NCBI RefSeq assembly: GCF_014634745.1
Contig: NZ_BMBP01000002.1
Coordinates: 248,001 to 312,000, forward strand
DNA: 64,000 bases
From: Leuconostoc pseudomesenteroides KCTC 3652
Lineage (GTDB): Bacteria; Bacillota; Bacilli; Lactobacillales; Lactobacillaceae
Reading direction: 5' to 3'
The translations under genes were made by a program, and so were the position numbers. Positions within the stretch are counted from its first letter, which is position 1. Every line of letters begins with the position of its first letter. The notes beneath the pieces were generated by a model. The model saw nothing but the letters and a program-made list of their open reading frames with translations, ran no database searches and was not told the origin of the DNA. Below are positions 1-64,000 of this stretch, one piece after another.

Positions 1-105
1 TTTTTCTCTAGCACCCTTGTAAACCTTGCCACTCTTATTAAAGTTTGACTGGTTATGTGGCGCCGGGTCTCCCGACAATTCACTTTCAAAAATAAATTTA
101 GTCAC
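1..105 (-). CDS. Phage gene, N-terminal fragment, possibly RusA-like resolvase (partial)
   Basis: A GTG start at 103-105, preceded by a good ribosome site (AGGAAGGT), opens a frame that runs off the window edge after 35 codons. The visible start reads VTKFIFESELSGDPAP and then a basic stretch. A short beta-strand followed by a glycine-proline turn is typical of the beginning of RusA-family Holliday-junction resolvases, and these often lie at this place in lactic-phage early operons. With so little sequence the family call is tentative; that it is a real phage gene is better supported by the start signal and the 8-base gap to its neighbour. Confidence 0.4.
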   Translation of the reverse strand, partial: MTKFIFESELSGDPAPHNQSNFNKSGKVYKGAREK

Positions 106-113
106 TCGGTTAT

Positions 114-410
114 CTACCTTCCTAAATTCACTCGTGCACGTTCAACCAGCGCCGCTCGTTCTTCATCAGAATATTCACGACGTTTAGAGATTGTAATATA
201 TCCATCTCTATCAAACCTAACCGCAAATTGATTAGCGTCTACGTTAAGACCTGTATAGCCACCAGTGTCTAGTTCGTCATGTACCAACTTCAAATCAAAA
301 TCTTTAGCGTATTTTCTCAATCGGTATTTCTCGTTACTAACTGACGTGTCGATATGAATAATCGAATTATCAGAATCACGATAGATTGTCGTTTCGTATG
401 CTTCACTCAT
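114..410 (-). CDS. Hypothetical phage protein, 98 aa
   Basis: I do not recognise this 98-residue protein. It is charged and soluble, with no membrane segment, no cysteines and no obvious catalytic motif; the C-terminal third is rich in Arg and Glu and probably helical. An ATG at 410 follows a modest ribosome site (AAAGGAT). It belongs to the leftward early phage operon, between the HNH-type nuclease gene and the RusA-like gene, so a role in phage DNA metabolism is possible but only by position. Confidence 0.65.
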   Translation of the reverse strand: MSEAYETTIYRDSDNSIIHIDTSVSNEKYRLRKYAKDFDLKLVHDELDTGGYTGLNVDANQFAVRFDRDGYITISKRREYSDEERAALVERARVNLGR

Positions 411-535
411 TTGTTATCCTTTCGAATATCTTTTATTGTTTTGTGAGCACTGTATTTGCCTTGCTCGTAAATTTATCACGTTGTTTTAAATTGCTTTTCG
501 CATAATTACACCAAAACTGTTTTTAAACGCTTAAA

Positions 536-1237
536 TCACTTTATATTCAGTCCGTGTGCCAAAGCTATTTTTTCGTCAATCTTGATGCCGTTAATCTTGA
601 AACGCTGCATGAACGTTTCAATGCCAAGTGAGTGAGCCAGATTGTGGTGTTCCCTACATAGTTGCACCGCTCTGTGTCCCAAATGATTGGTATGCTGGCG
701 GTTCATTCCTGACCCAACTGTATCTAAATGATGTAGGTCGCTTGGCTTCTTGCCACAAACAACACATATCTTTTCCATGAGACACCTGTACTCCCACCGT
801 GCAATTTCTTGCGGTTCTAATTCGTTCAGCGGCTTCACACTCAAACTAATGTCATGTATCGCTGCATAATCTAGCAACATGTTGATGAACTGGTTTGTAT
901 CAGTCTTGTTTCCTTTAGCGTCACTCAAACTAAATTCACCAAAATCTAAACCGTTGTAGTATTCGTACGCTGCGTAGAAATGTTGTTTGACAGTCTCTTT
1001 TTCCTCAATCCAGTAGCCGCCTTTTTGTGACGAATAGATATCGTTCAACAACGCAAAAGCGAAACTACGTTGTTTTGGTGACAGTCCGTTTTCATCACTC
1101 GCTATCAATGACACCACCTGTTGCTGTCCGCTGGCGTGATACTTCTCTAGCGTGTGAATATCATCAGTGCTCAACTGCAACGTGATTAGACCTTTGTTTG
1201 GGTCAACCTTATTCAGTTTTGCAAATAGCTCTGTCAA
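536..1237 (-). CDS. Putative HNHc nuclease, phage
   Basis: This 233-residue protein matches the layout of the phage 'putative HNHc nuclease' family, which accompanies single-strand annealing proteins in Firmicute phages. The C-terminal third carries the metal-binding pattern: CVVCGKKPSDLHHLD (two cysteines, then two histidines), and about 30 residues on CREHHNLAH. The N-terminal half has no recognisable motif and may bind DNA or partner with RecT. Its ATG overlaps the stop of the gene upstream by four bases (ATGA), indicating translational coupling within the early operon. The function is probably cutting or processing DNA during phage replication or recombination; the substrate is unknown. 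Confidence 0.8.
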   Translation of the reverse strand: MTELFAKLNKVDPNKGLITLQLSTDDIHTLEKYHASGQQQVVSLIASDENGLSPKQRSFAFALLNDIYSSQKGGYWIEEKETVKQHFYAAYEYYNGLDFGEFSLSDAKGNKTDTNQFINMLLDYAAIHDISLSVKPLNELEPQEIARWEYRCLMEKICVVCGKKPSDLHHLDTVGSGMNRQHTNHLGHRAVQLCREHHNLAHSLGIETFMQRFKINGIKIDEKIALAHGLNIK

Positions 1238-1530
1238 TCATCAATTACCCCATTGTCAATTCTATTTTTGAGTATCTTAAGCGCATGTTCGTGAAATGGT
1301 AATTCACTTTCATAAAATCTCAAAACATTTTTTGCATTGACATAAATAGTTTGAATGCTTTTATGGTATCCATCTCTATCCCAACCACTTGTCATCATGA
1401 TCTCAACCTGTTGATATTTATCATCAGAAATAATCTTTTTAATATCTTCAATTGACGAAATCATATTATTATTTTGTCGTTTCAGCTCGCGATATTTACC
1501 AATCAAATCCCGATATTCATTAGCTTTCAT
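1234..1530 (-). CDS. Hypothetical phage protein, 98 aa, coiled-coil-like
   Basis: Unknown small protein. I chose the ATG at 1530 (MKANEYRDL) because it overlaps the upstream stop codon as ATGA and lies behind an AGGAAG site; a longer reading to 1590 would overlap the neighbour by 64 bases without a ribosome site. The N-terminal half is rich in Lys, Arg, Asn and Ile with heptad-like spacing, suggesting a helical hairpin. It shows no catalytic motif. It sits between another small unknown gene and the HNH nuclease gene, in a run of overlapping start/stop codons. Confidence 0.7.
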   Translation of the reverse strand: MKANEYRDLIGKYRELKRQNNNMISSIEDIKKIISDDKYQQVEIMMTSGWDRDGYHKSIQTIYVNAKNVLRFYESELPFHEHALKILKNRIDNGVIDD

Positions 1531-1793
1531 TTTGTTGCTTCCTTTCTCATCTCTTGCAATACCGCAATCGCTTCGGGTGCGCTCTGCCAAACTTCTAAAA
1601 CTGATACGTAATTAGCACTGGCGCATTTAACCATTTTTGTGAGCGATCCATTTTCTTTTAAGCGTCTACCTAGTTCTTCAAAATTAACCGCTGGGAATGA
1701 TTGACTGTTGCTAGATGTCGGTATTCCCATTGCCTTTAATCTGATTGCTAGGAGTACAAAATCTAAAGGTCCTTTGCCGCGTCCGTCAGCCAT
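1527..1793 (-). CDS. Hypothetical phage protein, 88 aa
   Basis: Unknown 88-residue protein in the early operon. It begins inside the last 31 bases of the replisome-organizer gene, with a GGGAG site upstream of its ATG at 1793, and ends in an ATGA overlap with the next gene. The C-terminal half is predicted helical (alternating Val, Leu, Glu and Lys). In other phages a small gene directly after the replisome organizer can encode a helicase-loader-like or regulatory protein, but nothing in the sequence establishes that here. Confidence 0.65.
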   Translation of the reverse strand: MADGRGKGPLDFVLLAIRLKAMGIPTSSNSQSFPAVNFEELGRRLKENGSLTKMVKCASANYVSVLEVWQSAPEAIAVLQEMRKEATK

Positions 1794-2650
1794 TCTGGTA
1801 ACTCCCTTTCTGGCTCCTCAACTGGTTCTGAAACACTCGCTAACTGTGGCTCAACAATATTTCTTCTACCGCCATACCTTGAAGCCTTTTGAGATTTATT
1901 TTTTAATTCATCTGCTTCAACCGCTTTCAGAGTGAACAGTTTTTTGTTGTACCATTTTTTAGTGATAGCCAATACATAGTTAAAGTTATTAGCACTATTA
2001 AGTGCTGCAATCTCCATTGCTTTGGTAATGATATTAACCGCTTCATCTTCGTTAGATTCACTAGCAAAATCTTTCAGTTCATCATTGATTTTTTCTGAAA
2101 CGATTGGGCTGACCAAACCAAAACCATTTTTTTCATAAACAGCCACAATCTTTTGATATGCTGTTGGCTCTTTCTTTATTTCTGGTTTTAACTCTGTCTC
2201 TATATCTATCTCTTTCTCTAACTCTATCTCTGGTGTACGTTTGTCGTACATTTGTACACTGGCTTGTTTTTGATGTTCAACGTTTTTGCGATAAGCCTTG
2301 ATGCGGTCAGCTTCGGTCGACGTTTTACCTATGAAACTTTGAATATCTAACATGTAGATTTCACCAGTTTCCAGAACTTCTATCAGTCCAAACTTTTTGA
2401 ACATGTCAATCGCTCTTGTAACATCGCCTAAACTATGACCAGTGACCGTTGCCAACATTTCAGCATTGAAAGGAATCCGTTCGTTGAACATGAGACGGCC
2501 TTCATATTTGAGACTTTTGAGATACATTTTTAGTAAGATATTTGAGAATTTATAACCGTCATTTGGAATACTCTCCAACAATTTGATTTCATCACTATCA
2601 AAGAAGTTTTCCTTGAGACGGATATAATAATATTTTTTGTTATCTGCCAC
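1763..2650 (-). CDS. Phage replisome organizer (DnaD/DnaB-like)
   Basis: 295 residues. The N-terminal ~120 residues (from ADNKKYYYIRLKENFFDSDE) match the phage replisome-organizer N-terminal domain, a winged-helix origin-binding module; the typical start is Tyr-Tyr-Ile-Arg-Leu-Lys followed by Phe and acidic residues. After a charged linker (about 140-160) comes a DnaD-like C-terminal helical domain (about 163-235, ending near YVLAITKKWYNKK), which binds DNA and helps load helicase. The start is GTG at 2650, nine bases after a strong AGGAGGT site. In related phages the replication origin is often inside this gene or just beside it. It most likely initiates phage DNA replication with host helicase loader. 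Confidence 0.85.
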   Translation of the reverse strand: MADNKKYYYIRLKENFFDSDEIKLLESIPNDGYKFSNILLKMYLKSLKYEGRLMFNERIPFNAEMLATVTGHSLGDVTRAIDMFKKFGLIEVLETGEIYMLDIQSFIGKTSTEADRIKAYRKNVEHQKQASVQMYDKRTPEIELEKEIDIETELKPEIKKEPTAYQKIVAVYEKNGFGLVSPIVSEKINDELKDFASESNEDEAVNIITKAMEIAALNSANNFNYVLAITKKWYNKKLFTLKAVEADELKNKSQKASRYGGRRNIVEPQLASVSEPVEEPERELPEWLTDAAKDL

Positions 2651-2793
2651 TTGTTACCTCCTAGGGCATCACACCCATTTGTATGGTTGCGCCATATCGC
2701 TGTGAATGCAGTGCGTTACAATGACTACTTGCGCTAGCTTGTAATCTAAACTCCACTGGTGCTCGGTTTTACCACATTGAGCTGGTGGTGTTC

Positions 2794-3450
2794 TTATTGC
2801 AGTAATTGTGCGATTTTAGCTAAATCATCTTTAATGTCTTTGCCGCCGTAAATGCCATCATCTTCGTAGTTCGAGTACAATTCAGAAAAGGCACGATTTA
2901 GATCACGCTTTAACAAATCCAAAGGTGTTAATTCTGGTTGTTTGTTTTGGTCGTATTCTGCTAATCTTGCTTGACTAACGATTTCGTTTTGAACCTTGCC
3001 AACAATCTTTCCTGTCGGTGTAAATGTTCCTAATTTTCGCCAATCATTTGCGCTTAATTGATGTTGACTATCCAAGTGGTGTAATTCATTCTGTTCATCA
3101 ATAAACGCTTCCAGAACAGGCATGTTAGCGTCTAAACGTGTTTTCTCCCACGTATTAGTGCGCTCAACCAAATCTTCACGGACACTTAACAAAGTATCTA
3201 AAGCAGCTACTGCACCATGATTTTCTTCATAGAACGCTTCACTGCGTCGCTTATCCTCTGCTTTAAGCTCTTTCTTAATCAGGTCGGCATTCTTTTTCAA
3301 ATCACTTTTAACAGCGTTGGCGCGTGACCCTTGAGCAGCAGTTACAATAGTTTCTGGCAATGATTTATACTCTTCGGCAATTGCCAACAAATCACTGTAA
3401 TTAACCATCACACCATTTTCAAAACTCAATGCTGGTTTAGTCTCTAACAT
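2794..3450 (-). CDS. Phage DUF1351-type protein paired with RecT
   Basis: 218 residues, largely helical and highly charged, with a long predicted coiled coil between about residues 45 and 110. Proteins of this shape, often annotated DUF1351, stand directly after recT in many Gram-positive phages; I base the family call on shape and position. The ATG overlaps the recT stop by one base (TGATG), so the two are translationally coupled, which fits a partnership in recombination or single-strand annealing. No nuclease signature is visible, so it is not an obvious RecE-type exonuclease. Confidence 0.6.
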   Translation of the reverse strand: MLETKPALSFENGVMVNYSDLLAIAEEYKSLPETIVTAAQGSRANAVKSDLKKNADLIKKELKAEDKRRSEAFYEENHGAVAALDTLLSVREDLVERTNTWEKTRLDANMPVLEAFIDEQNELHHLDSQHQLSANDWRKLGTFTPTGKIVGKVQNEIVSQARLAEYDQNKQPELTPLDLLKRDLNRAFSELYSNYEDDGIYGGKDIKDDLAKIAQLLQ

Positions 3451-4262
3451 CAGTTGTCACCTCCTAGATTTTGAGCGAATGGATTGGGTGCAGTCTCTTT
3501 ATCAACATCACTCAATTCACCGAACAGACTTTCTTCCTCGGTACTAATTTCTGGTGCATTTGTTGTTTCAACTGGTGCCTCAATATTTGCTGGCTCTGGT
3601 GTAACATCTTGAATACCAGCTTGAACATATTCAGCTTGTGTATCTTCTGCTAGCGCTCGTTTCATTTCGCTAGACTTTGGTGCATACTGCAAAATAGATT
3701 TAAGCACCGTCTTTTTAGCCATTGCATCAAAATCAGTCGACCAAGGACCCTTTTTAGATTTACTGAAGCGATCACGATGGGCTTCAACTTTTTCCTTTGG
3801 CCAGTATGCTGCCATTTTGAATCCGTTAACCAGTGTGAAGAAAGCATAATAGCCAATGATTTTTCCTGTTTCTTCGCCGTCAGTCACCAGCTCTTGGTTG
3901 TACTTGTCCCATTTTGGATTTTCACCCTCATAGACACTTTCAGCTCCAAATGATTTCATCTGTCCGCTTCGCATTGCCAATTGAACAATGCCTTTATAGC
4001 CAAGTTGGAATTGCGCATCACCTTTGTAAGGAACCAAATAGGCTTCACCTACCGTTGGCAACAGAGACAGACCCAATGCGCTGGCTTTGGTTGCTTCAAC
4101 AATGACCGTACCCAGTTTTGCGTGCTGTAATGCTGGATTACCAGAAATGGTCAATGCCACTTCTTTTGCAAATGACTTGGCGCTTTCTCCGGCTGTTGCA
4201 GCAAATTGCTCAACGACTTTGTCACTACTTAATTGCTTTGCTAATGTTATTTCGTTTGACAT
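3450..4262 (-). CDS. recT: RecT-family single-strand annealing protein
   Basis: 270 residues. The protein follows the RecT family throughout: helical N-terminus, then ALGLSLLPTVGEAYLVPYKG near residues 65-85, the QLGYKGIVQLAMRSG motif just after, and the conserved central MAKKTVLKSILQYAP. RecT proteins coat single-stranded DNA and anneal complementary strands during phage recombination and replication. I start at the ATG at 4262 (MSNEITLAKQ), which follows GGGGAG, rather than five codons earlier. The C-terminal ~70 residues are acidic and low in complexity, as is usual for the disordered tail of this family. It is coupled to the downstream DUF1351-like gene. Confidence 0.93.
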   Translation of the reverse strand: MSNEITLAKQLSSDKVVEQFAATAGESAKSFAKEVALTISGNPALQHAKLGTVIVEATKASALGLSLLPTVGEAYLVPYKGDAQFQLGYKGIVQLAMRSGQMKSFGAESVYEGENPKWDKYNQELVTDGEETGKIIGYYAFFTLVNGFKMAAYWPKEKVEAHRDRFSKSKKGPWSTDFDAMAKKTVLKSILQYAPKSSEMKRALAEDTQAEYVQAGIQDVTPEPANIEAPVETTNAPEISTEEESLFGELSDVDKETAPNPFAQNLGGDN

Positions 4263-4264
4263 GC

Positions 4265-4549
4265 TTAATCTCCCCAATCAATATCATCTAATTCGTGCAT
4301 CTCAACTGCGATAAGGCAGCCGCTATATTTTTCTAAATAGTCCGCTAAATCGGTATCTAGCACATAGTCACCATGCTTATCTTCTGGTTTCAGAAAGAAT
4401 ACACGCTCGGCATTGTTTGCTTTTGCAACTTCCGACCGTTTCATTTCTCCAAATGGATAAACGCTCAAAGTTGCCTTATCATCATAGTTGAAGTTGTCAC
4501 GGTCAACTTGTTCGTGACGTTGCGTAACGTCTTTTACATCTGTTACCAT
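4265..4549 (-). CDS. Hypothetical phage protein, 94 aa
   Basis: Unknown acidic protein of 94 residues, with a very acidic C-terminus (ELDDIDWGD). A GAGGT site precedes the ATG at 4549. It ends two bases before the recT start, so it is the first gene of the recombination segment. The acidic character could suit a DNA mimic or inhibitor, but that is speculation; no domain is recognised. Confidence 0.65.
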   Translation of the reverse strand: MVTDVKDVTQRHEQVDRDNFNYDDKATLSVYPFGEMKRSEVAKANNAERVFFLKPEDKHGDYVLDTDLADYLEKYSGCLIAVEMHELDDIDWGD

Positions 4550-4617
4550 TTGCTTTTACCTCGTTTCTTGCTATAATCGAGATATAAATTATTTTCCAAG
4601 ACAATTTATACCTACTG

Positions 4618-4651
4618 CGCTTAGCCAACTCCAATTGTGCTAAGCGTTTTT
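4618..4651 (+). other. Strong hairpin with T-rich tail on + strand
   Basis: CGCTTAGC (4618-4625) and GCTAAGCG (4639-4646) form a perfect 8-bp stem followed by five T on the + strand, which looks like a rightward terminator. No rightward gene lies to its left within the window. On the minus strand the hairpin contains the stop codon of the 74-aa membrane gene and lacks a T tract, so it may instead act as an mRNA stabilising or processing element between 4640 and the next gene. Confidence 0.45.
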
Positions 4652-4864
4652 CTTTTGCTTCAGAACCTTGTTAGCTTCATCAAGCGCACGTGTGTTATCG
4701 CTTGCGTGCTCAATTTGCCGCTGTGCTTGGTTCCAAGTCATGCCGCTATCCATTAACTCGTTGATGTCACGCAACGCTTCTTTCTCGTCAAACTTTCGCT
4801 CTGAATAGAAGAAGTAGATAATTGCGACAACTATGATAATGATTGCTGCTATTCCGTATGCCAT
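4640..4864 (-). CDS. Small phage membrane protein, 74 aa
   Basis: An N-terminal membrane helix (about residues 3-20, rich in Ile, Val and Ala) is followed by a charged cytoplasmic helical domain of about 50 residues. No family is recognised. The start lies four bases after the upstream stop codon and its ribosome site is weak (AGGT), so translation probably depends on coupling to the 54-aa gene upstream. A role at the membrane, such as superinfection exclusion, is possible but unproven. Confidence 0.6.
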   Translation of the reverse strand: MAYGIAAIIIIVVAIIYFFYSERKFDEKEALRDINELMDSGMTWNQAQRQIEHASDNTRALDEANKVLKQKKNA

Positions 4865-4868
4865 TTCA

Positions 4869-5033
4869 CTAACCTAACTCTTTCATCAATTTCAATGCCT
4901 TTTCGGCTTCTTCAATCGGTCTGTAATTGATAGATAACTCGCCCTCTATCGCCTCGCGACCTTTGCTAATTGCTGCCTGTGCGTAATCAAGCAACGACTG
5001 CCTGATGTCTTCTAAATCTGCACTCTTTGACAT
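4869..5033 (-). CDS. Small phage protein, 54 aa
   Basis: A short open frame beginning MSKSADLEDIRQSLLDYA and ending MKELG, with a strong GGAGG site seven bases before the ATG at 5033 and a stop four bases before the next gene. It is largely helical and acidic. No domain is recognised. The start signal and tight spacing support a real gene despite its length. Confidence 0.6.
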   Translation of the reverse strand: MSKSADLEDIRQSLLDYAQAAISKGREAIEGELSINYRPIEEAEKALKLMKELG

Positions 5034-5097
5034 GCTGACCTCCTAATTTAAACCTAGTTGTGATATTCTTTAATTAACACTTATAAGGAATAATCTA

Positions 5098-5682
5098 ATG
5101 ACTAACATTCTCGCCATAATCGGTGCTATTACCGGTATCGCCGGTTTATCGATACAATTTATATCTTATTTGTCTTCAAAACCAAAAATTAATTTCAGTC
5201 AATCTTCAAAACCTCATAAAAGCCTATACGTTGTACCTCTTGATGGAACGTTTGGAATCATAAATGGTCATCAGGTAAACAGCACCACCCCTTATTCAGC
5301 GGTGTGTATCCAAATGACTATAAATAATCAATCTTCGCAACCGGTAACAATTCTCGCCCCATGGATAACCTTTAAAGGTAAAAAGATTAATACTTTTAGG
5401 GGTAATGATGTCTCACTTAACTCTCCGTCATTTACGACAGATGATGGAAAGATGACACTTACAAATACTTTTCCTCAACAACCGCCTCTAAAATTCCCTT
5501 TGAGAATAGACGGTTTCGATTCATTGAGTGGAAGTGTGACATTTATTATTTTCAATGATGATCAGTTTTTTAAATCAACCAAAGTTTATTTGCCTACGAC
5601 TAACAAGATATTCAAACGCAAATTTAATCTGGACGAATTTTCAGAGTGGCATCGTATGGCAACAGAGGACCTGAAATCTTAA
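5098..5682 (+). CDS. Unknown membrane-anchored protein, rightward within leftward phage block
   Basis: 194 residues: one N-terminal membrane helix (about 4-26), then a soluble domain rich in Ser, Asn, Phe and Pro with a beta-strand pattern. No family is recognised. It points against all neighbouring early genes, has its own possible promoter (TTGTGA at 5058, 17 bases, TTATAA at 5081) and an AAGGA ribosome site before ATG 5098, and so could be expressed in the lysogen. That is the usual arrangement of a 'moron' or lysogenic-conversion gene. Its 3' end overlaps a small leftward gene (5624-5755) on the other strand. Confidence 0.7.
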   Translation: MTNILAIIGAITGIAGLSIQFISYLSSKPKINFSQSSKPHKSLYVVPLDGTFGIINGHQVNSTTPYSAVCIQMTINNQSSQPVTILAPWITFKGKKINTFRGNDVSLNSPSFTTDDGKMTLTNTFPQQPPLKFPLRIDGFDSLSGSVTFIIFNDDQFFKSTKVYLPTTNKIFKRKFNLDEFSEWHRMATEDLKS

Positions 5683-5755
5683 TTTCAACCGTTTCACTAC
5701 CGTGATAGTTTTTGTTGATAAAATCTATTACGGCTTTTTTGATTTCATCTTCCAT
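5624..5755 (-). CDS. Small phage protein, 43 aa
   Basis: Short open frame beginning MEDEIKKAVIDFINKNYHG and ending KIRPD, with GGAGAAATT directly before the ATG at 5755 and eight bases after the antirepressor stop. Its last 59 bases are antisense to the 3' end of the rightward gene 5098-5682. The composition (amphipathic helix then beta-strand) looks protein-like. No family is recognised. Confidence 0.5.
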   Translation of the reverse strand: MEDEIKKAVIDFINKNYHGSETVEIKISGPLLPYDATLKIRPD

Positions 5756-5763
5756 AATTTCTC

Positions 5764-6492
5764 CTATGCTACTTGCAAAAACTTGTTAATAAAGTAAATC
5801 TGTCCCTTGCCTGTAATCTTGGTGGTATGTGTCGTTCTGATTGACCCATCAGGATTATTGACTGTTCGTGTCTTCGTTTCCATCACGCGCAAGTCCATAC
5901 TCTTTTGAGTCGGTAGATTGTACTGCTCACCACGGCTGCCCAGATATTCATGTTCACGCAACCACTTGAATAGTCGGTTTTGACCAATATTCACGCCATT
6001 TTGTCGCAACGTCTTAGCTAACTGACCGACTAAGATACTGCCATCACTTGCATCTACCGCGTCAGCGAACAATGCTTTAGGTTTCATCTCGGCAATTATT
6101 TGGTCTTTCTGGTCAAGTAATAACTGTGACGCTTTCAAACCGAGTGCCATTTGATAAGATGGATCATTGGCTAATTTCTTGTAACGGTCTTCGACTTGGA
6201 TAAAGTAATCTCGAATTTGTTGACTCTTTTCAGTCTTTGACATCATGGCTACATTTTTTGCCATGTCGACCGTGAGTGAATAATCTTGAAGATATTGAAC
6301 GTTACCATTTCCACCGATAACGGGTGTACCTCCAGGTACGCCTGTAAAATCTGTGCCCTCAACGTACATTTCCTGATATTGTTCAAACCATGCGCTGAAA
6401 CGTTTCTTAACGCCTAATTCCTTGTGCAACTCTCGAGCACTGACTCGTGTTTCGCCTTGCTCGTTTTGGTTAATCTTGATAATTTCCTGCAT
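5764..6492 (-). CDS. Phage antirepressor (AntA/AntB N-domain, ANT/KilAC C-domain)
   Basis: 242 residues. The N-terminal part (SARELHKELGVKKRFSAWFE through SLTVDMAKNVAMMSKTEKSQ, about 18-95) is an AntA/AntB-type antirepressor domain. A helical linker leads to the phage antirepressor KilAC domain (about 140-235, with VGQLAKTLRQNGVNIGQNRL and FKWLREHEYL). Such proteins antagonise CI-type repressors or redirect phage gene expression. The gene has an AGGAAGG site and follows two small regulators, so it belongs to the first genes transcribed leftward after induction. Confidence 0.92.
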   Translation of the reverse strand: MQEIIKINQNEQGETRVSARELHKELGVKKRFSAWFEQYQEMYVEGTDFTGVPGGTPVIGGNGNVQYLQDYSLTVDMAKNVAMMSKTEKSQQIRDYFIQVEDRYKKLANDPSYQMALGLKASQLLLDQKDQIIAEMKPKALFADAVDASDGSILVGQLAKTLRQNGVNIGQNRLFKWLREHEYLGSRGEQYNLPTQKSMDLRVMETKTRTVNNPDGSIRTTHTTKITGKGQIYFINKFLQVA

Positions 6493-6497
6493 ATTGC

Positions 6498-6692
6498 TTA
6501 CCTTCCTGACTTCTTATCGAAGTACCACACTAATGCTCGTCCGTCCCAAATCTTCTTGCGTGGTGTATCAAAAATTGGTTTAGGAAAATTCTTGTCACTG
6601 CGGAAATGCTTGTTGAACGTTTCTGACGTGATGCCTTTTAGTTCAATTTGAATTTCTTTCTGCAAATAATTTTTCGTTTCATCAAATGACAT
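6498..6692 (-). CDS. Small phage DNA-binding-like protein (excisionase/AlpA-like)
   Basis: 64 residues with a strong AAGGAGG site. The sequence FPKPIFDTPRKKIWDGRALVW fits the wing and second helix of small winged-helix proteins such as AlpA or excisionases, in which a Phe-Pro-x-Pro turn is followed by a basic strand and an aromatic helix. Located between the Cro-like gene and the antirepressor, it could be an excisionase or an early regulator. The call is by pattern only. Confidence 0.55.
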   Translation of the reverse strand: MSFDETKNYLQKEIQIELKGITSETFNKHFRSDKNFPKPIFDTPRKKIWDGRALVWYFDKKSGR

Positions 6693-6707
6693 TTGTTTGC
6701 CTCCTTC

Positions 6708-6932
6708 TTACAACCAACTTTCGCCATCATAATCCGTGAACTTGAACAGCGTTGCTAAGTGTTCTTTAGCCGCTTCGCCTTTTGCTGCACCAGATAGTAG
6801 TTGACGTACATATGATTCAGACTTTCCTATAACCGGCGCAAGCATACGAGGCTTCAACCGTTTCTTTTTCAAATGAAGTGAGAACTTAAATTGTTCTTCT
6901 TCAAGTGTTTGAATCGCTTCCTGCACACTCAT
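6708..6932 (-). CDS. Cro-like small regulator, 74 aa
   Basis: First gene transcribed leftward from the lysis-lysogeny switch. 74 residues, predicted helical, with a helix-turn-helix-like stretch (MLAPVIGKSESYVRQLLSGA, about residues 30-49) in which a Ser-Glu-Ser-Tyr-Val recognition helix is visible. Its place opposite the CI-like repressor and its size fit a Cro function, that is, repression of the repressor gene and early promoters during lytic growth. It ends 15 bases before the next small gene. Confidence 0.65.
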   Translation of the reverse strand: MSVQEAIQTLEEEQFKFSLHLKKKRLKPRMLAPVIGKSESYVRQLLSGAAKGEAAKEHLATLFKFTDYDGESWL

Positions 6933-6986
6933 AATTTCCTCCTTAGTATTACTTACTGTAAAAATGTTTGTAAGTTTTACTTTACA

Positions 6987-7004
6987 AGTATCGTATGAAG
7001 TACT
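6987..7004. promoter_or_regulatory. Phage operator site 1
   Basis: AGTATCGTATGAAGTACT is one of three 18-bp pseudo-palindromes in the switch region. It overlaps the -10 of the proposed leftward promoter, so repressor bound here should shut off the early genes. Confidence 0.65.
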
Positions 7005-7030
7005 ATAATTGCATAGTAAAGACAGCTAAA
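7002..7030 (-). promoter_or_regulatory. Leftward early promoter (proposed)
   Basis: Read leftward: TTTAGC (7030-7025), 17-base spacer, TATAGT (7007-7002). The -35 is weak, the -10 good. It would drive the Cro-like gene starting at 6932 and overlaps operator 1. Confidence 0.5.
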
Positions 7031-7090
7031 CAAAGCAAAGTATCAACATATCCCTCCGCCAAGATTGATAATGTTATTACTGTTTTTTGT

Positions 7091-7119
7091 TTGCACTTTT
7101 AACTTACAAGAATTAGTAT
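7091..7119 (+). promoter_or_regulatory. Repressor promoter
   Basis: TTGCAC (7091-7096), 17-base spacer, TAGTAT (7114-7119). The predicted transcription start near 7126 falls inside operator 2, so the repressor gene should be autoregulated. Confidence 0.65.
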
Positions 7120-7137
7120 AGTACCTCATGCAGTACT
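7120..7137. promoter_or_regulatory. Phage operator site 2
   Basis: AGTACCTCATGCAGTACT reads almost the same on both strands (14 of 18 positions symmetric). It covers the predicted start point of the repressor transcript. Confidence 0.65.
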
Positions 7138-7149
7138 TGTCAACACTCT

Positions 7150-7167
7150 TTTACTATATGCAGTACT
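7150..7167. promoter_or_regulatory. Phage operator site 3
   Basis: TTTACTATATGCAGTACT keeps the right half-site of operator 2 exactly (ATGCAGTACT) and most of the left one. It lies in the repressor leader, 30 bp from operator 2, which is near three helical turns. Confidence 0.6.
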
Positions 7168-7199
7168 TTTTCTTGTCTATACAAGGAGAAAACATAGAT

Positions 7200-7553
7200 A
7201 TGGCGCTAATTGACAGAGTCAAAGAAGTTTCAAAAAAGAACGGATTATCGTTAACAGAACTTGCAATTAAAGCAGGAATTGGTGAAAAATCAATTTATTC
7301 ATGGAATAAAAGAGAACCCACGGTGGCAACCCTTCAAAAAGTAGCAGATGTACTTAACGTTTCTACTGATTACCTTTTAGGGAGAAGTGACATATTGCAA
7401 TCGAAAAATTCAACCAAAGACCAAACAGTTGATATTTTAGATGACGAAACCATTCTTGCTTTCGATGGTATGGAAATAGAAGAATCTGAAAAAGAGAAGT
7501 TACGTGATTATGCGCGTTATATTATTTCCTTGCGTGAGAAGGAGAATAAATGA
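7200..7553 (+). CDS. CI-like phage repressor (XRE family HTH)
   Basis: 117 residues starting at ATG 7200 (MALIDRVKEVSKKNGL), behind AAGGAG. An upstream ATG at 7128 is rejected because it lies in the promoter and operators. An XRE helix-turn-helix occupies residues 4-60, including LSLTELAIKAGIGEKSIYSW and ending VLNVSTDYLLGR. The short C-terminal part is acidic and lacks the LexA-like Ser/Lys peptidase domain of long CI repressors. Inactivation therefore probably depends on the ImmA-type peptidase encoded next, with which it overlaps by ATGA. It should bind the three 18-bp sites between it and the Cro-like gene. Confidence 0.88.
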   Translation: MALIDRVKEVSKKNGLSLTELAIKAGIGEKSIYSWNKREPTVATLQKVADVLNVSTDYLLGRSDILQSKNSTKDQTVDILDDETILAFDGMEIEESEKEKLRDYARYIISLREKENK

Positions 7554-7984
7554 CAGAATTTTACAATTACAGTGAGCAACTATATCCTGAAATAGTTCAA
7601 AATGTTGAATCAATAGCTCGTAAAAACAACGTAATTGTTATACTAGCCGACAATTTACTTTCTCACGTTCCCGATACAGCTTTAGTAAAAAGTCGTGCCA
7701 TCATAATGAATGCTAATTTTGATATCGGGGTTGATTATTGTTATCGACTTTCTCACGAATTAAGTCATATATTATATGGCGATCATGAAGCACAAGCTGT
7801 ATATCAATTTAGCGAGTTTGGGAAACGTGGTGAGGAATTGCTTGCTCATAGAAACGCTATCAAAATGTTAATGTCTATTGAAATGCCAACAACCGTTAAC
7901 GGTTTTATGGAATATTATCGTATTCCCTCTTGGCTTGAACACTATGCAAATGAAACATTTAAGTCTCTTAGTGTTGTAGAATAG
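7550..7984 (+). CDS. ImmA/IrrE-family metallopeptidase
   Basis: 144 residues with the zinc-peptidase signature HELSH (about residues 70-74, in YRLSHELSHILYGDH) and a downstream Glu in the conserved helix. ImmA-type proteins cleave XRE repressors after DNA damage or other signals; in ICEBs1 this frees the element from repression. The gene is translationally coupled to the repressor (ATGA), as is typical of such repressor-antirepressor pairs. The protein is rather small, so it carries only the peptidase domain. Confidence 0.88.
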   Translation: MTEFYNYSEQLYPEIVQNVESIARKNNVIVILADNLLSHVPDTALVKSRAIIMNANFDIGVDYCYRLSHELSHILYGDHEAQAVYQFSEFGKRGEELLAHRNAIKMLMSIEMPTTVNGFMEYYRIPSWLEHYANETFKSLSVVE

Positions 7985-8040
7985 GTTTATGTGCTAGGCG
8001 TCCACATTAAAAAGCTTTTGAGATTGGGAGATCAAGAAAT

Positions 8041-8733
8041 ATGAGTAATGCCATGATGTTTTTATGGTTGATATTAAGCGTAGCGTTCTGGGTAACGTTG
8101 ATAATTCTAATACTTAATAAGTTTAGAAAAAAAGAATCAAAATTCACGTGGAAGACACCGTTGGTGCTTTTTATAGCCGGTTGTGTGTCATTGATTGTTG
8201 GCGTCAGTTCCATGCCTCAAACAAACAATAGAGATACGAGTGCTGATAGCTCTATCAGCGACGATAAATCAAGTAGTAAAAAATCTTCATCCGAAAACAG
8301 TGCTGAATCATCATCAAAAGCTGCTGAATCATCGTCAAGAGCTGCCGCTTTATCTTCTAGCGAAGCTGTCGACAAAGACCCAAATTCGTATAAGACGGGT
8401 ATAACCTATGAACAAGTCGCCCGCACACCAGATGACTATGAAGGTAAAAAAGTTCAATTTACGGGTAAGGTTATTCAAGTGATTGAAGATAAATCAGAGA
8501 CACAAATAAGATTAGCTGTTGATGGAGATAGTGACAATATTATTTTAGTGGGCTTTGACCCAGATATTTTGAATGGTTCAAGGGTTTTGGAAGATGATTT
8601 GGTAACAGTTTCAGGAACAAGCGTTGGGACAGTGTCTTACAAATCAACTATGGGTGGTAAAATCACCGTACCTGCAATGGCTGCGAAAATACTTAACGAC
8701 CAAGGAAAAGCAAGTGACGACTACGGTTACTAA
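8041..8733 (+). CDS. Phage membrane protein with Ser-rich linker and OB-fold domain
   Basis: 230 residues: two N-terminal membrane helices (about 5-27 and 40-57), a low-complexity linker of Ser, Ala, Lys and Asp (about 65-112), and a C-terminal OB-fold domain of the tRNA_anti-like type (about 120-215; YEGKKVQFTGKVIQVI is the diagnostic strand pair). GGGAG precedes the ATG. Proteins of this build are common beside CI and integrase in lactococcal and leuconostoc phages and are expressed in lysogens. The exact role is unknown; superinfection exclusion or an effect on the cell surface are candidates. Confidence 0.75.
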   Translation: MSNAMMFLWLILSVAFWVTLIILILNKFRKKESKFTWKTPLVLFIAGCVSLIVGVSSMPQTNNRDTSADSSISDDKSSSKKSSSENSAESSSKAAESSSRAAALSSSEAVDKDPNSYKTGITYEQVARTPDDYEGKKVQFTGKVIQVIEDKSETQIRLAVDGDSDNIILVGFDPDILNGSRVLEDDLVTVSGTSVGTVSYKSTMGGKITVPAMAAKILNDQGKASDDYGY

Positions 8734-8789
8734 TTTCATGCCCGTTTGGGCGTATATAATTGACAATGAAGTCATAAAAATAAGCAAAT

Positions 8790-8850
8790 AAAAAAGCACA
8801 CCCATCCGGCTAAAGACAAGGTGTGCTAAACGTAAACGCACGGGGCGTTC
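8790..8850 (-). ncRNA. Candidate small RNA or leftward terminator upstream of integrase
   Basis: Read leftward, TATAAT (8862-8857) is followed by a short hairpin (AACGC...GCGTT) and then a perfect 8-bp terminator stem, AGCACACC (8827-8820) with GGTGTGCT (8802-8795), and six T. No leftward protein gene exists between integrase and this terminator, so it may end a short RNA of about 60 nt. The -35 is poor. Alternatively it is simply a terminator that blocks leftward read-through into the lysogeny genes. Confidence 0.4.
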
Positions 8851-8873
8851 TATTAGATTATAACAGATATAAG

Positions 8874-8896
8874 CCCCCTTTTTAAAGGAGGTTTTT
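8874..8896 (+). promoter_or_regulatory. Hairpin covering the integrase ribosome site
   Basis: CCCCCTTT (8874-8881) can pair with AAAGGAGG (8884-8891), which is the ribosome site of int, and a run of five T follows. The stem has one mismatch and a tight loop. It could hide the ribosome site or act as a weak terminator and so keep integrase low. Confidence 0.4.
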
Positions 8897-8899
8897 ATT

Positions 8900-9970
8900 A
8901 TGGCTTCAATATATAAACGTGGTAAAACATGGACGGCTAGTGTTTCTGTTCCGGATAACGGAAAATATTTGAAAAAAACTCAATCAGGATTTCAAACAAA
9001 AAAAGCAGCAACTAATTGGGCTAATGAGACAGAGGTTCAAAAACAAAATAGAGAGCTGACTAAGGATAACGCTATATTCGTAGAAGTGTTTGAAGACTGG
9101 TACCATATTTTTAAGGAGCCACAACTTCAAACAGCTACCAAACAATGGTACAGAACTACCCTTTCTTTACTGACAAAAAAATGGGGTAACAAAAAAATGT
9201 CAGAAATTACCTCTAAGGATTTCCAATTACTAATCAATGAATATGGAGCCGAGCACGTAAAATCGTCTGTATCACACATAAAAAATATAACTAGCGCTTT
9301 TATTCGATATGCTATTGACGAAGGACTAATCATCAGAGACTTTACAAGAAACGTTAATACTTATTCGATAGTTAAAAGTAAAGATAAGAGCTTGAAATTT
9401 CTTGAAGAAGATGAAATGAAAAAGCTAATCATTAGAGCAAGTGAAAGCGATGCCGTTACTAGCCACATGATTTTAACTGCTTTGTATTCCGGCTTAAGAT
9501 TTTCAGAGGTCGCCGGTTTAACAAAAGATGACTTTGATTTCAAAAACAACACTGTATCTGTAAACAAATCTTGGCAGATTCACGATCAAGCCTTCAAGGA
9601 AACAAAAACAAAAACATCTAATAGAGAAATCACCATCTCATCAGAATTTATGAATAAAGCTAAAAAATGGACATTTGGGGAGCGGTTTGCTTTTCAAGGG
9701 GAAAATGATACACCGCCCTCTGACAATGCTGCTAATAAGCAATTAAAGCGTTTTCTTGAAAAAGACAATAGCACAGTTATAACATTTCATGGATTAAGAC
9801 ATACACATGCTAGTTTTCTTTTATCAAAAGATATATCAATTCAATACGTATCAGAAAGGCTTGGCCATGCTGATGTAAACATCACGCTCAGCACGTATGC
9901 TCACCTACTAGAAAAGAAGAGACACGAAGAAACAGAAAAAGCTATTAATTTATTCAAAGGACTTATTTAG
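8900..9970 (+). CDS. int: Phage tyrosine integrase
   Basis: 356 residues. It has an N-terminal arm-binding domain (1-50, beginning MASIYKRGKTWTASV), a SAM-like core-binding domain (about 60-150) and a catalytic domain. The catalytic residues are visible: Arg in ALYSGLRFSEVAG, the HGLRH box (HxxR) near 303, the RLGH box, and the Tyr nucleophile in STYAH near residue 332. It recombines phage attP with the host attB. The strong ribosome site may be masked by a hairpin. It is the last phage gene, pointing toward the right attachment junction, as expected. Confidence 0.96.
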   Translation: MASIYKRGKTWTASVSVPDNGKYLKKTQSGFQTKKAATNWANETEVQKQNRELTKDNAIFVEVFEDWYHIFKEPQLQTATKQWYRTTLSLLTKKWGNKKMSEITSKDFQLLINEYGAEHVKSSVSHIKNITSAFIRYAIDEGLIIRDFTRNVNTYSIVKSKDKSLKFLEEDEMKKLIIRASESDAVTSHMILTALYSGLRFSEVAGLTKDDFDFKNNTVSVNKSWQIHDQAFKETKTKTSNREITISSEFMNKAKKWTFGERFAFQGENDTPPSDNAANKQLKRFLEKDNSTVITFHGLRHTHASFLLSKDISIQYVSERLGHADVNITLSTYAHLLEKKRHEETEKAINLFKGLI

Positions 9971-10049
9971 TATTTGCTACAAATTTGCCACAGTGACTCT
10001 TCAAACGTTGATATATCAATTATTTACACTCCCCCTCAACGCATTTTGA

Positions 10050-10084
10050 CCAATTCATCACGTTTGTTGATGAGTTGGTTTTTT
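10050..10084 (+). terminator. Rho-independent terminator
   Basis: CCAATTCATCA (10050-10060) pairs with TGATGAGTTGG (10068-10078), one G-T pair, loop of seven, then six T. It can end int transcripts, or those of the host gene at the attachment site. Confidence 0.85.
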
Positions 10085-10331
10085 ACTTGATTAATACCTG
10101 AGACATGATGATTAATTAAAATTTAGACAAAAAATGACTGAGGAAGTATACACCTCCATTATATAAATGTAATTTCGGTTCAGCTCACATTCCATTATTT
10201 CAGACGTAGTTGTTCTTAAGTATGAACATCACATACATTATCTAGTAATCTTTTTTCCACAACACAGCCCACACAAAGTCAAAATATTCACTGTAACTAC
10301 ATTAAATTACCAACCGAAAAATACTGACTTT

Positions 10332-10340
10332 TGTTATAAT
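10332..10340 (+). promoter_or_regulatory. Extended -10 promoter of the DUF4767 gene
   Basis: TGT followed by TATAAT (10335-10340) makes an extended -10; no good -35 is seen. It is 37 bases before the ATG at 10377. Confidence 0.6.
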
Positions 10341-10376
10341 ATTAGGTGAAAATAAGTCACACCAAGGGAGACCTTT

Positions 10377-11030
10377 ATGAGAGGAAAACACATGCCTAGA
10401 TCGACCAAGTGGCCGGTCTTCGTACTAATCATTATTGCAGTGATTTTAGCCATGATTATATATGGCGCAAGTTCACGCAATCAAACCACCAAAAATCAAA
10501 GAACTGTTAGCCATCAATCTAGCCTTTCTTCAACACGGTCATCATCCATCAAATCGTCCAGTAACCATAGCTCAAATCAATCTACGAGTAGCAGCGATGT
10601 CGCAGTAAAAAGTACCTGGAATGCCACTAAAAACAAGCAATTAAGTGATTTCATGAGCCAATGGCAAACGGAAATGAATCAAACATATACTGGTACCTAT
10701 GATAATCAAAAACCTGATTATTATGGTATTTCATTTCCAACAGCCTTAGAAAATGGTAGACTTAGTGGCCATATCAAGTTTGACAATCAAGATACAACCA
10801 TTGAATGGTCACCAAATGGCAGCAGCAATTCCAAGAATCAAGTCATAGCTGTTGCTGTCGGTCAAACATCATCAGATGGTTATAACAAAATCCTTTACTT
10901 GTTTATCTCTCAAGAAAGCCAACCAAAAGTATACGTTTCACAAACAACAAATGGTGAGGATCTATATTTTACAGAGACAAAAAATACAGCGCTGGAAAAC
11001 GGCTTTAGTCAAATATACACAGGTAACTAA
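10377..11030 (+). CDS. DUF4767 domain protein, membrane-anchored
   Basis: 217 residues: a short basic N-terminus, one membrane helix (about 13-32), a Ser/Asn/Thr-rich extracellular linker (about 36-75), then a domain of about 140 residues. The domain begins WNATKNKQLSDFMSQWQTEM, the signature of DUF4767, a family widespread on the surface of lactobacilli and relatives. Function is unknown. There is no lipobox, so it is an uncleaved membrane anchor rather than a lipoprotein. AAGGGAG precedes the ATG; a second possible start six codons in would not change the topology. Confidence 0.8.
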   Translation: MRGKHMPRSTKWPVFVLIIIAVILAMIIYGASSRNQTTKNQRTVSHQSSLSSTRSSSIKSSSNHSSNQSTSSSDVAVKSTWNATKNKQLSDFMSQWQTEMNQTYTGTYDNQKPDYYGISFPTALENGRLSGHIKFDNQDTTIEWSPNGSSNSKNQVIAVAVGQTSSDGYNKILYLFISQESQPKVYVSQTTNGEDLYFTETKNTALENGFSQIYTGN

Positions 11031-11076
11031 AGCTAATCACCTAACTATATGTCATTAACACAAACAGGAGAACATC

Positions 11077-11331
11077 ATGAGAGCAAAAATAGGTAACAAG
11101 ATGGTCGAGGTTTGGCAGATTTCACATCAGCCTATCTCTGAGAGTTGGGTCCGTCAGAGTTTTGACAAAAAATTATTAAGTTGGCACCAAATTTATCCAG
11201 ACGACCTGTTGGTCAATGCGCCTTGGTCTGTCAGTATCGGTAAAATTGGTGATTATTTGATTAAAGATGGTAATCAAATATCTTTAATCACCCAGCAACA
11301 ATTTGACAAAACATATAGACTAGCTAATTAG
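11077..11331 (+). CDS. Hypothetical protein, 84 aa
   Basis: Unknown 84-residue soluble protein beginning MRAKIGNKMVEVWQ, with an AGGAG site before the ATG and a strong terminator 17 bases after its stop codon. It lies 46 bases after the DUF4767 gene with no separate promoter visible, so the two are probably one transcript. Aromatic residues (Trp x5) are unusually frequent for its size. No family recognised. Confidence 0.65.
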   Translation: MRAKIGNKMVEVWQISHQPISESWVRQSFDKKLLSWHQIYPDDLLVNAPWSVSIGKIGDYLIKDGNQISLITQQQFDKTYRLAN

Positions 11332-11348
11332 ATAATGGCAATATTTCA

Positions 11349-11373
11349 GTCAGCGCTACCGCTGACTTTTTTT
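11349..11373 (+). terminator. Rho-independent terminator
   Basis: GTCAGCG (11349-11355), loop CTAC, CGCTGAC (11360-11366), then seven T. It ends the DUF4767 transcript. Confidence 0.92.
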
Positions 11374-11407
11374 GTATCAAAAATATGTCAAGCTGACTAA
11401 ACCCCTA

Positions 11408-11683
11408 TCAGTGAATTGTTCCTAACCAAAATGGTAACCATAACGAGATATCATCTTTGAAATTTGGTTTCACTAGTTCTGTAAAAAATTGCAAACCTTG
11501 TGGCGACAATTTTTGTTGCAAAGCGAGCGGTCGAAAATTACCAATTAAGCTACGGATTACCAAATCTTCTCGCTCTTTTTCGTCTATCAATTGATGGATT
11601 GCGATGTTGACAAAAACTTGTTCTTCATCATTCAAGGAAAGATGTTGTAACAATTCAGCAAAATTATTTTTTTCTTTTTTCAA
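11408..11683 (-). CDS. Hypothetical protein, 91 aa, TTG start
   Basis: Unknown 91-residue protein. It starts with TTG at 11683, seven bases after GAGGAG, which makes the start convincing. It is predicted to be mostly helical (LLQHLSLNDEEQVFVNIAIH and following), with a short hydrophobic C-terminus (LWLPFWLG). Size and helix content are like those of bacteriocin-immunity proteins, but no immunity motif or bacteriocin gene is present, so I leave the function open. Confidence 0.6.
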   Translation of the reverse strand: MKKEKNNFAELLQHLSLNDEEQVFVNIAIHQLIDEKEREDLVIRSLIGNFRPLALQQKLSPQGLQFFTELVKPNFKDDISLWLPFWLGTIH

Positions 11684-11893
11684 TTTAATACTCCTCTAAT
11701 CATTAATCTTACAATAATACTTATATTTTTTCAAATCAAGACCAAAGTATGGCAATTGATCAGTCTAGGAATGTTTATTTAATATGATTATCTTTTTAAT
11801 TTGCAGGAATTATTGATCATTGATATTTAATAATAGAATGACTGAACTTAAATTTTAATCTAACTGAATCTAGGTATCTCCCCTAACAAACAA

Positions 11894-11920
11894 TAAAAAA
11901 ACAGCGGTTCTGCTGTTTTA
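11894..11920 (-). terminator. Terminator after tRNA-Ser
   Basis: Read leftward: AACAGC, loop AGAACC, GCTGTT, then seven T. It ends the tRNA-Ser transcript. Confidence 0.85.
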
Positions 11921-11946
11921 CTTACCACATATACACTTGTTCGAAA

Positions 11947-12034
11947 GGAGCTAGCGGGATTTGAACCCGCACACCGCCAAAAGCGGCTCGACGGATTTCG
12001 AGTCCGTTGCAGTACCAGATTGTGCCATAGCTCC
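11947..12034 (-). tRNA. tRNA-Ser(CGA)
   Basis: 88-nt class II tRNA. Acceptor GGAGCTA pairs with TAGCTCC; anticodon stem ACGGA/TCCGT encloses loop CTCGAAA, giving anticodon CGA (codon UCG). The long variable arm has stem CCGC-TTTT-GGCGG, and the T-arm is GCGGG-TTCAAAT-CCCGC. CCA is not encoded; the next genomic base, which would be the discriminator, reads T instead of the G normal for tRNA-Ser. It lies 50 bases after typA with no T-rich terminator between them and may be co-transcribed with it. Confidence 0.95.
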
Positions 12035-12084
12035 ATCATGAAGAAGTTAGAACATATTATCTAACCTACTTCGAAAATTTAAAA

Positions 12085-13923
12085 TTACTTTGATGCCTTA
12101 CGACGTTTTGCGGCCTTTTCACGCTCAGCTGTGTTCAAGATAGCTTTACGAATACGAACGTTTTCAGGTGTTACTTCAACATATTCATCATCATTCAAGA
12201 ATTCAAGTGATGCTTCCAAATTCATTGTACGAGGTGTCTTGATTGAAGCAGTTTGATCCTTGTTTGAAGAACGCACGTTTGATTGAGGCTTCAATTTCGT
12301 AACATTGACTGAAATGTCGTTGTCGCGGGCATTCATACCCACAATCATGCCTTCATAAACTTCAACACCGGCACCAACGAACATTTGACCACGGTCTTCA
12401 ACACCCATAATGGCGTAGTTAGAAGTTGCCCCTTGGTTGATCGAGACTAAGGCACCATTTCGGCGTCCTGGCTCCCAGTTGCGCACTACTGGACGATATT
12501 CAGCATAAGTATGGTTAAAGATACCATAGCCTCTTGTTGCTGACATAAACTCTGTTGAGTAACCAATCAAACCACGTGAAGGTGCCATATAGGTCAAACG
12601 TGTTTGACCGTTTCCGACAGACTCCATGTTGACCATTTCACCCTTACGTTGGTTCAATGAGTCAATAACAGTTGATGAGTATTCATCAGGCGTGTCAATT
12701 TGTACAGATTCATAAGGTTCTGATTGAACCCCATCAATATCACGGTAAATAACTTGTGGACGTGATGCTTGCAATTCGAAACCTTCACGACGCATTGTTT
12801 CAATTAAGATGGCCAAATGTAATTCACCACGACCAGATACTAACCAAGCGCCAGCTTGATCAGTGTCTTCCACGCGAAGAGAAACATCAGTGTGCAATTC
12901 GCGACGCAAACGATCTTCAATTTGGCGTGCAGTGACAAACTTTCCTTCTTTACCAGCAAATGGGCTATCATTTTGACGGAAAGTCATTTGCAAAGTTGGC
13001 TCATCGATACGAAGAATTGGCAATGGATCTGGATGAGCAGGATCTGCAACTGTTTCACCCACAGAAATATCTTCCATACCTGACACGGCAATCAAATCAC
13101 CAGCCTTGGCTTCTTCGATGTCAACTTGATCTAAGCCAATGAAACCAGACAGTTTTGTTACGCGGAAGCTCTGCGTCGAACCATCCAACTTCAAAACTTC
13201 AACGTTATCACCAATCTTGATTGTGCCGCGCTTAACACGACCAATTCCAATACGGCCAACGAAGTCGTTATAATCCAACATTGCCACTTGGAATTGAAGT
13301 GGTTCATCAGAATTATCGACTGGCGCAGGAATTGTTGCAAAAACAGCATCAAAGATTGGCTTCATTGTGTGTTCTTGATCTTCAACAACTGGTGATAATG
13401 ATGACGTACCGTTCATAGCTGAAGCAAAGATAACTGGGAAATCCAAATCCTCTTCGTCAGCACCCAATTCAATGAACAAATCCAAAACTTCGTCAACAAC
13501 TTCTTCAGGACGGGCGCCAGGACGGTCAACTTTATTGACAATCACGATGGGTGTCAAGTGTTGTTCAAAAGCTTTTTTCAAAACAAAACGAGTTTGTGGC
13601 ATTGTACCTTCAAAGGCATCAACAACCAACAAAACACCGTCAACCATACCCATGATACGCTCAACTTCACCACCAAAATCCGCGTGACCTGGTGTATCCA
13701 AAATGTTAATTTGCTTGTCACCAACCTTAACGGCTGTGTTCTTTGACAAGATAGTGATACCACGCTCTTTTTCGATATCGTTGGTATCCATGGCACGATC
13801 ACCCAATTCCTTGCGTGAGTCCAAAGTGTCTGATTGTTTCAAAAGCTCGTTAACCAGCGTCGTCTTTCCGTGATCGACGTGGGCAATGATAGCGATGTTA
13901 CGAATGTCTTCGCGATTTGCCAA
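12085..13923 (-). CDS. typA: Translational GTPase TypA/BipA
   Basis: 612 residues, full length for the family. GTPase motifs are intact: HVDHGKTT (G1, near residue 15), the switch-[12 protein letters not shown] (near 77) and NKVD (near 131). EF-G-like domains II, III and V follow, then the TypA-specific C-terminal domain with its basic tail. TypA is a ribosome-associated GTPase needed for assembly and stress or cold adaptation. The start is TTG at 13923, ten bases after GGAG; no ATG gives a better fit. tRNA-Ser lies directly downstream. Confidence 0.97.
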
Positions 13924-13985
13924 TTTTCCAGTGCTCCTTTAATTTAAATGCTACTCACATACAAAAGCTAGGGAATCCGTATTCC

Positions 13986-14771
13986 CTAGCTTTTATGCAA
14001 CTCGACAATGTCGCGATGCGCTCGTTTCGTAGCAACTAATACTATGTTTGATGATAACATATCCAGTGCTTGCCCGTCAATATCTGAGACGATTAAACCC
14101 AAAGTTTTCGCTAAAACTTGGCCTGCAGCAAAATCCCAAGGCATCATTTTTGACGAATAGCCAACAGCTTGTCCCGTAATAACCCGTATAAATGAAGGAC
14201 CAGCGGCACCAATAACACGATATCCTAGAGCAGCTTTAGCAATTTGATCATAGCCAAACATACCATACAGCAATCTGGCGCCACTAAGCAAAACTACGCC
14301 TTCCGCCAAGCTATCATCTCCAGGTTGTTGAATGCGCAACTGATTAGCAAACACGCCAATTTTTGGTCCGCCATGATACACAACATTATCAACCACATCC
14401 AGAATCCAACCTAGCACTGGTTGATTATCCACATATAGGGCTATCATAATGGCAAAATCAGTATGTTCTTTGACAAAATTCATTGTGCCATCAATAGGAT
14501 CTACAAACCAAACATGCCCGTTCATAGCTGTTGGTTTATCGCCGAACCCTTCTTCACTCACAATCTTTGCATTGACATCGAAAGACCTAATAAGCGCGTT
14601 AATTTTTTGTTCATTCGCCTTATCAACATTGGTAACCAAATCACGTTCGTCATGTTTTGTTCCGACCTGTAAATGGTGTCTCATTGCACTGATTGTATCC
14701 TTTTGTAGATCATCAAGCCACAGAAGTACTGTTTGGTCAATATTTTGAATTTCCAACTGACTCATTGTCAT
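13986..14771 (-). CDS. suhB: Inositol monophosphatase family protein
   Basis: 261 residues. Family motifs are present: DLVTNVDKANE near residue 42, IVSEEGFGD near 70 (Glu metal ligand), DPIDGTMNFV near 92 (the Asp-Pro-Ile-Asp-Gly-Thr metal site) and PWDFAAG near 205. These Mg-dependent phosphatases act on inositol monophosphate or related sugar phosphates; the natural substrate in lactic bacteria is uncertain. The start overlaps the yktA stop as ATGA. The pairing yktA-suhB upstream of typA is common in Firmicutes. Confidence 0.92.
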   Translation of the reverse strand: MTMSQLEIQNIDQTVLLWLDDLQKDTISAMRHHLQVGTKHDERDLVTNVDKANEQKINALIRSFDVNAKIVSEEGFGDKPTAMNGHVWFVDPIDGTMNFVKEHTDFAIMIALYVDNQPVLGWILDVVDNVVYHGGPKIGVFANQLRIQQPGDDSLAEGVVLLSGARLLYGMFGYDQIAKAALGYRVIGAAGPSFIRVITGQAVGYSSKMMPWDFAAGQVLAKTLGLIVSDIDGQALDMLSSNIVLVATKRAHRDIVELHKS

Positions 14772-15040
14772 AGTCGCACCCTTTTTTCTGTGCTCGTTTG
14801 TAATAGTTTAGTCACGCGATAAATGCTATGCCCTGTTTGACGTTCAAAATCTTTGTCGAAACGCTTTTGTTCGCTTTTTGCAGGCATAACAACGCGATAT
14901 TTGTTATAGTGTTGTACCAGTTCGTCTCGTGAAACACCGTTTTCGTAAACGCTCAGAATGGCATCAACAAAGTTTGAAACTATCACAATATCTTCAGTTG
15001 TCCAGTTACCATCAATTGGTAAAGTATAATTTTCGCTCAT
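14768..15040 (-). CDS. yktA: UPF0223 family protein (YktA-like)
   Basis: 90 residues, matching the usual length of UPF0223. The conserved start (Tyr-x-Leu-Pro-Ile-Asp-x-x-Trp-Thr-Thr-Glu-Asp) and the helical middle with YRVVMPAKSEQKRFDKDFE are diagnostic. Its function is unknown; the small helical protein is found throughout bacilli and lactobacilli beside an inositol-monophosphatase-family gene. It is coupled to suhB by ATGA. The promoter must lie in the short gap shared with divergent def. Confidence 0.88.
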   Translation of the reverse strand: MSENYTLPIDGNWTTEDIVIVSNFVDAILSVYENGVSRDELVQHYNKYRVVMPAKSEQKRFDKDFERQTGHSIYRVTKLLQTSTEKRVRL

Positions 15041-15095
15041 AATCTTATTTTAACATGTTCAAACGTTTGATATACTAGAATATGAGGTAAAAAAC

Positions 15096-15674
15096 ATGAC
15101 AATCAGATTTACAATGGATAAAATAACGCGAGATGGCGATCCTGTCTTACGTCAGACAGCTAAAGATGTGCCATTCCCGCTGAGTGATGAGACAGCTCAA
15201 CTGGCTAAAGATATGATGACCTATTTGGTTGTTTCTCAAGATGAAACTGAAAATGAAAAATATGGTCTTCGTCCCGGCGTTGGTTTAGCGGCACCACAAG
15301 TTGGTTATTCTTTAAGAATGGCTTCAATTTTGGTCCCATCACTCGATCCACACGACCACCCAGAAGAGCCCTACTTTAAAGGTACGATATTCAATCCAGT
15401 GATTATTTCTGAGTCAGTCAAGCGTGCCGCACTGGACGTTGGTGAAGGCTGCTTATCTGTTGACGAAGACGTACCTGGATTTGTACCACGCGCCGACCGC
15501 ATCACTGTTCGTTATCAAGATGAAGATGGTGAAACACAGACAATTAAGCTGCGCGACTATCCCGCCATTGTCTTCCAACATGAAATTGATCACCTACATG
15601 GTCATCTTTATTATGATCATATTGACATCAAAGCCCCATGGCAAATTGATGATGATACTAAATATATTGAATAG
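15096..15674 (+). CDS. def: Peptide deformylase
   Basis: 192 residues, type II deformylase of Gram-positive bacteria. The three signature motifs are present: GVGLAAPQVG (about 67-76), EGCLSV (about 115-120, metal-binding Cys) and HEIDHLHG (about 158-165, two metal-binding His and the catalytic Glu). It removes the formyl group from nascent proteins. GAGGT stands before the ATG at 15096. The insertion after the first motif (about 85-105) is typical of type II enzymes. It is monocistronic, with a terminator after it. Confidence 0.97.
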   Translation: MTIRFTMDKITRDGDPVLRQTAKDVPFPLSDETAQLAKDMMTYLVVSQDETENEKYGLRPGVGLAAPQVGYSLRMASILVPSLDPHDHPEEPYFKGTIFNPVIISESVKRAALDVGEGCLSVDEDVPGFVPRADRITVRYQDEDGETQTIKLRDYPAIVFQHEIDHLHGHLYYDHIDIKAPWQIDDDTKYIE

Positions 15675-15697
15675 TTATTAAACTTGTTGTTAACTAT

Positions 15698-15735
15698 GCC
15701 GCCTAGGTTGATTAATTTCAACCTAGACGGCTTTT
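15698..15735 (+). terminator. Terminator of def
   Basis: GCCGCCTAGGTTG (15698-15710) and CAACCTAGACGGC (15719-15731) form a 13-bp stem with one mismatch, followed by T residues. It separates def from the convergent TetR gene. Confidence 0.88.
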
Positions 15736-15736
15736 T

Positions 15737-16378
15737 CTATTTCAGGGCTTTTTCCACAACGACTATTCCCTCAGCAATGGCATCCTCCAAGGAAACATGA
15801 CTATTGATTTGATACCCAACAACAATACTGATTATTGTGCTACTAATCAACTTTATCGCCTGAAAATCGCTGATATTACATATTTCACCACGCTCTCGTA
15901 ATATGCTCAATAATGGTTTCACCTCCTCAACAATTGCTGTACGAAAATGCTGAACCATTTGTTCTGCAAACGTTTTATCCACTAACACTTGAACCAATGC
16001 AACTTTGATAGCTGGCAAATTATTTTGGATGAAATGGACGCGATTTGAAATGACTAACATCAAAACATCGTGCAGTTTTGGTATTTTATCACGTGAAGTG
16101 ATTTGAGACAAAAATTCATGAACGGCACTTTGAAAAACATTGTCAAGTACGGGCGCAATGCCCTTAACCAACAACTGATTTTTGGTTTTAAAATGTTTGT
16201 AAACTGTTCCTTCCGATACACCAGCGGCGCTGGCAATATCTTTCGTCGACGTTTGCTCGAATCCTTTTTCTGAGAATAACAGCAAACTGGCATTCAACAC
16301 CGCTTGCTGTTTTGAACTCAGTGCATCATCTTTTGCTGATAATTGCTTAAATAGTGCAATTAAATTTGTTTCTGTCAT
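15737..16378 (-). CDS. TetR-family regulator of the ABC exporter
   Basis: 213 residues. The N-terminal helix-turn-helix is typical of TetR/AcrR: NASLLLFSEKGFEQTSTKDI then ASAAGVSEGTVYKHFKTK (about 28-65). The C-terminal domain is helical and binds an unknown ligand. The gene is the last of a three-gene leftward unit with the ABC ATPase and permease, ten bases after the permease. A perfect inverted repeat in the promoter of this unit (18231-18248) is its probable operator, so it should autoregulate and repress the exporter until a substrate or inducer appears. Confidence 0.9.
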   Translation of the reverse strand: MTETNLIALFKQLSAKDDALSSKQQAVLNASLLLFSEKGFEQTSTKDIASAAGVSEGTVYKHFKTKNQLLVKGIAPVLDNVFQSAVHEFLSQITSRDKIPKLHDVLMLVISNRVHFIQNNLPAIKVALVQVLVDKTFAEQMVQHFRTAIVEEVKPLLSILRERGEICNISDFQAIKLISSTIISIVVGYQINSHVSLEDAIAEGIVVVEKALK

Positions 16379-16387
16379 TAATCCTCC

Positions 16388-17488
16388 TTAAACACGCCGA
16401 TATCTTTTCAAGCCAACTATATTTAACACTAATAATATTATAGCAAATCCAATTAACACAACTAAATCCAGCCATACACCGCTAATTGAGGCGCCTTTTT
16501 TAATCACATTAGTCAACGCATCATCGCCATAGTATAGTGGCATTATTTTAGCAACACCTTGCCATATTTGATTCATACCAGAAATATTAAAAATACCTGA
16601 AAAGAATATCTGAGGTACAACTAAAAGTGGAATAAATTGAATCATTTGAAATTCGGATGCGGCAAAAGTGGATACTAGTAATCCTAAACTCAAAGCAACC
16701 AAAGCTAAAATAATATTGATGATCAAAACAAGTACAAATGAACCCTGATTTTGCACACCTAATACGAAAAAAACATAACTGACAATAATCACAGTTTGAA
16801 GCACTGCCAGTGTGCCATAAGCTAGTGTATATGCACTGACAATTTCATAACGTTTAACGGGCGATATCAGCAACCGGTTCAGTGTTCCGGTTGTACGTTC
16901 ATGCAACAGCGAAATACCAGAAATTAGAAAAACAAAGAAAAATACAAAGAAGCCAACCATTACAGGTGCAATACTAATAAAGAGTGAACTGTTAGATTTT
17001 CTATAAATATAATTTTCATTAATTGTCATACCACTGTTAATCTCAGATATTGCTCGGCCTGGTTTTGTTCGTTTGGTCACCTTTGCCAAAGCCGACTTAA
17101 GTTTGGACATTTGTTCGCCTGAAACCGTCTTTGTAAGATCTGCTTTCACAATACCAGTGAGACTTGTGTCTGCATTTTGGTATGTCACTGTCAATTGGTT
17201 TTCTTTTTGTGTTATAACAGCAGATAAATTATATTGCATCAATGATTCTTTGGCGGACTTTCGCTCTTTCAGGGATACAAGATGAAGATTATCATTTTTC
17301 TTCAATTGATTGACTATTGTTTGGTCAACTTGATACACACCTAGTCTTGCAGTTACTGAGGATGAATTTTGTAGGATGGCAAACAACAGTGTCAAAATAA
17401 GCAGTGGAGCAACAAAGACAATAGCTAATGTACGTTTATCCCGTCGTAACTCTGTCATAATTCGTTTAAATATGGCTATTATTCTCAT
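16388..17488 (-). CDS. ABC-2 type exporter permease
   Basis: 366 residues from ATG 17488 (MRIIAIFKRIMTELRRDKRT), behind GGGAG; an upstream in-frame start would overlap the ATPase gene by more than 100 bases and has no ribosome site. Topology is that of ABC-2 permeases: one N-terminal membrane helix (about 20-40), a large external domain of about 130 residues, then five membrane helices (from about 175 to the C-terminus) with the conserved GTLNRLLISPVKRYE coupling region. It probably exports a drug, lipid or peptide with the ATPase encoded upstream. Confidence 0.9.
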   Translation of the reverse strand: MRIIAIFKRIMTELRRDKRTLAIVFVAPLLILTLLFAILQNSSSVTARLGVYQVDQTIVNQLKKNDNLHLVSLKERKSAKESLMQYNLSAVITQKENQLTVTYQNADTSLTGIVKADLTKTVSGEQMSKLKSALAKVTKRTKPGRAISEINSGMTINENYIYRKSNSSLFISIAPVMVGFFVFFFVFLISGISLLHERTTGTLNRLLISPVKRYEIVSAYTLAYGTLAVLQTVIIVSYVFFVLGVQNQGSFVLVLIINIILALVALSLGLLVSTFAASEFQMIQFIPLLVVPQIFFSGIFNISGMNQIWQGVAKIMPLYYGDDALTNVIKKGASISGVWLDLVVLIGFAIILLVLNIVGLKRYRRV

Positions 17489-18203
17489 AACGTTCTCCCG
17501 CCTTGATAAATACTGATTCGATATTTGTGACCTGATATTGTTTTTCCAAGAAAGTCGGCGTATTGTCAGCAATGATATGTCCGTCTCGCAACATTAACAG
17601 GCGATCCACCGTCTCAATTTCAGACATGACGTGTGTTGTAATCAGAACTGTCTTACCTTGTTGATGCAATTTATCTAATTCTTGCCAAATTTTGATTCTA
17701 AGTTCAGGATCAATCCCGACTGTTGGTTCATCCAAAATTAACAATGGTGCATCTGATAGCAATGCAATTGCGAGAGATAATCGTCTTTTCATACCACCTG
17801 AGTATTGGTTGACCCGTAAATCTAAGTGATCCTGTAAATCAACAGTTTGGCTAACCAAATGAATTTTGTCAGTTAATACCGAACGAGATAGCCCCATTAA
17901 TTTTCCAAAAAATGACAGATTTTCCAAACCAGTTAAATTACCATATAACGCGTCATTTTGGGCCATATAACCAATATTTTGCAGAGCTGATCGATTAGGC
18001 ATGTCACTGTTCAATAACCTGACTTGTCCGCCGTCCAATCTTAACATGCCAAGCATTGCGGCAATAAGCGTGGACTTTCCAGCACCAGACGGACCAATTA
18101 AACCAACTAATTGTCCAGAATTGATAGTTAAACTAATTTTATTCAACACATGGTTAGTTCCAAAGTGTTTATCAACATTTTTAAGTTCAATCACTTTTTC
18201 CAT
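17466..18203 (-). CDS. ABC exporter ATP-binding protein
   Basis: 245 residues. All nucleotide-binding motifs are intact: Walker A GPSGAGKST (about 39-47), Q-loop in GYMAQ, signature YSGGMKRRLS (about 137-146) and Walker B LLILDEPTVGID (about 156-167), followed by the H-loop in TTHVMSE. It is of the DrrA/CcmA type that pairs with ABC-2 permeases. I take ATG 18203 (MEKVIELKNV) because GAGGTG precedes it by six bases. It is the first gene of the TetR-controlled unit and overlaps the permease by 23 bases. Confidence 0.93.
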   Translation of the reverse strand: MEKVIELKNVDKHFGTNHVLNKISLTINSGQLVGLIGPSGAGKSTLIAAMLGMLRLDGGQVRLLNSDMPNRSALQNIGYMAQNDALYGNLTGLENLSFFGKLMGLSRSVLTDKIHLVSQTVDLQDHLDLRVNQYSGGMKRRLSLAIALLSDAPLLILDEPTVGIDPELRIKIWQELDKLHQQGKTVLITTHVMSEIETVDRLLMLRDGHIIADNTPTFLEKQYQVTNIESVFIKAGERYENNSHI

Positions 18204-18230
18204 GCCACACCTCATTATTTTTATTAAGTG

Positions 18231-18248
18231 AGTGAGTGTTCACTCACT
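18231..18248. promoter_or_regulatory. TetR-type operator
   Basis: AGTGAGTG, TT, CACTCACT: a perfect 8-bp inverted repeat with two-base centre, extended by further GAGT repeats on the left. It lies 28 bases upstream of the ATPase start. This is the form of operators bound by TetR/AcrR regulators. Confidence 0.8.
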
Positions 18249-18273
18249 ATTTGTACAAAATATAACACAAAAC

Positions 18274-18307
18274 ACAAAAAAATGACAGAACAAAATTATT
18301 CTGTCAT
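18274..18307 (-). terminator. Terminator of the heat-shock operon (dnaJ)
   Basis: Read leftward: ATGACAGAA, eight-base loop, TTCTGTCAT, then seven T. It begins nine bases after the dnaJ stop. Confidence 0.92.
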
Positions 18308-18315
18308 GTCAAATT

Positions 18316-19221
18316 CTACAATTTATCAAAGAACCCTTTGCGCTTTGTGCCAGTTGTTGCTTCTTGAAAGGCCTCTAACGCCTTCTTTTGTTCTTTGTTC
18401 AATTTTGTTGGCACATCAACAGTGACAACCACAAATTGATCACCATTCCCGTTACCACGCAGTCGAGGCGCACCCTTTCCACTTAGGCGGAATCGCTTAC
18501 CAGTCTGTGTGCCGGCGGGAATACGTAACTTAACCTCTCCGTGCACAGTTTTCACTTGGATATCATCACCCAAAGCAGCCGTCACGAAACTAATTTTTTG
18601 TTCAAGATAAACATCAGCTCCATCACGTTCAAATCCGTCACGCGAAGCGGATACTTGGAAGACAACGAACAAATCACCATGTGGTCCACCGTTAAAGCCT
18701 TCTTCACCTTGACCAGCCAAACGCATTTGTTGACCAGTTTCAACACCAGCAGGCACGGTCACTTTAATTTCATGTTGAGAACCATCACCACGTTTGAACT
18801 TAATCGTTGTTTCTTTACCAAAGATGGCTTCTTCAAATGTCAAACGCATACGGTACTGTAAATCCTGACCTTTTCTTGGTCGATTTGGATCGTAACCACC
18901 ACCAAACATCTGACTGAAAATATCTCCAAGATCAGAAAAGTCACCAAAGCCACCTTGCTGCTGGTAACCGCCAAAACCACCTTGTCCACCAAAACCGCCT
19001 TGCGCGCCAGCTGGTCCAAATTGATCATATTGCGCCCGCTTTTGCTCATCACCCAAAGTTTCAAAGGCTTCCTGAACTTCTTTATACTTATCTTCAGCTC
19101 CTGGTTCATGGTTCAAATCAGGATGATATTTTTTTGATAACTTTCGATATGCTTTTTTTATTTCATCTTGACTAGCGTTCTTATCTACGCCGAGACGGTC
19201 ATAATATTCTGTGTTATTCAC
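18316..19221 (-). CDS. dnaJ: DnaJ-type co-chaperone lacking the zinc-finger domain
   Basis: 301 residues. The J-domain (1-68) has the HPD motif at 33-35 that stimulates DnaK, and a Gly/Phe region follows (71-110). The C-terminal substrate-binding domains are colinear with DnaJ ([20 protein letters not shown] from about 119; [17 protein letters not shown] from about 154). The CxxCxGxG zinc-finger block, about 70 residues in standard DnaJ, is absent; the chain passes directly from the first beta-strands to VTVPAGV, through KFKRGDGSQ. There is no cysteine in the protein. It is thus type II by domain content but occupies the normal dnaJ place after dnaK. Start is GTG behind AAGGAG. Confidence 0.93.
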
Positions 19222-19249
19222 GTGCCCGCTCCTTCTAATTTATGTACAC

Positions 19250-19274
19250 AAACCGCACTCAACGAATGCGGTTT
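19250..19274 (-). other. Hairpin between dnaK and dnaJ
   Basis: AAACCGCA and TGCGGTTT form a perfect 8-bp stem with a nine-base loop. No proper T run follows on the minus strand, so it is more likely a partial terminator or mRNA-processing site that lowers dnaJ relative to dnaK. Confidence 0.55.
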
Positions 19275-19287
19275 GCATGATCAATAA

Positions 19288-21135
19288 TTACTTCTTGTCG
19301 TCTTTTTTAGGATCAACTTCTTCAAAATCACCATCAACTGTATTGTCATCAGCTGATTTTGCGTCACCCTCAGCCCCATCTTTTGGTGCCGCTTGTTGAT
19401 AAAGCTTCATTGCCAATTCACCGGCAACCTTTGTCAATTCTTCTGACTTAGCCTTCAAATCAGTTAAGTCAGCGTCCTCAGCAGAAGCATCTTCTTTGGC
19501 CTTTTTCAAAGCTTCCAAAGCATCTTGGGTTGGCTTTTTATCGTCATCACCCAACTTGTCGCCAACTTCTTCCAAAGTCTTTTCAGTTTGGAAAATAAGT
19601 TGATCAGCTTCATTGCGCGTGTCAACCGCTTCTTTCTTCTTAGCATCGGCTTCTTCGTTGGCCTTAGCATCATTCATCATTTGTTCAATTTCTTCATCAG
19701 ACAAACCACCGGCGGCTTGGATAGTAATCTTTTGCTCTTTTTGAGTACCCAAATCCTTGGCAGAGACATTTACAATACCATTACGATCAATATCAAATGT
19801 CACTTCAATTTGTGGTACACCACGCTTTGCAGCTGGAATATCTGACAATTGGAAGCGTCCTAATGTTTTATTATCAGCAGCCATTGAACGTTCACCTTGC
19901 AACACATGAATATCAACTGCAGGTTGATTATCAGCCGCAGTTGAGAAGACCTGAGACTTTGATGTTGGTATCGTAGTGTTGCGATCAATCAACTTTGTGA
20001 AGACACCACCCATAGTTTCAATACCTAATGATAGAGGCGTCACATCAAGCAACACAACATCTTTAACATCACCAGTAATCACACCACCTTGAACAGCAGC
20101 ACCTAAAGCAACAGCTTCATCAGGGTTGATTGAATGGTTTGGTTCTTTGCCAGTCAATTTTTTAACTGATTCTTGAACGGCTGGAATACGTGTTGAGCCA
20201 CCATTCAAAATCACTTCATCAATGTCTGAGAATGACAAGCCCGCATCCTTCAAAGCATTCAAAACTGGTTGTTCCGCTTTCTTAACCAAATCAGCTGTCA
20301 ATTCATTAAACTTAGCACGTGTCAAAGATGTTTGCAAGTGCAATGGGCCTTGATCACCTGAAGCAATAAATGGCAAATCGATTTGTGCTTCGTTAGCTGA
20401 AGACAATGTCTTCTTTGCTGATTCAGCGGCATCCTTCAAACGTTGCAAAGCCAACTTGTCATCTTTCAAATCAATGCCATTTTCAGCTTTAAATTGCGCT
20501 GCTAAGTAGTCAATGATTTTGTTATCGAAATCATCCCCACCAAGGTGAGTATCACCATTTGTTGACAATACTTCGAAGACGCCATCGCCTAATTCAAGAA
20601 TAGAAACATCAAATGTTCCACCACCCAAATCATAAACTAAAATCTTTTCATCTTTGTCTAATTTATCTAAGCCATACGCCAAAGCAGCTGCAGTTGGTTC
20701 GTTAATGATACGTTCAACTTCCAAACCGGCAATCTTACCAGCGTCTTTAGTTGCTTGACGTTGTGCATCATTAAAGTAAGCAGGCACTGTAATTACTGCT
20801 TTATCAACTTTTTCACCCAAGTAGTCTTCAGCATATCCTTTGATGTATTGCAAAACCATTGCTGAAATTTCTTGTGGTGTATAGTCTTTACCATTGGCTT
20901 TAACCTTGTAACCAGCTTCACCCATGTGTGACTTAATTGAAATGATTGTGTCTGGGTTTGTAATAGCTTGGCGCTTAGCCACGTCACCAACTTGGCTCTC
21001 ACCGTTTTTAAATGACACAACTGAAGGTGTGGTGCGACCACCATCTGGGTTCGTAATAATCTTTGGTTCGCCACCTTCAAGGACGGCAACAGCTGAGTTT
21101 GTAGTTCCTAAATCAATACCAATAATTTTTGACAT
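19288..21135 (-). CDS. dnaK: Chaperone DnaK (Hsp70)
   Basis: 615 residues, full length for Firmicute DnaK. Signatures are all present: [15 protein letters not shown] near 5, [14 protein letters not shown] near 168, and the ATPase motif [14 protein letters not shown] near 310. The interdomain linker [18 protein letters not shown] precedes the substrate-binding domain. The C-terminus is acidic and ends in Lys/Asp repeats, with [11 protein letters not shown]-like residues. ATP-driven folding with DnaJ and GrpE. It is third in the hrcA-grpE-dnaK-dnaJ operon. Confidence 0.99.
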
Positions 21136-21214
21136 GAATATATTCTTCCTTTACTTTTTAATTAATTAGTTAGTCTTTTTAAGGTGTGGTGCCAGCGCTG
21201 AATCACCATAGTAA

Positions 21215-21775
21215 TTATTTTGCAACCGCAACCATCGCTGGGCGCAAAACTCTGTCTTGCAATGTATAACCTTTTTGCAAAACTTGTGCGATTTGATCTA
21301 CTTCAACTTCATCACTGTCAACAGATTGAATGGCCTGATGTTTCGTCGGATCAAAAGTGTCGCCAACTTTACCTGTTGCAGCAATACCATTATCCGTTAG
21401 AGCCTGAGTCAATGTTTTAAGTGTCATTTCAACACCTGTCTTAATTTGCTTAGCAACTGCGTCATCCGCTTCAACTGCCAAAGCACGTTCTAAGTTATCA
21501 ACTGCTGGCAACACTGACGTTGCTAAGCGTTGTCCGTCATATTTACGAATACTTTGCAGTTCACGTGCATTACGTTGCTGAATATTTTGAATTTCTGCTT
21601 GAGATCGAAGTAATTTATCTTCTAATTCAGTAACCTTGGCAGTCAGCTCATCAATTTGTGACTGTCTTGGATCGACATCAGTCTGCAAGTCATCAACATC
21701 AGCTTCAACTTCTTGCGTTGTCGCCTCGTCGTCAACAACTTGTTCTTCAACCACTTCTTCGTTTTTATCTGTCAC
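21215..21775 (-). CDS. grpE: Nucleotide exchange factor GrpE
   Basis: 186 residues. An acidic disordered N-terminus (1-40) is followed by the long coiled-coil dimer helix (about 40-90) and the beta-domain with the conserved motif (GDTFDPTKHQAIQSV near 135 and VLQKGYTLQDRVLRPAMVAV near 163). It releases ADP from DnaK. The gene is 18 bases after hrcA and shares its transcript and CIRCE control. Confidence 0.97.
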   Translation of the reverse strand: MTDKNEEVVEEQVVDDEATTQEVEADVDDLQTDVDPRQSQIDELTAKVTELEDKLLRSQAEIQNIQQRNARELQSIRKYDGQRLATSVLPAVDNLERALAVEADDAVAKQIKTGVEMTLKTLTQALTDNGIAATGKVGDTFDPTKHQAIQSVDSDEVEVDQIAQVLQKGYTLQDRVLRPAMVAVAK

Positions 21776-21792
21776 AGGTGTGACCTCCTAAA

Positions 21793-22818
21793 TTATGTAT
21801 ATTCAATCATCTTTTGACTTAGTGCTTCTCCGAAAGCGTCAATTAGTAACGCATTTTTACTATACGCCATCGGTATTGGACCAAGTAAAGCAATAACACC
21901 ACTACCTTGATTAGGTACCAAGAAATCTCGCGTAACCAAACTGAAATTGGAAAGCAGTTTTTCGCCAATTTCTCGACCAATTTTAATTTGGACTTGCGCG
22001 GAGGGTGTCACAATTTGCCTAACCGCTCTTGCATTAGTGAGAAACTCAAGCAGTTGCTTAATATTATTAACACCAGTTTCACCACTGAAATCAAGGACGT
22101 TGAGCCTGCCACCAATATGAACATTATCGCCAACGGAACGAGCCAATACATCACCAAACAATTGCAAGAACGCCGCCGGCGTTTGAATCATGCGACTCAT
22201 TTGAGTCGGCAACTCATCAGATTGCATCATTTTTAGAACATCATTAACTGGTCGACCAACCATCTGCTCGTTAATGTATTTAACCATGCCCTCCAAAGAT
22301 TCAATTGCCATTTCGTTTGGTAGTTTGAAAGTTTGGCTTGTTACCTTACCGTCATTAGTCACAAGAACCGCAATTAATTGGTGCCCCTCTAATGGTACGA
22401 GACGGAAGCCAGAAACTTTAATATCCACACGCTTAGGTTTAAGAATTAAAGCCGTATAGCCAGTTAGTGCTGAAAGTGTTCTTGCTGTTTCATCCAACAA
22501 GTCATCAATTTCATGGAAATTGCCTCGGAAAGATTGAATAACAGCACGAACATCTTGCGGAGAAGCCTTGCGGGTGACCATCAAATGGTCAAGATAATAC
22601 CGATAACCCTCGTAAGATGGCACTCGACCCGCAGAAGTGTGTAATTTTTTGATAAAAGCATCAGCTTCTAGTGTCGCCATCTCATTACGAATAGTAGCAG
22701 AACTCACTTTAATATTAAGTTGCTCTTGCAGGCTTTTTGAACCAACCGCATGAGCAGTCTGAGTATATTCATAAATGATAGCACTCAAAATTAACTTTTG
22801 TCTGTCGGTCAGTGCCAT
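21793..22818 (-). CDS. hrcA: Heat-inducible transcription repressor HrcA
   Basis: 341 residues from ATG 22818 ([20 protein letters not shown]) behind AGGAG; a longer reading would start inside the second CIRCE-like element and is rejected. The N-terminal winged helix ([31 protein letters not shown]) and the GAF-like and C-terminal dimer domains match the family. HrcA binds CIRCE and needs GroEL for activity, so free chaperone capacity sets repression. Here two CIRCE-like elements flank the promoter, so the operon is autoregulated. Confidence 0.98.
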
Positions 22819-22831
22819 CTCATCACTCCTT

Positions 22832-22857
22832 TTAGCACTCTTTTTTTTAACTGCTAA
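22832..22857. promoter_or_regulatory. CIRCE-like element 2 (degenerate)
   Basis: One arm, TTAGCACTC (22832-22840), equals the CIRCE consensus; the other, AACTGCTAA (22849-22857), differs at two of nine positions, and the spacer is 8 instead of 9. It lies at the expected transcription start of hrcA, the classic CIRCE location. Confidence 0.65.
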
Positions 22858-22865
22858 CATCTTTT

Positions 22866-22893
22866 ATGATACACCTATTTTTCAAAAAAGCAA
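22866..22893 (-). promoter_or_regulatory. Promoter of hrcA-grpE-dnaK-dnaJ
   Basis: Read leftward: TTGCTT (22893-22888), 16-base spacer, TATCAT (22871-22866). It lies between the two CIRCE-like elements. Confidence 0.6.
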
Positions 22894-22899
22894 CCCTTT

Positions 22900-22926
22900 T
22901 TGGCACTCTTTTTATAAGAGTGCCAA
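22900..22926. promoter_or_regulatory. CIRCE element 1
   Basis: TTGGCACTC, nine bases, GAGTGCCAA: perfect 9-9-9 inverted repeat that differs from the CIRCE consensus (TTAGCACTC) only by the symmetric A-to-G change. It lies just upstream of the -35. Confidence 0.88.
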
Positions 22927-22955
22927 AAAAGACACTTGATTATTCTTCAAGTGTC
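22925..22955 (-). terminator. Terminator of ribF
   Basis: Read leftward: GACACTTGA and TCAAGTGTC form the stem; six T follow (22930-22925) and overlap the edge of CIRCE element 1. The ribF stop codon lies in the loop. Confidence 0.85.
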
Positions 22956-23887
22956 TCAAAATATTGTTGCGTCGCCGTTTGGTCTTTAATAAGTTGTTCA
23001 ATTAGTTCCTCGGCATTATTGAATTTAACCTCACCGCGCAAACGATGATACCAGGCTACCTTAACTGCTTCACCATAAACTTCATTATGAAAATTTAAAA
23101 TGTTGATTTCCACCGTCACTGGTCTGTTGTCACCAAAAGTGACGTTTCTGCCAATGCTTGCCATGCCAATAAACCACTGACCCGCAATTTCAATTTTGAC
23201 GGCATAGATGCCAATTCCTGGTAGCCATTCTTGTTCTGGCGTTTGAATATTAGCAGTTGGAAAACCTAGTTCGCGCCCTCTCGCCTCGCCATGAACAATC
23301 ATCCCCGTTGTCGTGTGGATTCGCGCCAATTGTTTCGCCGCCTCATCAACATCTCCATCGTCAAGTAATTTCCTGATTCGTGAAGAACCAATTTTTTGAT
23401 CGTCTAAGCTGCATTTTGGCACAGTAATTGCTTCAAATCGTTTGCCAGCATAACCTTGTAAATGCGTCATGTCACTATTGGTATGTGCCGGACCATACAA
23501 GTGATCAAATCCAGCAACAACTGCCACGGGGTTTAAATGCATTAATATCTCATCCACAAATTGTTGTGCTGATAAATTCGCAAGTGCAGATGTAAAACGC
23601 ATGACATACACGCGATCAACACCTAGTACAGACATCAGTTCAATTTTTTGATCCAACGGGGTTAGGTATCGTAATGGTTGGGTTAACATTTTGAAAGCGA
23701 CAATCGGATGAGGATCATATGTTAATACAGCGAGTGGAACGTGACGTTTCTCAGCTTCGCGCTTAGCATGTCTGATTACCGATTGGTGGCCTTGATGAAC
23801 GCCGTCAAAAAAGCCCATCGCAACAACTTGTTGCATTGGCTCGACATCATTTTGAATTGGATAGTGAAGTTTAATTATATCTGTCAT
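22940..23887 (-). CDS. ribF: Bifunctional riboflavin kinase/FAD synthetase
   Basis: 315 residues, usual length. The N-terminal FAD synthetase domain has the nucleotidyltransferase motif GFFDGVHQGHQ (about 26-36) and SSRIRKLLDDGDV (about 155-167). The C-terminal kinase domain has HGEARGRELGFPTANI (about 196-211) and HNEVYGEAVKVAWYHRLRGE. It makes FMN and FAD. The gene lies two bases after truB, with which it is co-transcribed, as in most Firmicutes. Confidence 0.98.
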   Translation of the reverse strand: MTDIIKLHYPIQNDVEPMQQVVAMGFFDGVHQGHQSVIRHAKREAEKRHVPLAVLTYDPHPIVAFKMLTQPLRYLTPLDQKIELMSVLGVDRVYVMRFTSALANLSAQQFVDEILMHLNPVAVVAGFDHLYGPAHTNSDMTHLQGYAGKRFEAITVPKCSLDDQKIGSSRIRKLLDDGDVDEAAKQLARIHTTTGMIVHGEARGRELGFPTANIQTPEQEWLPGIGIYAVKIEIAGQWFIGMASIGRNVTFGDNRPVTVEINILNFHNEVYGEAVKVAWYHRLRGEVKFNNAEELIEQLIKDQTATQQYFETLEE

Positions 23888-23889
23888 AT

Positions 23890-24798
23890 TTATTGATTAT
23901 CAAATACATAACGCGAACGCCAAACGTGCTCACTGTCATCATACTGATAGACTGCTTTTAATTTATCGTTATAATAAAGTTGTTTCAAAAATGAACTTGG
24001 TTCCCAATCGGCAATTTTTTGACCATTTCTAACGGCAAACCATTCATCATCTGAGAGAACGTGAGTAGGCCAAGTCAAAATATCTTTGATCGGCACAATC
24101 GTCTGACGTAAATCATCTGGTGCAAGCTTTTCCACCTCTAATAAGTCATGAGCTTCACTCAATGTGAATCCACTACCCATCGTCCGTGTCAAACTTGTCA
24201 TTGTTGCTGGTAGATCAAGCCTCTTACCAGTATCCGAAGCCAACGTCCTAATATAAGTACCTTTTGACACAGTTGCCTCAAAATTAAATTTTTGGACACT
24301 ATTTTCAAAATCGATATCTGACGTTCGATGAAAATCATAAATCATTGCATCGCGTTCTGGACGCGCCACTGTCTCACCTGCTCTGGCATAATCATAAAGT
24401 CGACGACCGTTTACTTTCACAGCTGAATACATCGGTGGCATTTGTTTAATTGAACCATTTAAAGATTTTATTGCAATATCAATTTTTGCCGCCGTAATCG
24501 GTATATCGATTGCCCTTGTTGCAATTACAGCACCATCTAAATCCTCTGTTTCCGTCGCAAAGCCAAGAGTGATTTCACCAACATAGCGCTTAGGCCTAGT
24601 TTGGAGTTCATCGATTAGTTTAGTCGCCTTTCCAAGTGCAACGACTAACACACCCGCCACAGATGGGTCTAATGTACCAGCATGCCCAACCTTTTTTTGC
24701 CCAAACATCCGACGCACCTGCCTAACAACATCAAAAGAAGTAACACCTCTTGGCTTGTTGACAATCAGAACGCCATCAATCATCTGTTTGTTTGTCAT
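23890..24798 (-). CDS. truB: tRNA pseudouridine-55 synthase TruB
   Basis: 302 residues from ATG 24798 (MTNKQMIDGVLIVNKPRGVT), behind GAGG. The catalytic motif GHAGTLDPSVAGVL with its Asp is at about 39-52; PPMYSAVKVNGRRLYDYARAG follows at about 114, and the C-terminal PUA-like part completes the family fold. It makes pseudouridine-55 in tRNA T-loops. The start lies inside the last 23 bases of the EIIA-like gene, so translation of the two is coupled. In many Firmicutes truB directly follows rbfA; here the aminotransferase and EIIA-like genes intervene. Confidence 0.97.
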   Translation of the reverse strand: MTNKQMIDGVLIVNKPRGVTSFDVVRQVRRMFGQKKVGHAGTLDPSVAGVLVVALGKATKLIDELQTRPKRYVGEITLGFATETEDLDGAVIATRAIDIPITAAKIDIAIKSLNGSIKQMPPMYSAVKVNGRRLYDYARAGETVARPERDAMIYDFHRTSDIDFENSVQKFNFEATVSKGTYIRTLASDTGKRLDLPATMTSLTRTMGSGFTLSEAHDLLEVEKLAPDDLRQTIVPIKDILTWPTHVLSDDEWFAVRNGQKIADWEPSSFLKQLYYNDKLKAVYQYDDSEHVWRSRYVFDNQ

Positions 24799-25315
24799 TA
24801 AAGTCATCCTCGGATTGCCAAATATTTTGGCCAGCATAGACTGAACCAAAACGGACTGTTGGAATTTGGCGTTCTGCCCAAACAACATAAACACGCACAG
24901 CCTCACTGTTTTGCGCTAAGATTTTTTGGTTAGCTGTTCCCACAACATCACCGGCATGTAATTGTTGTCCGGTACCATAACATGCCAATCGAGCAGCTTC
25001 ACCTTGACCAACTAAGGTCATGGTAACACCTTGACCATGACCATCCGTAATGATTAACTTTTCGGTGGTCGATTCACTCACAATTCCGGATACTGGTAGC
25101 ATCAAATTTCCGCCATTTGGAATTAACATAATACCATTGGCAGCTTGATAATGCTCATCATGGCTTTCTTTAATAGGTCTTAATTGTCCAGTGGCTGGTG
25201 CCACTAAAACAAGCGTTCCCGATTTTTTTGCCATTTTAATAGCATTGAGCCGCCCAGTCGCATTTACTTGTGTTTGTTTTTTCTTCAAGCGAAAAATTCG
25301 TTGCCAAAAATTCAT
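24776..25315 (-). CDS. EIIA-Glc-like protein without phospho-acceptor histidines
   Basis: 179 residues. The region 35-126 follows the EIIA-Glc/Crr fold: VAPATGQLRPI near 38, MLIPNGGNLMLPVSGIVSES near 63-82, and QLHAGDVVG near 118. In true EIIA-Glc the segments corresponding to residues 83-88 and 96-103 contain the two active-site histidines (T-K-H-A and L-I-H-I-G); here they read TTEKLI and GVTMTLVG. It should therefore not pass phosphate. It is coupled to an aminotransferase upstream (ATGA) and to truB downstream. It may be regulatory, or a sensor of PTS partners; function is unknown. Confidence 0.8.
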   Translation of the reverse strand: MNFWQRIFRLKKKQTQVNATGRLNAIKMAKKSGTLVLVAPATGQLRPIKESHDEHYQAANGIMLIPNGGNLMLPVSGIVSESTTEKLIITDGHGQGVTMTLVGQGEAARLACYGTGQQLHAGDVVGTANQKILAQNSEAVRVYVVWAERQIPTVRFGSVYAGQNIWQSEDDFNDKQTDD

Positions 25316-26499
25316 TTTGAACTGCGTACCTTTTCAATATACTTTGTTATACGTTTCATGCCCTCAGCCAAATCTTCATCAGATGCGGCGTACGAAATTC
25401 TGATGTATGGATTAGGTTCATCACCATGGCTAAATGCTGAGCCGGGAATCACAGCGACTTTTCCCTGCTGTGCCAGTGCCAATGCAAAAGCATCCCCATC
25501 ATTGCCTAAATCTTCAGGTAGCTTTGCAAATAGATAGAAAGCACCTTCAGGTTCAACAACCTCAAACCCCAAATCTTGCAATTGCGCCAGCAGATTATCA
25601 CGACGGTGTTGATAGGTATCACGCATCAACACCGGTGCATCCGTCACGTCACGCAAAGCAACTAATGCTGCATCTTGAACAAATGTTGGTAATGCAAATA
25701 CTAAAGCACCATGTACTTTCTGCATTTCATCAATAATTTCCTTTTGCGCCAAAATAAAGCCAACACGATAACCTGTCATGGCATGTGATTTCGACAAACC
25801 GTTAATATAGATTGTTTGTTCAGGAATGATTTCAGCCAAGGAAACATGTTCTTTGTTATAGGTCAAAACCGAATAAATCTCATCAGAAATAACCCAGAGC
25901 TGATGCTTTTTAAAGGTCACTGCTAGCGCTTCTAATTCTTCACGTGAGTACGTTACTCCAGTAGGATTAGTCGGGTAATTCATCAAAATAGCTTTTACTG
26001 GAACTTTTGCTTCAGCAATTGCTTTGTCCACCATTTCCGGTGTCAATTTGAAGTCATTTGGTGTCGTATCAATACTAATTCTGGTTCCGCGCGCCAGATC
26101 AAGTGACGCAAAATAAGGACCATAAGCTGGTTCAGGAATCAGTAATCCATCATTAACATTTAATAGCGTTTGAAAAACAACATTGACGGCTTCACTCACC
26201 CCCTGTGTCACAATAACGTTATCTTCATTTTTAAAATTCAAATGATATTTTTCATTGAAATAAGCAACAACTTCTTGTCGCAAATCCGTTTCACCTTGAC
26301 TCTCAGCATAATGCGATCGATTACCATTTACTGCATCAATTGTCGCCTGCTTAATTTTATCGTCAACATCAAAACCAGGTTCTCCAAAAGTAAGACGAAG
26401 AATGCCAGGAATATCGCGAATCATCAATTGAAAGTTTAGCAATTTATCTGCCGCCATCTCTGCAACAGCACTGTTGATTGGTTGTGTCAATTTAGTCAT
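25312..26499 (-). CDS. PLP-dependent class I/II aminotransferase (PatA-like)
   Basis: 395 residues. Fold type I aminotransferase with the PLP-lysine motif SKSHAMTGYRVGFI (about 234-247), NYPTNPTGVTYSREE (about 170-184) and the Asp in VISDEIYS near 202. It is closest in style to aspartate or aromatic aminotransferases of the PatA group, used in amino-acid or lysine/diaminopimelate metabolism; the substrate cannot be told from sequence. An extended -10 (TGTTAAAAT) lies just after the rbfA terminator. ATGA overlap with the EIIA-like gene. A second, similar aminotransferase is at 53220-54422. Confidence 0.9.
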   Translation of the reverse strand: MTKLTQPINSAVAEMAADKLLNFQLMIRDIPGILRLTFGEPGFDVDDKIKQATIDAVNGNRSHYAESQGETDLRQEVVAYFNEKYHLNFKNEDNVIVTQGVSEAVNVVFQTLLNVNDGLLIPEPAYGPYFASLDLARGTRISIDTTPNDFKLTPEMVDKAIAEAKVPVKAILMNYPTNPTGVTYSREELEALAVTFKKHQLWVISDEIYSVLTYNKEHVSLAEIIPEQTIYINGLSKSHAMTGYRVGFILAQKEIIDEMQKVHGALVFALPTFVQDAALVALRDVTDAPVLMRDTYQHRRDNLLAQLQDLGFEVVEPEGAFYLFAKLPEDLGNDGDAFALALAQQGKVAVIPGSAFSHGDEPNPYIRISYAASDEDLAEGMKRITKYIEKVRSSK

Positions 26500-26547
26500 G
26501 TATTAGCTCATTTTCTTAAAATAATTTTGATAATCCTATTTTAACAC

Positions 26548-26581
26548 AAAAGACTCTTCCCAAAATGGGGGAGAGTCTTTT
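26548..26581 (-). terminator. Terminator of the rimP-rbfA operon
   Basis: Read leftward: AAAGACTCTCCCCCA, TTT, GGGAAGAGTCTTTT, with one unpaired position. It lies 13 bases after rbfA. Confidence 0.88.
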
Positions 26582-26593
26582 CTTCACAACTTA

Positions 26594-26947
26594 TTAATTT
26601 TCTTTGTGTAACTGACGGATTAAGTCCTCAATATGATTACCATATTGAACGGAATTATCACGCACAAATTTTAATTCAGGAATCTTATACACTGTCAAAC
26701 GTGCACCTAATTCTTTCCGAATTAAGCCACTAGCGGCTTCTAATCCTGCTTGTGCTTTTTTAGCATCACTTGCTAAATCAGACAAGATTGAATAATAAAT
26801 CGTTGCAATTTGCAAATCACCTGTCAATTCAACACTTGTGACAGTAACATCTTGTACACGAGGATCATTGATTCGCTTGAGCAATAGATCTGTTACATCA
26901 CGTTGAACTTCTTGAGCAAGACGACCTGCGCGTTGTGGATTAGCCAT
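26594..26947 (-). CDS. rbfA: Ribosome-binding factor A
   Basis: 117 residues of the KH-like RbfA family; RINDPRVQDVTVTSVELTGD (about 25-44) and ELGARLTVYKIPELKFVRD (about 80-98) are diagnostic. It binds the 30S subunit during maturation and in cold adaptation. The gene is the last of the rimP-nusA-ylxR-ylxQ-infB-rbfA operon, 44 bases after infB. Confidence 0.97.
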   Translation of the reverse strand: MANPQRAGRLAQEVQRDVTDLLLKRINDPRVQDVTVTSVELTGDLQIATIYYSILSDLASDAKKAQAGLEAASGLIRKELGARLTVYKIPELKFVRDNSVQYGNHIEDLIRQLHKEN

Positions 26948-26991
26948 AACTGCATGCCTCTTTTCTTTAATTGATTATATTTGTTTCTAGG

Positions 26992-29499
26992 TTACTTAGG
27001 CTTAACTTCTTGCATCACATAGGCTTCAACCACATCACCCACATGAACATCGTTGTACTTAGCCACAGTGAATCCAAATTCAAATCCCATTTTGACTTCG
27101 TTCACAGCATCTTTGCCACGTTGAAGTGAGCCAACCTCACCATCAAATACAACAACCCCATCACGAATGACACGAACTTTTGATTCTTTGGTAATCTTAC
27201 CTTCTTCAACCATAGCACCAGCAATGGTACCAACTTTAGAGAACTTGAAGAGTTCTTTAACAACAACTTGGCCGATAATCTTTTCTTCAAATACAGGTTC
27301 AAGTTGACCCTTCATAGCTGCTTCGACATCATCGATAGCGTTATAAATCACATTATAGAAACGAATATCAACTTTCTCCGTTTCAGCTTGCGATTTAGCC
27401 AATGGCGTAGGCCGCACATTGAATCCAATGATAACAGCCCCAGATGCTTCGGCCAATGTCACATCAGATTCATTGATAGCACCAACCGCCGTGTGGATAA
27501 TATCAACACGAACACCATCAACTTCAATTTTCTTCAGTGAGCCAGAGAGTGCCTCGACCGAACCTTGTACATCAGCTTTGACGATGACCGGAACAGTCTT
27601 CATGGCCTTTTCTGCCATTGTATTAAACAAAGTATCAAGTGTAACGACTGACCCAGAGTTACGAATTGCTTCTTGCGCACGCTTTGCACGTTCTTCACCA
27701 GCTGCACGAGCTGTTTTTTCATCAGCCATAACAATGAAACGATCACCAGCTTGTGGTACATCATTCAAACCAGTAATTTGAACTGGCGTTGCTGGTAGAG
27801 CCGCTTCCAATTCTACACCGCGTTCATTAGTCATTGTTCGTACGCGACCATAAGTATTACCTACAACAATTGGGTCACCAACATGCATACTACCTTGTTG
27901 CACCAACACAGTCGCAACAGGTCCACGTCCACGATCCAAACGCGCTTCAATCACTGAACCACGAGCAGGCATATCAGGATCAGCCTTCAGCTCAAGCACT
28001 TCTGCTTGTAGCAAAATCATTTCAAGCAACTCATCAACATTTTGTCCAAACTTAGCAGAAATCTTAACAAAGATTGTATCACCGCCGTATTCTTCAGGCA
28101 CTAAATCATATGCCATCAATTGGTTCATCACATCATCTGGATTGGCACCAGGCTTATCAATCTTGTTAACTGCCACAATGATAGGTGTGCCGGCAGCTTT
28201 GGCATGGTTAATCGCTTCGATTGTTTGTGGCATAACCCCATCATCAGCAGCAACCACCAAAATTGTCAAATCCGTCACATTAGCACCACGTGCACGCATC
28301 TCTGTAAAGGCGGCGTGCCCTGGTGTATCCAAGAAAGTGATTAGCTTGTCATTCAAACGAGTTTGATAAGCACCGATGTGTTGTGTAATACCACCAGCTT
28401 CGCCCTCAGTCACATGCGAATTACGCAAGTAATCTAACAACGTAGTTTTACCATGATCGACGTGACCCATGATTGTAACAACAGGTGGTCGAGGTACTAA
28501 TTTACTTTCATCAATCGTTTCATCATCGAAGAAACGATCAATATTGGCAACATCTTCTTCTTCTTTAACTTTAGCATCAATACCATAATCTGCAGCCAAA
28601 ATTTCAATCGTATCTTCATCCAAACTTTGGTTTTGGTTCGTTACAATTCCCAACAAGAACAACTTTTTAATAATTTCTGCTGTATCACGGTGCAAAAGTT
28701 TTGATAAATCTTGGACGTTCATACCAATACGATATTCCAAAACCTCTGGCAATGGCTGTTCCTTTCGAACAGTCACTGGTGTAGCTGGTTGATGTTTCGC
28801 TGCAATACGACGTGACTTTTTAGATCCGCGTGGACGATCATTACGGCGTGGCGTTTGTTGTCCTGTTCCATTAGTATTGCGCTTGCGTGAATTATTACGC
28901 GCAGAGTTATTACCAGAAGCCAATGCACCACCAAACTTACCGGTTCCAGCAGCAGGAGTTGCTGGTTGTGCTGTGGCTGCAGGCTGTGCTTTAGGTTGCG
29001 TTGCTGGTTTAGCAGCAGCCTTTTTAGGGTGTTTAACTGCTTCAGAAGCTTGTCGCTTTTTTTCGTTTTCATTCACGTACTGCTTGAGACTATTGTCAGG
29101 CTTAGCTGAATAATCTACTTGTCCGGCACGTGGCTTTGTTGACCAATTTTTCTTTTCACGAATCATTGGACGACCTTCAGATGGTGCCACTCGTGAGCCA
29201 GGACGACCGCTATTACGGTTAGTATTGTTTGTATTTGAGCGACTCTGACCACTATTACTTGGTCGATTTTGAGATGTATTACGCTTTTGACCTTGGCTAC
29301 CGTTATTTTGGTGACCTTGACCATTATTGTTATTTGGACGTCCCTGACGTGCTGGACGTGAACTATTTTGAGCTGGTGTTGCACCATCCGCTAACTTAGC
29401 CGCATGGCGTCTTTGCGATGCGGGCAATTCCTTACGTTCTGGCACTGCCTGTTTTCTTGCAGGACGGTTTGAGCCTGAGAATTTCTTTTCTTCTGCCAT
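26992..29499 (-). CDS. infB: Translation initiation factor IF-2
   Basis: 835 residues. A long low-complexity N-terminus (about 1-245, rich in Asn, Gln, Arg, Pro and Ala) is followed by the IF2-N domain (near [15 protein letters not shown]) and the GTPase domain: GHVDHGKTT (about 345), [16 protein letters not shown] (about 391) and NKID (about 446). Domains II to IV follow, ending [16 protein letters not shown]. It places initiator tRNA on the ribosome. It starts one base after the ylxQ stop. The N-terminal low-complexity segment is variable in this group. Confidence 0.99.
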
Positions 29500-29820
29500 T
29501 TAGTTCCGCTCCTTTTCTGATATTAATTGTTTAATTTTGCGACTAAAACCATGATCTGCAACAGCAAACACACCTCGATTAACACCGATGGCGTCTGTCA
29601 ATTGCTGCTTAGTATAGTCTTGTACTAATCTGACATTGTAAAATGATGATTTGTCGGCTAATTTTTTAGCTTGGCTAGCGCCACCATCGCTTGGAAAAAA
29701 TGCTAATGACACTTTTTGCCCACGAATGGCTGCAAGAGTCGGTGCCGTTCCCAGCACTAACTTGCCAGCGCGCATTGCCAAACCTAGCAAATTTAATATT
29801 TGTTCGTCTTTACTGATCAC
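29500..29820 (-). CDS. ylxQ: L7Ae-family RNA-binding protein YlxQ
   Basis: 106 residues from GTG 29820, which is seven bases after GGGAG and overlaps the end of ylxR by 11 bases; the longer ATG reading has no ribosome site. The L7Ae fold is seen in LLGLAMRAGKLVLGTAPTLA (about 9-28) and the middle with FFPSDGGASQAKKLADKSSF (about 39-58). The family binds kink-turn RNA. It is always found in the nusA-infB operon, but its cellular role is not settled. Confidence 0.93.
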   Translation of the reverse strand: MISKDEQILNLLGLAMRAGKLVLGTAPTLAAIRGQKVSLAFFPSDGGASQAKKLADKSSFYNVRLVQDYTKQQLTDAIGVNRGVFAVADHGFSRKIKQLISEKERN

Positions 29821-30106
29821 CGAACAACTCCCGACGTGCTTGTTGATGATCAACGTATGCTATCAGTTCATCATAAAACTGATCAGGCACTTTCACTTCA
29901 AACGCTTTATCAAAGATGCGCTTTTGTTTAGCTTTTTCCGCTACGGCCACATCTAAACTAATGTATGCACCACGGCCGTTTGCCTTGCTTGTAGGATCTA
30001 AAGTGACCTTACCTTCTTTGTCGCGAACGACACGAACGAGATCTTTTTTAGGAAACATTTCACCTGTTACAATGTCTTTTCGCATTGGTATTTTACGAGG
30101 TTTCAT
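29810..30106 (-). CDS. ylxR: YlxR family RNA-binding protein
   Basis: 98 residues. The family signature is near the start: RKIPMRKDIVTGEMFPKKDL, then VRVVRDKEGKVTLDPTSKAN and GRGAYIS (the Gly-Arg-Gly-Ala-Tyr motif). YlxR is a small nucleic-acid-binding protein encoded after nusA in most Firmicutes; in some species it has been reported to influence RNase P or transcription. It ends inside the start region of ylxQ. Confidence 0.95.
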   Translation of the reverse strand: MKPRKIPMRKDIVTGEMFPKKDLVRVVRDKEGKVTLDPTSKANGRGAYISLDVAVAEKAKQKRIFDKAFEVKVPDQFYDELIAYVDHQQARRELFGDQ

Positions 30107-30163
30107 AGTTTTAAAACATTAGGTGTGGAGTTTAGGTTGTCACACACCATGTATCCTTTCAAA

Positions 30164-31264
30164 TTATTCTTCGTCTTCGTCAATTTGTTTGTCGTCTGCA
30201 GGCTTTTGCGCTAATGTTTCTGCTGCTTCGCTTTCTGACTTGATATCAATCTTAAATCCTGTCAAACGAGCCGCTAAACGTGCATTTTGACCTTTTTTTC
30301 CAATTGCTAATGATAATTGGTTATCAGGCACAATGACAGTCACCGCGCGGTCATTTTCGGAATCAAAAATAACATCCGTTACTTCAGAAGGATTCAAAGC
30401 GTTCGCAATGTATTGCGCTTCGTCTTCAACCCACTCTACAATGTCCATGTTTTCGCCAGCTAACTCGTTGACAACGCTTTGAACACGTGCACCGCGTTGA
30501 CCAACCATAGCGCCCACAGGATCTAAATCACCATCATGCGTGTAAACAGCGATTTTTGAACGATCACCTGCTTCACGTGCAATTGACATAATTTCAACCG
30601 TACCATCGTAAACTTCTGGCACTTCTTGTTCAAACAAACGCTTAACCAAATCAGGCGCTGTACGTGAAACGAAAATTTGTGGCCCCTTGGCATTGTTTTC
30701 CACTTTATTGACCAAAACCTTTATACGATCACCCATACGGTAACGTTCATTTGGCATTTGATCATTGGGGGCCATGACAGCTTCTTGATTGCCTGGTAAA
30801 TTGACATATAAGAAACGCGAATCTTGTCGATCGACTTCACCAGTGATAATTTCGTTTTCATATTCAGCAAACTTATTATAAACCGCTTGACGACTGGCTT
30901 CACGCATTTTTTGAACAATCACTTGTTTGGCTGCTTGTGCAGCCATACGACCAAAGTCCTTAGGCGTGACATCGAACCGAATTTCATCACCAGCTTCGTA
31001 AGCTCTATTCAAAGCCAAAGCATCAGACAATGCAATTTCCGTTTCATCATCTTCAAGGTCATCATCTAAGACAACGTTTTTCACCTGCTTAATACTAATG
31101 TTACCCTTTTTATCGTCAAACGTTGCTTCAACATTATCGGCGGTGTTGTATTGCTTCTTGTAAGCTGCTTTTAGTGCGTCTTCTAAAGCATCCACAACAA
31201 CCGAACGATCAATACCACGTTCTGCCTCAAGAGCATCAAGTGCATCTACTAATTCTTTACTCAT
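30164..31264 (-). CDS. nusA: Transcription factor NusA
   Basis: 366 residues, the short Gram-positive form without C-terminal acidic repeats. It has the N-terminal RNA-polymerase-binding domain (ELVDALDALEAERGIDRSVV), an S1 domain (about 135-200) and two KH domains (VGAMVGQRGARVQSVVNELA near 250 and LAIGKKGQNARLAARLTGFK near 320). It controls pausing, termination and antitermination. The gene lies 23 bases after rimP. Confidence 0.98.
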   Translation of the reverse strand: MSKELVDALDALEAERGIDRSVVVDALEDALKAAYKKQYNTADNVEATFDDKKGNISIKQVKNVVLDDDLEDDETEIALSDALALNRAYEAGDEIRFDVTPKDFGRMAAQAAKQVIVQKMREASRQAVYNKFAEYENEIITGEVDRQDSRFLYVNLPGNQEAVMAPNDQMPNERYRMGDRIKVLVNKVENNAKGPQIFVSRTAPDLVKRLFEQEVPEVYDGTVEIMSIAREAGDRSKIAVYTHDGDLDPVGAMVGQRGARVQSVVNELAGENMDIVEWVEDEAQYIANALNPSEVTDVIFDSENDRAVTVIVPDNQLSLAIGKKGQNARLAARLTGFKIDIKSESEAAETLAQKPADDKQIDEDEE

Positions 31265-31287
31265 TCGATTTCTCCATTTTTTACCGA

Positions 31288-31764
31288 TTAAAACTGAACA
31301 TCTAATATCGCTTTTGCTATCTCATCGAAAGTCAAAGGCAAATCACCATTTTCAGTTTTTAAGACTAAACCATCCTGATCAAGCGACTGAATTTTACCTT
31401 GCCACCTCTTTTGACCATTTTTATTGGTAAATAGTGATACTAATATGTTCTCGTTTGCTTCTTTTGCCCATTCAAAATGCCAATTTTCTTTCAATGGACG
31501 GTCAGCTCCGGGTGAAGAAATGTCTAACATGTATGCTTCAGGTATTGGATCTGGATCAACCGTATCTAATAATTCATTAACATCTTGTGTAAAAGTTGTT
31601 AACTCATCCATCGTAATAAATTCATGGTTAGGTTTGTCAATCAGTATGCGTAAAATCTTTTGACCACCTTCTTTAGTGATCGTCAAATCCCACAGCAAAT
31701 CATCATGAGTCTTTAAAATTGGTGTGATCAAGTCTATAACAACTTGTTCCGTTTTACTGGTCAT
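31288..31764 (-). CDS. rimP: Ribosome maturation factor RimP
   Basis: 158 residues from ATG 31764 (MTSKTEQVVIDLITPILK), behind AAAGGAG; a 16-codon upstream extension would begin in the leader. Typical features are LRILIDKPNHEFITMDELTTF near 50 and YMLDISSPGADRPLKENWHF near 85. It helps mature the 30S subunit. First gene of the operon that continues to rbfA; the leader contains a terminator-like hairpin. Confidence 0.95.
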   Translation of the reverse strand: MTSKTEQVVIDLITPILKTHDDLLWDLTITKEGGQKILRILIDKPNHEFITMDELTTFTQDVNELLDTVDPDPIPEAYMLDISSPGADRPLKENWHFEWAKEANENILVSLFTNKNGQKRWQGKIQSLDQDGLVLKTENGDLPLTFDEIAKAILDVQF

Positions 31765-31856
31765 TTGCTTTCTCCTTTCGACTAAATTCAGACTACTATT
31801 TTTGGTACACATTTGAATACCTGTTCGTGTGTATTGACAGCAAGCGCTAATCTCAT

Positions 31857-31899
31857 AAAAAATGAGCCGGCCTCTTTTTACAAAGTGACCCGCTCATTT
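31857..31899 (-). promoter_or_regulatory. Attenuator-like hairpin in the rimP leader
   Basis: Read leftward: AAATGAGC (31899-31892) pairs with GCTCATTT (31867-31860), inside which GGTC/GGCC and CTTT/AAAG can extend the stem; T residues follow. It starts about 22 bases after the predicted transcription start and about 90 bases before rimP, so it can stop transcription before the operon. Confidence 0.65.
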
Positions 31900-31927
31900 A
31901 CAATTGCTATGTAAATTAACTATATTA

Positions 31928-31956
31928 ATTATAGCTTATTTATGAAAAAAATGCAA
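31928..31956 (-). promoter_or_regulatory. Promoter of the rimP-nusA-infB-rbfA operon
   Basis: Read leftward: TTGCAT (31956-31951), 17-base spacer, TATAAT (31933-31928). Confidence 0.8.
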
Positions 31957-31978
31957 ATTCACTGTTTGTTTTCACAAA

Positions 31979-32003
31979 TAAAAAAGCCGCAAGCCGGCTT
32001 TTT
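31979..32003 (-). terminator. Terminator of rpmG-rpsN
   Basis: Read leftward: AAAAGCCG, loop GCTTG, CGGCTTTT, then T residues; 19 bases after the rpsN stop. Confidence 0.9.
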
Positions 32004-32021
32004 AAAATAATATATAAGTGC

Positions 32022-32291
32022 TTACCAAGAAGCCTTACGCACACCAGGAATTTGACCTTTGTGTGCCAATTGACGGAAGTTCAAACGTGACATACCAAAT
32101 TCGCGCATGTAAGCATGAGGGCGACCATCAATCAAATCACGATTGTGAACACGTACTGGAGATGAATCTTTTGGCAAAGCAGCCAAACCGATGAAATCAC
32201 CAGATGCTTTCAATGCAGCACGCTTTTCAGCATACTTTGCAACTAAAGCTTCACGCTTTTGTGCCTTAGCAATTTTTGACTTTTTTGCCAT
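32022..32291 (-). CDS. rpsN: Ribosomal protein S14, zinc-independent type
   Basis: 89 residues, the long S14 form. It contains no cysteine, unlike the 61-residue zinc-binding S14 of the main ribosomal operons. The C-terminal segment ([20 protein letters not shown] and [17 protein letters not shown]) is the S14 signature. It stands in the 30S head. It begins on the last base of rpmG (TAATG), so the two are coupled. In other Firmicutes this form often replaces the zinc protein when zinc is scarce. Confidence 0.96.
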
Positions 32292-32440
32292 TACTTAATC
32301 TCCTTAAATGTCACTACTTTACGAAGTTTTGGTGAGTACTTCTTCAACTCGAGGCGGTCAGGCGTATTACGACGGTTTTTAGACGTCAAGTAAATACGCT
32401 CACCAGTTTCATCATTTCCTAAAACGACGTGGATACGCAT
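32291..32440 (-). CDS. rpmG: Ribosomal protein L33, zinc-independent type
   Basis: 49 residues, [20 protein letters not shown] then [20 protein letters not shown] and a short basic end. This is L33, but none of the four zinc-binding cysteines of the classic form is present. AAGGAG precedes the ATG at 32440. It is the first gene of the rpmG-rpsN pair, with a good promoter upstream. Confidence 0.95.
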
Positions 32441-32501
32441 AATCCTTGCTCCTTAGTGTGTTTTCTTAAAAATTTTTATTTGCTTGTCAATACAAATAAC
32501 T

Positions 32502-32530
32502 ATTATACATGAACTATTGGGCACTGTAAA
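32502..32530 (-). promoter_or_regulatory. Promoter of rpmG-rpsN
   Basis: Read leftward: TTTACA (32530-32525), 17-base spacer, TATAAT (32507-32502). The -35 lies in the loop of the inverted repeat GGGC/GCCC (32519-32534), which might be a regulator site. Confidence 0.75.
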
Positions 32531-32601
32531 GCCCTTTTTTCTAACTTGACGAAATTTTGTTCGTAAAAGTTTATATCTCAGCTTAAGATGTTTAAAAAAT
32601 C

Positions 32602-33510
32602 TTAAAATTGTTGCTCAAGTGGTGGGACAACTTGTTTTTTACGAGACACTACACCTGGTAAATCAATGACATTGCCTGCTAATTTCGCATTGAAGGCACT
32701 TTCAATGGCATCGTTTGCATCCCCTAGATAAATTGCTTTTGAATTAGAGTTCAAAATATCTGTAATGACAAACAAGAAGTCCTCGTAGCCTTCAGACTTG
32801 ATGGCATCTTCAATACCCGCTTGGCGTGCCAAAACGTCATCAATATCAACAGTGTTCACTTGCCCAATGCGGAATTGGTGCCCAGCCATATCAAATGACT
32901 TTGCGTCACCATCAATCAACTCTTTATCAGTACGTGAAGAAAGGTCAGTCCCTGCCTTCAACAAATCTAAACCATACTTTTCATAGTCTTCAAGACCAGC
33001 TATTTCTGACAATTCTGACAAAGCAACTTTATCAGCTTCAGTGGTCGTTGGGCTTTTAAGCAACAAAGTATCTGAAATGACAGCCGATGCCATCAAACCA
33101 GCTATGTTAGCTGGAATTGTAACGTCATTATTTTTAAATTCAAAGTATAAAATAGTAGCTACTGAACCCCAAGGCTTAGCCACAATATAAAGTGGTGTGC
33201 TATTGGAAAAATTGAATTTATGGTGATCGTATATAGCTGCTACTGTCACATCAGCTAAATTATCAATTGATTGCGCTGCCTCGTTGTGATCGACTAAGAC
33301 AACATCATCGGTATCAGCACTTGTAATGACGCGAGGTGCTTCTAGTTTAAAGTAACTCAAAGCGAACTTTGTTTCCTCGTTTGGTGTCCCTAGTGCAACT
33401 GCTTCTGTGTCCCAGTTGTATAGGTGACGCAACAAATGAGATGTGGCAATTGCCGAAGCAATTGTGTCCGTATCAGGGTTTTTGTGCCCAAAAACTAAAG
33501 TTTTAGCCAT
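32602..33510 (-). CDS. ppaC: Manganese-dependent inorganic pyrophosphatase
   Basis: 302 residues, family II (DHH) pyrophosphatase. Metal ligands are seen in FGHKNPDTDT (about 7-16), VDHNEA (about 73-78) and IYDHHKF (about 93-99). The C-terminal active-site motif SRKKQ (about 289-293) is present. It hydrolyses pyrophosphate and thereby pulls biosynthetic reactions forward; lactic bacteria, rich in manganese, commonly use this enzyme. Its start is behind AGGAG; the promoter overlaps the end of parC's downstream region. Confidence 0.97.
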   Translation of the reverse strand: MAKTLVFGHKNPDTDTIASAIATSHLLRHLYNWDTEAVALGTPNEETKFALSYFKLEAPRVITSADTDDVVLVDHNEAAQSIDNLADVTVAAIYDHHKFNFSNSTPLYIVAKPWGSVATILYFEFKNNDVTIPANIAGLMASAVISDTLLLKSPTTTEADKVALSELSEIAGLEDYEKYGLDLLKAGTDLSSRTDKELIDGDAKSFDMAGHQFRIGQVNTVDIDDVLARQAGIEDAIKSEGYEDFLFVITDILNSNSKAIYLGDANDAIESAFNAKLAGNVIDLPGVVSRKKQVVPPLEQQF

Positions 33511-33559
33511 GAATTTTATATCTCCTAGATTAATATAGTTTCATTTTAACAAAAAATTG

Positions 33560-35998
33560 TCAATTTGTCGTTACCAATGTTAGCGGTGTCATTATCCATG
33601 GTGTCCCATTTTTATCAACATCTACAACATACTGACCATTTCCTATCCGTTGAGATGGTCGGTAATCACTCAATTGAATTTCTTGAACTTGATAGCGCGT
33701 TGTCAGAATCGACAGTGCAGTGACTGTCTCGTCAAAAATTGTTGCTGTTGCCACATGATAAGCTACTGTCTTCTTTTGAGTGAAAATCAGCAGTCCCTTG
33801 TTGGCACGCTTTGAACGGCTAATTTCAGAAACAGGCATATACTTAAACGCCCCATTTGTTGCGGCTATTGCAACTTTTTGTTGGTTATCAGTAATTAATA
33901 GTGCTGCTTTGATGGTGTCTCCATCACGCAAATCCATTGCCTTGACACCTGCCGTTCGCGCACCAATTTCCGGTACGTCAGTCAATGCAAAACGCAATCC
34001 CACACCATTATGAGATAGTAACAATACGTCCTGTTTAGCAACCTTATCAACATAAACAACGTTCACTAAATAACTCGTTTCCTGTTTTAGCTTAATCGCC
34101 ATGGCTGACTTTTTCTTATATGATTTCGGCACAATATCTGAAACTGACGTTTGCTTAATATAACCATCATTGGCTACTAATAAGAAATCGCCACCTTGGT
34201 CAATATCCGTAAGTGCTATTGCTTTGATGACATACTCGTCACTCACCCAATTAGAAAGCTGCTGAGAAAAATGCTCACCAGTATCTTTCCATTTGGTATC
34301 AGGTAACTCATGAACTGGTCGATAAATGACATTCCCTTTATTAGTAAACATCAGCAAATGCGCCGTGGTATTGAGCGTTCCCTCAAATATTGTTAAATCA
34401 TCATCCGCCAAGCCATTTTCGTTATCTGATGCTTTATATGAACGAATCGACGAGCGCTTGTAATAACCATTTCTTGAAACCAATACACGGACATCTTCTT
34501 CAGCAATCGTAACCGCTGTATCAATAACTAGTGTTTCAACCTCTGCCTCGATTTCACTGCGACGAGGAGAAGCATACCCTTTCGTGATTGCCGCTATTTC
34601 AGCACGAATCACATCTTTTAGTGCGCTCTCATCTGTTAAAATCAAGTTCAGTCGTGCAATTTTTTCATTTAATTGCGCAAATTCTTCCTCTAATTGCGTG
34701 ACATCAGTGTTTGTTAGACGATACAACTGTAAAGTAACAATTGCTTCCGCCTGTGGTTGCGTAAATTGAAACTTGTCGATTAAGTTTTGCGTCGCATCTT
34801 TACGATTTTTTGAGGCACGAATTGTCGCCACAACCTCGTCCAAAATTGATAGCATGCGAATTAGGCCTTCAACAATATGTTGTCGTGCCTGAGCTTTTGC
34901 TAACTCGTATGCAGACCGTTTTAGAACAACTTCTTTTCGGAAATCCAAGAAAGCAGATAAACCGTCCTTTAGGCCAACGTGAACAGGTCGCTGATCGTGG
35001 ATAGCGACCATATTAAAGTTATACGATATTTGTAAATCAGTCTTTTTGAACAAATACGTTAAAATACCTTCAGCATTCGCATCTTTTGAAAGTTCAATGA
35101 CGATGGACATGCCTTCACGATCAGACTCATCGCGAACTTCAGCAATACCAGCAACTTCTTTATTGAGTCGAATAGCATCTATTTTAGAAACTAATGTTGA
35201 TTTGACAACTTCATATGGCAATTCAGTAATTTCGATTTTTTGTTTGCCGCCCTTCAGCGTAGAAATAGCTGTTTTAGCGCGAACGACAATTTTGCCACGA
35301 CCAGTCTTATAGGCTTTTTTGATACCATCCAAACCTTGAATAATACCACCTGTTGGAAAATCAGGACCTTTAACGTAACGCATTAATTGTGATAACGTTG
35401 CTTCTGGATGATCCAGCAGGTAAGTCAACGCAGCATTGATTTCTTTGAGATTATGTGGCGGAATCTCAGTCGCATAACCAGCAGAAATACCGGTCGCACC
35501 GTTGATAAATAGACTCGGAATACGTGATGGCAAAACTGTTGGCTCATAAGTGGTATCATCGAAATTCAACACCATGTCAACTGTCTCTTGTCCCAAATCA
35601 GCCATCATCTCACCGGCAATTTTGGATAAACGTGCTTCCGTGTAACGCATGGCAGCAGCTGGATCATTATCAACTGAACCATTGTTACCGTTCATATCAA
35701 TTAATGGTTCACGCACTTTCCAACTTTGGGATAAGCGAACCATCGCCTCATAGATTGATGAATCACCGTGAGGATGAAAGTTACCCATCACATTGCCGAC
35801 TGATTTAGCGGATTTACGATATGGATGATCATATGTGTTACCATCTTGATCCATCGCAAATAAAATGCGTCGTTGAACTGGCTTTAAACCATCACGAATA
35901 TCTGGTAATGCACGTTCTTGAATAATATATTTGGAGTAACGCCCAAAGCGTTCTCCCATCACTGTTTCCAGTGATAGATCAGTTATACGATCTGCCAT
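33560..35998 (-). CDS. parC: DNA topoisomerase IV subunit A
   Basis: 812 residues. The catalytic Tyr lies in AAAMRYTEARLSKIA (about residue 120), and the quinolone-resistance region, HPHGDSSIYEAMVRLSQSW, is wild-type-like at its Ser and Glu. The C-terminal beta-pinwheel blades are complete. With ParE it decatenates daughter chromosomes. The usual parE-parC neighbourhood is broken here by a 526-codon gene whose stop codon overlaps the parC ribosome site (TAGGAG). Confidence 0.98.
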   Translation of the reverse strand: MADRITDLSLETVMGERFGRYSKYIIQERALPDIRDGLKPVQRRILFAMDQDGNTYDHPYRKSAKSVGNVMGNFHPHGDSSIYEAMVRLSQSWKVREPLIDMNGNNGSVDNDPAAAMRYTEARLSKIAGEMMADLGQETVDMVLNFDDTTYEPTVLPSRIPSLFINGATGISAGYATEIPPHNLKEINAALTYLLDHPEATLSQLMRYVKGPDFPTGGIIQGLDGIKKAYKTGRGKIVVRAKTAISTLKGGKQKIEITELPYEVVKSTLVSKIDAIRLNKEVAGIAEVRDESDREGMSIVIELSKDANAEGILTYLFKKTDLQISYNFNMVAIHDQRPVHVGLKDGLSAFLDFRKEVVLKRSAYELAKAQARQHIVEGLIRMLSILDEVVATIRASKNRKDATQNLIDKFQFTQPQAEAIVTLQLYRLTNTDVTQLEEEFAQLNEKIARLNLILTDESALKDVIRAEIAAITKGYASPRRSEIEAEVETLVIDTAVTIAEEDVRVLVSRNGYYKRSSIRSYKASDNENGLADDDLTIFEGTLNTTAHLLMFTNKGNVIYRPVHELPDTKWKDTGEHFSQQLSNWVSDEYVIKAIALTDIDQGGDFLLVANDGYIKQTSVSDIVPKSYKKKSAMAIKLKQETSYLVNVVYVDKVAKQDVLLLSHNGVGLRFALTDVPEIGARTAGVKAMDLRDGDTIKAALLITDNQQKVAIAATNGAFKYMPVSEISRSKRANKGLLIFTQKKTVAYHVATATIFDETVTALSILTTRYQVQEIQLSDYRPSQRIGNGQYVVDVDKNGTPWIMTPLTLVTTN

Positions 35999-36013
35999 TT
36001 AACTTTGGTTCTC

Positions 36014-37594
36014 CTATTTTAAAAGTTCCACACTTCTTCTTAATAATGGTTCATTATCAACAATGATCAGCATTAACTTATTTTTTGCACGAGTAAAATT
36101 CATGATCCACATTTTATCTGAGAAATACGGTGTTTGTGAGCTCTTACATAAAACTGGTTTTCCATTTTTTCCATATACAAACATTTTATCAACGATCAAA
36201 GCAACATTCTCGAATTCTTGTCCAATAACATCATGAGTATTTAATGCCTCTGCACTCGATACATTAATATTATCAACATGCGTTACATTATATTTTGACG
36301 CTGTTAAATTTAGTATCTGGAATTCTTTCGAATATTGACTCAGAAAAATTTTTGCATTTTCTGCTTTAGTAAAATACTCAATTTTTATTTTATCTTTATC
36401 TACAATTTTCCTTCCCGCTTTCTTATCATATTTATTAAAGATTCCATGAATGAAATTAGCCAAACTTGTGTTTGTTCTTATCTTTGTACCAAGAGTAGCA
36501 ATTTTTTTTGTTTCCAAAAATTCCGCAGCTCCACCTTCAGAATCTTTTTGTCCCAATACTTGTGCTGCATCGAAAAAAGGAATGACCGTTTTATCATTTT
36601 GTTTTTCTAATGCTATCAAAGTATCCCCATATATTCTCTGTGTTTCATCAATAATTACAACCTCATAGTCATTTGACAAGAGAATGTTTTTTAAAGATTT
36701 CACTCCATAAACTGATGTCCCATTCTCTCGTAATTGCAAAATACCTTTATTTTCTTTTGCCGCTAATATTAACACACTTTTTTTGCCCAAGTCCTGTGCT
36801 TTTTTTAGGACATCAAAAGCCATTAACGTTTTCCCTGACCCAGCAACACCAGAAATTGAAAAAACACCTTTCTTCTTAAAATCAACGGTTTTGGTCAAGA
36901 GATTTCCTATCTTATCAAATTGTTCCTGTGTTAATAAGTACTTATTACTCAAAAATCTTAAGGGTTGATTATAAGGTGAAACCAAGAAATTTTCAGGCAT
37001 CAACATTTTTTCAAAGTACTCTTCTTTATCAAACGCTTCCTTGTTTTGCTTAGCAATCTCTGCTTCTGTTTTATAGTTGCCTGTTTTTTTTGGCCTTGGA
37101 ACTACTTCAATAACATTGGTAACTGATACTTCAATTAGTGTATTGTCATCAATTACCTGAAAAAATTTACTTTCGGAAGCAACAAACGTAAACACAGAAA
37201 CATTATCAAACATTCTTAGATAGTGCTTAACAGCTTTTTGCTGACATTGAACTCTTTTTTTACCGCTCAACTCTTTTTCTTTATTATATTCAGGCCAATC
37301 ATATTTCAATTCAATATCAACGATTGAATTTTTATCATCACTAATCTTTACAAGATCAATTTCTTGAGAAATTTGTGGTAGTTCATAGCCCACAATCCAA
37401 TCTTCGAAAATATACGGCCTTTGATATCCTGAATCCAAAAACTCTTTTACCATTTGTGACAAGGACTTAAACTCATTTTCCCTGTGTATTTCAATTTGTT
37501 GCATTTCACGAAAACTATTCCAAAATTCTGTATCATTTTGACCTATATGTTCAAATGTATCAACAATAGATAGCAAATTATTCAGCTTAACCAT
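36014..37594 (-). CDS. PD-(D/E)XK nuclease-SF1 helicase fusion (DUF2075-like), inserted between parE and parC
   Basis: 526 residues. The N-terminal domain has a nuclease core: Asp80 in EIDLVK, then IVDIELK with Glu95 and Lys97, and Q118/Q119 with KHYLRMF. The C-terminal domain is a superfamily-1 helicase of the DUF2075 kind: Walker A GVAGSGKT (249-256), Walker B VVIIDE (312-317), Q345 in DAAQ, KIRTNT (371-376), and the late motifs VIGQEFENVALIVD (457-469) and NFTRAKNKLML (499-509). All key residues are present. It has AAGGAGC before the ATG and ends 15 bases before parC. Base composition is lower in GC than parC or parE. The fusion resembles single-protein nuclease-helicase antiphage factors; the substrate is unknown. 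Confidence 0.85.
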   Translation of the reverse strand: MVKLNNLLSIVDTFEHIGQNDTEFWNSFREMQQIEIHRENEFKSLSQMVKEFLDSGYQRPYIFEDWIVGYELPQISQEIDLVKISDDKNSIVDIELKYDWPEYNKEKELSGKKRVQCQQKAVKHYLRMFDNVSVFTFVASESKFFQVIDDNTLIEVSVTNVIEVVPRPKKTGNYKTEAEIAKQNKEAFDKEEYFEKMLMPENFLVSPYNQPLRFLSNKYLLTQEQFDKIGNLLTKTVDFKKKGVFSISGVAGSGKTLMAFDVLKKAQDLGKKSVLILAAKENKGILQLRENGTSVYGVKSLKNILLSNDYEVVIIDETQRIYGDTLIALEKQNDKTVIPFFDAAQVLGQKDSEGGAAEFLETKKIATLGTKIRTNTSLANFIHGIFNKYDKKAGRKIVDKDKIKIEYFTKAENAKIFLSQYSKEFQILNLTASKYNVTHVDNINVSSAEALNTHDVIGQEFENVALIVDKMFVYGKNGKPVLCKSSQTPYFSDKMWIMNFTRAKNKLMLIIVDNEPLLRRSVELLK

Positions 37595-37768
37595 AACTGC
37601 TCCTTAGAATAACTATACAAACAATCCTGACGCTTTTAATTATTTACTCCGAGTAAACTTGAACATTGAACGTCTTCACTAAATATATACAATACCACTA
37701 TCGATATATTTTAATCCTTTATGTACATCAAACACAATAAAGTATTTGATTTCAAATTATTATTTGTA

Positions 37769-39832
37769 TTATTTGGAAGTACCATTCTGCCAAGTCTTAA
37801 TGACTGGTACATTTTTTTGTTCTTTAAATTTTGTATCAGTTTCATGATGACGGACTTTTTCAAAGACATCACTTGACTTAGTATCGCCTTCAACCGTATC
37901 CAAAATGGAACCAGCCTCATCCATTGTAAATTGGACATTAGCTTCAATCCAGTCGCGTCTTGGCTCAACTTTATCACCCATCAAAGTTGTTACCCGCTTT
38001 TCAGCAAGTACAGCGTCATCAATTTTGACACGAATTAGAGTTCTTGACTCAGGATCCATTGTTGTTTCCCAGAGCAATGATGCGTTCATTTCACCTAATC
38101 CCTTAAAACGTGTCAGTTCATAACGTGCCTCACGTTTGCTGGTAATTTGCTCTAATTCATCGTTGGTCCAAGCAAATTGATCAGGAATTTTTTTAGATGA
38201 ATATTTAACGCGATAAAGTGGTGGCAATGCAATATATACGCGACCTGCTTCAATCAACGGGCGCATATATTTGTAGAAAAAAGTGAGTAACAAAGTTTGA
38301 ATATGAGCCCCATCATCATCGGCATCAGTCATGATAATAATTTTACTGAATGCGGCATCATCTACTTTGAAATCAGCTCCAACGCCACCACCAATTGCAT
38401 AGATTAACGTTGATATTTCTTCATTCTTCAAAATATCAGCTAATTTGGCCTTCTCAGTGTTCAAGACTTTACCACGTAAGGGTAGAATCGCTTGAAACTT
38501 ACGGTCTCGACCTTGTTTAGCTGAACCACCGGCCGAATCACCCTCGACTAAAAATAACTCGTTCTTGTCGGCATTTTTTGATTGTGCTGGTGCCAGTTTA
38601 CCTGACAACAAACGATCTTTAGCACCCTTTGATTTGCCAGTACGACTTTCGTCGCGCGCCTTACGTGCTGCTTCACGGGCTTCACGGGCTCTGATTGCTT
38701 TGCGAATCAAGCTCTGCCCAAAGTCACCATTCTCCATCAAGAAACGACCTAAAGTTTCATTAACAACCGCATCAACAATTCCACGAGCTTCCGGTGTACC
38801 TAGCTTATCTTTAGTTTGACCTTCAAACTGTAAGAATTGTTCTGGCACACGCAATGAAATAACGGCGGCTAAGCCTTCACGTACATCTGTCCCTTCCAAA
38901 TTCTTATCTTTATCTTTCAACAAATTGACTTTTCGGGCATATTCGTTAAATGCTTTGGTCCATGCAGTTCGAAAGCCAACCTCATGTGTACCACCATCTT
39001 GAGTTCGCACATTGTTGACAAATGATAACAATGTTTCCGAATAGCCGTCGTTATATTGGGCAGCAACGTCAACAACAATACCTTCTTGCTCGCCCTCAAA
39101 AGTCATGACTGGTCCGATCGTTTCTTTGTCTTCATTTAAAAAGCCAACGAACGCTTCCAAGCCTTTTTCATAATGATATTCTTCAATGCGAACTGGATCT
39201 ACTCGTTCATCTGTCAACGTGAATTTAACACCACTCATTAAGAAGGCAGATTCACGTAACCGCTCTGACAATGTTTCGTATTTATAAACTGTTGCACTAA
39301 ATATCGATGGATCAGGCTTAAACGTTACCGTCGTACCAGAATGCGCTTTTGTTTTGCCTAAATCACGCAGTGTACCAACAGGATTACCACCATTCACAAA
39401 GTCTTCTTCCCATTTGTGTCCATCACGAACAATCGTTACTTGTAAACTTTCCGATAAGGCGTTCACAACTGATGACCCAACACCATGTAAACCACCTGAT
39501 GTCGCATAGCCACCTTGCCCAAATTTACCACCGGCATGTAGGACGGTCAAAATAACCTCAGGGGTTGGTTTACCTGATTCATGCATACCTACCGGCATAC
39601 CACGCCCAAAATCTTGCACAGTTATGGCGTTATTAGGATGAATGGTCACACGAATATCATTGCCAAAGCCACCCAGAGCTTCATCAACAGCATTATCGAC
39701 AATTTCGTACACTAAATGATGCAACCCGCGACCGTCAGTTGAGCCAATATACATCCCCGGCCTTTTTCGAACGGCTTCTAACCCTTCTAAAATTTTTATT
39801 GAATCTGAATCATAATGATTTTTTTCTGGCAT
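37769..39832 (-). CDS. parE: DNA topoisomerase IV subunit B
   Basis: 687 residues. GHKL ATPase motifs: EIVDNAVDEALGG (about 43-55), GRGMPVG and GGLHGVGSSVVNAL (about 113-126). The TOPRIM domain contains EGDSAGGSAKQGRDR (about 427) and DADDDGAHIQ (about 500). It pairs with ParC. A weak AAGGAT site precedes the ATG. A terminator-like hairpin with LexA-box form lies in the leader. Confidence 0.98.
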   Translation of the reverse strand: MPEKNHYDSDSIKILEGLEAVRKRPGMYIGSTDGRGLHHLVYEIVDNAVDEALGGFGNDIRVTIHPNNAITVQDFGRGMPVGMHESGKPTPEVILTVLHAGGKFGQGGYATSGGLHGVGSSVVNALSESLQVTIVRDGHKWEEDFVNGGNPVGTLRDLGKTKAHSGTTVTFKPDPSIFSATVYKYETLSERLRESAFLMSGVKFTLTDERVDPVRIEEYHYEKGLEAFVGFLNEDKETIGPVMTFEGEQEGIVVDVAAQYNDGYSETLLSFVNNVRTQDGGTHEVGFRTAWTKAFNEYARKVNLLKDKDKNLEGTDVREGLAAVISLRVPEQFLQFEGQTKDKLGTPEARGIVDAVVNETLGRFLMENGDFGQSLIRKAIRAREAREAARKARDESRTGKSKGAKDRLLSGKLAPAQSKNADKNELFLVEGDSAGGSAKQGRDRKFQAILPLRGKVLNTEKAKLADILKNEEISTLIYAIGGGVGADFKVDDAAFSKIIIMTDADDDGAHIQTLLLTFFYKYMRPLIEAGRVYIALPPLYRVKYSSKKIPDQFAWTNDELEQITSKREARYELTRFKGLGEMNASLLWETTMDPESRTLIRVKIDDAVLAEKRVTTLMGDKVEPRRDWIEANVQFTMDEAGSILDTVEGDTKSSDVFEKVRHHETDTKFKEQKNVPVIKTWQNGTSK

Positions 39833-39851
39833 GTTTATTTATCCTTAAAAA

Positions 39852-39869
39852 CACGAACCAGTGTTCGTG
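39852..39869. promoter_or_regulatory. LexA-box-like inverted repeat / attenuator in the parE leader
   Basis: CACGAAC, CAGT, GTTCGTG is a perfect 7-bp inverted repeat containing the Gram-positive LexA pattern CGAAC-N4-GTTCG. Read toward parE it is also followed by five T, so it could form a terminator. It lies downstream of the predicted parE transcription start. Confidence 0.6.
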
Positions 39870-39889
39870 CGTTAATGTCAATCTATTTT

Positions 39890-39918
39890 ATAATAGATTA
39901 AAAAATGTATTCTGACAA
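39890..39918 (-). promoter_or_regulatory. Promoter of parE
   Basis: Read leftward: TTGTCA (39918-39913), 17-base spacer, TATTAT (39895-39890). Confidence 0.7.
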
Positions 39919-40009
39919 GTGGTAATATTTTAAAATTGATTAGTCATGCCATATACTAAGTGCTTTTATGGTAAACTAATAAATGGTTTTTAGTTAAAGG
40001 AGTTAAGTT

Positions 40010-40627
40010 ATGTTAACCACCATTACCATGTTTATTTTGGCCTATTTATTAGGTTCTTTAGTGCCAGGCTATTGGGTCGGCAAAATTTTTTATCATAAAG
40101 ACATTCGTGACGAAGGGTCCGGAAATATTGGCACAACAAATTCATTCCGTGTTTTAGGCGTTCGAGCCGGTATCACCGTTTTGGTTCTCGATCTACTGAA
40201 GGGAACGGCTGCTGGACTACTTCCCTTATTGTTTCACAGTAACATTAATCCAATGATAATTGGATTAGGGGCAATTCTAGGGCATACCTATTCATTTTGG
40301 ATTGGTTTCAAAGGTGGCAAAGCGGTTGCCACTTCAGCCGGTGTGTTGCTAGCTTATAATCCGCCTTTCTTTTTAATGGTCTCTGCAGTATTCATCATCA
40401 CTTTATTGATTAGTTCGATGGTCTCTCTGAGTTCTATGATTGGATTTGGATTTGCAACGGTGGTTTCCTTTTACTTTCATGATTGGATATTAACACTAGT
40501 TGCTATTGCATTAACTATTTTTGTTTTCTATCGTCATCGTAGTAACTTATCACGTATTAAAAACGGCACTGAAAGTCTTGTCTCGATTGGTTGGTACTAT
40601 CACCACAAAAAAAGCGCTCAGAAATGA
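40010..40627 (+). CDS. plsY: Glycerol-3-phosphate acyltransferase PlsY
   Basis: 205 residues with about five membrane helices. Conserved loops: DEGSGNIGTTNSFRVLG (about 43-59), the GHTYSFWIGFKGGKAVATS loop (about 96-114) and the final loop with HRSNLSRIKNGTE (about 174-186). It acylates glycerol-3-phosphate using acyl-phosphate, the first step of phospholipid synthesis. AAAGGAG precedes the ATG. It diverges from parE, the usual arrangement in this group. Confidence 0.97.
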   Translation: MLTTITMFILAYLLGSLVPGYWVGKIFYHKDIRDEGSGNIGTTNSFRVLGVRAGITVLVLDLLKGTAAGLLPLLFHSNINPMIIGLGAILGHTYSFWIGFKGGKAVATSAGVLLAYNPPFFLMVSAVFIITLLISSMVSLSSMIGFGFATVVSFYFHDWILTLVAIALTIFVFYRHRSNLSRIKNGTESLVSIGWYYHHKKSAQK

Positions 40628-40636
40628 GCGTTTTTA
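40604..40636. terminator. Bidirectional terminator between plsY and dtd
   Basis: CGCTCA (40615-40620), GAAA, TGAGCG (40625-40630), with T residues on the right and A residues on the left. The plsY stop codon is in the stem. Confidence 0.88.
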
Positions 40637-41080
40637 TTTGTGATCGGTGTCAAAAATAATTGTTACCGGACCATCATTTGTCAATGTTACTTGCATATCA
40701 GCACCAAATGTACCAGTTTCAACTGGTACACCGGTTTTCAATAAACGATCATTAAATAAGTCATACATCTTTTCTGCAAAATCAGGTGCACCGGCGTCAG
40801 TAAAACTTGGTCGATTACCCTTTTTGGTATTAGCGTACAACGTAAATTGTGAAATTGACAATATACCACCATTGATATCCTTAAGACTCAAATTCATATG
40901 GTCGTTTTCATCACTAAAAACGCGTAAATTGGTAATTTTACGAACAAGGTAATCAATTTCATCCTCTGTATCATGATCACTAATACCTACCAAGAGCACA
41001 AAACCTTGTCCTACTTGACCGGTTGGTTGACCATCAATTGCTACAACTGCTTGTTTGACGCGTTGCACTACTACTCTCAT
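40634..41080 (-). CDS. dtd: D-aminoacyl-tRNA deacylase
   Basis: 148 residues. The two Dtd motifs are present: [17 protein letters not shown] (about 77-93, with the Ser-Gln-x-x-Leu core) and [13 protein letters not shown] near the C-terminus (the Gly-Pro motif). It removes D-amino acids from tRNA. GGAG precedes the ATG. The start overlaps the preceding membrane-protein gene by 47 bases. Confidence 0.97.
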
Positions 41081-41654
41081 ATTGTCTCCATTTAAGTATA
41101 TCTTTTGTTGTTATCATGATACGTGAAATAGCATTTGGTTTCAAGCGACGTAAAAACAACGCAGCATGGACCGTTATCAACAAAGCATCCAGAGGGTCAC
41201 TTTTAATCACATAAAAAATAAAGAACATAATAGCAGTTGGCGGCAACAAAAAAAGAACAAAAGCAATCCATAATCGTTCAAACCACCAATATTTCAAATC
41301 AACAAGTAGTTCATCTTTTTTAACTGTCAAGGGTTTTAATTGCGTTAAGTTATATTTTCCTTTTTGCCGACCAAAGTACCAAGCTAAAAATGGCAATCCA
41401 GCAGTTAAACATAAGCACAGCCACCATAAAATTGGCTGATGTATCACAAAATGAGGCAACGTGATAAAGCGATCAAACAGCCAATAGGGTGTCACTAAAA
41501 TACCACTCACAATCAGTAACCAAAGTAACCATTTATCTGCCTTAGCTTCTGGCAAAACTTGAGGTGTGAAATAAACCTCGTGATGCCGCTTATCAACTAA
41601 TAGCGTCCCCACTTTTCCCTCTTGTCTGATTGATGCCATTGTAATTAAATGCAT
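41034..41654 (-). CDS. Unknown membrane protein, 206 aa
   Basis: Three clear membrane helices (about 43-62, 77-99, 128-152) with a possible fourth near 155-175, and a basic loop between the second and third. No family recognised. AGGAG precedes the ATG. It lies between rel and dtd on the same strand and overlaps dtd by 47 bases, so its last 15 residues (Ser/Thr-rich) are read from dtd sequence in another frame; this might be a recent C-terminal extension. Confidence 0.7.
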
Positions 41655-41701
41655 AGTATGCTCTCCTAATATGCGCTATATTTTCAAAAAACAATATAGC
41701 A

Positions 41702-41734
41702 CAAAAAAAAGACTTATCGCCTGATAAATCTTTT
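41702..41734 (-). terminator. Terminator of rel
   Basis: Read leftward: AAGATTTATC, AGGC, GATAAGTCTT (one G-T pair), then at least six further T; 24 bases after the rel stop. Confidence 0.9.
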
Positions 41735-41757
41735 AATCTCACTACAAAAGGAACTCA

Positions 41758-43995
41758 TTAATGAAATGCGCGTTCAACATCATATACTGAAGGCAGATTA
41801 TTGAGCGCATCCATAATAACGGTTAACTGCTCAACATTACGCACGCCAATTGATAATGCCACTTGTGCCATGCCATTTTTTGTCACATGACCATTAACTG
41901 AGTTGACATATTTGGTACGCCCATTGACGCTCCGCAAAACATCGTTCAACAAACCATTGCGATTTTCTCCACGAACAGTTAGATCAGCATCATAATTAGG
42001 TTTCAAGCCAGAATCATCTTCCCATGCGACATCAACTAGCCGTTGTCCCTGTGCTTCAGCAGCACGAATGTTGGGACAGCCAAGGCGATGGACAGATATA
42101 CCACGTCCCTTTGTGATATAACCTTTTACAGCATCTCCTGGCACGGGTGTACAACAACGTCCTAATCTGACCAACAAATTATCAACGCCTGCAATCACAA
42201 TATCATCAGCAGAGGCTTTTTGACGTTTAGTAAATGCCGTTTCATCACGTTTAATGCCATGACCTTCTTCAAGCATTTCACGTTGCAACTCTTGTGCCGC
42301 TGCTTCTTGTTGTGCTTCTCTTATTTTTTCAGTGAGTTTATTGACAACACCAGGTAAGGCAACATCGCCAAAACCAATCGCAGCTAGCATATCATCAGAT
42401 GAATGATAGTGCATTTTTTCGGAGACTTCCTGAATATTGTCTGCCGTTAATATATCATTGACATTATAGCCACCATCTTTGATGCTGTTACTCAATAATT
42501 CTCGAGCTGCTTCAATATTATCATCACGATCAAGTTGCTTAAAATACTGCTTAATTTTATTACGAGCACGACGCGTTGACACAAGTTCAAGCCAATCACG
42601 ACTTGGTTTGGCATTAGCTGAGGTAGTGATTTCAATAATGTCACCGGTTTTAATTTTATAATCCAGCGGCACAATACGACCATTAACTTTTGCACCTGTG
42701 GTTTTAATGCCCACATTTGTATGAATTGAAAAAGCCATATCTAATGGTCCAGCACCTTTTGCCAGTTCAAACACGTCTCCTCGCGGTGTGAAAGCATAAA
42801 CACGATCCGAAAATAGATCGCCTTGCACGCTGTCCATAAAATCTTCAGCATTTTTAGCATTCTCTTGAAGCTCTAAGATACCTTGTATCACATTCAGCGT
42901 CTGTTCACTTTTATCTTTGACATTTGCCTCTTTATTAGAACCCTTATTTTGTTTATAGGCCCAATGCGCTGCCACACCAAACTCGGCAACTTCATGCATA
43001 TGGTGAGTTCTAATTTGAACCTCTAAGGGGCGCCCACCAGGTCCAATAACAGTAGTATGTAAACTTTGATAGCCGTTAGCTTTCGGTAGCGCGATATAGT
43101 CCTTGAATCGACCAGGAATTGGGGTCCATTTAGAATGAATAGCACCTAACACAGCATAAGTATCTGGAATAGAATCGGTTAAAATCCGGACAGCTGACAA
43201 ATCGTAAATTTCTTCAAACGCCTTGTGTTTGTCAGTCATTTTACGATAGATTGAATAAATATGTTTTGGTCTACCATAGACCTCGACATCTTGTAATTCC
43301 AACTCTTGAATCGCATTCTCGATTTCTTGAACAGCTTCGTTGACATAGCTAATCCGCTCATCACGTTTCATATTCATCAAGGAAGCAATGCGATGATATT
43401 GTTCAGGATTGATAAAGCTTAATGATAAATCTTCTAATTCCCACTTGATGGCACTAATTCCTAAACGATCAGCCAATGGCGCATAGATATCAAGCGTTTC
43501 ATTGGCAATTCTCTTTTGCTTGTCATCACGCAGCGCACCAAGTGTCCGCATGTTATGCAAACGGTCAGCCAGCTTAACAATAATCACTCGAATATCTTTT
43601 GACATTGCCAAAAGTAATTTACGATGATTTTCAGCCAGTTGTTCTTGTGAACTTTGATATTGAATTTTACTAATTTTGGTTACGCCATCAATAATTTGAG
43701 CAATTGTGTCACCAAAACGTGCTTGGACATCCGCCAACGTGGCAGGCGTGTCCTCTACAACATCATGTAAGTAACCTGAAATAACTGTGGCGGTATCCAT
43801 TTTTAATTCAGCTAAGATACCCGCAACTTGAATTGGATGAATGATGTAAGGTTGCCCTGATTTGCGCTTTTGTGTCTTATGCAAATCTGTTGCCCACTCA
43901 TAGGCTGCTTTCACTTTTTCAGCATCCTCGCTTGACATGTATTCATTCACCATATCAAGCACTTCTTGTCCAGTATAATCTTTTGTTCTTGCCAT
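41758..43995 (-). CDS. rel: Bifunctional (p)ppGpp synthetase/hydrolase Rel
   Basis: 745 residues. It has an intact hydrolase domain (HPIQVAGILAELKMDTATVI and HDVVEDT near 70-90), synthetase domain (KANGYQSLHTTVIGPGGRPL near 305 and EVAEFGVAAHWAYK), TGS domain (about 395-460) and a C-terminal ACT domain (about 670-745). It makes (p)ppGpp in response to uncharged tRNA on the ribosome and also degrades it. The start is ATG 43995 (MARTKDYTG) or a GTG seven codons earlier; neither has a strong ribosome site, so I choose the ATG. Confidence 0.97.
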   Translation of the reverse strand: MARTKDYTGQEVLDMVNEYMSSEDAEKVKAAYEWATDLHKTQKRKSGQPYIIHPIQVAGILAELKMDTATVISGYLHDVVEDTPATLADVQARFGDTIAQIIDGVTKISKIQYQSSQEQLAENHRKLLLAMSKDIRVIIVKLADRLHNMRTLGALRDDKQKRIANETLDIYAPLADRLGISAIKWELEDLSLSFINPEQYHRIASLMNMKRDERISYVNEAVQEIENAIQELELQDVEVYGRPKHIYSIYRKMTDKHKAFEEIYDLSAVRILTDSIPDTYAVLGAIHSKWTPIPGRFKDYIALPKANGYQSLHTTVIGPGGRPLEVQIRTHHMHEVAEFGVAAHWAYKQNKGSNKEANVKDKSEQTLNVIQGILELQENAKNAEDFMDSVQGDLFSDRVYAFTPRGDVFELAKGAGPLDMAFSIHTNVGIKTTGAKVNGRIVPLDYKIKTGDIIEITTSANAKPSRDWLELVSTRRARNKIKQYFKQLDRDDNIEAARELLSNSIKDGGYNVNDILTADNIQEVSEKMHYHSSDDMLAAIGFGDVALPGVVNKLTEKIREAQQEAAAQELQREMLEEGHGIKRDETAFTKRQKASADDIVIAGVDNLLVRLGRCCTPVPGDAVKGYITKGRGISVHRLGCPNIRAAEAQGQRLVDVAWEDDSGLKPNYDADLTVRGENRNGLLNDVLRSVNGRTKYVNSVNGHVTKNGMAQVALSIGVRNVEQLTVIMDALNNLPSVYDVERAFH

Positions 43996-44249
43996 ATCAT
44001 TACTCTGTAAGCGCACATAATATCACTTTTTGGCGCTCACTTCCCTTCATATAATCAGGAAGATACTTCACTATTTTTAAAACCGCAAAATACCTTAATA
44101 ACGCTTTTTAAACGTACATCAATTATAATCAAAATTTAATCTATTCACAAGTCAAGGTTTAAAATGTGCACATTTTAACATTTAGGGATAGAATGGAATA
44201 ATAGTTTATATCATTTTATAACACACTAAGTTAAGGAGGTCGCGTATCG

Positions 44250-44312
44250 ATGATGTTACGTCTAAGGTTCACCCTTAACAACACATCGTTTTTAATAGTA
44301 TTAATCGCTTAA
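44250..44312 (+). CDS. Leader peptide of the MFS exporter gene, 20 aa
   Basis: MMLRLRFTLNNTSFLIVLIA, with a near-perfect AAGGAGGT ribosome site (44233-44240). The peptide is basic then hydrophobic, as in leader peptides of inducible antibiotic-resistance genes. Its last seven codons overlap the left arm and loop of a hairpin, and it ends 26 bases before the exporter start, which lacks its own ribosome site. Confidence 0.65.
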   Translation: MMLRLRFTLNNTSFLIVLIA

Positions 44313-44324
44313 ATTTACTATTAA
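44292..44324 (+). promoter_or_regulatory. Hairpin between leader peptide and MFS exporter
   Basis: TTAATAGTA (44292-44300) and TACTATTAA (44316-44324) form a perfect 9-bp stem with a 15-base loop. The left arm lies in the leader-peptide ORF, so ribosome stalling would open the stem. Confidence 0.65.
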
Positions 44325-44338
44325 TTCGCGTAATATTT

Positions 44339-45568
44339 ATGTCTGAAAATTCTGAAAGTAATCTTTGGAAGCGTAATGTTTTTGTTCTCTGGTTTGGCGT
44401 CTTCATGACCGGAATCGCATTAAGTGAAGTAATGCCGTTTTTAGCATTATATATTGACACTTTAGGTGATTTTAGCAAAAATGAACTCACGTTTTATTCA
44501 GGTGCTGTTTTTGCTATAACGTTCTTGGTCACTGCAATCGTGTCACCATTTTGGGGAAAATTAGCAGATCGTAAAGGTCGAAAACTAATGATGCTACGAG
44601 CTGCGTTAGGAATGGCAATTGTACTATTTCTGATGGGATATGTCAGCAATGTTTGGGAACTATTCGCTTTAAGAGCATTACAAGGGGCCATGGGCGGTTT
44701 TGTATCTAACTCAAATGCTTTAATTGCCACCCAAACGCCCAAAGAGCATGCTGGTCACGCTTTAGGTATTTTGGTCACTGGTATGACAGCCGGCAATCTA
44801 CTCGGGCCATTGTTCGGTGGTACACTAGCTTCACTTGTCTCCTATCGAATGTCATTTCACATCACGGGTGTGATTTTATTTCTGGTTTTCCTGTTGACGC
44901 TATTTTTAGTTAAGGAAGAACCTGTTAAAATATCACCTCGAACCGCTCGTGCTTCCACAGCACAACTCTGGCAAGCTGTTCCAAATAAACAACTTATTCT
45001 AGGTTTATTCATCACGACCATGTTAGTACAAACTGTGAATACGTCAATTAATCCCATCGTGAGTTTGTTTGTCCGTGAATTAACGCATAACGCTTCTAAT
45101 ACGACGTTCATCGCTGGTGTAGTCGCTGCCATGCCTGGTATTGCAACGGTTATAGCCGCCCCACAATTTGGAAAAATTGGAGATCGTGTTGGTACTGACC
45201 GCATGATTAAAATCGGGTTCATGATTGCCGTTGTTGCGTTTGTACCAACGGCATTCGTCACTAGTATTTTCATGCTAATGGTCTTTAGATTTATTGTCGG
45301 TATAAGCGATGCGACCATGTTACCTGCCGTGCAAACCATGTTAACTAAAAATTCGCCAATGGCCATGACTAGCCGAATTTTTAGTTATAATCAGAGTTTT
45401 CAAGCTGTTGGTAGTGTGATGGGACCTATGTTTGGCGCCTTGATTGCTAGTATGTTTGATTACCGAGGCATTTTTATCTTCAGTGCGCTACTAATTGTTC
45501 TCAATGCCATTTTATTTAACTTTAACGTCAAATCGCTCAAAAAAGATGAGAGTGCAACAAAAGCCTAA
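44339..45568 (+). CDS. Multidrug efflux MFS transporter, PmrA-like
   Basis: 409 residues with twelve predicted membrane helices and the DHA1 motif A, GKLADRKGRKLMM (about 79-91), between helices 2 and 3; GNLLGPLFGGTLAS (about 161-174) is the motif C found in exporters. It is closest in form to PmrA/TetA-type proton antiporters that export drugs. The ATG at 44339 has no Shine-Dalgarno sequence, so expression probably depends on the leader peptide. It ends in a terminator that includes its own stop codon. Confidence 0.93.
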   Translation: MSENSESNLWKRNVFVLWFGVFMTGIALSEVMPFLALYIDTLGDFSKNELTFYSGAVFAITFLVTAIVSPFWGKLADRKGRKLMMLRAALGMAIVLFLMGYVSNVWELFALRALQGAMGGFVSNSNALIATQTPKEHAGHALGILVTGMTAGNLLGPLFGGTLASLVSYRMSFHITGVILFLVFLLTLFLVKEEPVKISPRTARASTAQLWQAVPNKQLILGLFITTMLVQTVNTSINPIVSLFVRELTHNASNTTFIAGVVAAMPGIATVIAAPQFGKIGDRVGTDRMIKIGFMIAVVAFVPTAFVTSIFMLMVFRFIVGISDATMLPAVQTMLTKNSPMAMTSRIFSYNQSFQAVGSVMGPMFGALIASMFDYRGIFIFSALLIVLNAILFNFNVKSLKKDESATKA

Positions 45569-45597
45569 ACATGTCATCTCATGTTTAGGCTTTTTTA
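45563..45597. terminator. Terminator of the MFS gene (shared with the convergent gene)
   Basis: GCCTAAACATG (45563-45573) and CATGTTTAGGC (45580-45590): perfect 11-bp stem, six T on the right and four on the opposite strand. Confidence 0.92.
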
Positions 45598-45881
45598 TAT
45601 GGTAATAACAAATCATTATCAACAGTTTCGGATGTCCATCGTTGCATTGGCGTGTAGGCATGGCGTTGATTAAAAGGCAAGTTTTCCACTGCTATCACAG
45701 CAATAGTTTGGTTATTTTCAGTCAAAAAAACTTGTCCAAAGCTAACGTACTTACCTTTTGTATGCTTACCTGTTCGCCAAATATTTGGCTTGGCGTCCTT
45801 TTTTGGCACGTATCGTCCAGAAGCATTTTGTTCAACTATAATACCGGTGTACAGATATGTTTCATATTTTGATTTATTCAT
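45585..45881 (-). CDS. Hypothetical protein, 98 aa, coupled to the CarB-like gene
   Basis: Unknown 98-residue protein, basic and rich in Thr, Tyr and Lys, with a predicted beta-strand core (KYVSFGQVFLTENNQTIAVI, about 44-63). It starts inside the end of the CarB-like gene (eight-base overlap), so it is translated with it and probably works with or after it. No family is recognised. It is the last gene of the rluD-pyrR-carA'-carB' series. Confidence 0.7.
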   Translation of the reverse strand: MNKSKYETYLYTGIIVEQNASGRYVPKKDAKPNIWRTGKHTKGKYVSFGQVFLTENNQTIAVIAVENLPFNQRHAYTPMQRWTSETVDNDLLLPYKKA

Positions 45882-48375
45882 CGTATTTAATGCCTACCCC
45901 AATTTCAAATCGCGTACCATCAATTGTTTGTGTCGGCTGTAAGTGTAAAGCATAATTAATATCTGAAGCAATCATAGCAACATCTGCCTGCAAAATTAAT
46001 TTATTCACATTTACTAATAGTTCATTGTCCTGTAACGTCATTCTTGACAACAAAGCTCTCACTGTCATACGCAACCACTGCACTTGCATCACTTTACTCA
46101 TAAACGCAACTTGGCCAAATGGCATTGGTCGCAACCACGTATCATGTGATATATCGGGCACATCAACATGCTTGACCCATTCTGACGTATCTTGATACCA
46201 AATCACTTGATAAACACCAGGATTTTCTAAGTGTGTTTGTGCTAGCTGAATTGGCAGTTGTGCAATTTCTGGTACAATACGAAGCTCACCAGTCATGTGT
46301 TGTGTAATATTGATTGGATAAATGTTGTGCCCATCAGAAAAGACATTGAGAGCAAATTCTGTTTCAGTATCATCTGGACCATTCGGCACATGTTTTTCTT
46401 TTGGCAAAATTAAGACATTTTGCTTTAAATCAGTTAAAGCATCAATCAGTTTACGTCGATTACCAGGTACAATGATAGCAATTGGTTTTTCAAGCGCCAC
46501 TACTTTCATGACATCTGATATCTCTAAGGGTTCCAGATACTGCTTGTCGGCCAAATTTTGTAGTAAGGTAGCATCACTTGCATTATTATTCATAATTACG
46601 GTGTGATATTGTAAACGTCTTAATTCCGACAAAACAATCGTGGTTGCATAACCACCAGCGGCTGCATCGCCCATTCGGAATGCACCACTACCAATAACTA
46701 AGACAGTATCGTCACTCACCGGCAATGATTCATTTTCCTCTTCGTAAGTTGCATAATATTGTCTAGCGTTTTCTGGAAATTCACCAGCAGATGGTTCTAA
46801 TGCTTTAAAAGTTGGTTCAATATGATTTTCGTGTGCCAATGTTGCGATATTTTTGAAATTAGTCTGCCAGAATCGTGCTAACAAGCCGTCTGACAAACCA
46901 TACTTTTTTGCACGGCGCAACGCTTCAACACTGTCAGCTTGTTGTTCCACCTCTAATTCTAACTTTAATAAATGACCCAGTTGGTAGAAAAAGAATTCGT
47001 CAATATTAGTTAATTCAGCTAATTCATCAATTTCATAACCACGCTTAATCGCTTCAACTAGAAGCAACACGCGATTGTCTTCTGGATGAATTAATTGTTG
47101 AATCAACGCATCATCCGAACTATGGCTCATATTGGTTGGTGAAAAACTCGCATTATTAAAATGGGCTGAACGAATTGCTTTTTCAAGTGCTTCGATAAAT
47201 GTACGCCCAAAGCCAATTGTCGATCCAACAGATTTCTGAATACTATTGAGTTGACGATTAACTGAAACGCCTGCTTGCTCCAATTCACCGAAGGGAAAAA
47301 TTGGTAATTTGACAGTGACGTGATCCATCATCGGTTCCATCATTGCCATTTTTTTGCCAAAATCATGGGATAAAACAATTTCTTCAAGGGCAACACCCAT
47401 CGCCAAATTAATTGCAACCAACATGACAGGGTAACCTGTAACCAGCGCCATACGACTGGCCATTTGATCAATATATGGTGATATCTTGATAATATAGATA
47501 GTATTCGTCAAATCATCAACTGCAAATTGGACATGCAATACACCTCTTAAGTCTAATAAATCAGCAACCTGAAAGGCATAAAATCTCATTTTTTCTAAAA
47601 TTTGATCTGAAAGTGTTAGTGTCGGCGATACACTCAAGGAGTCAGCAGTATGGATTCCTATGGGATCCATGTCCTCGCTAGCACCGATTTGCATTTTATT
47701 GCCTCGAAAATCTCGCAATACTTCAAGACTGACTTCTTTCATACCGTTAATAGCTCTGGAAATCACGATTTCTTGTGTCATCGACTGACTTTTAGCACTA
47801 TTCACAGCTGTTTCAAATTCGTCTAATCGTTCAACAATTTGACGCGTATTTGCCTGATTTGGGTGCAAAGCCCGCACCATTAAAGGTAACTTAATTTCAC
47901 GTAGTAGTTCATTAGCATCTTCTTGTGCCTTAGCAACATGGTTCGTAATAACCGGTAATCCAGCATCAGCCATCATACTTGTCAAAACGGCCACGTTGTT
48001 AACACGCAATAGCATGTCAATAGTTAATCCTAGCGTTTGCGGTACCGGACCATCGCCGTGTGACCATGCCTGAACCGTTTGCGACCACAAACGTAACGCA
48101 CGTTCACCACCAAATAGTGGCAAAACAGTATCGATTTGATACTGTTTAATAACAGCCTTAATATTTTCAACCGTTAGTGGTTGCCAAATAGCCGTTGCTG
48201 CTAAACTTTCCAACGATAATGAGTAAGGATTCTCGTCAATCAAGTAGACATTAACACCATGACCACGAAGTTCAGGCATCACTTGATAAATGGCTGCATC
48301 GTATTCTGCTTCACGACCAAAATCGTTAGCACCTGCGCCGATAAATAATACATTGTTAGCTGTGATGTTCGACAT
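45874..48375 (-). CDS. Degenerate carbamoyl-phosphate synthase large-subunit-like protein
   Basis: 833 residues; normal CarB has about 1060. The N-terminal half aligns through the pre-ATP-grasp domain and the segment RDFRGNKMQIGASEDMDPIG, but the Gly-rich nucleotide loop is replaced (ALHPNQANTRQ) and the metal-binding E-V-N-P-R motif reads YIIKISPYIDQ, losing Glu, Asn and Arg. The second half begins with a recognisable pre-ATP-grasp domain (VLVIGSGAFRMGDAA), but most of the second ATP-grasp domain is missing. There are no stops or frameshifts. It overlaps the CarA-like gene by 20 bases. It cannot be an ordinary synthase; a regulatory or structural role is inferred. Confidence 0.85.
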   Translation of the reverse strand: MSNITANNVLFIGAGANDFGREAEYDAAIYQVMPELRGHGVNVYLIDENPYSLSLESLAATAIWQPLTVENIKAVIKQYQIDTVLPLFGGERALRLWSQTVQAWSHGDGPVPQTLGLTIDMLLRVNNVAVLTSMMADAGLPVITNHVAKAQEDANELLREIKLPLMVRALHPNQANTRQIVERLDEFETAVNSAKSQSMTQEIVISRAINGMKEVSLEVLRDFRGNKMQIGASEDMDPIGIHTADSLSVSPTLTLSDQILEKMRFYAFQVADLLDLRGVLHVQFAVDDLTNTIYIIKISPYIDQMASRMALVTGYPVMLVAINLAMGVALEEIVLSHDFGKKMAMMEPMMDHVTVKLPIFPFGELEQAGVSVNRQLNSIQKSVGSTIGFGRTFIEALEKAIRSAHFNNASFSPTNMSHSSDDALIQQLIHPEDNRVLLLVEAIKRGYEIDELAELTNIDEFFFYQLGHLLKLELEVEQQADSVEALRRAKKYGLSDGLLARFWQTNFKNIATLAHENHIEPTFKALEPSAGEFPENARQYYATYEEENESLPVSDDTVLVIGSGAFRMGDAAAGGYATTIVLSELRRLQYHTVIMNNNASDATLLQNLADKQYLEPLEISDVMKVVALEKPIAIIVPGNRRKLIDALTDLKQNVLILPKEKHVPNGPDDTETEFALNVFSDGHNIYPINITQHMTGELRIVPEIAQLPIQLAQTHLENPGVYQVIWYQDTSEWVKHVDVPDISHDTWLRPMPFGQVAFMSKVMQVQWLRMTVRALLSRMTLQDNELLVNVNKLILQADVAMIASDINYALHLQPTQTIDGTRFEIGVGIKYDE

Positions 48376-49435
48376 AGTCCTCTACCGTTTCAAAAAAATC
48401 TGCAAAAACTGCTGTAGCTTCTAATGGTCCTGGCGCAGCATCAGGGAAAAACTGTACACTAAAAGCCGGATATTCACGGTGCCGCAAGCCTTGCACAGCA
48501 CCATCTACCAAATCCCGATAAGTGACAAATAACTTTTTGCGATCAATTGAGTCATTGTCAACAGCATAACCTTGCCCTTGCATCGCAAAGAAAATCTGTC
48601 TCGAAATAATTTCTTGTATTGGATGATTCATACCATGATGTTCCGACGATAGCGGTGCTAAAGTAGCATCATTGGCTAGTGCAAATAACTCATGCCCTAA
48701 TCCAATACCTAGTAATGGCGCCTTCGTTTGCAAAACACGAATTAATGTTAATACACTATCTGGTAATGAACGTGGGTCACCAGGTCCTGTCGACAGAATG
48801 ATCCCGTCAGGATCCAGCGTGAGTACCTCATCTACACTTGTTGTGTAAGGTAATACGGAAACATTGGCATCATAATCGCCTAACATTCGCAATATACCAT
48901 GTTTTAATCCAAAATCGATGACAACAATATGCCGTCCACGCCCTGGATTAGCATAAGGCTTTAGTGTTGCCGTATTTTGCACCTGCTTGTTCGTCAAGAC
49001 CGTGGCAACTAATTGATCAACAGCATGATCGTCCGCAAAATCAACGATTGTAGCCTTTTGTGGGCCAGTTTCTCGCAAATGACGAATCAATTTTCGTGTA
49101 TCTACTTGATACAATCCGGGCACGTTATGTTGCTTCAAAAAACGGTCTAAATTCATACGCCGTTGTCGATTAACAGAAACTTCTGCCAAATCGTGGACAA
49201 TCATTCCCCTGATGGCTGGTTTGACAGACTCATAAGCCTCAGCATGAATCCCTGCCGCACCAATAACAGGCATAGCAAATACAATCATTTGCCCATCATA
49301 TATTGGATCTGTAATAATTTCTTGATAACCGGTCATGGCAGTATGAAAGATGATTTCACCAAACGTAGTAGCAGGCGCACCAAAACCAAGACCTTCAAAA
49401 ACAGTCCCGTCTTCTAAGATTAAATGTCTTTTCAT
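48356..49435 (-). CDS. Degenerate carbamoyl-phosphate synthase small-subunit-like protein
   Basis: 359 residues, near normal length, from ATG 49435 (GGAG ten bases before). It follows CarA closely in the N-terminal domain (HTAMTGYQEIITDPIYDGQM, YQVDTRKLIRHLRETG) and in the class I amidotransferase fold (LSTGPGDP). The catalytic residues are gone: the nucleophile Cys of G-I-C-L-G-H is Gly245 (GIGLGHE), and the His and Glu of Q-x-H-P-E are Phe330 and Asp332 (SVQFFPDAAPGP). It therefore cannot release ammonia from glutamine. It follows pyrR by 58 bases. The role is unknown; genuine carAB genes must be elsewhere. Confidence 0.88.
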   Translation of the reverse strand: MKRHLILEDGTVFEGLGFGAPATTFGEIIFHTAMTGYQEIITDPIYDGQMIVFAMPVIGAAGIHAEAYESVKPAIRGMIVHDLAEVSVNRQRRMNLDRFLKQHNVPGLYQVDTRKLIRHLRETGPQKATIVDFADDHAVDQLVATVLTNKQVQNTATLKPYANPGRGRHIVVIDFGLKHGILRMLGDYDANVSVLPYTTSVDEVLTLDPDGIILSTGPGDPRSLPDSVLTLIRVLQTKAPLLGIGLGHELFALANDATLAPLSSEHHGMNHPIQEIISRQIFFAMQGQGYAVDNDSIDRKKLFVTYRDLVDGAVQGLRHREYPAFSVQFFPDAAPGPLEATAVFADFFETVEDYVEHHS

Positions 49436-49493
49436 AAATACCACACTCCAAAGTTATCATGGCTACACATCAAGATAACCAACAAATTTTGAT

Positions 49494-50021
49494 TTAGTGA
49501 ACAATTTCCACGGCGTCCTTGCCATCAATTTCCTGTACAAATACCTTGATTTTTTCGTTCTGAGCTGTTGGAATATTTTTCCCAACAAAATCGGCTCGAA
49601 TTGGCAATTCTCGGTGACCACGATCCACTAAAACAGCTAAAGCAATTGTTTTCGGACGACCAATATGAATTAAAGCGTCCAATGCTGCACGAATTGTTCG
49701 ACCAGTAAACAGTACATCATCAATCAACACAATATTTTTTTCAGAAATGTTTAATCGTTCAGCTTGATTTAGTCCCAAGTCATCATGATGATCTGGAATA
49801 TCATCACGAAAATTAGTAATATCAATCGCCATCACTGGAATACGCACACCTTCGAGTTGTTCTAGTCGATCAGCGATACGATGAGCCAAAAACTCACCAC
49901 GCGTTTTAATGCCAACTAAAACGAGGTCTTCCCCACCTTTGTTACGCTCAATAATTTCATACGTAATACGAGTTAGCGCTCTTTGCAAAGAGGCATTATC
50001 TAAAACTTCTTTATTTGCCAT
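49494..50021 (-). CDS. pyrR: PyrR: pyrimidine operon attenuator/uracil phosphoribosyltransferase
   Basis: 175 residues. The PRPP-binding motif [17 protein letters not shown] (about 98-114) is intact, and the RNA-binding basic residues of the family (for example [16 protein letters not shown]) are present. PyrR binds pyr mRNA leaders with UMP/UTP and causes termination. I start at the second ATG (50021), since the first is too close to AAAGG. No anti-antiterminator is visible before the CarA-like gene, so the target must be elsewhere. It starts inside the end of rluD. Confidence 0.96.
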
Positions 50022-50949
50022 TGTTTTCATCCTTTCGAATAATAGGTGTTAATGTTGCTAACGCTTGATCAAAATAATCTGGGAGTACACTATCAAACGT
50101 TAACTGTTCAGCTGTCGTTGGCTGCGTTAATGACAAGGTCTTTGCATGTAATAACTGACCATTCAGTGAAACATTTGGTAACTTTTGTGCGTTCCCATAG
50201 ACCGGATCACCGACAATAGGGTGCCCAATATAAGTCATGTGAACACGAATTTGATGTGTACGTCCGGTTTCTAAACGAACTTTTAGCAGTGTATAGCCGA
50301 CAAACCGTTTTAAGACTTGGAAATGTGTAATTGCTTCCCTGCCGCCTTCAGTAACAGCCTGCTTTTTACGATCAACTTTATGACGTGCTAGCGGTGCCGA
50401 AATGGTGCCAGTATCTTCCTGAAATTCGCCGCGAACTAAGGCAATATAGATACGTTGATTTTTATGCGCCTTTAATTGTGCAGACAATGCTTGATGGGCG
50501 CTATCATTTTTTGCAACCATCAATAATCCACTAGTGTCACGGTCAATACGATGTACAATTCCTGGTCGAAATTCACCATTAATGGTAGACAGTGGTGAAT
50601 GATACATTAATGCGTTCACCAGTGTACCTGTCGTATGACCAGCAGCCGGATGCACAACCATACCTTGTGGTTTATTAACGACTAACAAATCATCATCTTC
50701 ATATACAATATCAAGCGGTATATTTTCAGCCAAAATTTCAGTGTCTTTAATTTCTGGCGGCGTAATTGTGACAACATCACCTGAAGATACTTTGTAAGAT
50801 CTCTTCACCTGTGTGCCGTTGACTAAAACATTGCCTTCTAAAAGCCAATCTGACAATGTTGTTCTAGAATACGGTAACGTTTCTTTTGCCAAAACGGCAT
50901 CAATGCGCCCAACCTGATCAACAATGTTAATCGTTATGTTATCTGCCAT
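50011..50949 (-). CDS. rluD: RluD-family 23S rRNA pseudouridine synthase
   Basis: 312 residues from ATG 50949 ([17 protein letters not shown]), which overlaps the end of the EbsA-like gene; an upstream start lacks a ribosome site. It has an S4 RNA-binding domain (about 14-75) and the catalytic domain with [16 protein letters not shown] (about 137-152, catalytic Asp). The family modifies helix 69 or other uridines in 23S RNA. In lactobacilli and leuconostocs it stands before pyrR, as here. Confidence 0.95.
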
Positions 50950-51328
50950 TCGTATCTTTATATCCTTTAATTTGCTCCGCGACATTGCGACTTAATAGGT
51001 ATTTTCTTTTACGGTCTGCACGTTCAAAAGACAAAATACGTCCCTTTATTTGCCAATTATCAATGTCTTCTAACTTAACTTTTTCGTATTCAGCCATTAA
51101 GATACGCCCCAAGAAAATTTGCGAGCCGGCCAAATAAACGCGCCTTCGAATAATCATTAACAGTCCCACTACGAGGACAACTAAAATGCTAACAATGGGT
51201 AGAACATCCAGTTTGAAGCCAATTTCATTCCAAATAATGAAACTCAACATCAAAAATACACCCCACCATAACCAACTCATGAGGCCAACAGAATCAATTG
51301 GCTGAAAATAACCGCGTTTTGGTACCAT
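50939..51328 (-). CDS. EbsA-family membrane protein
   Basis: 129 residues with two adjacent membrane helices (about 18-36 and 43-62) and a cytoplasmic C-terminal domain of about 65 residues with basic and aromatic residues. The build and neighbourhood (before rluD-pyrR) agree with the EbsA family of lactic acid bacteria, named from a locus affecting enterococcal surface aggregation substance. Molecular function is unknown. First gene of the leftward series through carB'. Confidence 0.7.
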   Translation of the reverse strand: MVPKRGYFQPIDSVGLMSWLWWGVFLMLSFIIWNEIGFKLDVLPIVSILVVLVVGLLMIIRRRVYLAGSQIFLGRILMAEYEKVKLEDIDNWQIKGRILSFERADRKRKYLLSRNVAEQIKGYKDTNGR

Positions 51329-51456
51329 GTGAAACTCTTTTCTATAAACGTATTCGTAACCTATTTTACCAGATTTTTGATATTAAAAAAATGATGACAA
51401 ATAAAAGTTAGCTTTCCAGTATCAGGGTTGTGATATTTTAGAATACTGATTTCTGT

Positions 51457-51462
51457 TATAAT
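51457..51462 (+). promoter_or_regulatory. Extended -10 promoter of the RNase H-like gene
   Basis: TGT then TATAAT (51457-51462), 34 bases before the ATG; a clear -35 is absent. Confidence 0.6.
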
Positions 51463-51495
51463 GGTTGCTATAAACCATTTCAGGGGATTTTAGAC

Positions 51496-51879
51496 ATGAT
51501 GACACTTTATGTTGACGCAGCGCGAAACGTCCACACTGGGCAATCAGCAGTTGGAGCGGTTTTAATCGTCAACAAGCACCAGCAACAACTCAAAAGCGAC
51601 TTACCCCAAAGCGCTGATAATCATGAAGCCGAGTTCATGGGGCTTATCTGGGGCATCAAACAGTTACCAATGATTGATAATTTACAGATTTATACCGATT
51701 CAAAAATTGTCGCTGACGCTATTCAAAAAAAATATGCCAAACACTACCAATCTTATGTCGATCGAATTATAAGCCTATTATCTGAATTCCCTTTGGTCTT
51801 AATTAGTTGGATACCCGAAAAACAAAATCATGGTGCACACCAGCTCGCAATGCAGGCGTTAAAAAAAACGAACCGCTAA
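51496..51879 (+). CDS. RNase H-like protein
   Basis: 127 residues with the ribonuclease-H fold: YVDAARN (Asp7), HEAEFMGL (Glu44/46) and YTDSK (Asp68) correspond to the first three catalytic acids. At the fourth, where RNase HI has Asp in A-D-x-L-A, this protein has His115 (GAHQLA). It also lacks the basic protrusion. Such short RNase H-like proteins are common in lactobacilli beside ebsA. It may cut RNA of RNA-DNA hybrids weakly. AGGGGA precedes the ATG. Confidence 0.8.
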   Translation: MMTLYVDAARNVHTGQSAVGAVLIVNKHQQQLKSDLPQSADNHEAEFMGLIWGIKQLPMIDNLQIYTDSKIVADAIQKKYAKHYQSYVDRIISLLSEFPLVLISWIPEKQNHGAHQLAMQALKKTNR

Positions 51880-51893
51880 GCAGTTCGTTTTTT
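51861..51893. terminator. Bidirectional terminator
   Basis: AACGAAC (51867-51873) and GTTCGTT (51883-51889), T run on the right, A run on the left. It ends the RNase H-like gene and the convergent nitroreductase gene. Confidence 0.85.
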
Positions 51894-52497
51894 ACTTACT
51901 ATAATATTTAAATCGTTCATCGTCACCAACGAAATCTTTGTTAGCGGCCGGTGCTTCAATAGATCCAAACACTAATTGCGCACGTAAACGCCATGTACTT
52001 GGAACGTCAAAAGCTTCGGCAACTTCTTCGTCAATCAACGGATTATAATGCTGTAAAGAAGCACCTAAACCAGCTTCTGTTAATGCTAACCAAGTAGCGT
52101 ATTCCGCAATACCATGCCCTTGTTCAGACCAATCCTGAAAGTTTTCTGCGTATAATGGTACATTTTCTTCAAAAGACTTAACGATTGCAGTATCTGTGAA
52201 AAATAATACGGTTCCGAATCCAGCCTTAAAGCTTGCATTAATTTTGGCTAAAGTTGCTTGATAGGCCGTTTCATCGGGTACTTCTTGTTTTAAACGCTTA
52301 GCAACAATATCCCAGAGCTTTTCGTGAGCATCACCCGTCAACACAATACTACGTACTGTTTGGTTATTGAAGGCAGTCGGTGCATAACGAACTGCTGATT
52401 TTACCAGTTCAAATAATGCTTCTGGTGTTTGCTGAACATTTTGACCCAGCGCGTAAATTGTTCGGCGTTGCTGTTGTAATTCCGTAAATGATGTCAT
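51892..52497 (-). CDS. Nitroreductase family protein
   Basis: 201 residues from ATG 52497 (MTSFTELQQQRRTIYALG), behind AAGGGG; a TTG six codons earlier is less likely. The family hallmarks are the N-terminal RRTIYALG (Arg for FMN), AVRYAPTAFNNQTVRSIVL (about 36-54) and ALTEAGLGASLQHYNPLID (about 145-163). It is of the HBN1/YdgI type: FMN-dependent reduction of nitro compounds or quinones. Monocistronic. Confidence 0.92.
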   Translation of the reverse strand: MTSFTELQQQRRTIYALGQNVQQTPEALFELVKSAVRYAPTAFNNQTVRSIVLTGDAHEKLWDIVAKRLKQEVPDETAYQATLAKINASFKAGFGTVLFFTDTAIVKSFEENVPLYAENFQDWSEQGHGIAEYATWLALTEAGLGASLQHYNPLIDEEVAEAFDVPSTWRLRAQLVFGSIEAPAANKDFVGDDERFKYYSK

Positions 52498-52585
52498 GTG
52501 TTGACCCCTTATCAAATTAGTATGCTCTTATTATATCCGCTTATTTTAAGTAAGTAAATAGCAAAACAAAAGTTTTTTTAATTTT

Positions 52586-52621
52586 AAAAGTGCTACACGT
52601 ATCAAAACGTGTAGCACTTTT
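52586..52621. terminator. Terminator of the GNAT gene
   Basis: AAAAGTGCTACACG (52586-52599) and CGTGTAGCACTTTT (52608-52621): perfect 14-bp stem; symmetrical and so active in both directions. Confidence 0.9.
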
Positions 52622-52632
52622 ATAGTTAATCA

Positions 52633-53163
52633 TCATGCCAAAATGAGTTGATAAGCCCATCGTTCGCCGTTAATTTCTTTTCCCTCATTAATATAGACAA
52701 CGCCTCGTTTTTCAAAACCATTGCCAGTAATAACTGACTGCATCGGATGATTTTCTGGATGCGTATCAATTCTCACATCGAATTGATTTTTGTGATAGCA
52801 TAACGTCAAAATAGCTGTCATAAAACGTTGCGCCAACTTTTGCCCACGAAAACCATCTGAGATAGCAAAGCGATGAACGCTGATATACTCATCAGTATCA
52901 GATAGCCACTGACCTTCTGTGATTGCTTCATATACTGGATCTGCCCCTGCAATTAATGCTGTGTACCCAGCTACTTCACTACCCACAACCAAAACATAGC
53001 CACGATTTAATGCGATATCTGTTGCAACGGTTTCTTCATTGGGATAGCCAGATTGCCATTGTGGCAGACCTTGTGCTTTGAGAAAATGACGTGCGCCGTC
53101 AATAATAGTTGTAATCTCTTTTAAATCCGTTTTGATGGCCGGACGCATGTAAACTGTTGTCAT
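52633..53163 (-). CDS. GNAT-family N-acetyltransferase
   Basis: 176 residues. GNAT pattern: N-terminal RPAIKTDLKEITTIIDGA, the beta4 strand YISVHRFAISDGFRGQKLAQ with the acetyl-CoA loop (about 110-129), and the final part NPMQSVITGNGFEKRGVVY-like (His-Pro-Met-Gln). It acetylates an unknown small molecule or protein. I start at the second of two closely spaced ATG codons (53163), eight bases after AAGG. Monocistronic. Confidence 0.88.
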   Translation of the reverse strand: MTTVYMRPAIKTDLKEITTIIDGARHFLKAQGLPQWQSGYPNEETVATDIALNRGYVLVVGSEVAGYTALIAGADPVYEAITEGQWLSDTDEYISVHRFAISDGFRGQKLAQRFMTAILTLCYHKNQFDVRIDTHPENHPMQSVITGNGFEKRGVVYINEGKEINGERWAYQLILA

Positions 53164-53219
53164 AGTCATATCCTTTTAGTTATAATTATTCCATTTTATC
53201 ATAACTTCCACAGATAAAA

Positions 53220-54422
53220 CTAACCTATTCTGGTGGCACTATTATTTTCACAATATGACGATAGCCGCGCCATGGCATCTGTGAGCATTGCCATTGAAGC
53301 TGCATAACTCAAGCGAATATAGCCTTCACCACCAGGACCAAAACCTGATCCGGGTACTACTGCTAATTTTTCTTGATCGACTAAATCATAAGCAAAAGCA
53401 ACATCGTCTTGATTCAAATTTTCAGGAATTTTAGCAAAAATGTAGAAAGCACCGCTTGGTGTCGCCATTTCAAAACCAAGCGCCGTCATTTTAGAGACCA
53501 ACAAATCACGCCGTTCACGGTAAGCATTTTTCATTTTTTCGGTATCACTTGCACTCAAACTACTATCAAATGCCTCCGTTGCTGCTGCCATAGCTGGATT
53601 GGATGGTGTCATGATAATAAAACTATGGACCATGTTGACTGGAGTGATTAGTGCAGCCGGCCCAGCAATAATGCCAATCCGATAGCCCGTCATTGCGTGA
53701 GATTTTGACACGCCATTAATCACTAACGTTTGGTCAGGTAAAAATGTTGCCATTGAAACATGCTGATCATCATAGCGCAGTTCACTATAAATTTCATCTG
53801 AGATGACCAATACGTCTGTACCACGCAAAACATCAGCAAGATCCGACAAGGCTTCTGCAGAATAAGTCACGCCTGTGGGATTTGAAGGATTAGTCAAAAT
53901 AAGCGCCTTGACATGCGTATGATTCGCCAAAATAGCGCGTAGATGATCAGGCGTTAATATAAAATTATCCTGCGATATATCAACCAGAAGCGGATTACCT
54001 TTGTTGAGCCTTGTCATAGCAGCATAGACGGGATAAGCTGGCGTCGGAATAATAACTTCATCATTTTCATCTAAAATAGCAGACAAAATGGCATACAGTC
54101 CTTCAGTAGCTCCAATTGTTGTTAAAATTTCGGTGTCAGCGTCATAATGAAGATCGTATCGATCAGCTAAAAAATGACTAGCCGCCTGACGCAGCTGTTT
54201 TGTCCCAGCAGAAACAGAATAATGAGAGTCATCTGCCAAAATAGCTGCCACCGCGGCTTGCTTGATGTGCTCTGGCACTGAAAAATCTGGTTCACCAATC
54301 GTCAGCTTCAGAATATTTGGTAAATCGCTCACTTTTTCATCAAACGCATGAATCGGACTTGGCTTGACATCTGAAAGCACGCTGGCAAATAGGTTGTTAG
54401 CTTCAATATTTTTTTCAATCAT
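53220..54422 (-). CDS. PLP-dependent class I/II aminotransferase (second PatA-like copy)
   Basis: 400 residues from ATG 54422 (MIEKNIEANNLFASV), nine bases after GAGG. It has the same fold and signatures as the product of 25312-26499: LTIGEPDF near 38, NPSNPTGVTYSAE near 178, ISDEIYSELRY near 207 and the PLP-lysine motif GVSKSHAMTGYRIGII near 236. The two proteins are evident paralogues. The substrate is uncertain (aspartate, aromatic or branched-chain amino acids, or acetyl-diaminopimelate). Confidence 0.9.
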   Translation of the reverse strand: MIEKNIEANNLFASVLSDVKPSPIHAFDEKVSDLPNILKLTIGEPDFSVPEHIKQAAVAAILADDSHYSVSAGTKQLRQAASHFLADRYDLHYDADTEILTTIGATEGLYAILSAILDENDEVIIPTPAYPVYAAMTRLNKGNPLLVDISQDNFILTPDHLRAILANHTHVKALILTNPSNPTGVTYSAEALSDLADVLRGTDVLVISDEIYSELRYDDQHVSMATFLPDQTLVINGVSKSHAMTGYRIGIIAGPAALITPVNMVHSFIIMTPSNPAMAAATEAFDSSLSASDTEKMKNAYRERRDLLVSKMTALGFEMATPSGAFYIFAKIPENLNQDDVAFAYDLVDQEKLAVVPGSGFGPGGEGYIRLSYAASMAMLTDAMARLSSYCENNSATRIG

Positions 54423-54496
54423 TAACATTATCCTCATTTCATTATTAATTTATTTTAACAATGAGATGATAGCACGTCATGACAACTATGAACAAA

Positions 54497-54536
54497 AATA
54501 AAAACAACGATTATACATTGTGCACAATCATTGTTT
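54497..54536 (-). terminator. Terminator of the RlmL-type gene
   Basis: Read leftward: AACAATGATT, 13-base loop containing GTGCAC, AATCGTTGTT, then T-rich sequence. One mismatched pair. Confidence 0.75.
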
Positions 54537-54537
54537 T

Positions 54538-55671
54538 TTATTTCACACGTTTACCCCAGTATTGGAAATAGTCAACGCGTAAAGCACCATTATATAACTT
54601 GCGACGCTTGGTTGCCTTCTCGCCGTAACTTTGTTCAAATTCAAGATCACTTGTCAAAATATACTTGCTCCAACTTGGTAATTGGCGATAAACGTCACCC
54701 ATTTGTTGATACAGTTCTCGAGCAGCATCTAATTCTCCCAAACGTTCGCCATAAGGCGGATTGGCAACTAAAACGCCATTAATTTTGTCAGTTGTCCAAT
54801 CCTTAGCGGCTAATTGTTTGAAGGTAATGTCATGTCCAAGTCCAGCATGCTTCGCGTTTTCAGTGGCAATTGCCACCATGTTTTCATCAATGTCAAAACC
54901 TTCAATATCTAGCGTTCTGTCGTAATCTGCCTGTTCTTCGGCATCATCACGTACACTATCTGACAGAGACTTATCAAACCAATCCATTTGCTCGACGTCA
55001 AAATCACGAATTAAGCCAGGAGCAATATTGCGTCCAATCAATGCAGCTTCAATTGCAATTGTACCTGACCCAGTAGTTGGATCAACAAATGGTCGATCTG
55101 GGTGCCAATTAGTCAACAAAACTAATGCAGCAGCAAAGTTTTCTTTTAGTGGGGCGCCACCCTTATTCACACGATATCCTCGCTTGAATAATGATTCACC
55201 AGTCGTATCCAACGTCACAATCACATGATCTTTGTCAATCATCACTTCTAATTGTGCAAAATAGCCATTTTCAGGTAAACGTGTTCTGATGTGGTAAGCA
55301 TCCTGCAAACGATTCACAATCGCCTTTTTAGTGATAGCCTGCACATCTGGTACACTAAATAACTCTGATTTTTTTGAACGGCCGGCCACAGGAAACTCAG
55401 AATCATAATTGAGATAGTCTTCCCAAGGCAATGCTTTAACATTTTCAAATAAATCGTCAAATGTCGTGGCATCAAATTCACCCACGATAATTTTAATCCG
55501 ATCTGCAGTACGCAACCAGATATTGGTATTTAAAATATCACGCTGCGTGCCATCAAACCTGACACGATAATTCTCCACTTGGTGATCATACCCCAAACGT
55601 TCTAATTCTTTACCAACCAGTGATTCTAGACCAGCGGCTGCAGTCGCCATTAAATGATATGTTTTTTCCAT
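54538..55671 (-). CDS. THUMP-domain 23S rRNA methyltransferase (RlmL/YpsC type)
   Basis: 377 residues: N-terminal ferredoxin-like and THUMP domains (1-160), then a Rossmann methyltransferase domain with the SAM motif DPTTGSGTIAIEAALIGRNI (about 195-214), GFDIDENMVAIA (about 254-265) and the catalytic NPPYGERL (about 300-307), typical of N2-guanine methyltransferases. It is the short form with only the first half of E. coli RlmL (RlmK part absent), normal for Firmicutes. Divergent from the small gene at 55694. Confidence 0.92.
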   Translation of the reverse strand: MEKTYHLMATAAAGLESLVGKELERLGYDHQVENYRVRFDGTQRDILNTNIWLRTADRIKIIVGEFDATTFDDLFENVKALPWEDYLNYDSEFPVAGRSKKSELFSVPDVQAITKKAIVNRLQDAYHIRTRLPENGYFAQLEVMIDKDHVIVTLDTTGESLFKRGYRVNKGGAPLKENFAAALVLLTNWHPDRPFVDPTTGSGTIAIEAALIGRNIAPGLIRDFDVEQMDWFDKSLSDSVRDDAEEQADYDRTLDIEGFDIDENMVAIATENAKHAGLGHDITFKQLAAKDWTTDKINGVLVANPPYGERLGELDAARELYQQMGDVYRQLPSWSKYILTSDLEFEQSYGEKATKRRKLYNGALRVDYFQYWGKRVK

Positions 55672-55681
55672 GATTTTCCTT

Positions 55682-55687
55682 TATAAT
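55682..55687 (+). promoter_or_regulatory. -10 element six bases before the start codon at 55694
   Basis: TATAAT is perfect. The usual start point, six or seven bases on, coincides with the A of the ATG, suggesting a leaderless transcript. The -35 is weak (TGTTTT at 55660). Confidence 0.5.
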
Positions 55688-55693
55688 GAATTT

Positions 55694-55972
55694 ATGAAAT
55701 TATCAGACTTAGAAGATTTAACACGCTATATGTCACCAAAAACGCGTTTATTATGGGAAAACGATGCTAATCGTTTCCCCATCACAACATTAGCTTACGC
55801 CGATGATACGCATCATGAGGTGTTATTTGTTTTGGGTAATAAGTCCATGACTTTGGGACAACTATTTTCACGTTTAAAAAATTCGTCATTTCGTACTACT
55901 TTATTAGCACCAAATAAACAACCGATATTTGGTTTTCACTTGGATGACCAGTATCAAATCATCTTTAAATAA
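55694..55972 (+). CDS. Hypothetical protein, 92 aa, possibly leaderless
   Basis: Unknown protein beginning MKLSDLEDLTRYMSPKTRLL. It is soluble, with an N-terminal helical part (1-30) and a beta-rich C-terminal half (VLFVLGNKSMTLGQLFSRLK and following). No family is recognised. No Shine-Dalgarno sequence precedes the ATG; a TATAAT box ends six bases upstream. The gene points away from the methyltransferase gene and converges with dnaD, whose stop codon directly abuts its own. Confidence 0.65.
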   Translation: MKLSDLEDLTRYMSPKTRLLWENDANRFPITTLAYADDTHHEVLFVLGNKSMTLGQLFSRLKNSSFRTTLLAPNKQPIFGFHLDDQYQIIFK

Positions 55973-56608
55973 TTAATCAATAAAATTAGTGTATGTGACA
56001 CCACGACGCCTTTGTTTTGCGACTTCAGCTGCTTGAGGTGTCGTGATATTGTCACGTTGCCAATTAGTCAATATGGTCTCAATATAGCGCAAACTCCGCG
56101 CATTGTTTGCGACGGCTTCTTGAATAGCAAGCATCATCATCACTGGCTCGAAATGATCTTGGTCAAACCAATGACTAATCGTCTGCATTTCCATTGGTGA
56201 TAGTGGCCTACCAAACTCCGACTCCAGTGTCTGCATGATTTGTCGGCGGGTGCTTTTACCATCTGATAGCAATTCACTGTGTTCAACAATTGTGCCGCCC
56301 AATAACTTATCAAATAGCGGCGTAAAATCGTAGACTTCAGTTTTAATAGCGCCACCTTTTACTTGCATCAATTCGCGCTTAATCAAACTTTGCAAACGTT
56401 GGATTACCACTTTTTCAGTGGTATGCATAATCTGCGCCACAGCAACCGGTGTCGCTTGATCACCACGATCTTGAATTCTCTGAACTTGAAGATATAGTAC
56501 GAGATCGTCATTATCCAAACCAATGTCTTGATAATGTAGCAATAATTCATTGCTAATGCTGCTGTTACCAGCTTGAATATACTGTTGTAGTCTTTGCTCT
56601 AACGTCAT
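55973..56608 (-). CDS. dnaD: DnaD-family primosomal protein
   Basis: 211 residues. An N-terminal winged-helix domain (about 1-95; VAQIMHTTEKVVIQRLQSLI is the helix-turn-helix) and a C-terminal DnaD domain (about 115-195), with FGRPLSPMEMQTISHWFDQD and the closing YIETILTNWQRDNITT. DnaD helps load the replicative helicase at oriC and at restart sites. It follows asnS, as in most Firmicutes; the nth gene that often comes next is absent here. Confidence 0.93.
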   Translation of the reverse strand: MTLEQRLQQYIQAGNSSISNELLLHYQDIGLDNDDLVLYLQVQRIQDRGDQATPVAVAQIMHTTEKVVIQRLQSLIKRELMQVKGGAIKTEVYDFTPLFDKLLGGTIVEHSELLSDGKSTRRQIMQTLESEFGRPLSPMEMQTISHWFDQDHFEPVMMMLAIQEAVANNARSLRYIETILTNWQRDNITTPQAAEVAKQRRRGVTYTNFID

Positions 56609-56621
56609 ATTCCCTCTGTTT

Positions 56622-56650
56622 TAAAAACGTCCAAGATATTCTTGGACGTT
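56622..56650 (-). terminator. Terminator between asnS and dnaD
   Basis: AACGTCCAAGA (56626-56636), TAT, TCTTGGACGTT (56640-56650): perfect 11-bp stem with T residues on the leftward side, just before the dnaD ribosome site. Confidence 0.82.
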
Positions 56651-56699
56651 TCTTTTTCAACAATAGTGTACCATAATTATACACTATCGAAATCATCTT

Positions 56700-58007
56700 T
56701 TATGGTCTCAGACGATTTGTCATACGTGGGAAAGGAATTGCTTCACGAATATGTTCCTCACCAGTAACAAATGTGACCATACGTTCCAGCCCAAGTCCAA
56801 AACCAGAATGTGGGACCGAACCGTAGCGACGCAAATCCAAATACCATTCATATTCAGACATATCTAGCCCTTGTTCTTCAATGCGAGCTTTTAATGTGTC
56901 GTAGTCATCTTCACGTTCAGAGCCACCAATAATTTCACCATATCCTTCAGGCGCTAACAAATCAGCAGAAATCACCACATCATCACGCGTTGGGTGCTTT
57001 TTCATATAGAATGCTTTAATTGCTTTTGGATAATTAATGATGAACACCGGTTTGGCGAAGTGATTAGCCAAAAATGTTTCCTCAGGTGAACCAAAATCAA
57101 CACCCCACTCAACATCAAAGCCATTATCTTGCAAAAGCTTAATTGCGTCATCGTAACTTACACGAGGATAAGGTAGTTGCGTGTAGGAACGCAAAACGTC
57201 CTTATCACGTTCAAGAATATCCAATTCTTGCTCATTTCTCTCAAGTACTTTTGAAATCAAGAAAGCAATATACCGTTCTTGGAATACCAAACTTTCTTCT
57301 TGGTGCATAAACGCCATTTCTGGCTCAATCATCCAAAACTCAGTCAAATGGCGACGTGTTTTTGACTTTTCTGCACGAAAAGCTGGACCAAAAGTAAAGA
57401 CCTTACCAAATGCCATTGCGCCAGCTTCCGCATACAATTGACCAGTTTGTGCCAAAAAGGCTGATTCACCAAAGTAATCTGTCTCAAATAATTCAGTTGT
57501 CCCTTCGGCAGCAGAACCTGTCAAAAATGGCGCATCTAATTTTGTAAACCCTTCTTGATTCATGAATTCATAAGAAGCCGCAATCAATGTGTTGCGTATT
57601 TTTAACGTTGCGAATGGCTTTAAATGACGCAAGTACAGGTGCCGTTCATCAAACAGAAAATCCGTACCATGCTCTTTTGGCGTAATCGGATAATCATGAC
57701 TTTCACCGATCACTTCAAGATCAGAAACAGCCATTTCATAGCCAAATGACGACCGTGAATCTTCATGAATTTCTCCAATCACGTACAGGCTTGTTTCTTG
57801 CTTTAAACTCTTTGCTTTTTCAAAAACAGCTTCTGATACATCTGCTTTTGCAACAACACCTTGGAAAAAAGCGGTTCCATCACGCAGTTGCAAAAATGCA
57901 ATTTTGCCGCTACCTCTTTTTTGGCGCAACCAAGCCCCGATTTTAACGGTCTTGCCAACATAGTTTTTGGCATCAATAATTTGAATTGTTGGAATTTTTT
58001 CAGTCAT
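56700..58007 (-). CDS. asnS: Asparaginyl-tRNA synthetase
   Basis: 435 residues, class IIb synthetase. An N-terminal OB-fold anticodon-binding domain (about 1-110; [20 protein letters not shown]), motif 2 [20 protein letters not shown] (about 210-229) and motif 3 [10 protein letters not shown] (about 404-413) are all present. It charges tRNA-Asn. It lies seven bases after aspB, which makes its amino-acid precursor, in the conserved dinG-DUF5590-aspB-asnS-dnaD order. Confidence 0.98.
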
Positions 58008-58014
58008 CTGTCTC

Positions 58015-59205
58015 TTATGCTTTCATATATTTTTTAAAGAAATCGCTTAATCTATTTATTGCTTCATCCAAGGTGGCTTGGTCTTTAGCATAGCTCAAAC
58101 GGAAATATCCAGGCATACCAAATCCTTCTCCAGCGGGTACCGCAACGTGTGCTTCCTGCAAAATTTTGGTAGATAATTCGGTCGTATTAGCAACACCAAC
58201 AGCCAATAGGGCTTCTGCGTCAACTTTGGGAAACAAATAAAACGCGCCCTGAGGCTTCACGTCAACATGCAAACCCGGTACACAATTTAGTGCATCAAAG
58301 GTCTTGTTTAATCGTTCTTCAAATGCCTGTCGCATCGTTTCAACCGTTGCTTGATCACCATTGAGTGCTTCAATAGCGGCATATTGTGCAGCCGCCGTGG
58401 GATTTGATGTCAAATGTCCAAGCAATTTATTCATCGCTTGAATAATTTTAGGCTGCGCAATTGTCCAACCAATTCGCCACCCCGTCATTGCATATGCTTT
58501 TGAAACACCATCAACAATAATCATATTGGTTTTGTTAATATCTGCTAATTGAAGCCCAGAGGTAAATGTCACACCGTTATATACTAATTGGCCATATATC
58601 TCATCTAGAATAATAAATACATCATTTTTTGAACCCCAATCAAGAATATGTTGAATTTCTTCGCGAGAATAAACTTGTCCAGTTGGATTAGTTGGTGAGT
58701 TGATAATGACTGCCTTGATTGGTTCAGAAACATTCATCAAATCTGGTACCGTTAACTTTAATGCATCATTTTTAGAATGTACTTCTAATAATTTGCCACC
58801 AGCTAATTTGACTTGTTCAACATAACTCACCCATTCTGGTGCTGCTGTTACCACAACATCCCCAGGATTAAGCAAAGTTTGCATCAACACGTACAGTGAT
58901 AACTTTGCACCAGTGGTAATCGTCACATTATCAGTCCCAATCCGCGCCTGATAACGCGCATATATGCGATCCACAACAGCTTGCTTTAGTGCAAGTAAAC
59001 CACTTGATGGCGTGTAAAAACTTGTTTTTTCAGCTTTTATGGCGGCTATTGCTGCTTCAGCAATATTTTCAGGTGTTTGAAAGTCTGGTTCACCAACACC
59101 TAGATTAATGACATCAATACCTTGTGACTGCATTTCTTTTGCCAAAGCATTCATTGACAATGTTGGAGAGGCGGTAATAGCTGTTACTCTATCTGATAAA
59201 TTCAT
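58015..59205 (-). CDS. aspB: Aspartate aminotransferase
   Basis: 396 residues, AT class I subgroup gamma. Signatures: [15 protein letters not shown] (about 35-49), [15 protein letters not shown] (about 171-185), [13 protein letters not shown] near 200 and the PLP-lysine motif [16 protein letters not shown] (about 233-248). It makes aspartate from oxaloacetate with glutamate. Its position before asnS and after the DUF5590 gene is the conserved Firmicute order, which supports the name. More distant from the other two aminotransferases in the window than those are from each other. Confidence 0.94.
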
Positions 59206-59219
59206 TTAATCATCCTTAA

Positions 59220-59747
59220 TTACATGCCCGATATGGCGCGATATACCTTACCTGTTTTAAAATCTAGGGTTAGGTAATTGAGTTTATTATTTTGTGCTTT
59301 ATAACTAATTTCCCAAACTAAAACGTTTTTGTAGCGGCTAATATTAGCGCTGTATAATTTTTTAGGGTGATAAGTTTTAAGTAAAAGTGATCGTAATTGG
59401 GCATTTGACATACCTTCAGAACGACTGTATGTTTTCACTTTGTTATCTTGCACAATGGCAACTTTTTTTGTCCCATTGGCAGTTTCACCAGAAGCTGCAT
59501 AGGTCGTACGGTCTCGATAATCAACTGACACTTGCGTTACGGTAACAATGTCTGATTTCTGACGAACAATTTTTTCAATTCTTGTTTCCGCTTCCCGCAT
59601 GGGTGATAGCGACAAATAAAAATAGCCTAGTGTCAAAGTCCCCAGCACAATAGCAGCACCAATAATTAGAAACCAAACTCGTGCCCAATGAATGCGAGTT
59701 CGGCGGCGACGCTGGCGGATTCGAATGTCGTCCTTAAATTGCATCAT
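59220..59747 (-). CDS. DUF5590 membrane protein (YpmB-like)
   Basis: 175 residues: a very basic N-terminus (RIRQRRRRTRIHWARVW), one membrane helix (about 27-48), then an extracellular domain with two PepSY-like repeats (about 52-170). AAAGGAG precedes the ATG. In many Firmicutes a gene of this kind lies between dinG and aspB. The function is unknown; PepSY-like domains often bind or inhibit peptidases at the cell surface. Confidence 0.85.
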   Translation of the reverse strand: MMQFKDDIRIRQRRRRTRIHWARVWFLIIGAAIVLGTLTLGYFYLSLSPMREAETRIEKIVRQKSDIVTVTQVSVDYRDRTTYAASGETANGTKKVAIVQDNKVKTYSRSEGMSNAQLRSLLLKTYHPKKLYSANISRYKNVLVWEISYKAQNNKLNYLTLDFKTGKVYRAISGM

Positions 59748-59813
59748 GATGTTACTCCTTTATGCACATACACTTATATTGTACCAAATAAACGTCTCCC
59801 CTGACTGCGAAAA

Positions 59814-62207
59814 TTAACGCTGATTAAAAAGTTCATGGTATTGTGCCACTAAATCATGCTCAACATTAAATGGCACTATTGCGAGCTGTTGTTTGAATCG
59901 ATTACGTTGCATAGCATTTAATTGTGTTACTAGCATAGCCGATTGGTGCCGTTGCATTTGGTTTAATACGGATGCAAGTCTTGCAACTGGCTGCCATACG
60001 TCACGCTCAGGCACGATCACAATCGCTGGTAACTCTTGATCACGTTGCCACATCGTCCCAAAAATTTTTGGCGTTACAATCACAATGTTTTGACGATTTG
60101 TTTGACTTTGACGTTGGATTTTTTCTAAAGAACCAGTAACGCCTTCCGCCACAATATTATAATTCGTTGTCACCGCATATTTTATCTTTTGATACCAGTG
60201 ATTCACACGCTCCTCATTAGGCACGATGACCATAATTTCACCAACATCCTCTTGGGTCATAGCCTGCAAATGCAGAATGGGCGACTTTTTTTGTAATTGT
60301 ACCAATTGGACCGGCTTGCGATCATCATGAACAAAATCTCGCTCAATGGTCCAAGTATCTGGGACATCACGCAAAAAATCCGTCACACCAGTCGGCAAAA
60401 ATTCACTAACTACTAATAATTTTCGAATATGTGCAACAATTTTTTTGTGGTAAATAGCGCGTTCTAACACATCGAAACTCAAAATGACCTGTGACTGACC
60501 ATTTTCAGAAATCTGCTCGTTTCCACTCACCACATCGTCTTGCGTTTGAAGCCTGATAATTTTATTGAGCTGATTTTCAAGCAACTGAAATTCTTTCGGT
60601 AAATGCGCTTCTGTAAGCGAAAGCAATTGATTAATATGAGAAATCACCAAGGCTAAACGTTCAGTACGTTTCAAATTGGTCCTAGTACTGTCTGATTGTG
60701 TCAACTGTTTCAAAATTTTGAGTGCTTCACTCGTACTTTGCCTAATAAATAATCGCTGTTTATGCGTCAATCCGGTAACTTCTTGATGCGCAATACCCTT
60801 TAAATCATTTTTTAGTGCTGTCACATTAAATGACACATGAAAATACTGCCGCAAATCGTCAACAAATTGCGCTGGGGTTTCCATGACAACTAATGGCCAT
60901 TTTTGAATTTGCCTTTTTTGACGTAATGATTGATCCTGCGTGAAAAAAGTTTGAAAATTCATAATCAACACATTAGCATTATCCGCATTTTGACGTGCTC
61001 TTTTGAAAAATTCTGATTGCTCATCGCCACGAATTTTTTGAATGATATCTAAATTGTGCAAGCCAATACTAATTTCTTGCAATAATCCAGTTTTCGTTTG
61101 AGTCAACCAGACTAACAACCGTGCTTTAGCAAATTGTACTTGTGATGAATCGTGAACGGCTAACGTTTTAATGAAACGTGACAAATCAATATAAGCAGAA
61201 GGATCATACAATATTGCACTACTAAATGGCACATCAAATAGAGATGATAACTTTTCTAACAAGGCTAATTGTTGCATTTGTAAACTATCATCATTTGTGA
61301 GTAACACAGTGTTTTGTTGGCTTAAAATGACCGGAATTAAATAAGCAATTGTTTTGCCCATCCGTGGCGCTGTCAAAACCGTCAATAGACCATCAGAGCG
61401 TTTTGTTAAAAAACGGTGGGTTCGATCCATTAGAAATTCTTGCGCTTCATTTTGAGTTAACCATTCACCAAATAAGGCACGCTTTTCGGTCACACTCACT
61501 GGATAGTCAATCGGTTGGATATCTTTAAGGTTTGCAGAGGAAACCTGTTGATTAATTTGCAACGCCACCTTGTCTTGAACATCAAATGGCTGGGTACTTT
61601 TAGGACGAACTAACTTTAAAAACTGCTGGGTTTGCCTTAAAAGTGGCCAATCACCAGTTTGTAATTGCTGTAATACCACAGATGGCAATTGTTCAGCACG
61701 ACGCCACATTTCTAAGAAAAGTAAAGCAGTCGCATGCGCATCAGCGTTGGCGCGATGGGCATTTACTAAATTGATATCCAAATACGTTGTCAAATCTAAC
61801 AGTCGATATCCCGGTGCAGTTGGCAACAAAATTTGCGCCAACTGTACAGTGTCAATTGCTGGAATCTGTAAAACGGGAAATCCAGTTCTTTCAAATTCAT
61901 CATTCAAGTAGGGATAATCAAAATTAATATTGTGCGCAATAATCACGGCATCTGACAGTAAGCTCTGCAACATTGGCGCAATTTCATCAAAATATGGCGC
62001 ATGTTGTACATCTTTTTGGCTAATGTGTGTCAATTGTTGAATTTGCCGATCAATCAACTGACCTGGATTTACAAAAGACTCAAAATGGTCAACAATTTTT
62101 CGTTGCCGAATAAATGTCATACCAATTTGAATAATGCGCCCGCCCTTTGCCACACTTTGTCCTGTGGTTTCAAGATCTAAAACCACAAATGTATTGTTGG
62201 CGTTCAT
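59814..62207 (-). CDS. dinG: DinG-like exonuclease with eroded helicase domain
   Basis: 797 residues from ATG 62207 (MNANNTFVVLDLETTGQS), behind AAAGG; DinG of other Firmicutes is usually above 900. The N-terminal DEDDh exonuclease is intact: DLETTG (11-16), NFDYPYL near 95, and HRANADA near 151. The XPD-like helicase part is altered: the Walker A reads APRMGKT (280-286) rather than A-P-T-G-x-G-K-T, and the DEAH box position reads METPAQ (442-447). The last ~100 residues lack the usual arginine-rich motif VI. It is probably a 3'-5' exonuclease with a non-catalytic helicase fold. Confidence 0.85.
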   Translation of the reverse strand: MNANNTFVVLDLETTGQSVAKGGRIIQIGMTFIRQRKIVDHFESFVNPGQLIDRQIQQLTHISQKDVQHAPYFDEIAPMLQSLLSDAVIIAHNINFDYPYLNDEFERTGFPVLQIPAIDTVQLAQILLPTAPGYRLLDLTTYLDINLVNAHRANADAHATALLFLEMWRRAEQLPSVVLQQLQTGDWPLLRQTQQFLKLVRPKSTQPFDVQDKVALQINQQVSSANLKDIQPIDYPVSVTEKRALFGEWLTQNEAQEFLMDRTHRFLTKRSDGLLTVLTAPRMGKTIAYLIPVILSQQNTVLLTNDDSLQMQQLALLEKLSSLFDVPFSSAILYDPSAYIDLSRFIKTLAVHDSSQVQFAKARLLVWLTQTKTGLLQEISIGLHNLDIIQKIRGDEQSEFFKRARQNADNANVLIMNFQTFFTQDQSLRQKRQIQKWPLVVMETPAQFVDDLRQYFHVSFNVTALKNDLKGIAHQEVTGLTHKQRLFIRQSTSEALKILKQLTQSDSTRTNLKRTERLALVISHINQLLSLTEAHLPKEFQLLENQLNKIIRLQTQDDVVSGNEQISENGQSQVILSFDVLERAIYHKKIVAHIRKLLVVSEFLPTGVTDFLRDVPDTWTIERDFVHDDRKPVQLVQLQKKSPILHLQAMTQEDVGEIMVIVPNEERVNHWYQKIKYAVTTNYNIVAEGVTGSLEKIQRQSQTNRQNIVIVTPKIFGTMWQRDQELPAIVIVPERDVWQPVARLASVLNQMQRHQSAMLVTQLNAMQRNRFKQQLAIVPFNVEHDLVAQYHELFNQR

Positions 62208-62362
62208 AAAAATACCTTTCTTCGGTGTGCTCATAAGCACTTTATATTTTGTATGGCGCTGTTTACTGCATGCATTACACGCACTAAACAACGTCATTCT
62301 CTTTATATTTTACACTAAATGGCCTCGTGCGGTACAATAGTAAAGAACATCTGGAGGAAATT

Positions 62363-63295
62363 ATGTTAAGTCAAATGAATGGCGTTGGCAAGTCCCACGC
62401 AAAAGCGATTTTGATTGGCGAACATGCCGTTGTTTATGGTGAACCTGCGATTGCAATCCCTTTGCCAAATATGACTGTTACAGCCACTCTACGTCCTGCA
62501 TTTCGCGGTCAAACGATTGATGGGGCTGAATTTCACGGCGATTTAAGTGAGTTAGGAGCCAATGTCGAGGGGGCACGGCAACTGCTATTACGTCTTTTAG
62601 ACAAATTCGATATGAGCACGACGCCCTTTCACCTAGCTATCGATTCAAACGTCCCTCAGGAACGCGGATTTGGTGCTTCGGCTGCTTTGGCAACAGCGAT
62701 TACAAAAGCTTTTTTTGATTATTTTGATACGGATTTGAGCGAGGAAGAATTAGCCTACTTTACCAATATCGAAGAAGTGATTTCACACGGCTCACCGTCT
62801 GGATTAGATACGACGACAGTTAATGCCGATAATCCCGTTTGGTTTATTAAAAATAAAGGTATGTCTACTTTTGGTATGAATTTAACAGGTACACTGGTGT
62901 TAGCTGATACTGGTATTCACGGACAAACAGTCCATGCTATCAGTATTGTCAAAGAATTTTTATTGACAGATCACGATCGTGCTTGGGCATCAATCACACA
63001 TCTTGGACAAATTGCCGAAAAAATTCGGCTTGATATTTCTGAAAATAATCCTGAACATCTCGGTATGATGTTCACTGCCGCACATCATGAACTGCAATCA
63101 TTGGGAATTTCTCACCCCAAATTAGATAAGCTGGTAAACGCTGCAACGCACGCTGGCGCACTTGGCGCTAAATTGACAGGTGCCGGTATCGGTGGTGCAA
63201 TGTTTGCCTTAGCCAAAAATAATAATGACGCGATTACTATTGCTAATGCGCTAACAAAAGCTGGCGCTCAAAATACATGGATTCAACCTTTATGA
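62363..63295 (+). CDS. mvk: Mevalonate kinase
   Basis: 310 residues from ATG 62363 (MLSQMNGVGKSHAKAIL), behind GGAGG; the upstream reading lacks a site. GHMP-kinase motifs: KAILIGEHAVVYGEPAIAIP (about 14-33), PQERGFGASAALATAI (about 98-113) and GAKLTGAGIGGAMFAL (about 272-287). It phosphorylates mevalonate, first of three ATP-dependent steps toward isopentenyl diphosphate. Overlaps mvaD by ATGA; the mevalonate pathway serves cell-wall carrier lipid synthesis. Confidence 0.96.
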   Translation: MLSQMNGVGKSHAKAILIGEHAVVYGEPAIAIPLPNMTVTATLRPAFRGQTIDGAEFHGDLSELGANVEGARQLLLRLLDKFDMSTTPFHLAIDSNVPQERGFGASAALATAITKAFFDYFDTDLSEEELAYFTNIEEVISHGSPSGLDTTTVNADNPVWFIKNKGMSTFGMNLTGTLVLADTGIHGQTVHAISIVKEFLLTDHDRAWASITHLGQIAEKIRLDISENNPEHLGMMFTAAHHELQSLGISHPKLDKLVNAATHAGALGAKLTGAGIGGAMFALAKNNNDAITIANALTKAGAQNTWIQPL

Positions 63296-64000
63296 CAGCT
63301 ACTGCACACACCAATATTGCCCTCATTAAATACTGGGGGAAAAAAAATGCATTTCTTAATTTACCCACTACCAGTTCTCTCTCATTAACACTCGATCGTT
63401 TTTACACGACGACTAGTGTTTCACCCAGTGAAACTAGCACAGATACATTTGTATTAAACGAACAAGTTTGTGACGCTACGCGCGTGCACACGTTTTTAAA
63501 AATATTACGCACTCAATTAGGTGATTTTCCACCTTTACATGTTTCATCTGATAATCATGTGCCGACAAGTGCCGGTCTGGCATCTTCTGCTTCAGCATTT
63601 GCGGCTTTGACTGGTGAGGTTGTTGCCTATTTAGGACTTGATTTACCTAAAGAAACACTTTCACGATTAGCAAGACGTGGGTCTGGATCCGCTAGCCGTT
63701 CTTTTTTTGGTCACTTTGCTGTTTGGCATGAAGGCGTAGACGATGACTCGTCTTTTGCTGAAAGTTTGCACGCACCTGATATGCCGATTGCCCTCATTGT
63801 TGCAGAAGTATCTGGTCAGAGTAAAAAAGTTGGTTCGTCTGAAGGCATGATGCGCGCAATGACTTCACCCAATTATGATGATTGGGTCAAGCAGTCTGCA
63901 AATCAATTTGATGATATGACTGCTGCTGTGGCAAATGCGGATATCGAAAAAATAGGCGCCATTGCTGAAAACAATGCGTTGGCTATGCACGCGCTCAATT
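63292..64000 (+). CDS. mvaD: Diphosphomevalonate decarboxylase (partial, right edge)
   Basis: The first 236 codons are in the window, open to the last base. The start MTATAHTNIALIKYWGKKNA and LNLPTTSSLSLTLDRF are diagnostic, as is the GHMP loop TSAGLASSASAFAALTG (about 90-106) and the RLARRGSGSASRS segment (about 125-137), which carries the conserved serines. It decarboxylates mevalonate diphosphate to isopentenyl diphosphate. The ATGA overlap couples it to mvk. The remaining third, and probably phosphomevalonate kinase and isomerase genes, lie beyond the edge. Confidence 0.95.
   Translation, partial: MTATAHTNIALIKYWGKKNAFLNLPTTSSLSLTLDRFYTTTSVSPSETSTDTFVLNEQVCDATRVHTFLKILRTQLGDFPPLHVSSDNHVPTSAGLASSASAFAALTGEVVAYLGLDLPKETLSRLARRGSGSASRSFFGHFAVWHEGVDDDSSFAESLHAPDMPIALIVAEVSGQSKKVGSSEGMMRAMTSPNYDDWVKQSANQFDDMTAAVANADIEKIGAIAENNALAMHALN

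Follow-up and report, generated by a model that had tools for sequence, protein, structure and literature searches.

Downstream of pyrR in Leuconostoc pseudomesenteroides KCTC 3652 lie two genes, carA' and carB', which encode counterparts of both subunits of CPS, the enzyme of carbamoyl-phosphate synthesis, with catalytic residues lost and with both genes held under purifying selection, and it is near certain that a conserved, selected pseudo-CPS exists. Judged by its residues, the pair should be able neither to hydrolyse glutamine nor to make carboxyphosphate or carbamoyl phosphate. A pseudo-CPS pair acting as a partner of PyrR is our best explanation, to which we give about even chances; the contact with PyrR, the ligand and the direction of the effect are what we infer.

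The locus

The window, i.e., the whole stretch of DNA analysed (64,000 nucleotides), contains the following features.

45585..45881, minus strand: DUF7671 (PF24710) gene, which shares 8 bases with the end of carB'
45874..48375, minus strand: carB', pseudo-CPS large subunit, an open frame of 833 aa; pre-ATP-grasp 1, dead ATP-grasp 1, oligomerisation domain, pre-ATP-grasp 2 and an ATP-grasp 2 remnant, without MGS
47464..47496, minus strand: YIIKISPYIDQ, the dead metal/bicarbonate site of CarB' ATP-grasp 1 (E. coli E299 to K, N301 to S, R303 to Y; position computed from the frame)
48356..48375, minus strand: overlap of carA' and carB', 20 bases
48356..49444, minus strand: carA', pseudo-CPS small subunit with amidotransferase fold; 362 aa with GTG as start, though the ATG at residue 4 is the probable start and gives about 359 aa
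48446..48448, minus strand: Phe replacing the catalytic His353 in CarA' (FSVQFFPD; position computed from the frame)
48689..48709, minus strand: GIGLGHE, nucleophile elbow of CarA' with Cys269 to Gly (active form GICLGHQ; position computed from the frame)
49494..50030, minus strand: pyrR, the sole PyrR gene found in this genome; 49 bases separate it from carA', which lies downstream
50011..50985, minus strand: rluD-like pseudouridine synthase, upstream gene of the conserved run, named by recognition

The gene run rluD-pyrR-carA'-carB'-DUF7671 is conserved, with the DUF7671 gene restricted to Leuconostoc-like loci among the loci listed. Names of neighbours other than pyrR, carA, carB and DUF7671 come from recognised ORFs, which served as BLAST references for the other loci. 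An intact CarAB is encoded elsewhere in the same genome in the order pyrB-C-carA-carB-D-F-E, and the only PyrR RNA site (RF00515) of this genome precedes pyrB, whose leader lies at C1:104531-104649. No PyrR attenuator was found in positions 45000-51500 of the window even at E <= 1, a single sub-threshold ribozyme match was obtained, and promoter and terminator scans gave no more matches than shuffled sequence.

Catalytic sites and domains of CarA' and CarB'

Residues were numbered with E. coli K-12 CarA and CarB as reference, and the catalytic role of the residues scored is established CPS enzymology. Most relatives of CarA' begin near the ATG at residue 4. Both CPS small-chain domains were found in CarA' by Pfam, and the protein passes NF009475 with 411.6 bits in comparison to a cut-off of 221. 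The NCBI CPS small-subunit cut-offs were passed by all four dead CarA scanned, i.e., those of the window, of Lactiplantibacillus plantarum, of one genome counted as CPS-less (see below) and of one genome of a second family of the order, f4.

For CarB', Pfam matched the pre-ATP-grasp, the ATP-grasp 1 and the oligomerisation domain (CPSase_L_D1, D2 and D3), and the NCBIfam model TIGR01369 covered residues 5-637 only, with 417 bits in comparison to a cut-off of 1027. R129 is replaced by V and G175/G176 of the Gly-rich loop by Q/A, while R169, E215, H243, S247 and Q285 are retained; of the residues replaced in the metal site, R303 is expected to hold bicarbonate in CPS. In the alignment, ATP-grasp 2 has lost its front part and is degenerate in the rear half, and the second pre-ATP-grasp fold is retained. 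A sequence-only reading of this DNA had described an 833-residue protein with a dead metal site, without the Gly-rich loop and with a second pre-ATP-grasp fold but little of ATP-grasp 2, overlapping by 20 bases an equally inactive CarA-like gene and linked to pyrR; all of this was borne out, with inactivity of both subunits indicated by Gly and Phe in CarA' and K/S/Y in CarB'. The minus strand, the loss of the C-terminal MGS domain and the intact CarAB elsewhere in the genome were not part of that reading.

The C-terminal MGS allosteric domain (PF02142) is missing from CarB' and present in the active CarB of the same genome. Among the other dead CarB scanned, it was present in the three full-length and missing from the three truncated proteins, and the oligomerisation domain PF02787 was above the cut-off in three of the four truncated CarB', with the shortest one falling just below. 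The same reading had proposed sensing of nucleotides (UMP, PRPP) or of carbamoyl-phosphate state; for UMP and PRPP this is rejected at the enzyme's own allosteric site because the MGS domain is deleted from carB'.

The predicted structure of CarB', modelled from 10 sequences, had a mean pLDDT of 60.2. Its best solved match was a CPS large subunit (E 1.1e-44, TMq 0.44, rmsd 11, for a low-confidence model), and the 17 best Foldseek matches of this weak model were all CPS chains, with TMq of 0.40 to 0.45. The model supports a CPS fold and speaks for no particular mechanism; the Pfam and NCBIfam matches of CarA' and CarB', together with this weak model, place the pair in CPS by homology and fold.

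Residue losses across copies and distribution

The dead set consisted of 55 copies chosen by hand from genomes and records, and the counts are not independent because 18 of the copies are from Leuconostoc and 4 from close kin. All 55 dead CarA copies have Gly in place of Cys269 and lack His353. In dead CarB, E299 is replaced in 53 of the 55, residue 299 being K in 47, R in 3, E in 2 and other in 3; residue 303 is Tyr in 41/55 and Arg in 3/55, and N236 has become Asp in 39/55. E215 is retained in 53/55, H243 in 52/55 and S247 in 55/55. The Lys at 299 and the Asp replacing N236 may form a salt bridge that takes the place of the potassium ion in the old site. Cys269, His353, E299, N301 and R303 are all intact in 19 of 19 active CarAB, the active pair of the same genome included. 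In a quick tree with near-duplicates omitted, 41 dead CarA formed one clade (SH-aLRT 94).

At E <= 1e-110, CarB' was found in up to 178 of 301 family genomes and in 23 of 40 genera. Active CarB may account for four of the 178 (G131, G182, G204 and G257; E 1.6e-111 to 3.3e-112), since no match was obtained in their congeners. Dead forms of full length (G028, G032, G034) and those that have diverged furthest (G021, G026, G027) fall outside the cut. All 18 same-genus relatives have CarB', one of which, G018, is a broken copy in a poor draft (broken carB' in the L. inhae KCTC 3774 draft, L021/L041; 890 contigs, titled 'UNVERIFIED'). Among the matches listed, an internal stop in CarB' was seen in G200 only (87% complete).

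Persistence without an active CPS

From the 178 genomes, 76 CarB' genomes of 14 genera were picked as a sample. Another CarB match at E <= 1e-200 was lacking in 29 of the 76, including 13 of the 14 of genus g16, and was present in 47, two of which (G280 and G319) show only part of one. PyrR was found in 40 of 41 genomes (the exception being G034) and pyrB in 35 of the 41, 39 of which carry the dead pair.

PyrR RNA sites (RF00515) were found at E <= 0.01 in 35 of 37 genomes, 36 of which have a dead CPS, and above the cut-off in 21. Judged from coordinates, the site adjoins pyrR of the dead operon in two of these 36 (G028 and G032) and lies away from it in 32; G084 and G115 make up the rest of the 36. 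Among the best 30 sites examined, 16 were from genomes counted as CPS-less. For these, a uracil permease lies downstream of the site in 5 (L111, L113, L114, L121, L130), and a deoxyribosyltransferase-like ORF follows it in 9 (L108, L112, L119, L124, L126-L129, L132), with a permease-like ORF next in 7. The site precedes a permease-like ORF in L131 and a transporter-like ORF in L110. The '-like' names of these ORFs rest on recognition.

Selection on the dead pair

The dN/dS values, calculated by the Nei-Gojobori method with a custom script, were 0.005 to 0.06 overall for the dead pair, in agreement with the sequence-only suggestion that the pair had been kept. For Leuconostoc, they were 0.005 to 0.019 for CarA' and 0.012 to 0.038 for CarB', in comparison to 0.022 for CarA and 0.018 for CarB in the sole close active pair; active CarB gave 0.029 to 0.036 in two pairs with dS > 2, and the remaining pairs were saturated. 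Between G000 and G009, the identity was 91.7% for CarA' in comparison to 86.2% for active CarA, and 73.3% for CarB' in comparison to 89.2% for active CarB. CarA' is thus held as tightly as an enzyme, and CarB' less so.

Selection in CPS-less genomes was calculated for 11 of the 29, with 35 of 81 gene pairs having dS < 2. The dN/dS was 0.006 to 0.021 for CarA' (9 genomes), 0.012 to 0.060 for CarB' (6 genomes) and 0.005 to 0.074 for PyrR. A conserved clade that has lost its catalytic residues and is under purifying selection fits a selected pseudoenzyme. Presence in this strain only with decay in relatives, which the sequence-only reading had named as evidence that would count against it, is the opposite of what the genus, the family counts and these low ratios show.

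Probable origin in the ancestral pyr operon

The place of the dead pair is also that of complete pyr operons. After lspA-rluD, G029, G030 and G043 (L079, L080, L082) have pyrR-pyrP-pyrB-pyrC-carA-carB followed by other pyr genes, the CPS being active; at the same place, G028 and G032 (L066, L069) have pyrR-pyrP and a full-length CPS which is already dead, and G034 (L081) has a dead CPS of full length but no pyrR. Most other loci examined are reduced at that place to pyrR-carA'-carB', frequently beside the same fbpA-like gene. The dead pair looks like a relic of the CPS of the ancestral pyr operon.

The gene directly upstream of carA' is pyrR in 49 of 55 loci, rluD in 4 and pyrP in 2. The adjacency of pyrR and the dead pair is in part a legacy of the ancestral operon. 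In G020, G023 and G187 the pair has no adjoining pyrR, and pyrR is found elsewhere in the genome; in G034 (87% complete, with the full-length dead CPS), PyrR was not found. In a poorly resolved PyrR tree, the PyrR of dead loci were not united in one clade.

An apparent second origin in family f4

Family f4, genus g22, contains at least 10 genomes with a CarB frame of 583 to 585 aa, and the CarB of G047 has 579 aa; in other g22 genomes CarB is of normal length. The gene sizes may suggest Streptococcus. The gene order is pyrR-pyrB-carA-carB in five loci, and in G047 a dehydrogenase-like gene (by recognition) replaces pyrB. The elbow of the dead f4 CarA is GMGLGAQ, GIGLGAE or AVGLGHL, i.e., Gly for Cys, with H353 retained in G054; the short CarB retains E299/N301 in G039 and G054, and R129 and R303 are lost. 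The dN/dS was 0 to 0.033 for CarA and 0.053 to 0.082 for CarB. In a CarA tree without active f4 members, the f4 dead copies fell inside the Lactobacillaceae dead clade, but when four active f4 CarA were included, the dead copies grouped with these with support of 97. As the better-sampled tree joins dead to active f4 copies, the Cys-to-Gly loss in f4 is apparently independent of that in the first lineage.

The pyrR2 locus of L. plantarum

Cells that have lost pyrR2 reportedly depend on CO2, or on pyrimidines together with arginine. G288 is taken as L. plantarum because 6000 bases of its 7218-base contig C2 match NZ_CP039122.1 of that species at 100%; plasmids can move, but the chromosome is in accord. 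It has two PyrR, which are 63.6% identical; one heads the intact operon pyrR-B-C-carA-carB-D-F-E and the other heads carA'-carB'. With pyrR1 belonging to the pyr operon, the copy that adjoins the dead CPS has to be pyrR2, and the locus (L084) reads rluD-pyrR2-carA'-carB', so that the dead-CPS locus shares its place with the pyrR2 locus. A third CarAB of G288, beside arginine-type genes, has its Cys and metal motifs intact. According to the accessible text of the source, PyrR1 and PyrR2 of L. plantarum answer to pyrimidines and inorganic carbon (PMC3582564), and the locus tags lp_2704 and lp_1782 are given in the accessible part of another (PMC7911632). In the accessible portions of that literature PyrR2 is named alone, and no mention of a dead CPS as part of its system was found. 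The system resembles the present one in that the pyrR2 locus itself contains carA'-carB', and it differs in having two PyrR in comparison to the one found in this Leuconostoc genome. This context weighs towards a link with inorganic carbon.

Discussion

Several other explanations of the dead pair were considered. That these are decaying pseudogenes carried along by the structure of the operon is scarcely credible: a broken carB' does occur in the L. inhae draft and another broken frame in G200, but these two are both poor drafts, and the low dN/dS, the near absence of stops among the matches listed and the 23 genera matched led us to reject decay. It is quite improbable that CarB' is a regulatory subunit of the active CPS, tuning intact CarAB in mixed oligomers, as might be suggested by the retained oligomerisation domain and by the other CarB match in this genome and 47 of the sampled ones. 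Selection is equally strong in the genomes where that match is lacking, and in all 10 f4 genomes listed with a short CarB, this CarB is the sole match at E <= 1e-45; since 29 of 76 genomes have no other CPS and the pair is under strong selection, the pair is not merely a subunit of the active enzyme, and this was rejected as its general role. A new catalytic activity on the old scaffold, such as another ligase or amidase, would accord with the very low dN/dS and with a dead pocket that is not random, since Lys299, E215, H243 and S247 are conserved across copies; with the Cys nucleophile, the His and the Mg ligands lost and CarB' evolving faster than active CarB in the same two species, we regard it as very improbable.

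The pair might also be the inorganic-carbon sensor proper, which binds bicarbonate or CO2 and signals to PyrR. The PyrR adjoining the pair in L. plantarum is the one reported, in the accessible text, to answer to inorganic carbon, and in both lineages the carboxyphosphate half is retained and the other half is partly or wholly lost. R303, however, is replaced in 52 of 55 first-lineage copies and in the three f4 copies aligned, so that the predominance of Tyr over Arg at this position makes bicarbonate sensing by the old site doubtful, and the pair is retained even in genomes without any CPS; we consider this reading unlikely.

A partnership with PyrR is the simplest role, because the pair stays with PyrR after the pathway has been lost. 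In such a partnership, CarA'-CarB', descended from the CPS of the ancestral pyr operon, would bind a ligand or PyrR itself and so alter the action of PyrR on its RNA sites. In this genome the target would be the site ahead of the de novo operon, and where the pathway is missing it would be the sites ahead of genes for uracil/nucleoside uptake or salvage. The condition reported by the module would probably be inorganic carbon, i.e., the supply of carbamoyl phosphate, because the module is the PyrR2 locus in L. plantarum. In its fullest form, the proposal is that in lactic acid bacteria and relatives a whole CPS was turned at least twice into a non-catalytic co-regulator of PyrR, which would be the missing PyrR2 sensor of inorganic-carbon/carbamoyl-phosphate supply and would have outlived the pathway, then governing uracil/nucleoside uptake; we offer this tentatively, as conceivable but rather unlikely.

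CarAB (E. coli 1bxr/1jdb; TIGR01368/TIGR01369) shares with the pair common descent, the domain order over the first 637 residues and the coupling of carA and carB, and differs in that CarA'-CarB' lacks the nucleophile, the Mg ligands, a complete second ATP-grasp and the MGS domain. In mammalian CPS I, the amidotransferase has no Cys, both ATP-grasp sites are kept and the enzyme is active with ammonia; the dead amidotransferase is common to both, whereas in CarB' the ATP-grasp is dead as well. The AdoMetDC prozyme, a regulatory pseudoenzyme and the subject of PMC5201418 and PMC6221367, is likewise a dead paralogue kept by selection, but in the CPS pair both subunits are dead and persist without an active paralogue. 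No description of a dead CPS of this kind was found in the open-licence literature searched, consistent with the sequence-only view of the system as undescribed.

Dead copies of both subunits of a textbook enzyme are thus kept across much of the family, even without the active enzyme. Because the dead CarA scanned pass the CPS small-subunit cut-offs, metabolic models may credit auxotrophs with carbamoyl-phosphate synthesis. If true, the proposed role would explain, in a way open to testing, how inorganic carbon is sensed by PyrR2 of L. plantarum, for which the accessible text of the literature on it gives no explanation.

Neighbourhood and distribution of the dead module

The dead carbamoyl-phosphate synthase (CPS) pair is adjoined in the window by a DUF7671 gene:

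45585-45881: gene of the DUF7671 family (PF24710), sharing 8 bases with carB'

The DUF7671 gene also adjoins the dead CPS in all eight further Leuconostoc-like loci listed (fetched loci L051, L052, L055-L058, L061 and L062), and in none of the remaining, not Leuconostoc-like, loci among those listed.

In the draft of L. inhae KCTC 3774 (L021, L041 and L062; genome G018), carB' is broken, whereas it is intact in L. inhae DSM 15101 (L035); the G018 assembly consists of 890 contigs and is labelled 'UNVERIFIED', and the break is possibly an assembly error. The most reduced form of the module was observed in genome G027 (L072), with a CarB' of 659 aa and a diverged PyrR (158 aa, 42%), and a search of this genome for pyrB, another CarB and a PyrR RNA site found none. 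In another family of the order, the dead CPS (L139-L141 and L147-L149) has a CarB of 577-579 aa, and pyrB is retained in five of these six loci although searches of these genomes, including G047, found no second CarB.

PyrR RNA sites and annotation

In genomes that carry CarB' and no other CarB, a deoxyribosyltransferase-like ORF was observed downstream of PyrR RNA sites (L108, L112, L119, L124, L126-L129 and L132), mostly followed by a permease-like ORF; judged from sequence, these ORFs may be salvage targets, which would be unexpected for PyrR.

The dead CarA scored above the CPS small-subunit cut-offs (NCBIfam NF009475 and TIGR01368) in all four proteins scanned, which is one source of misannotation.
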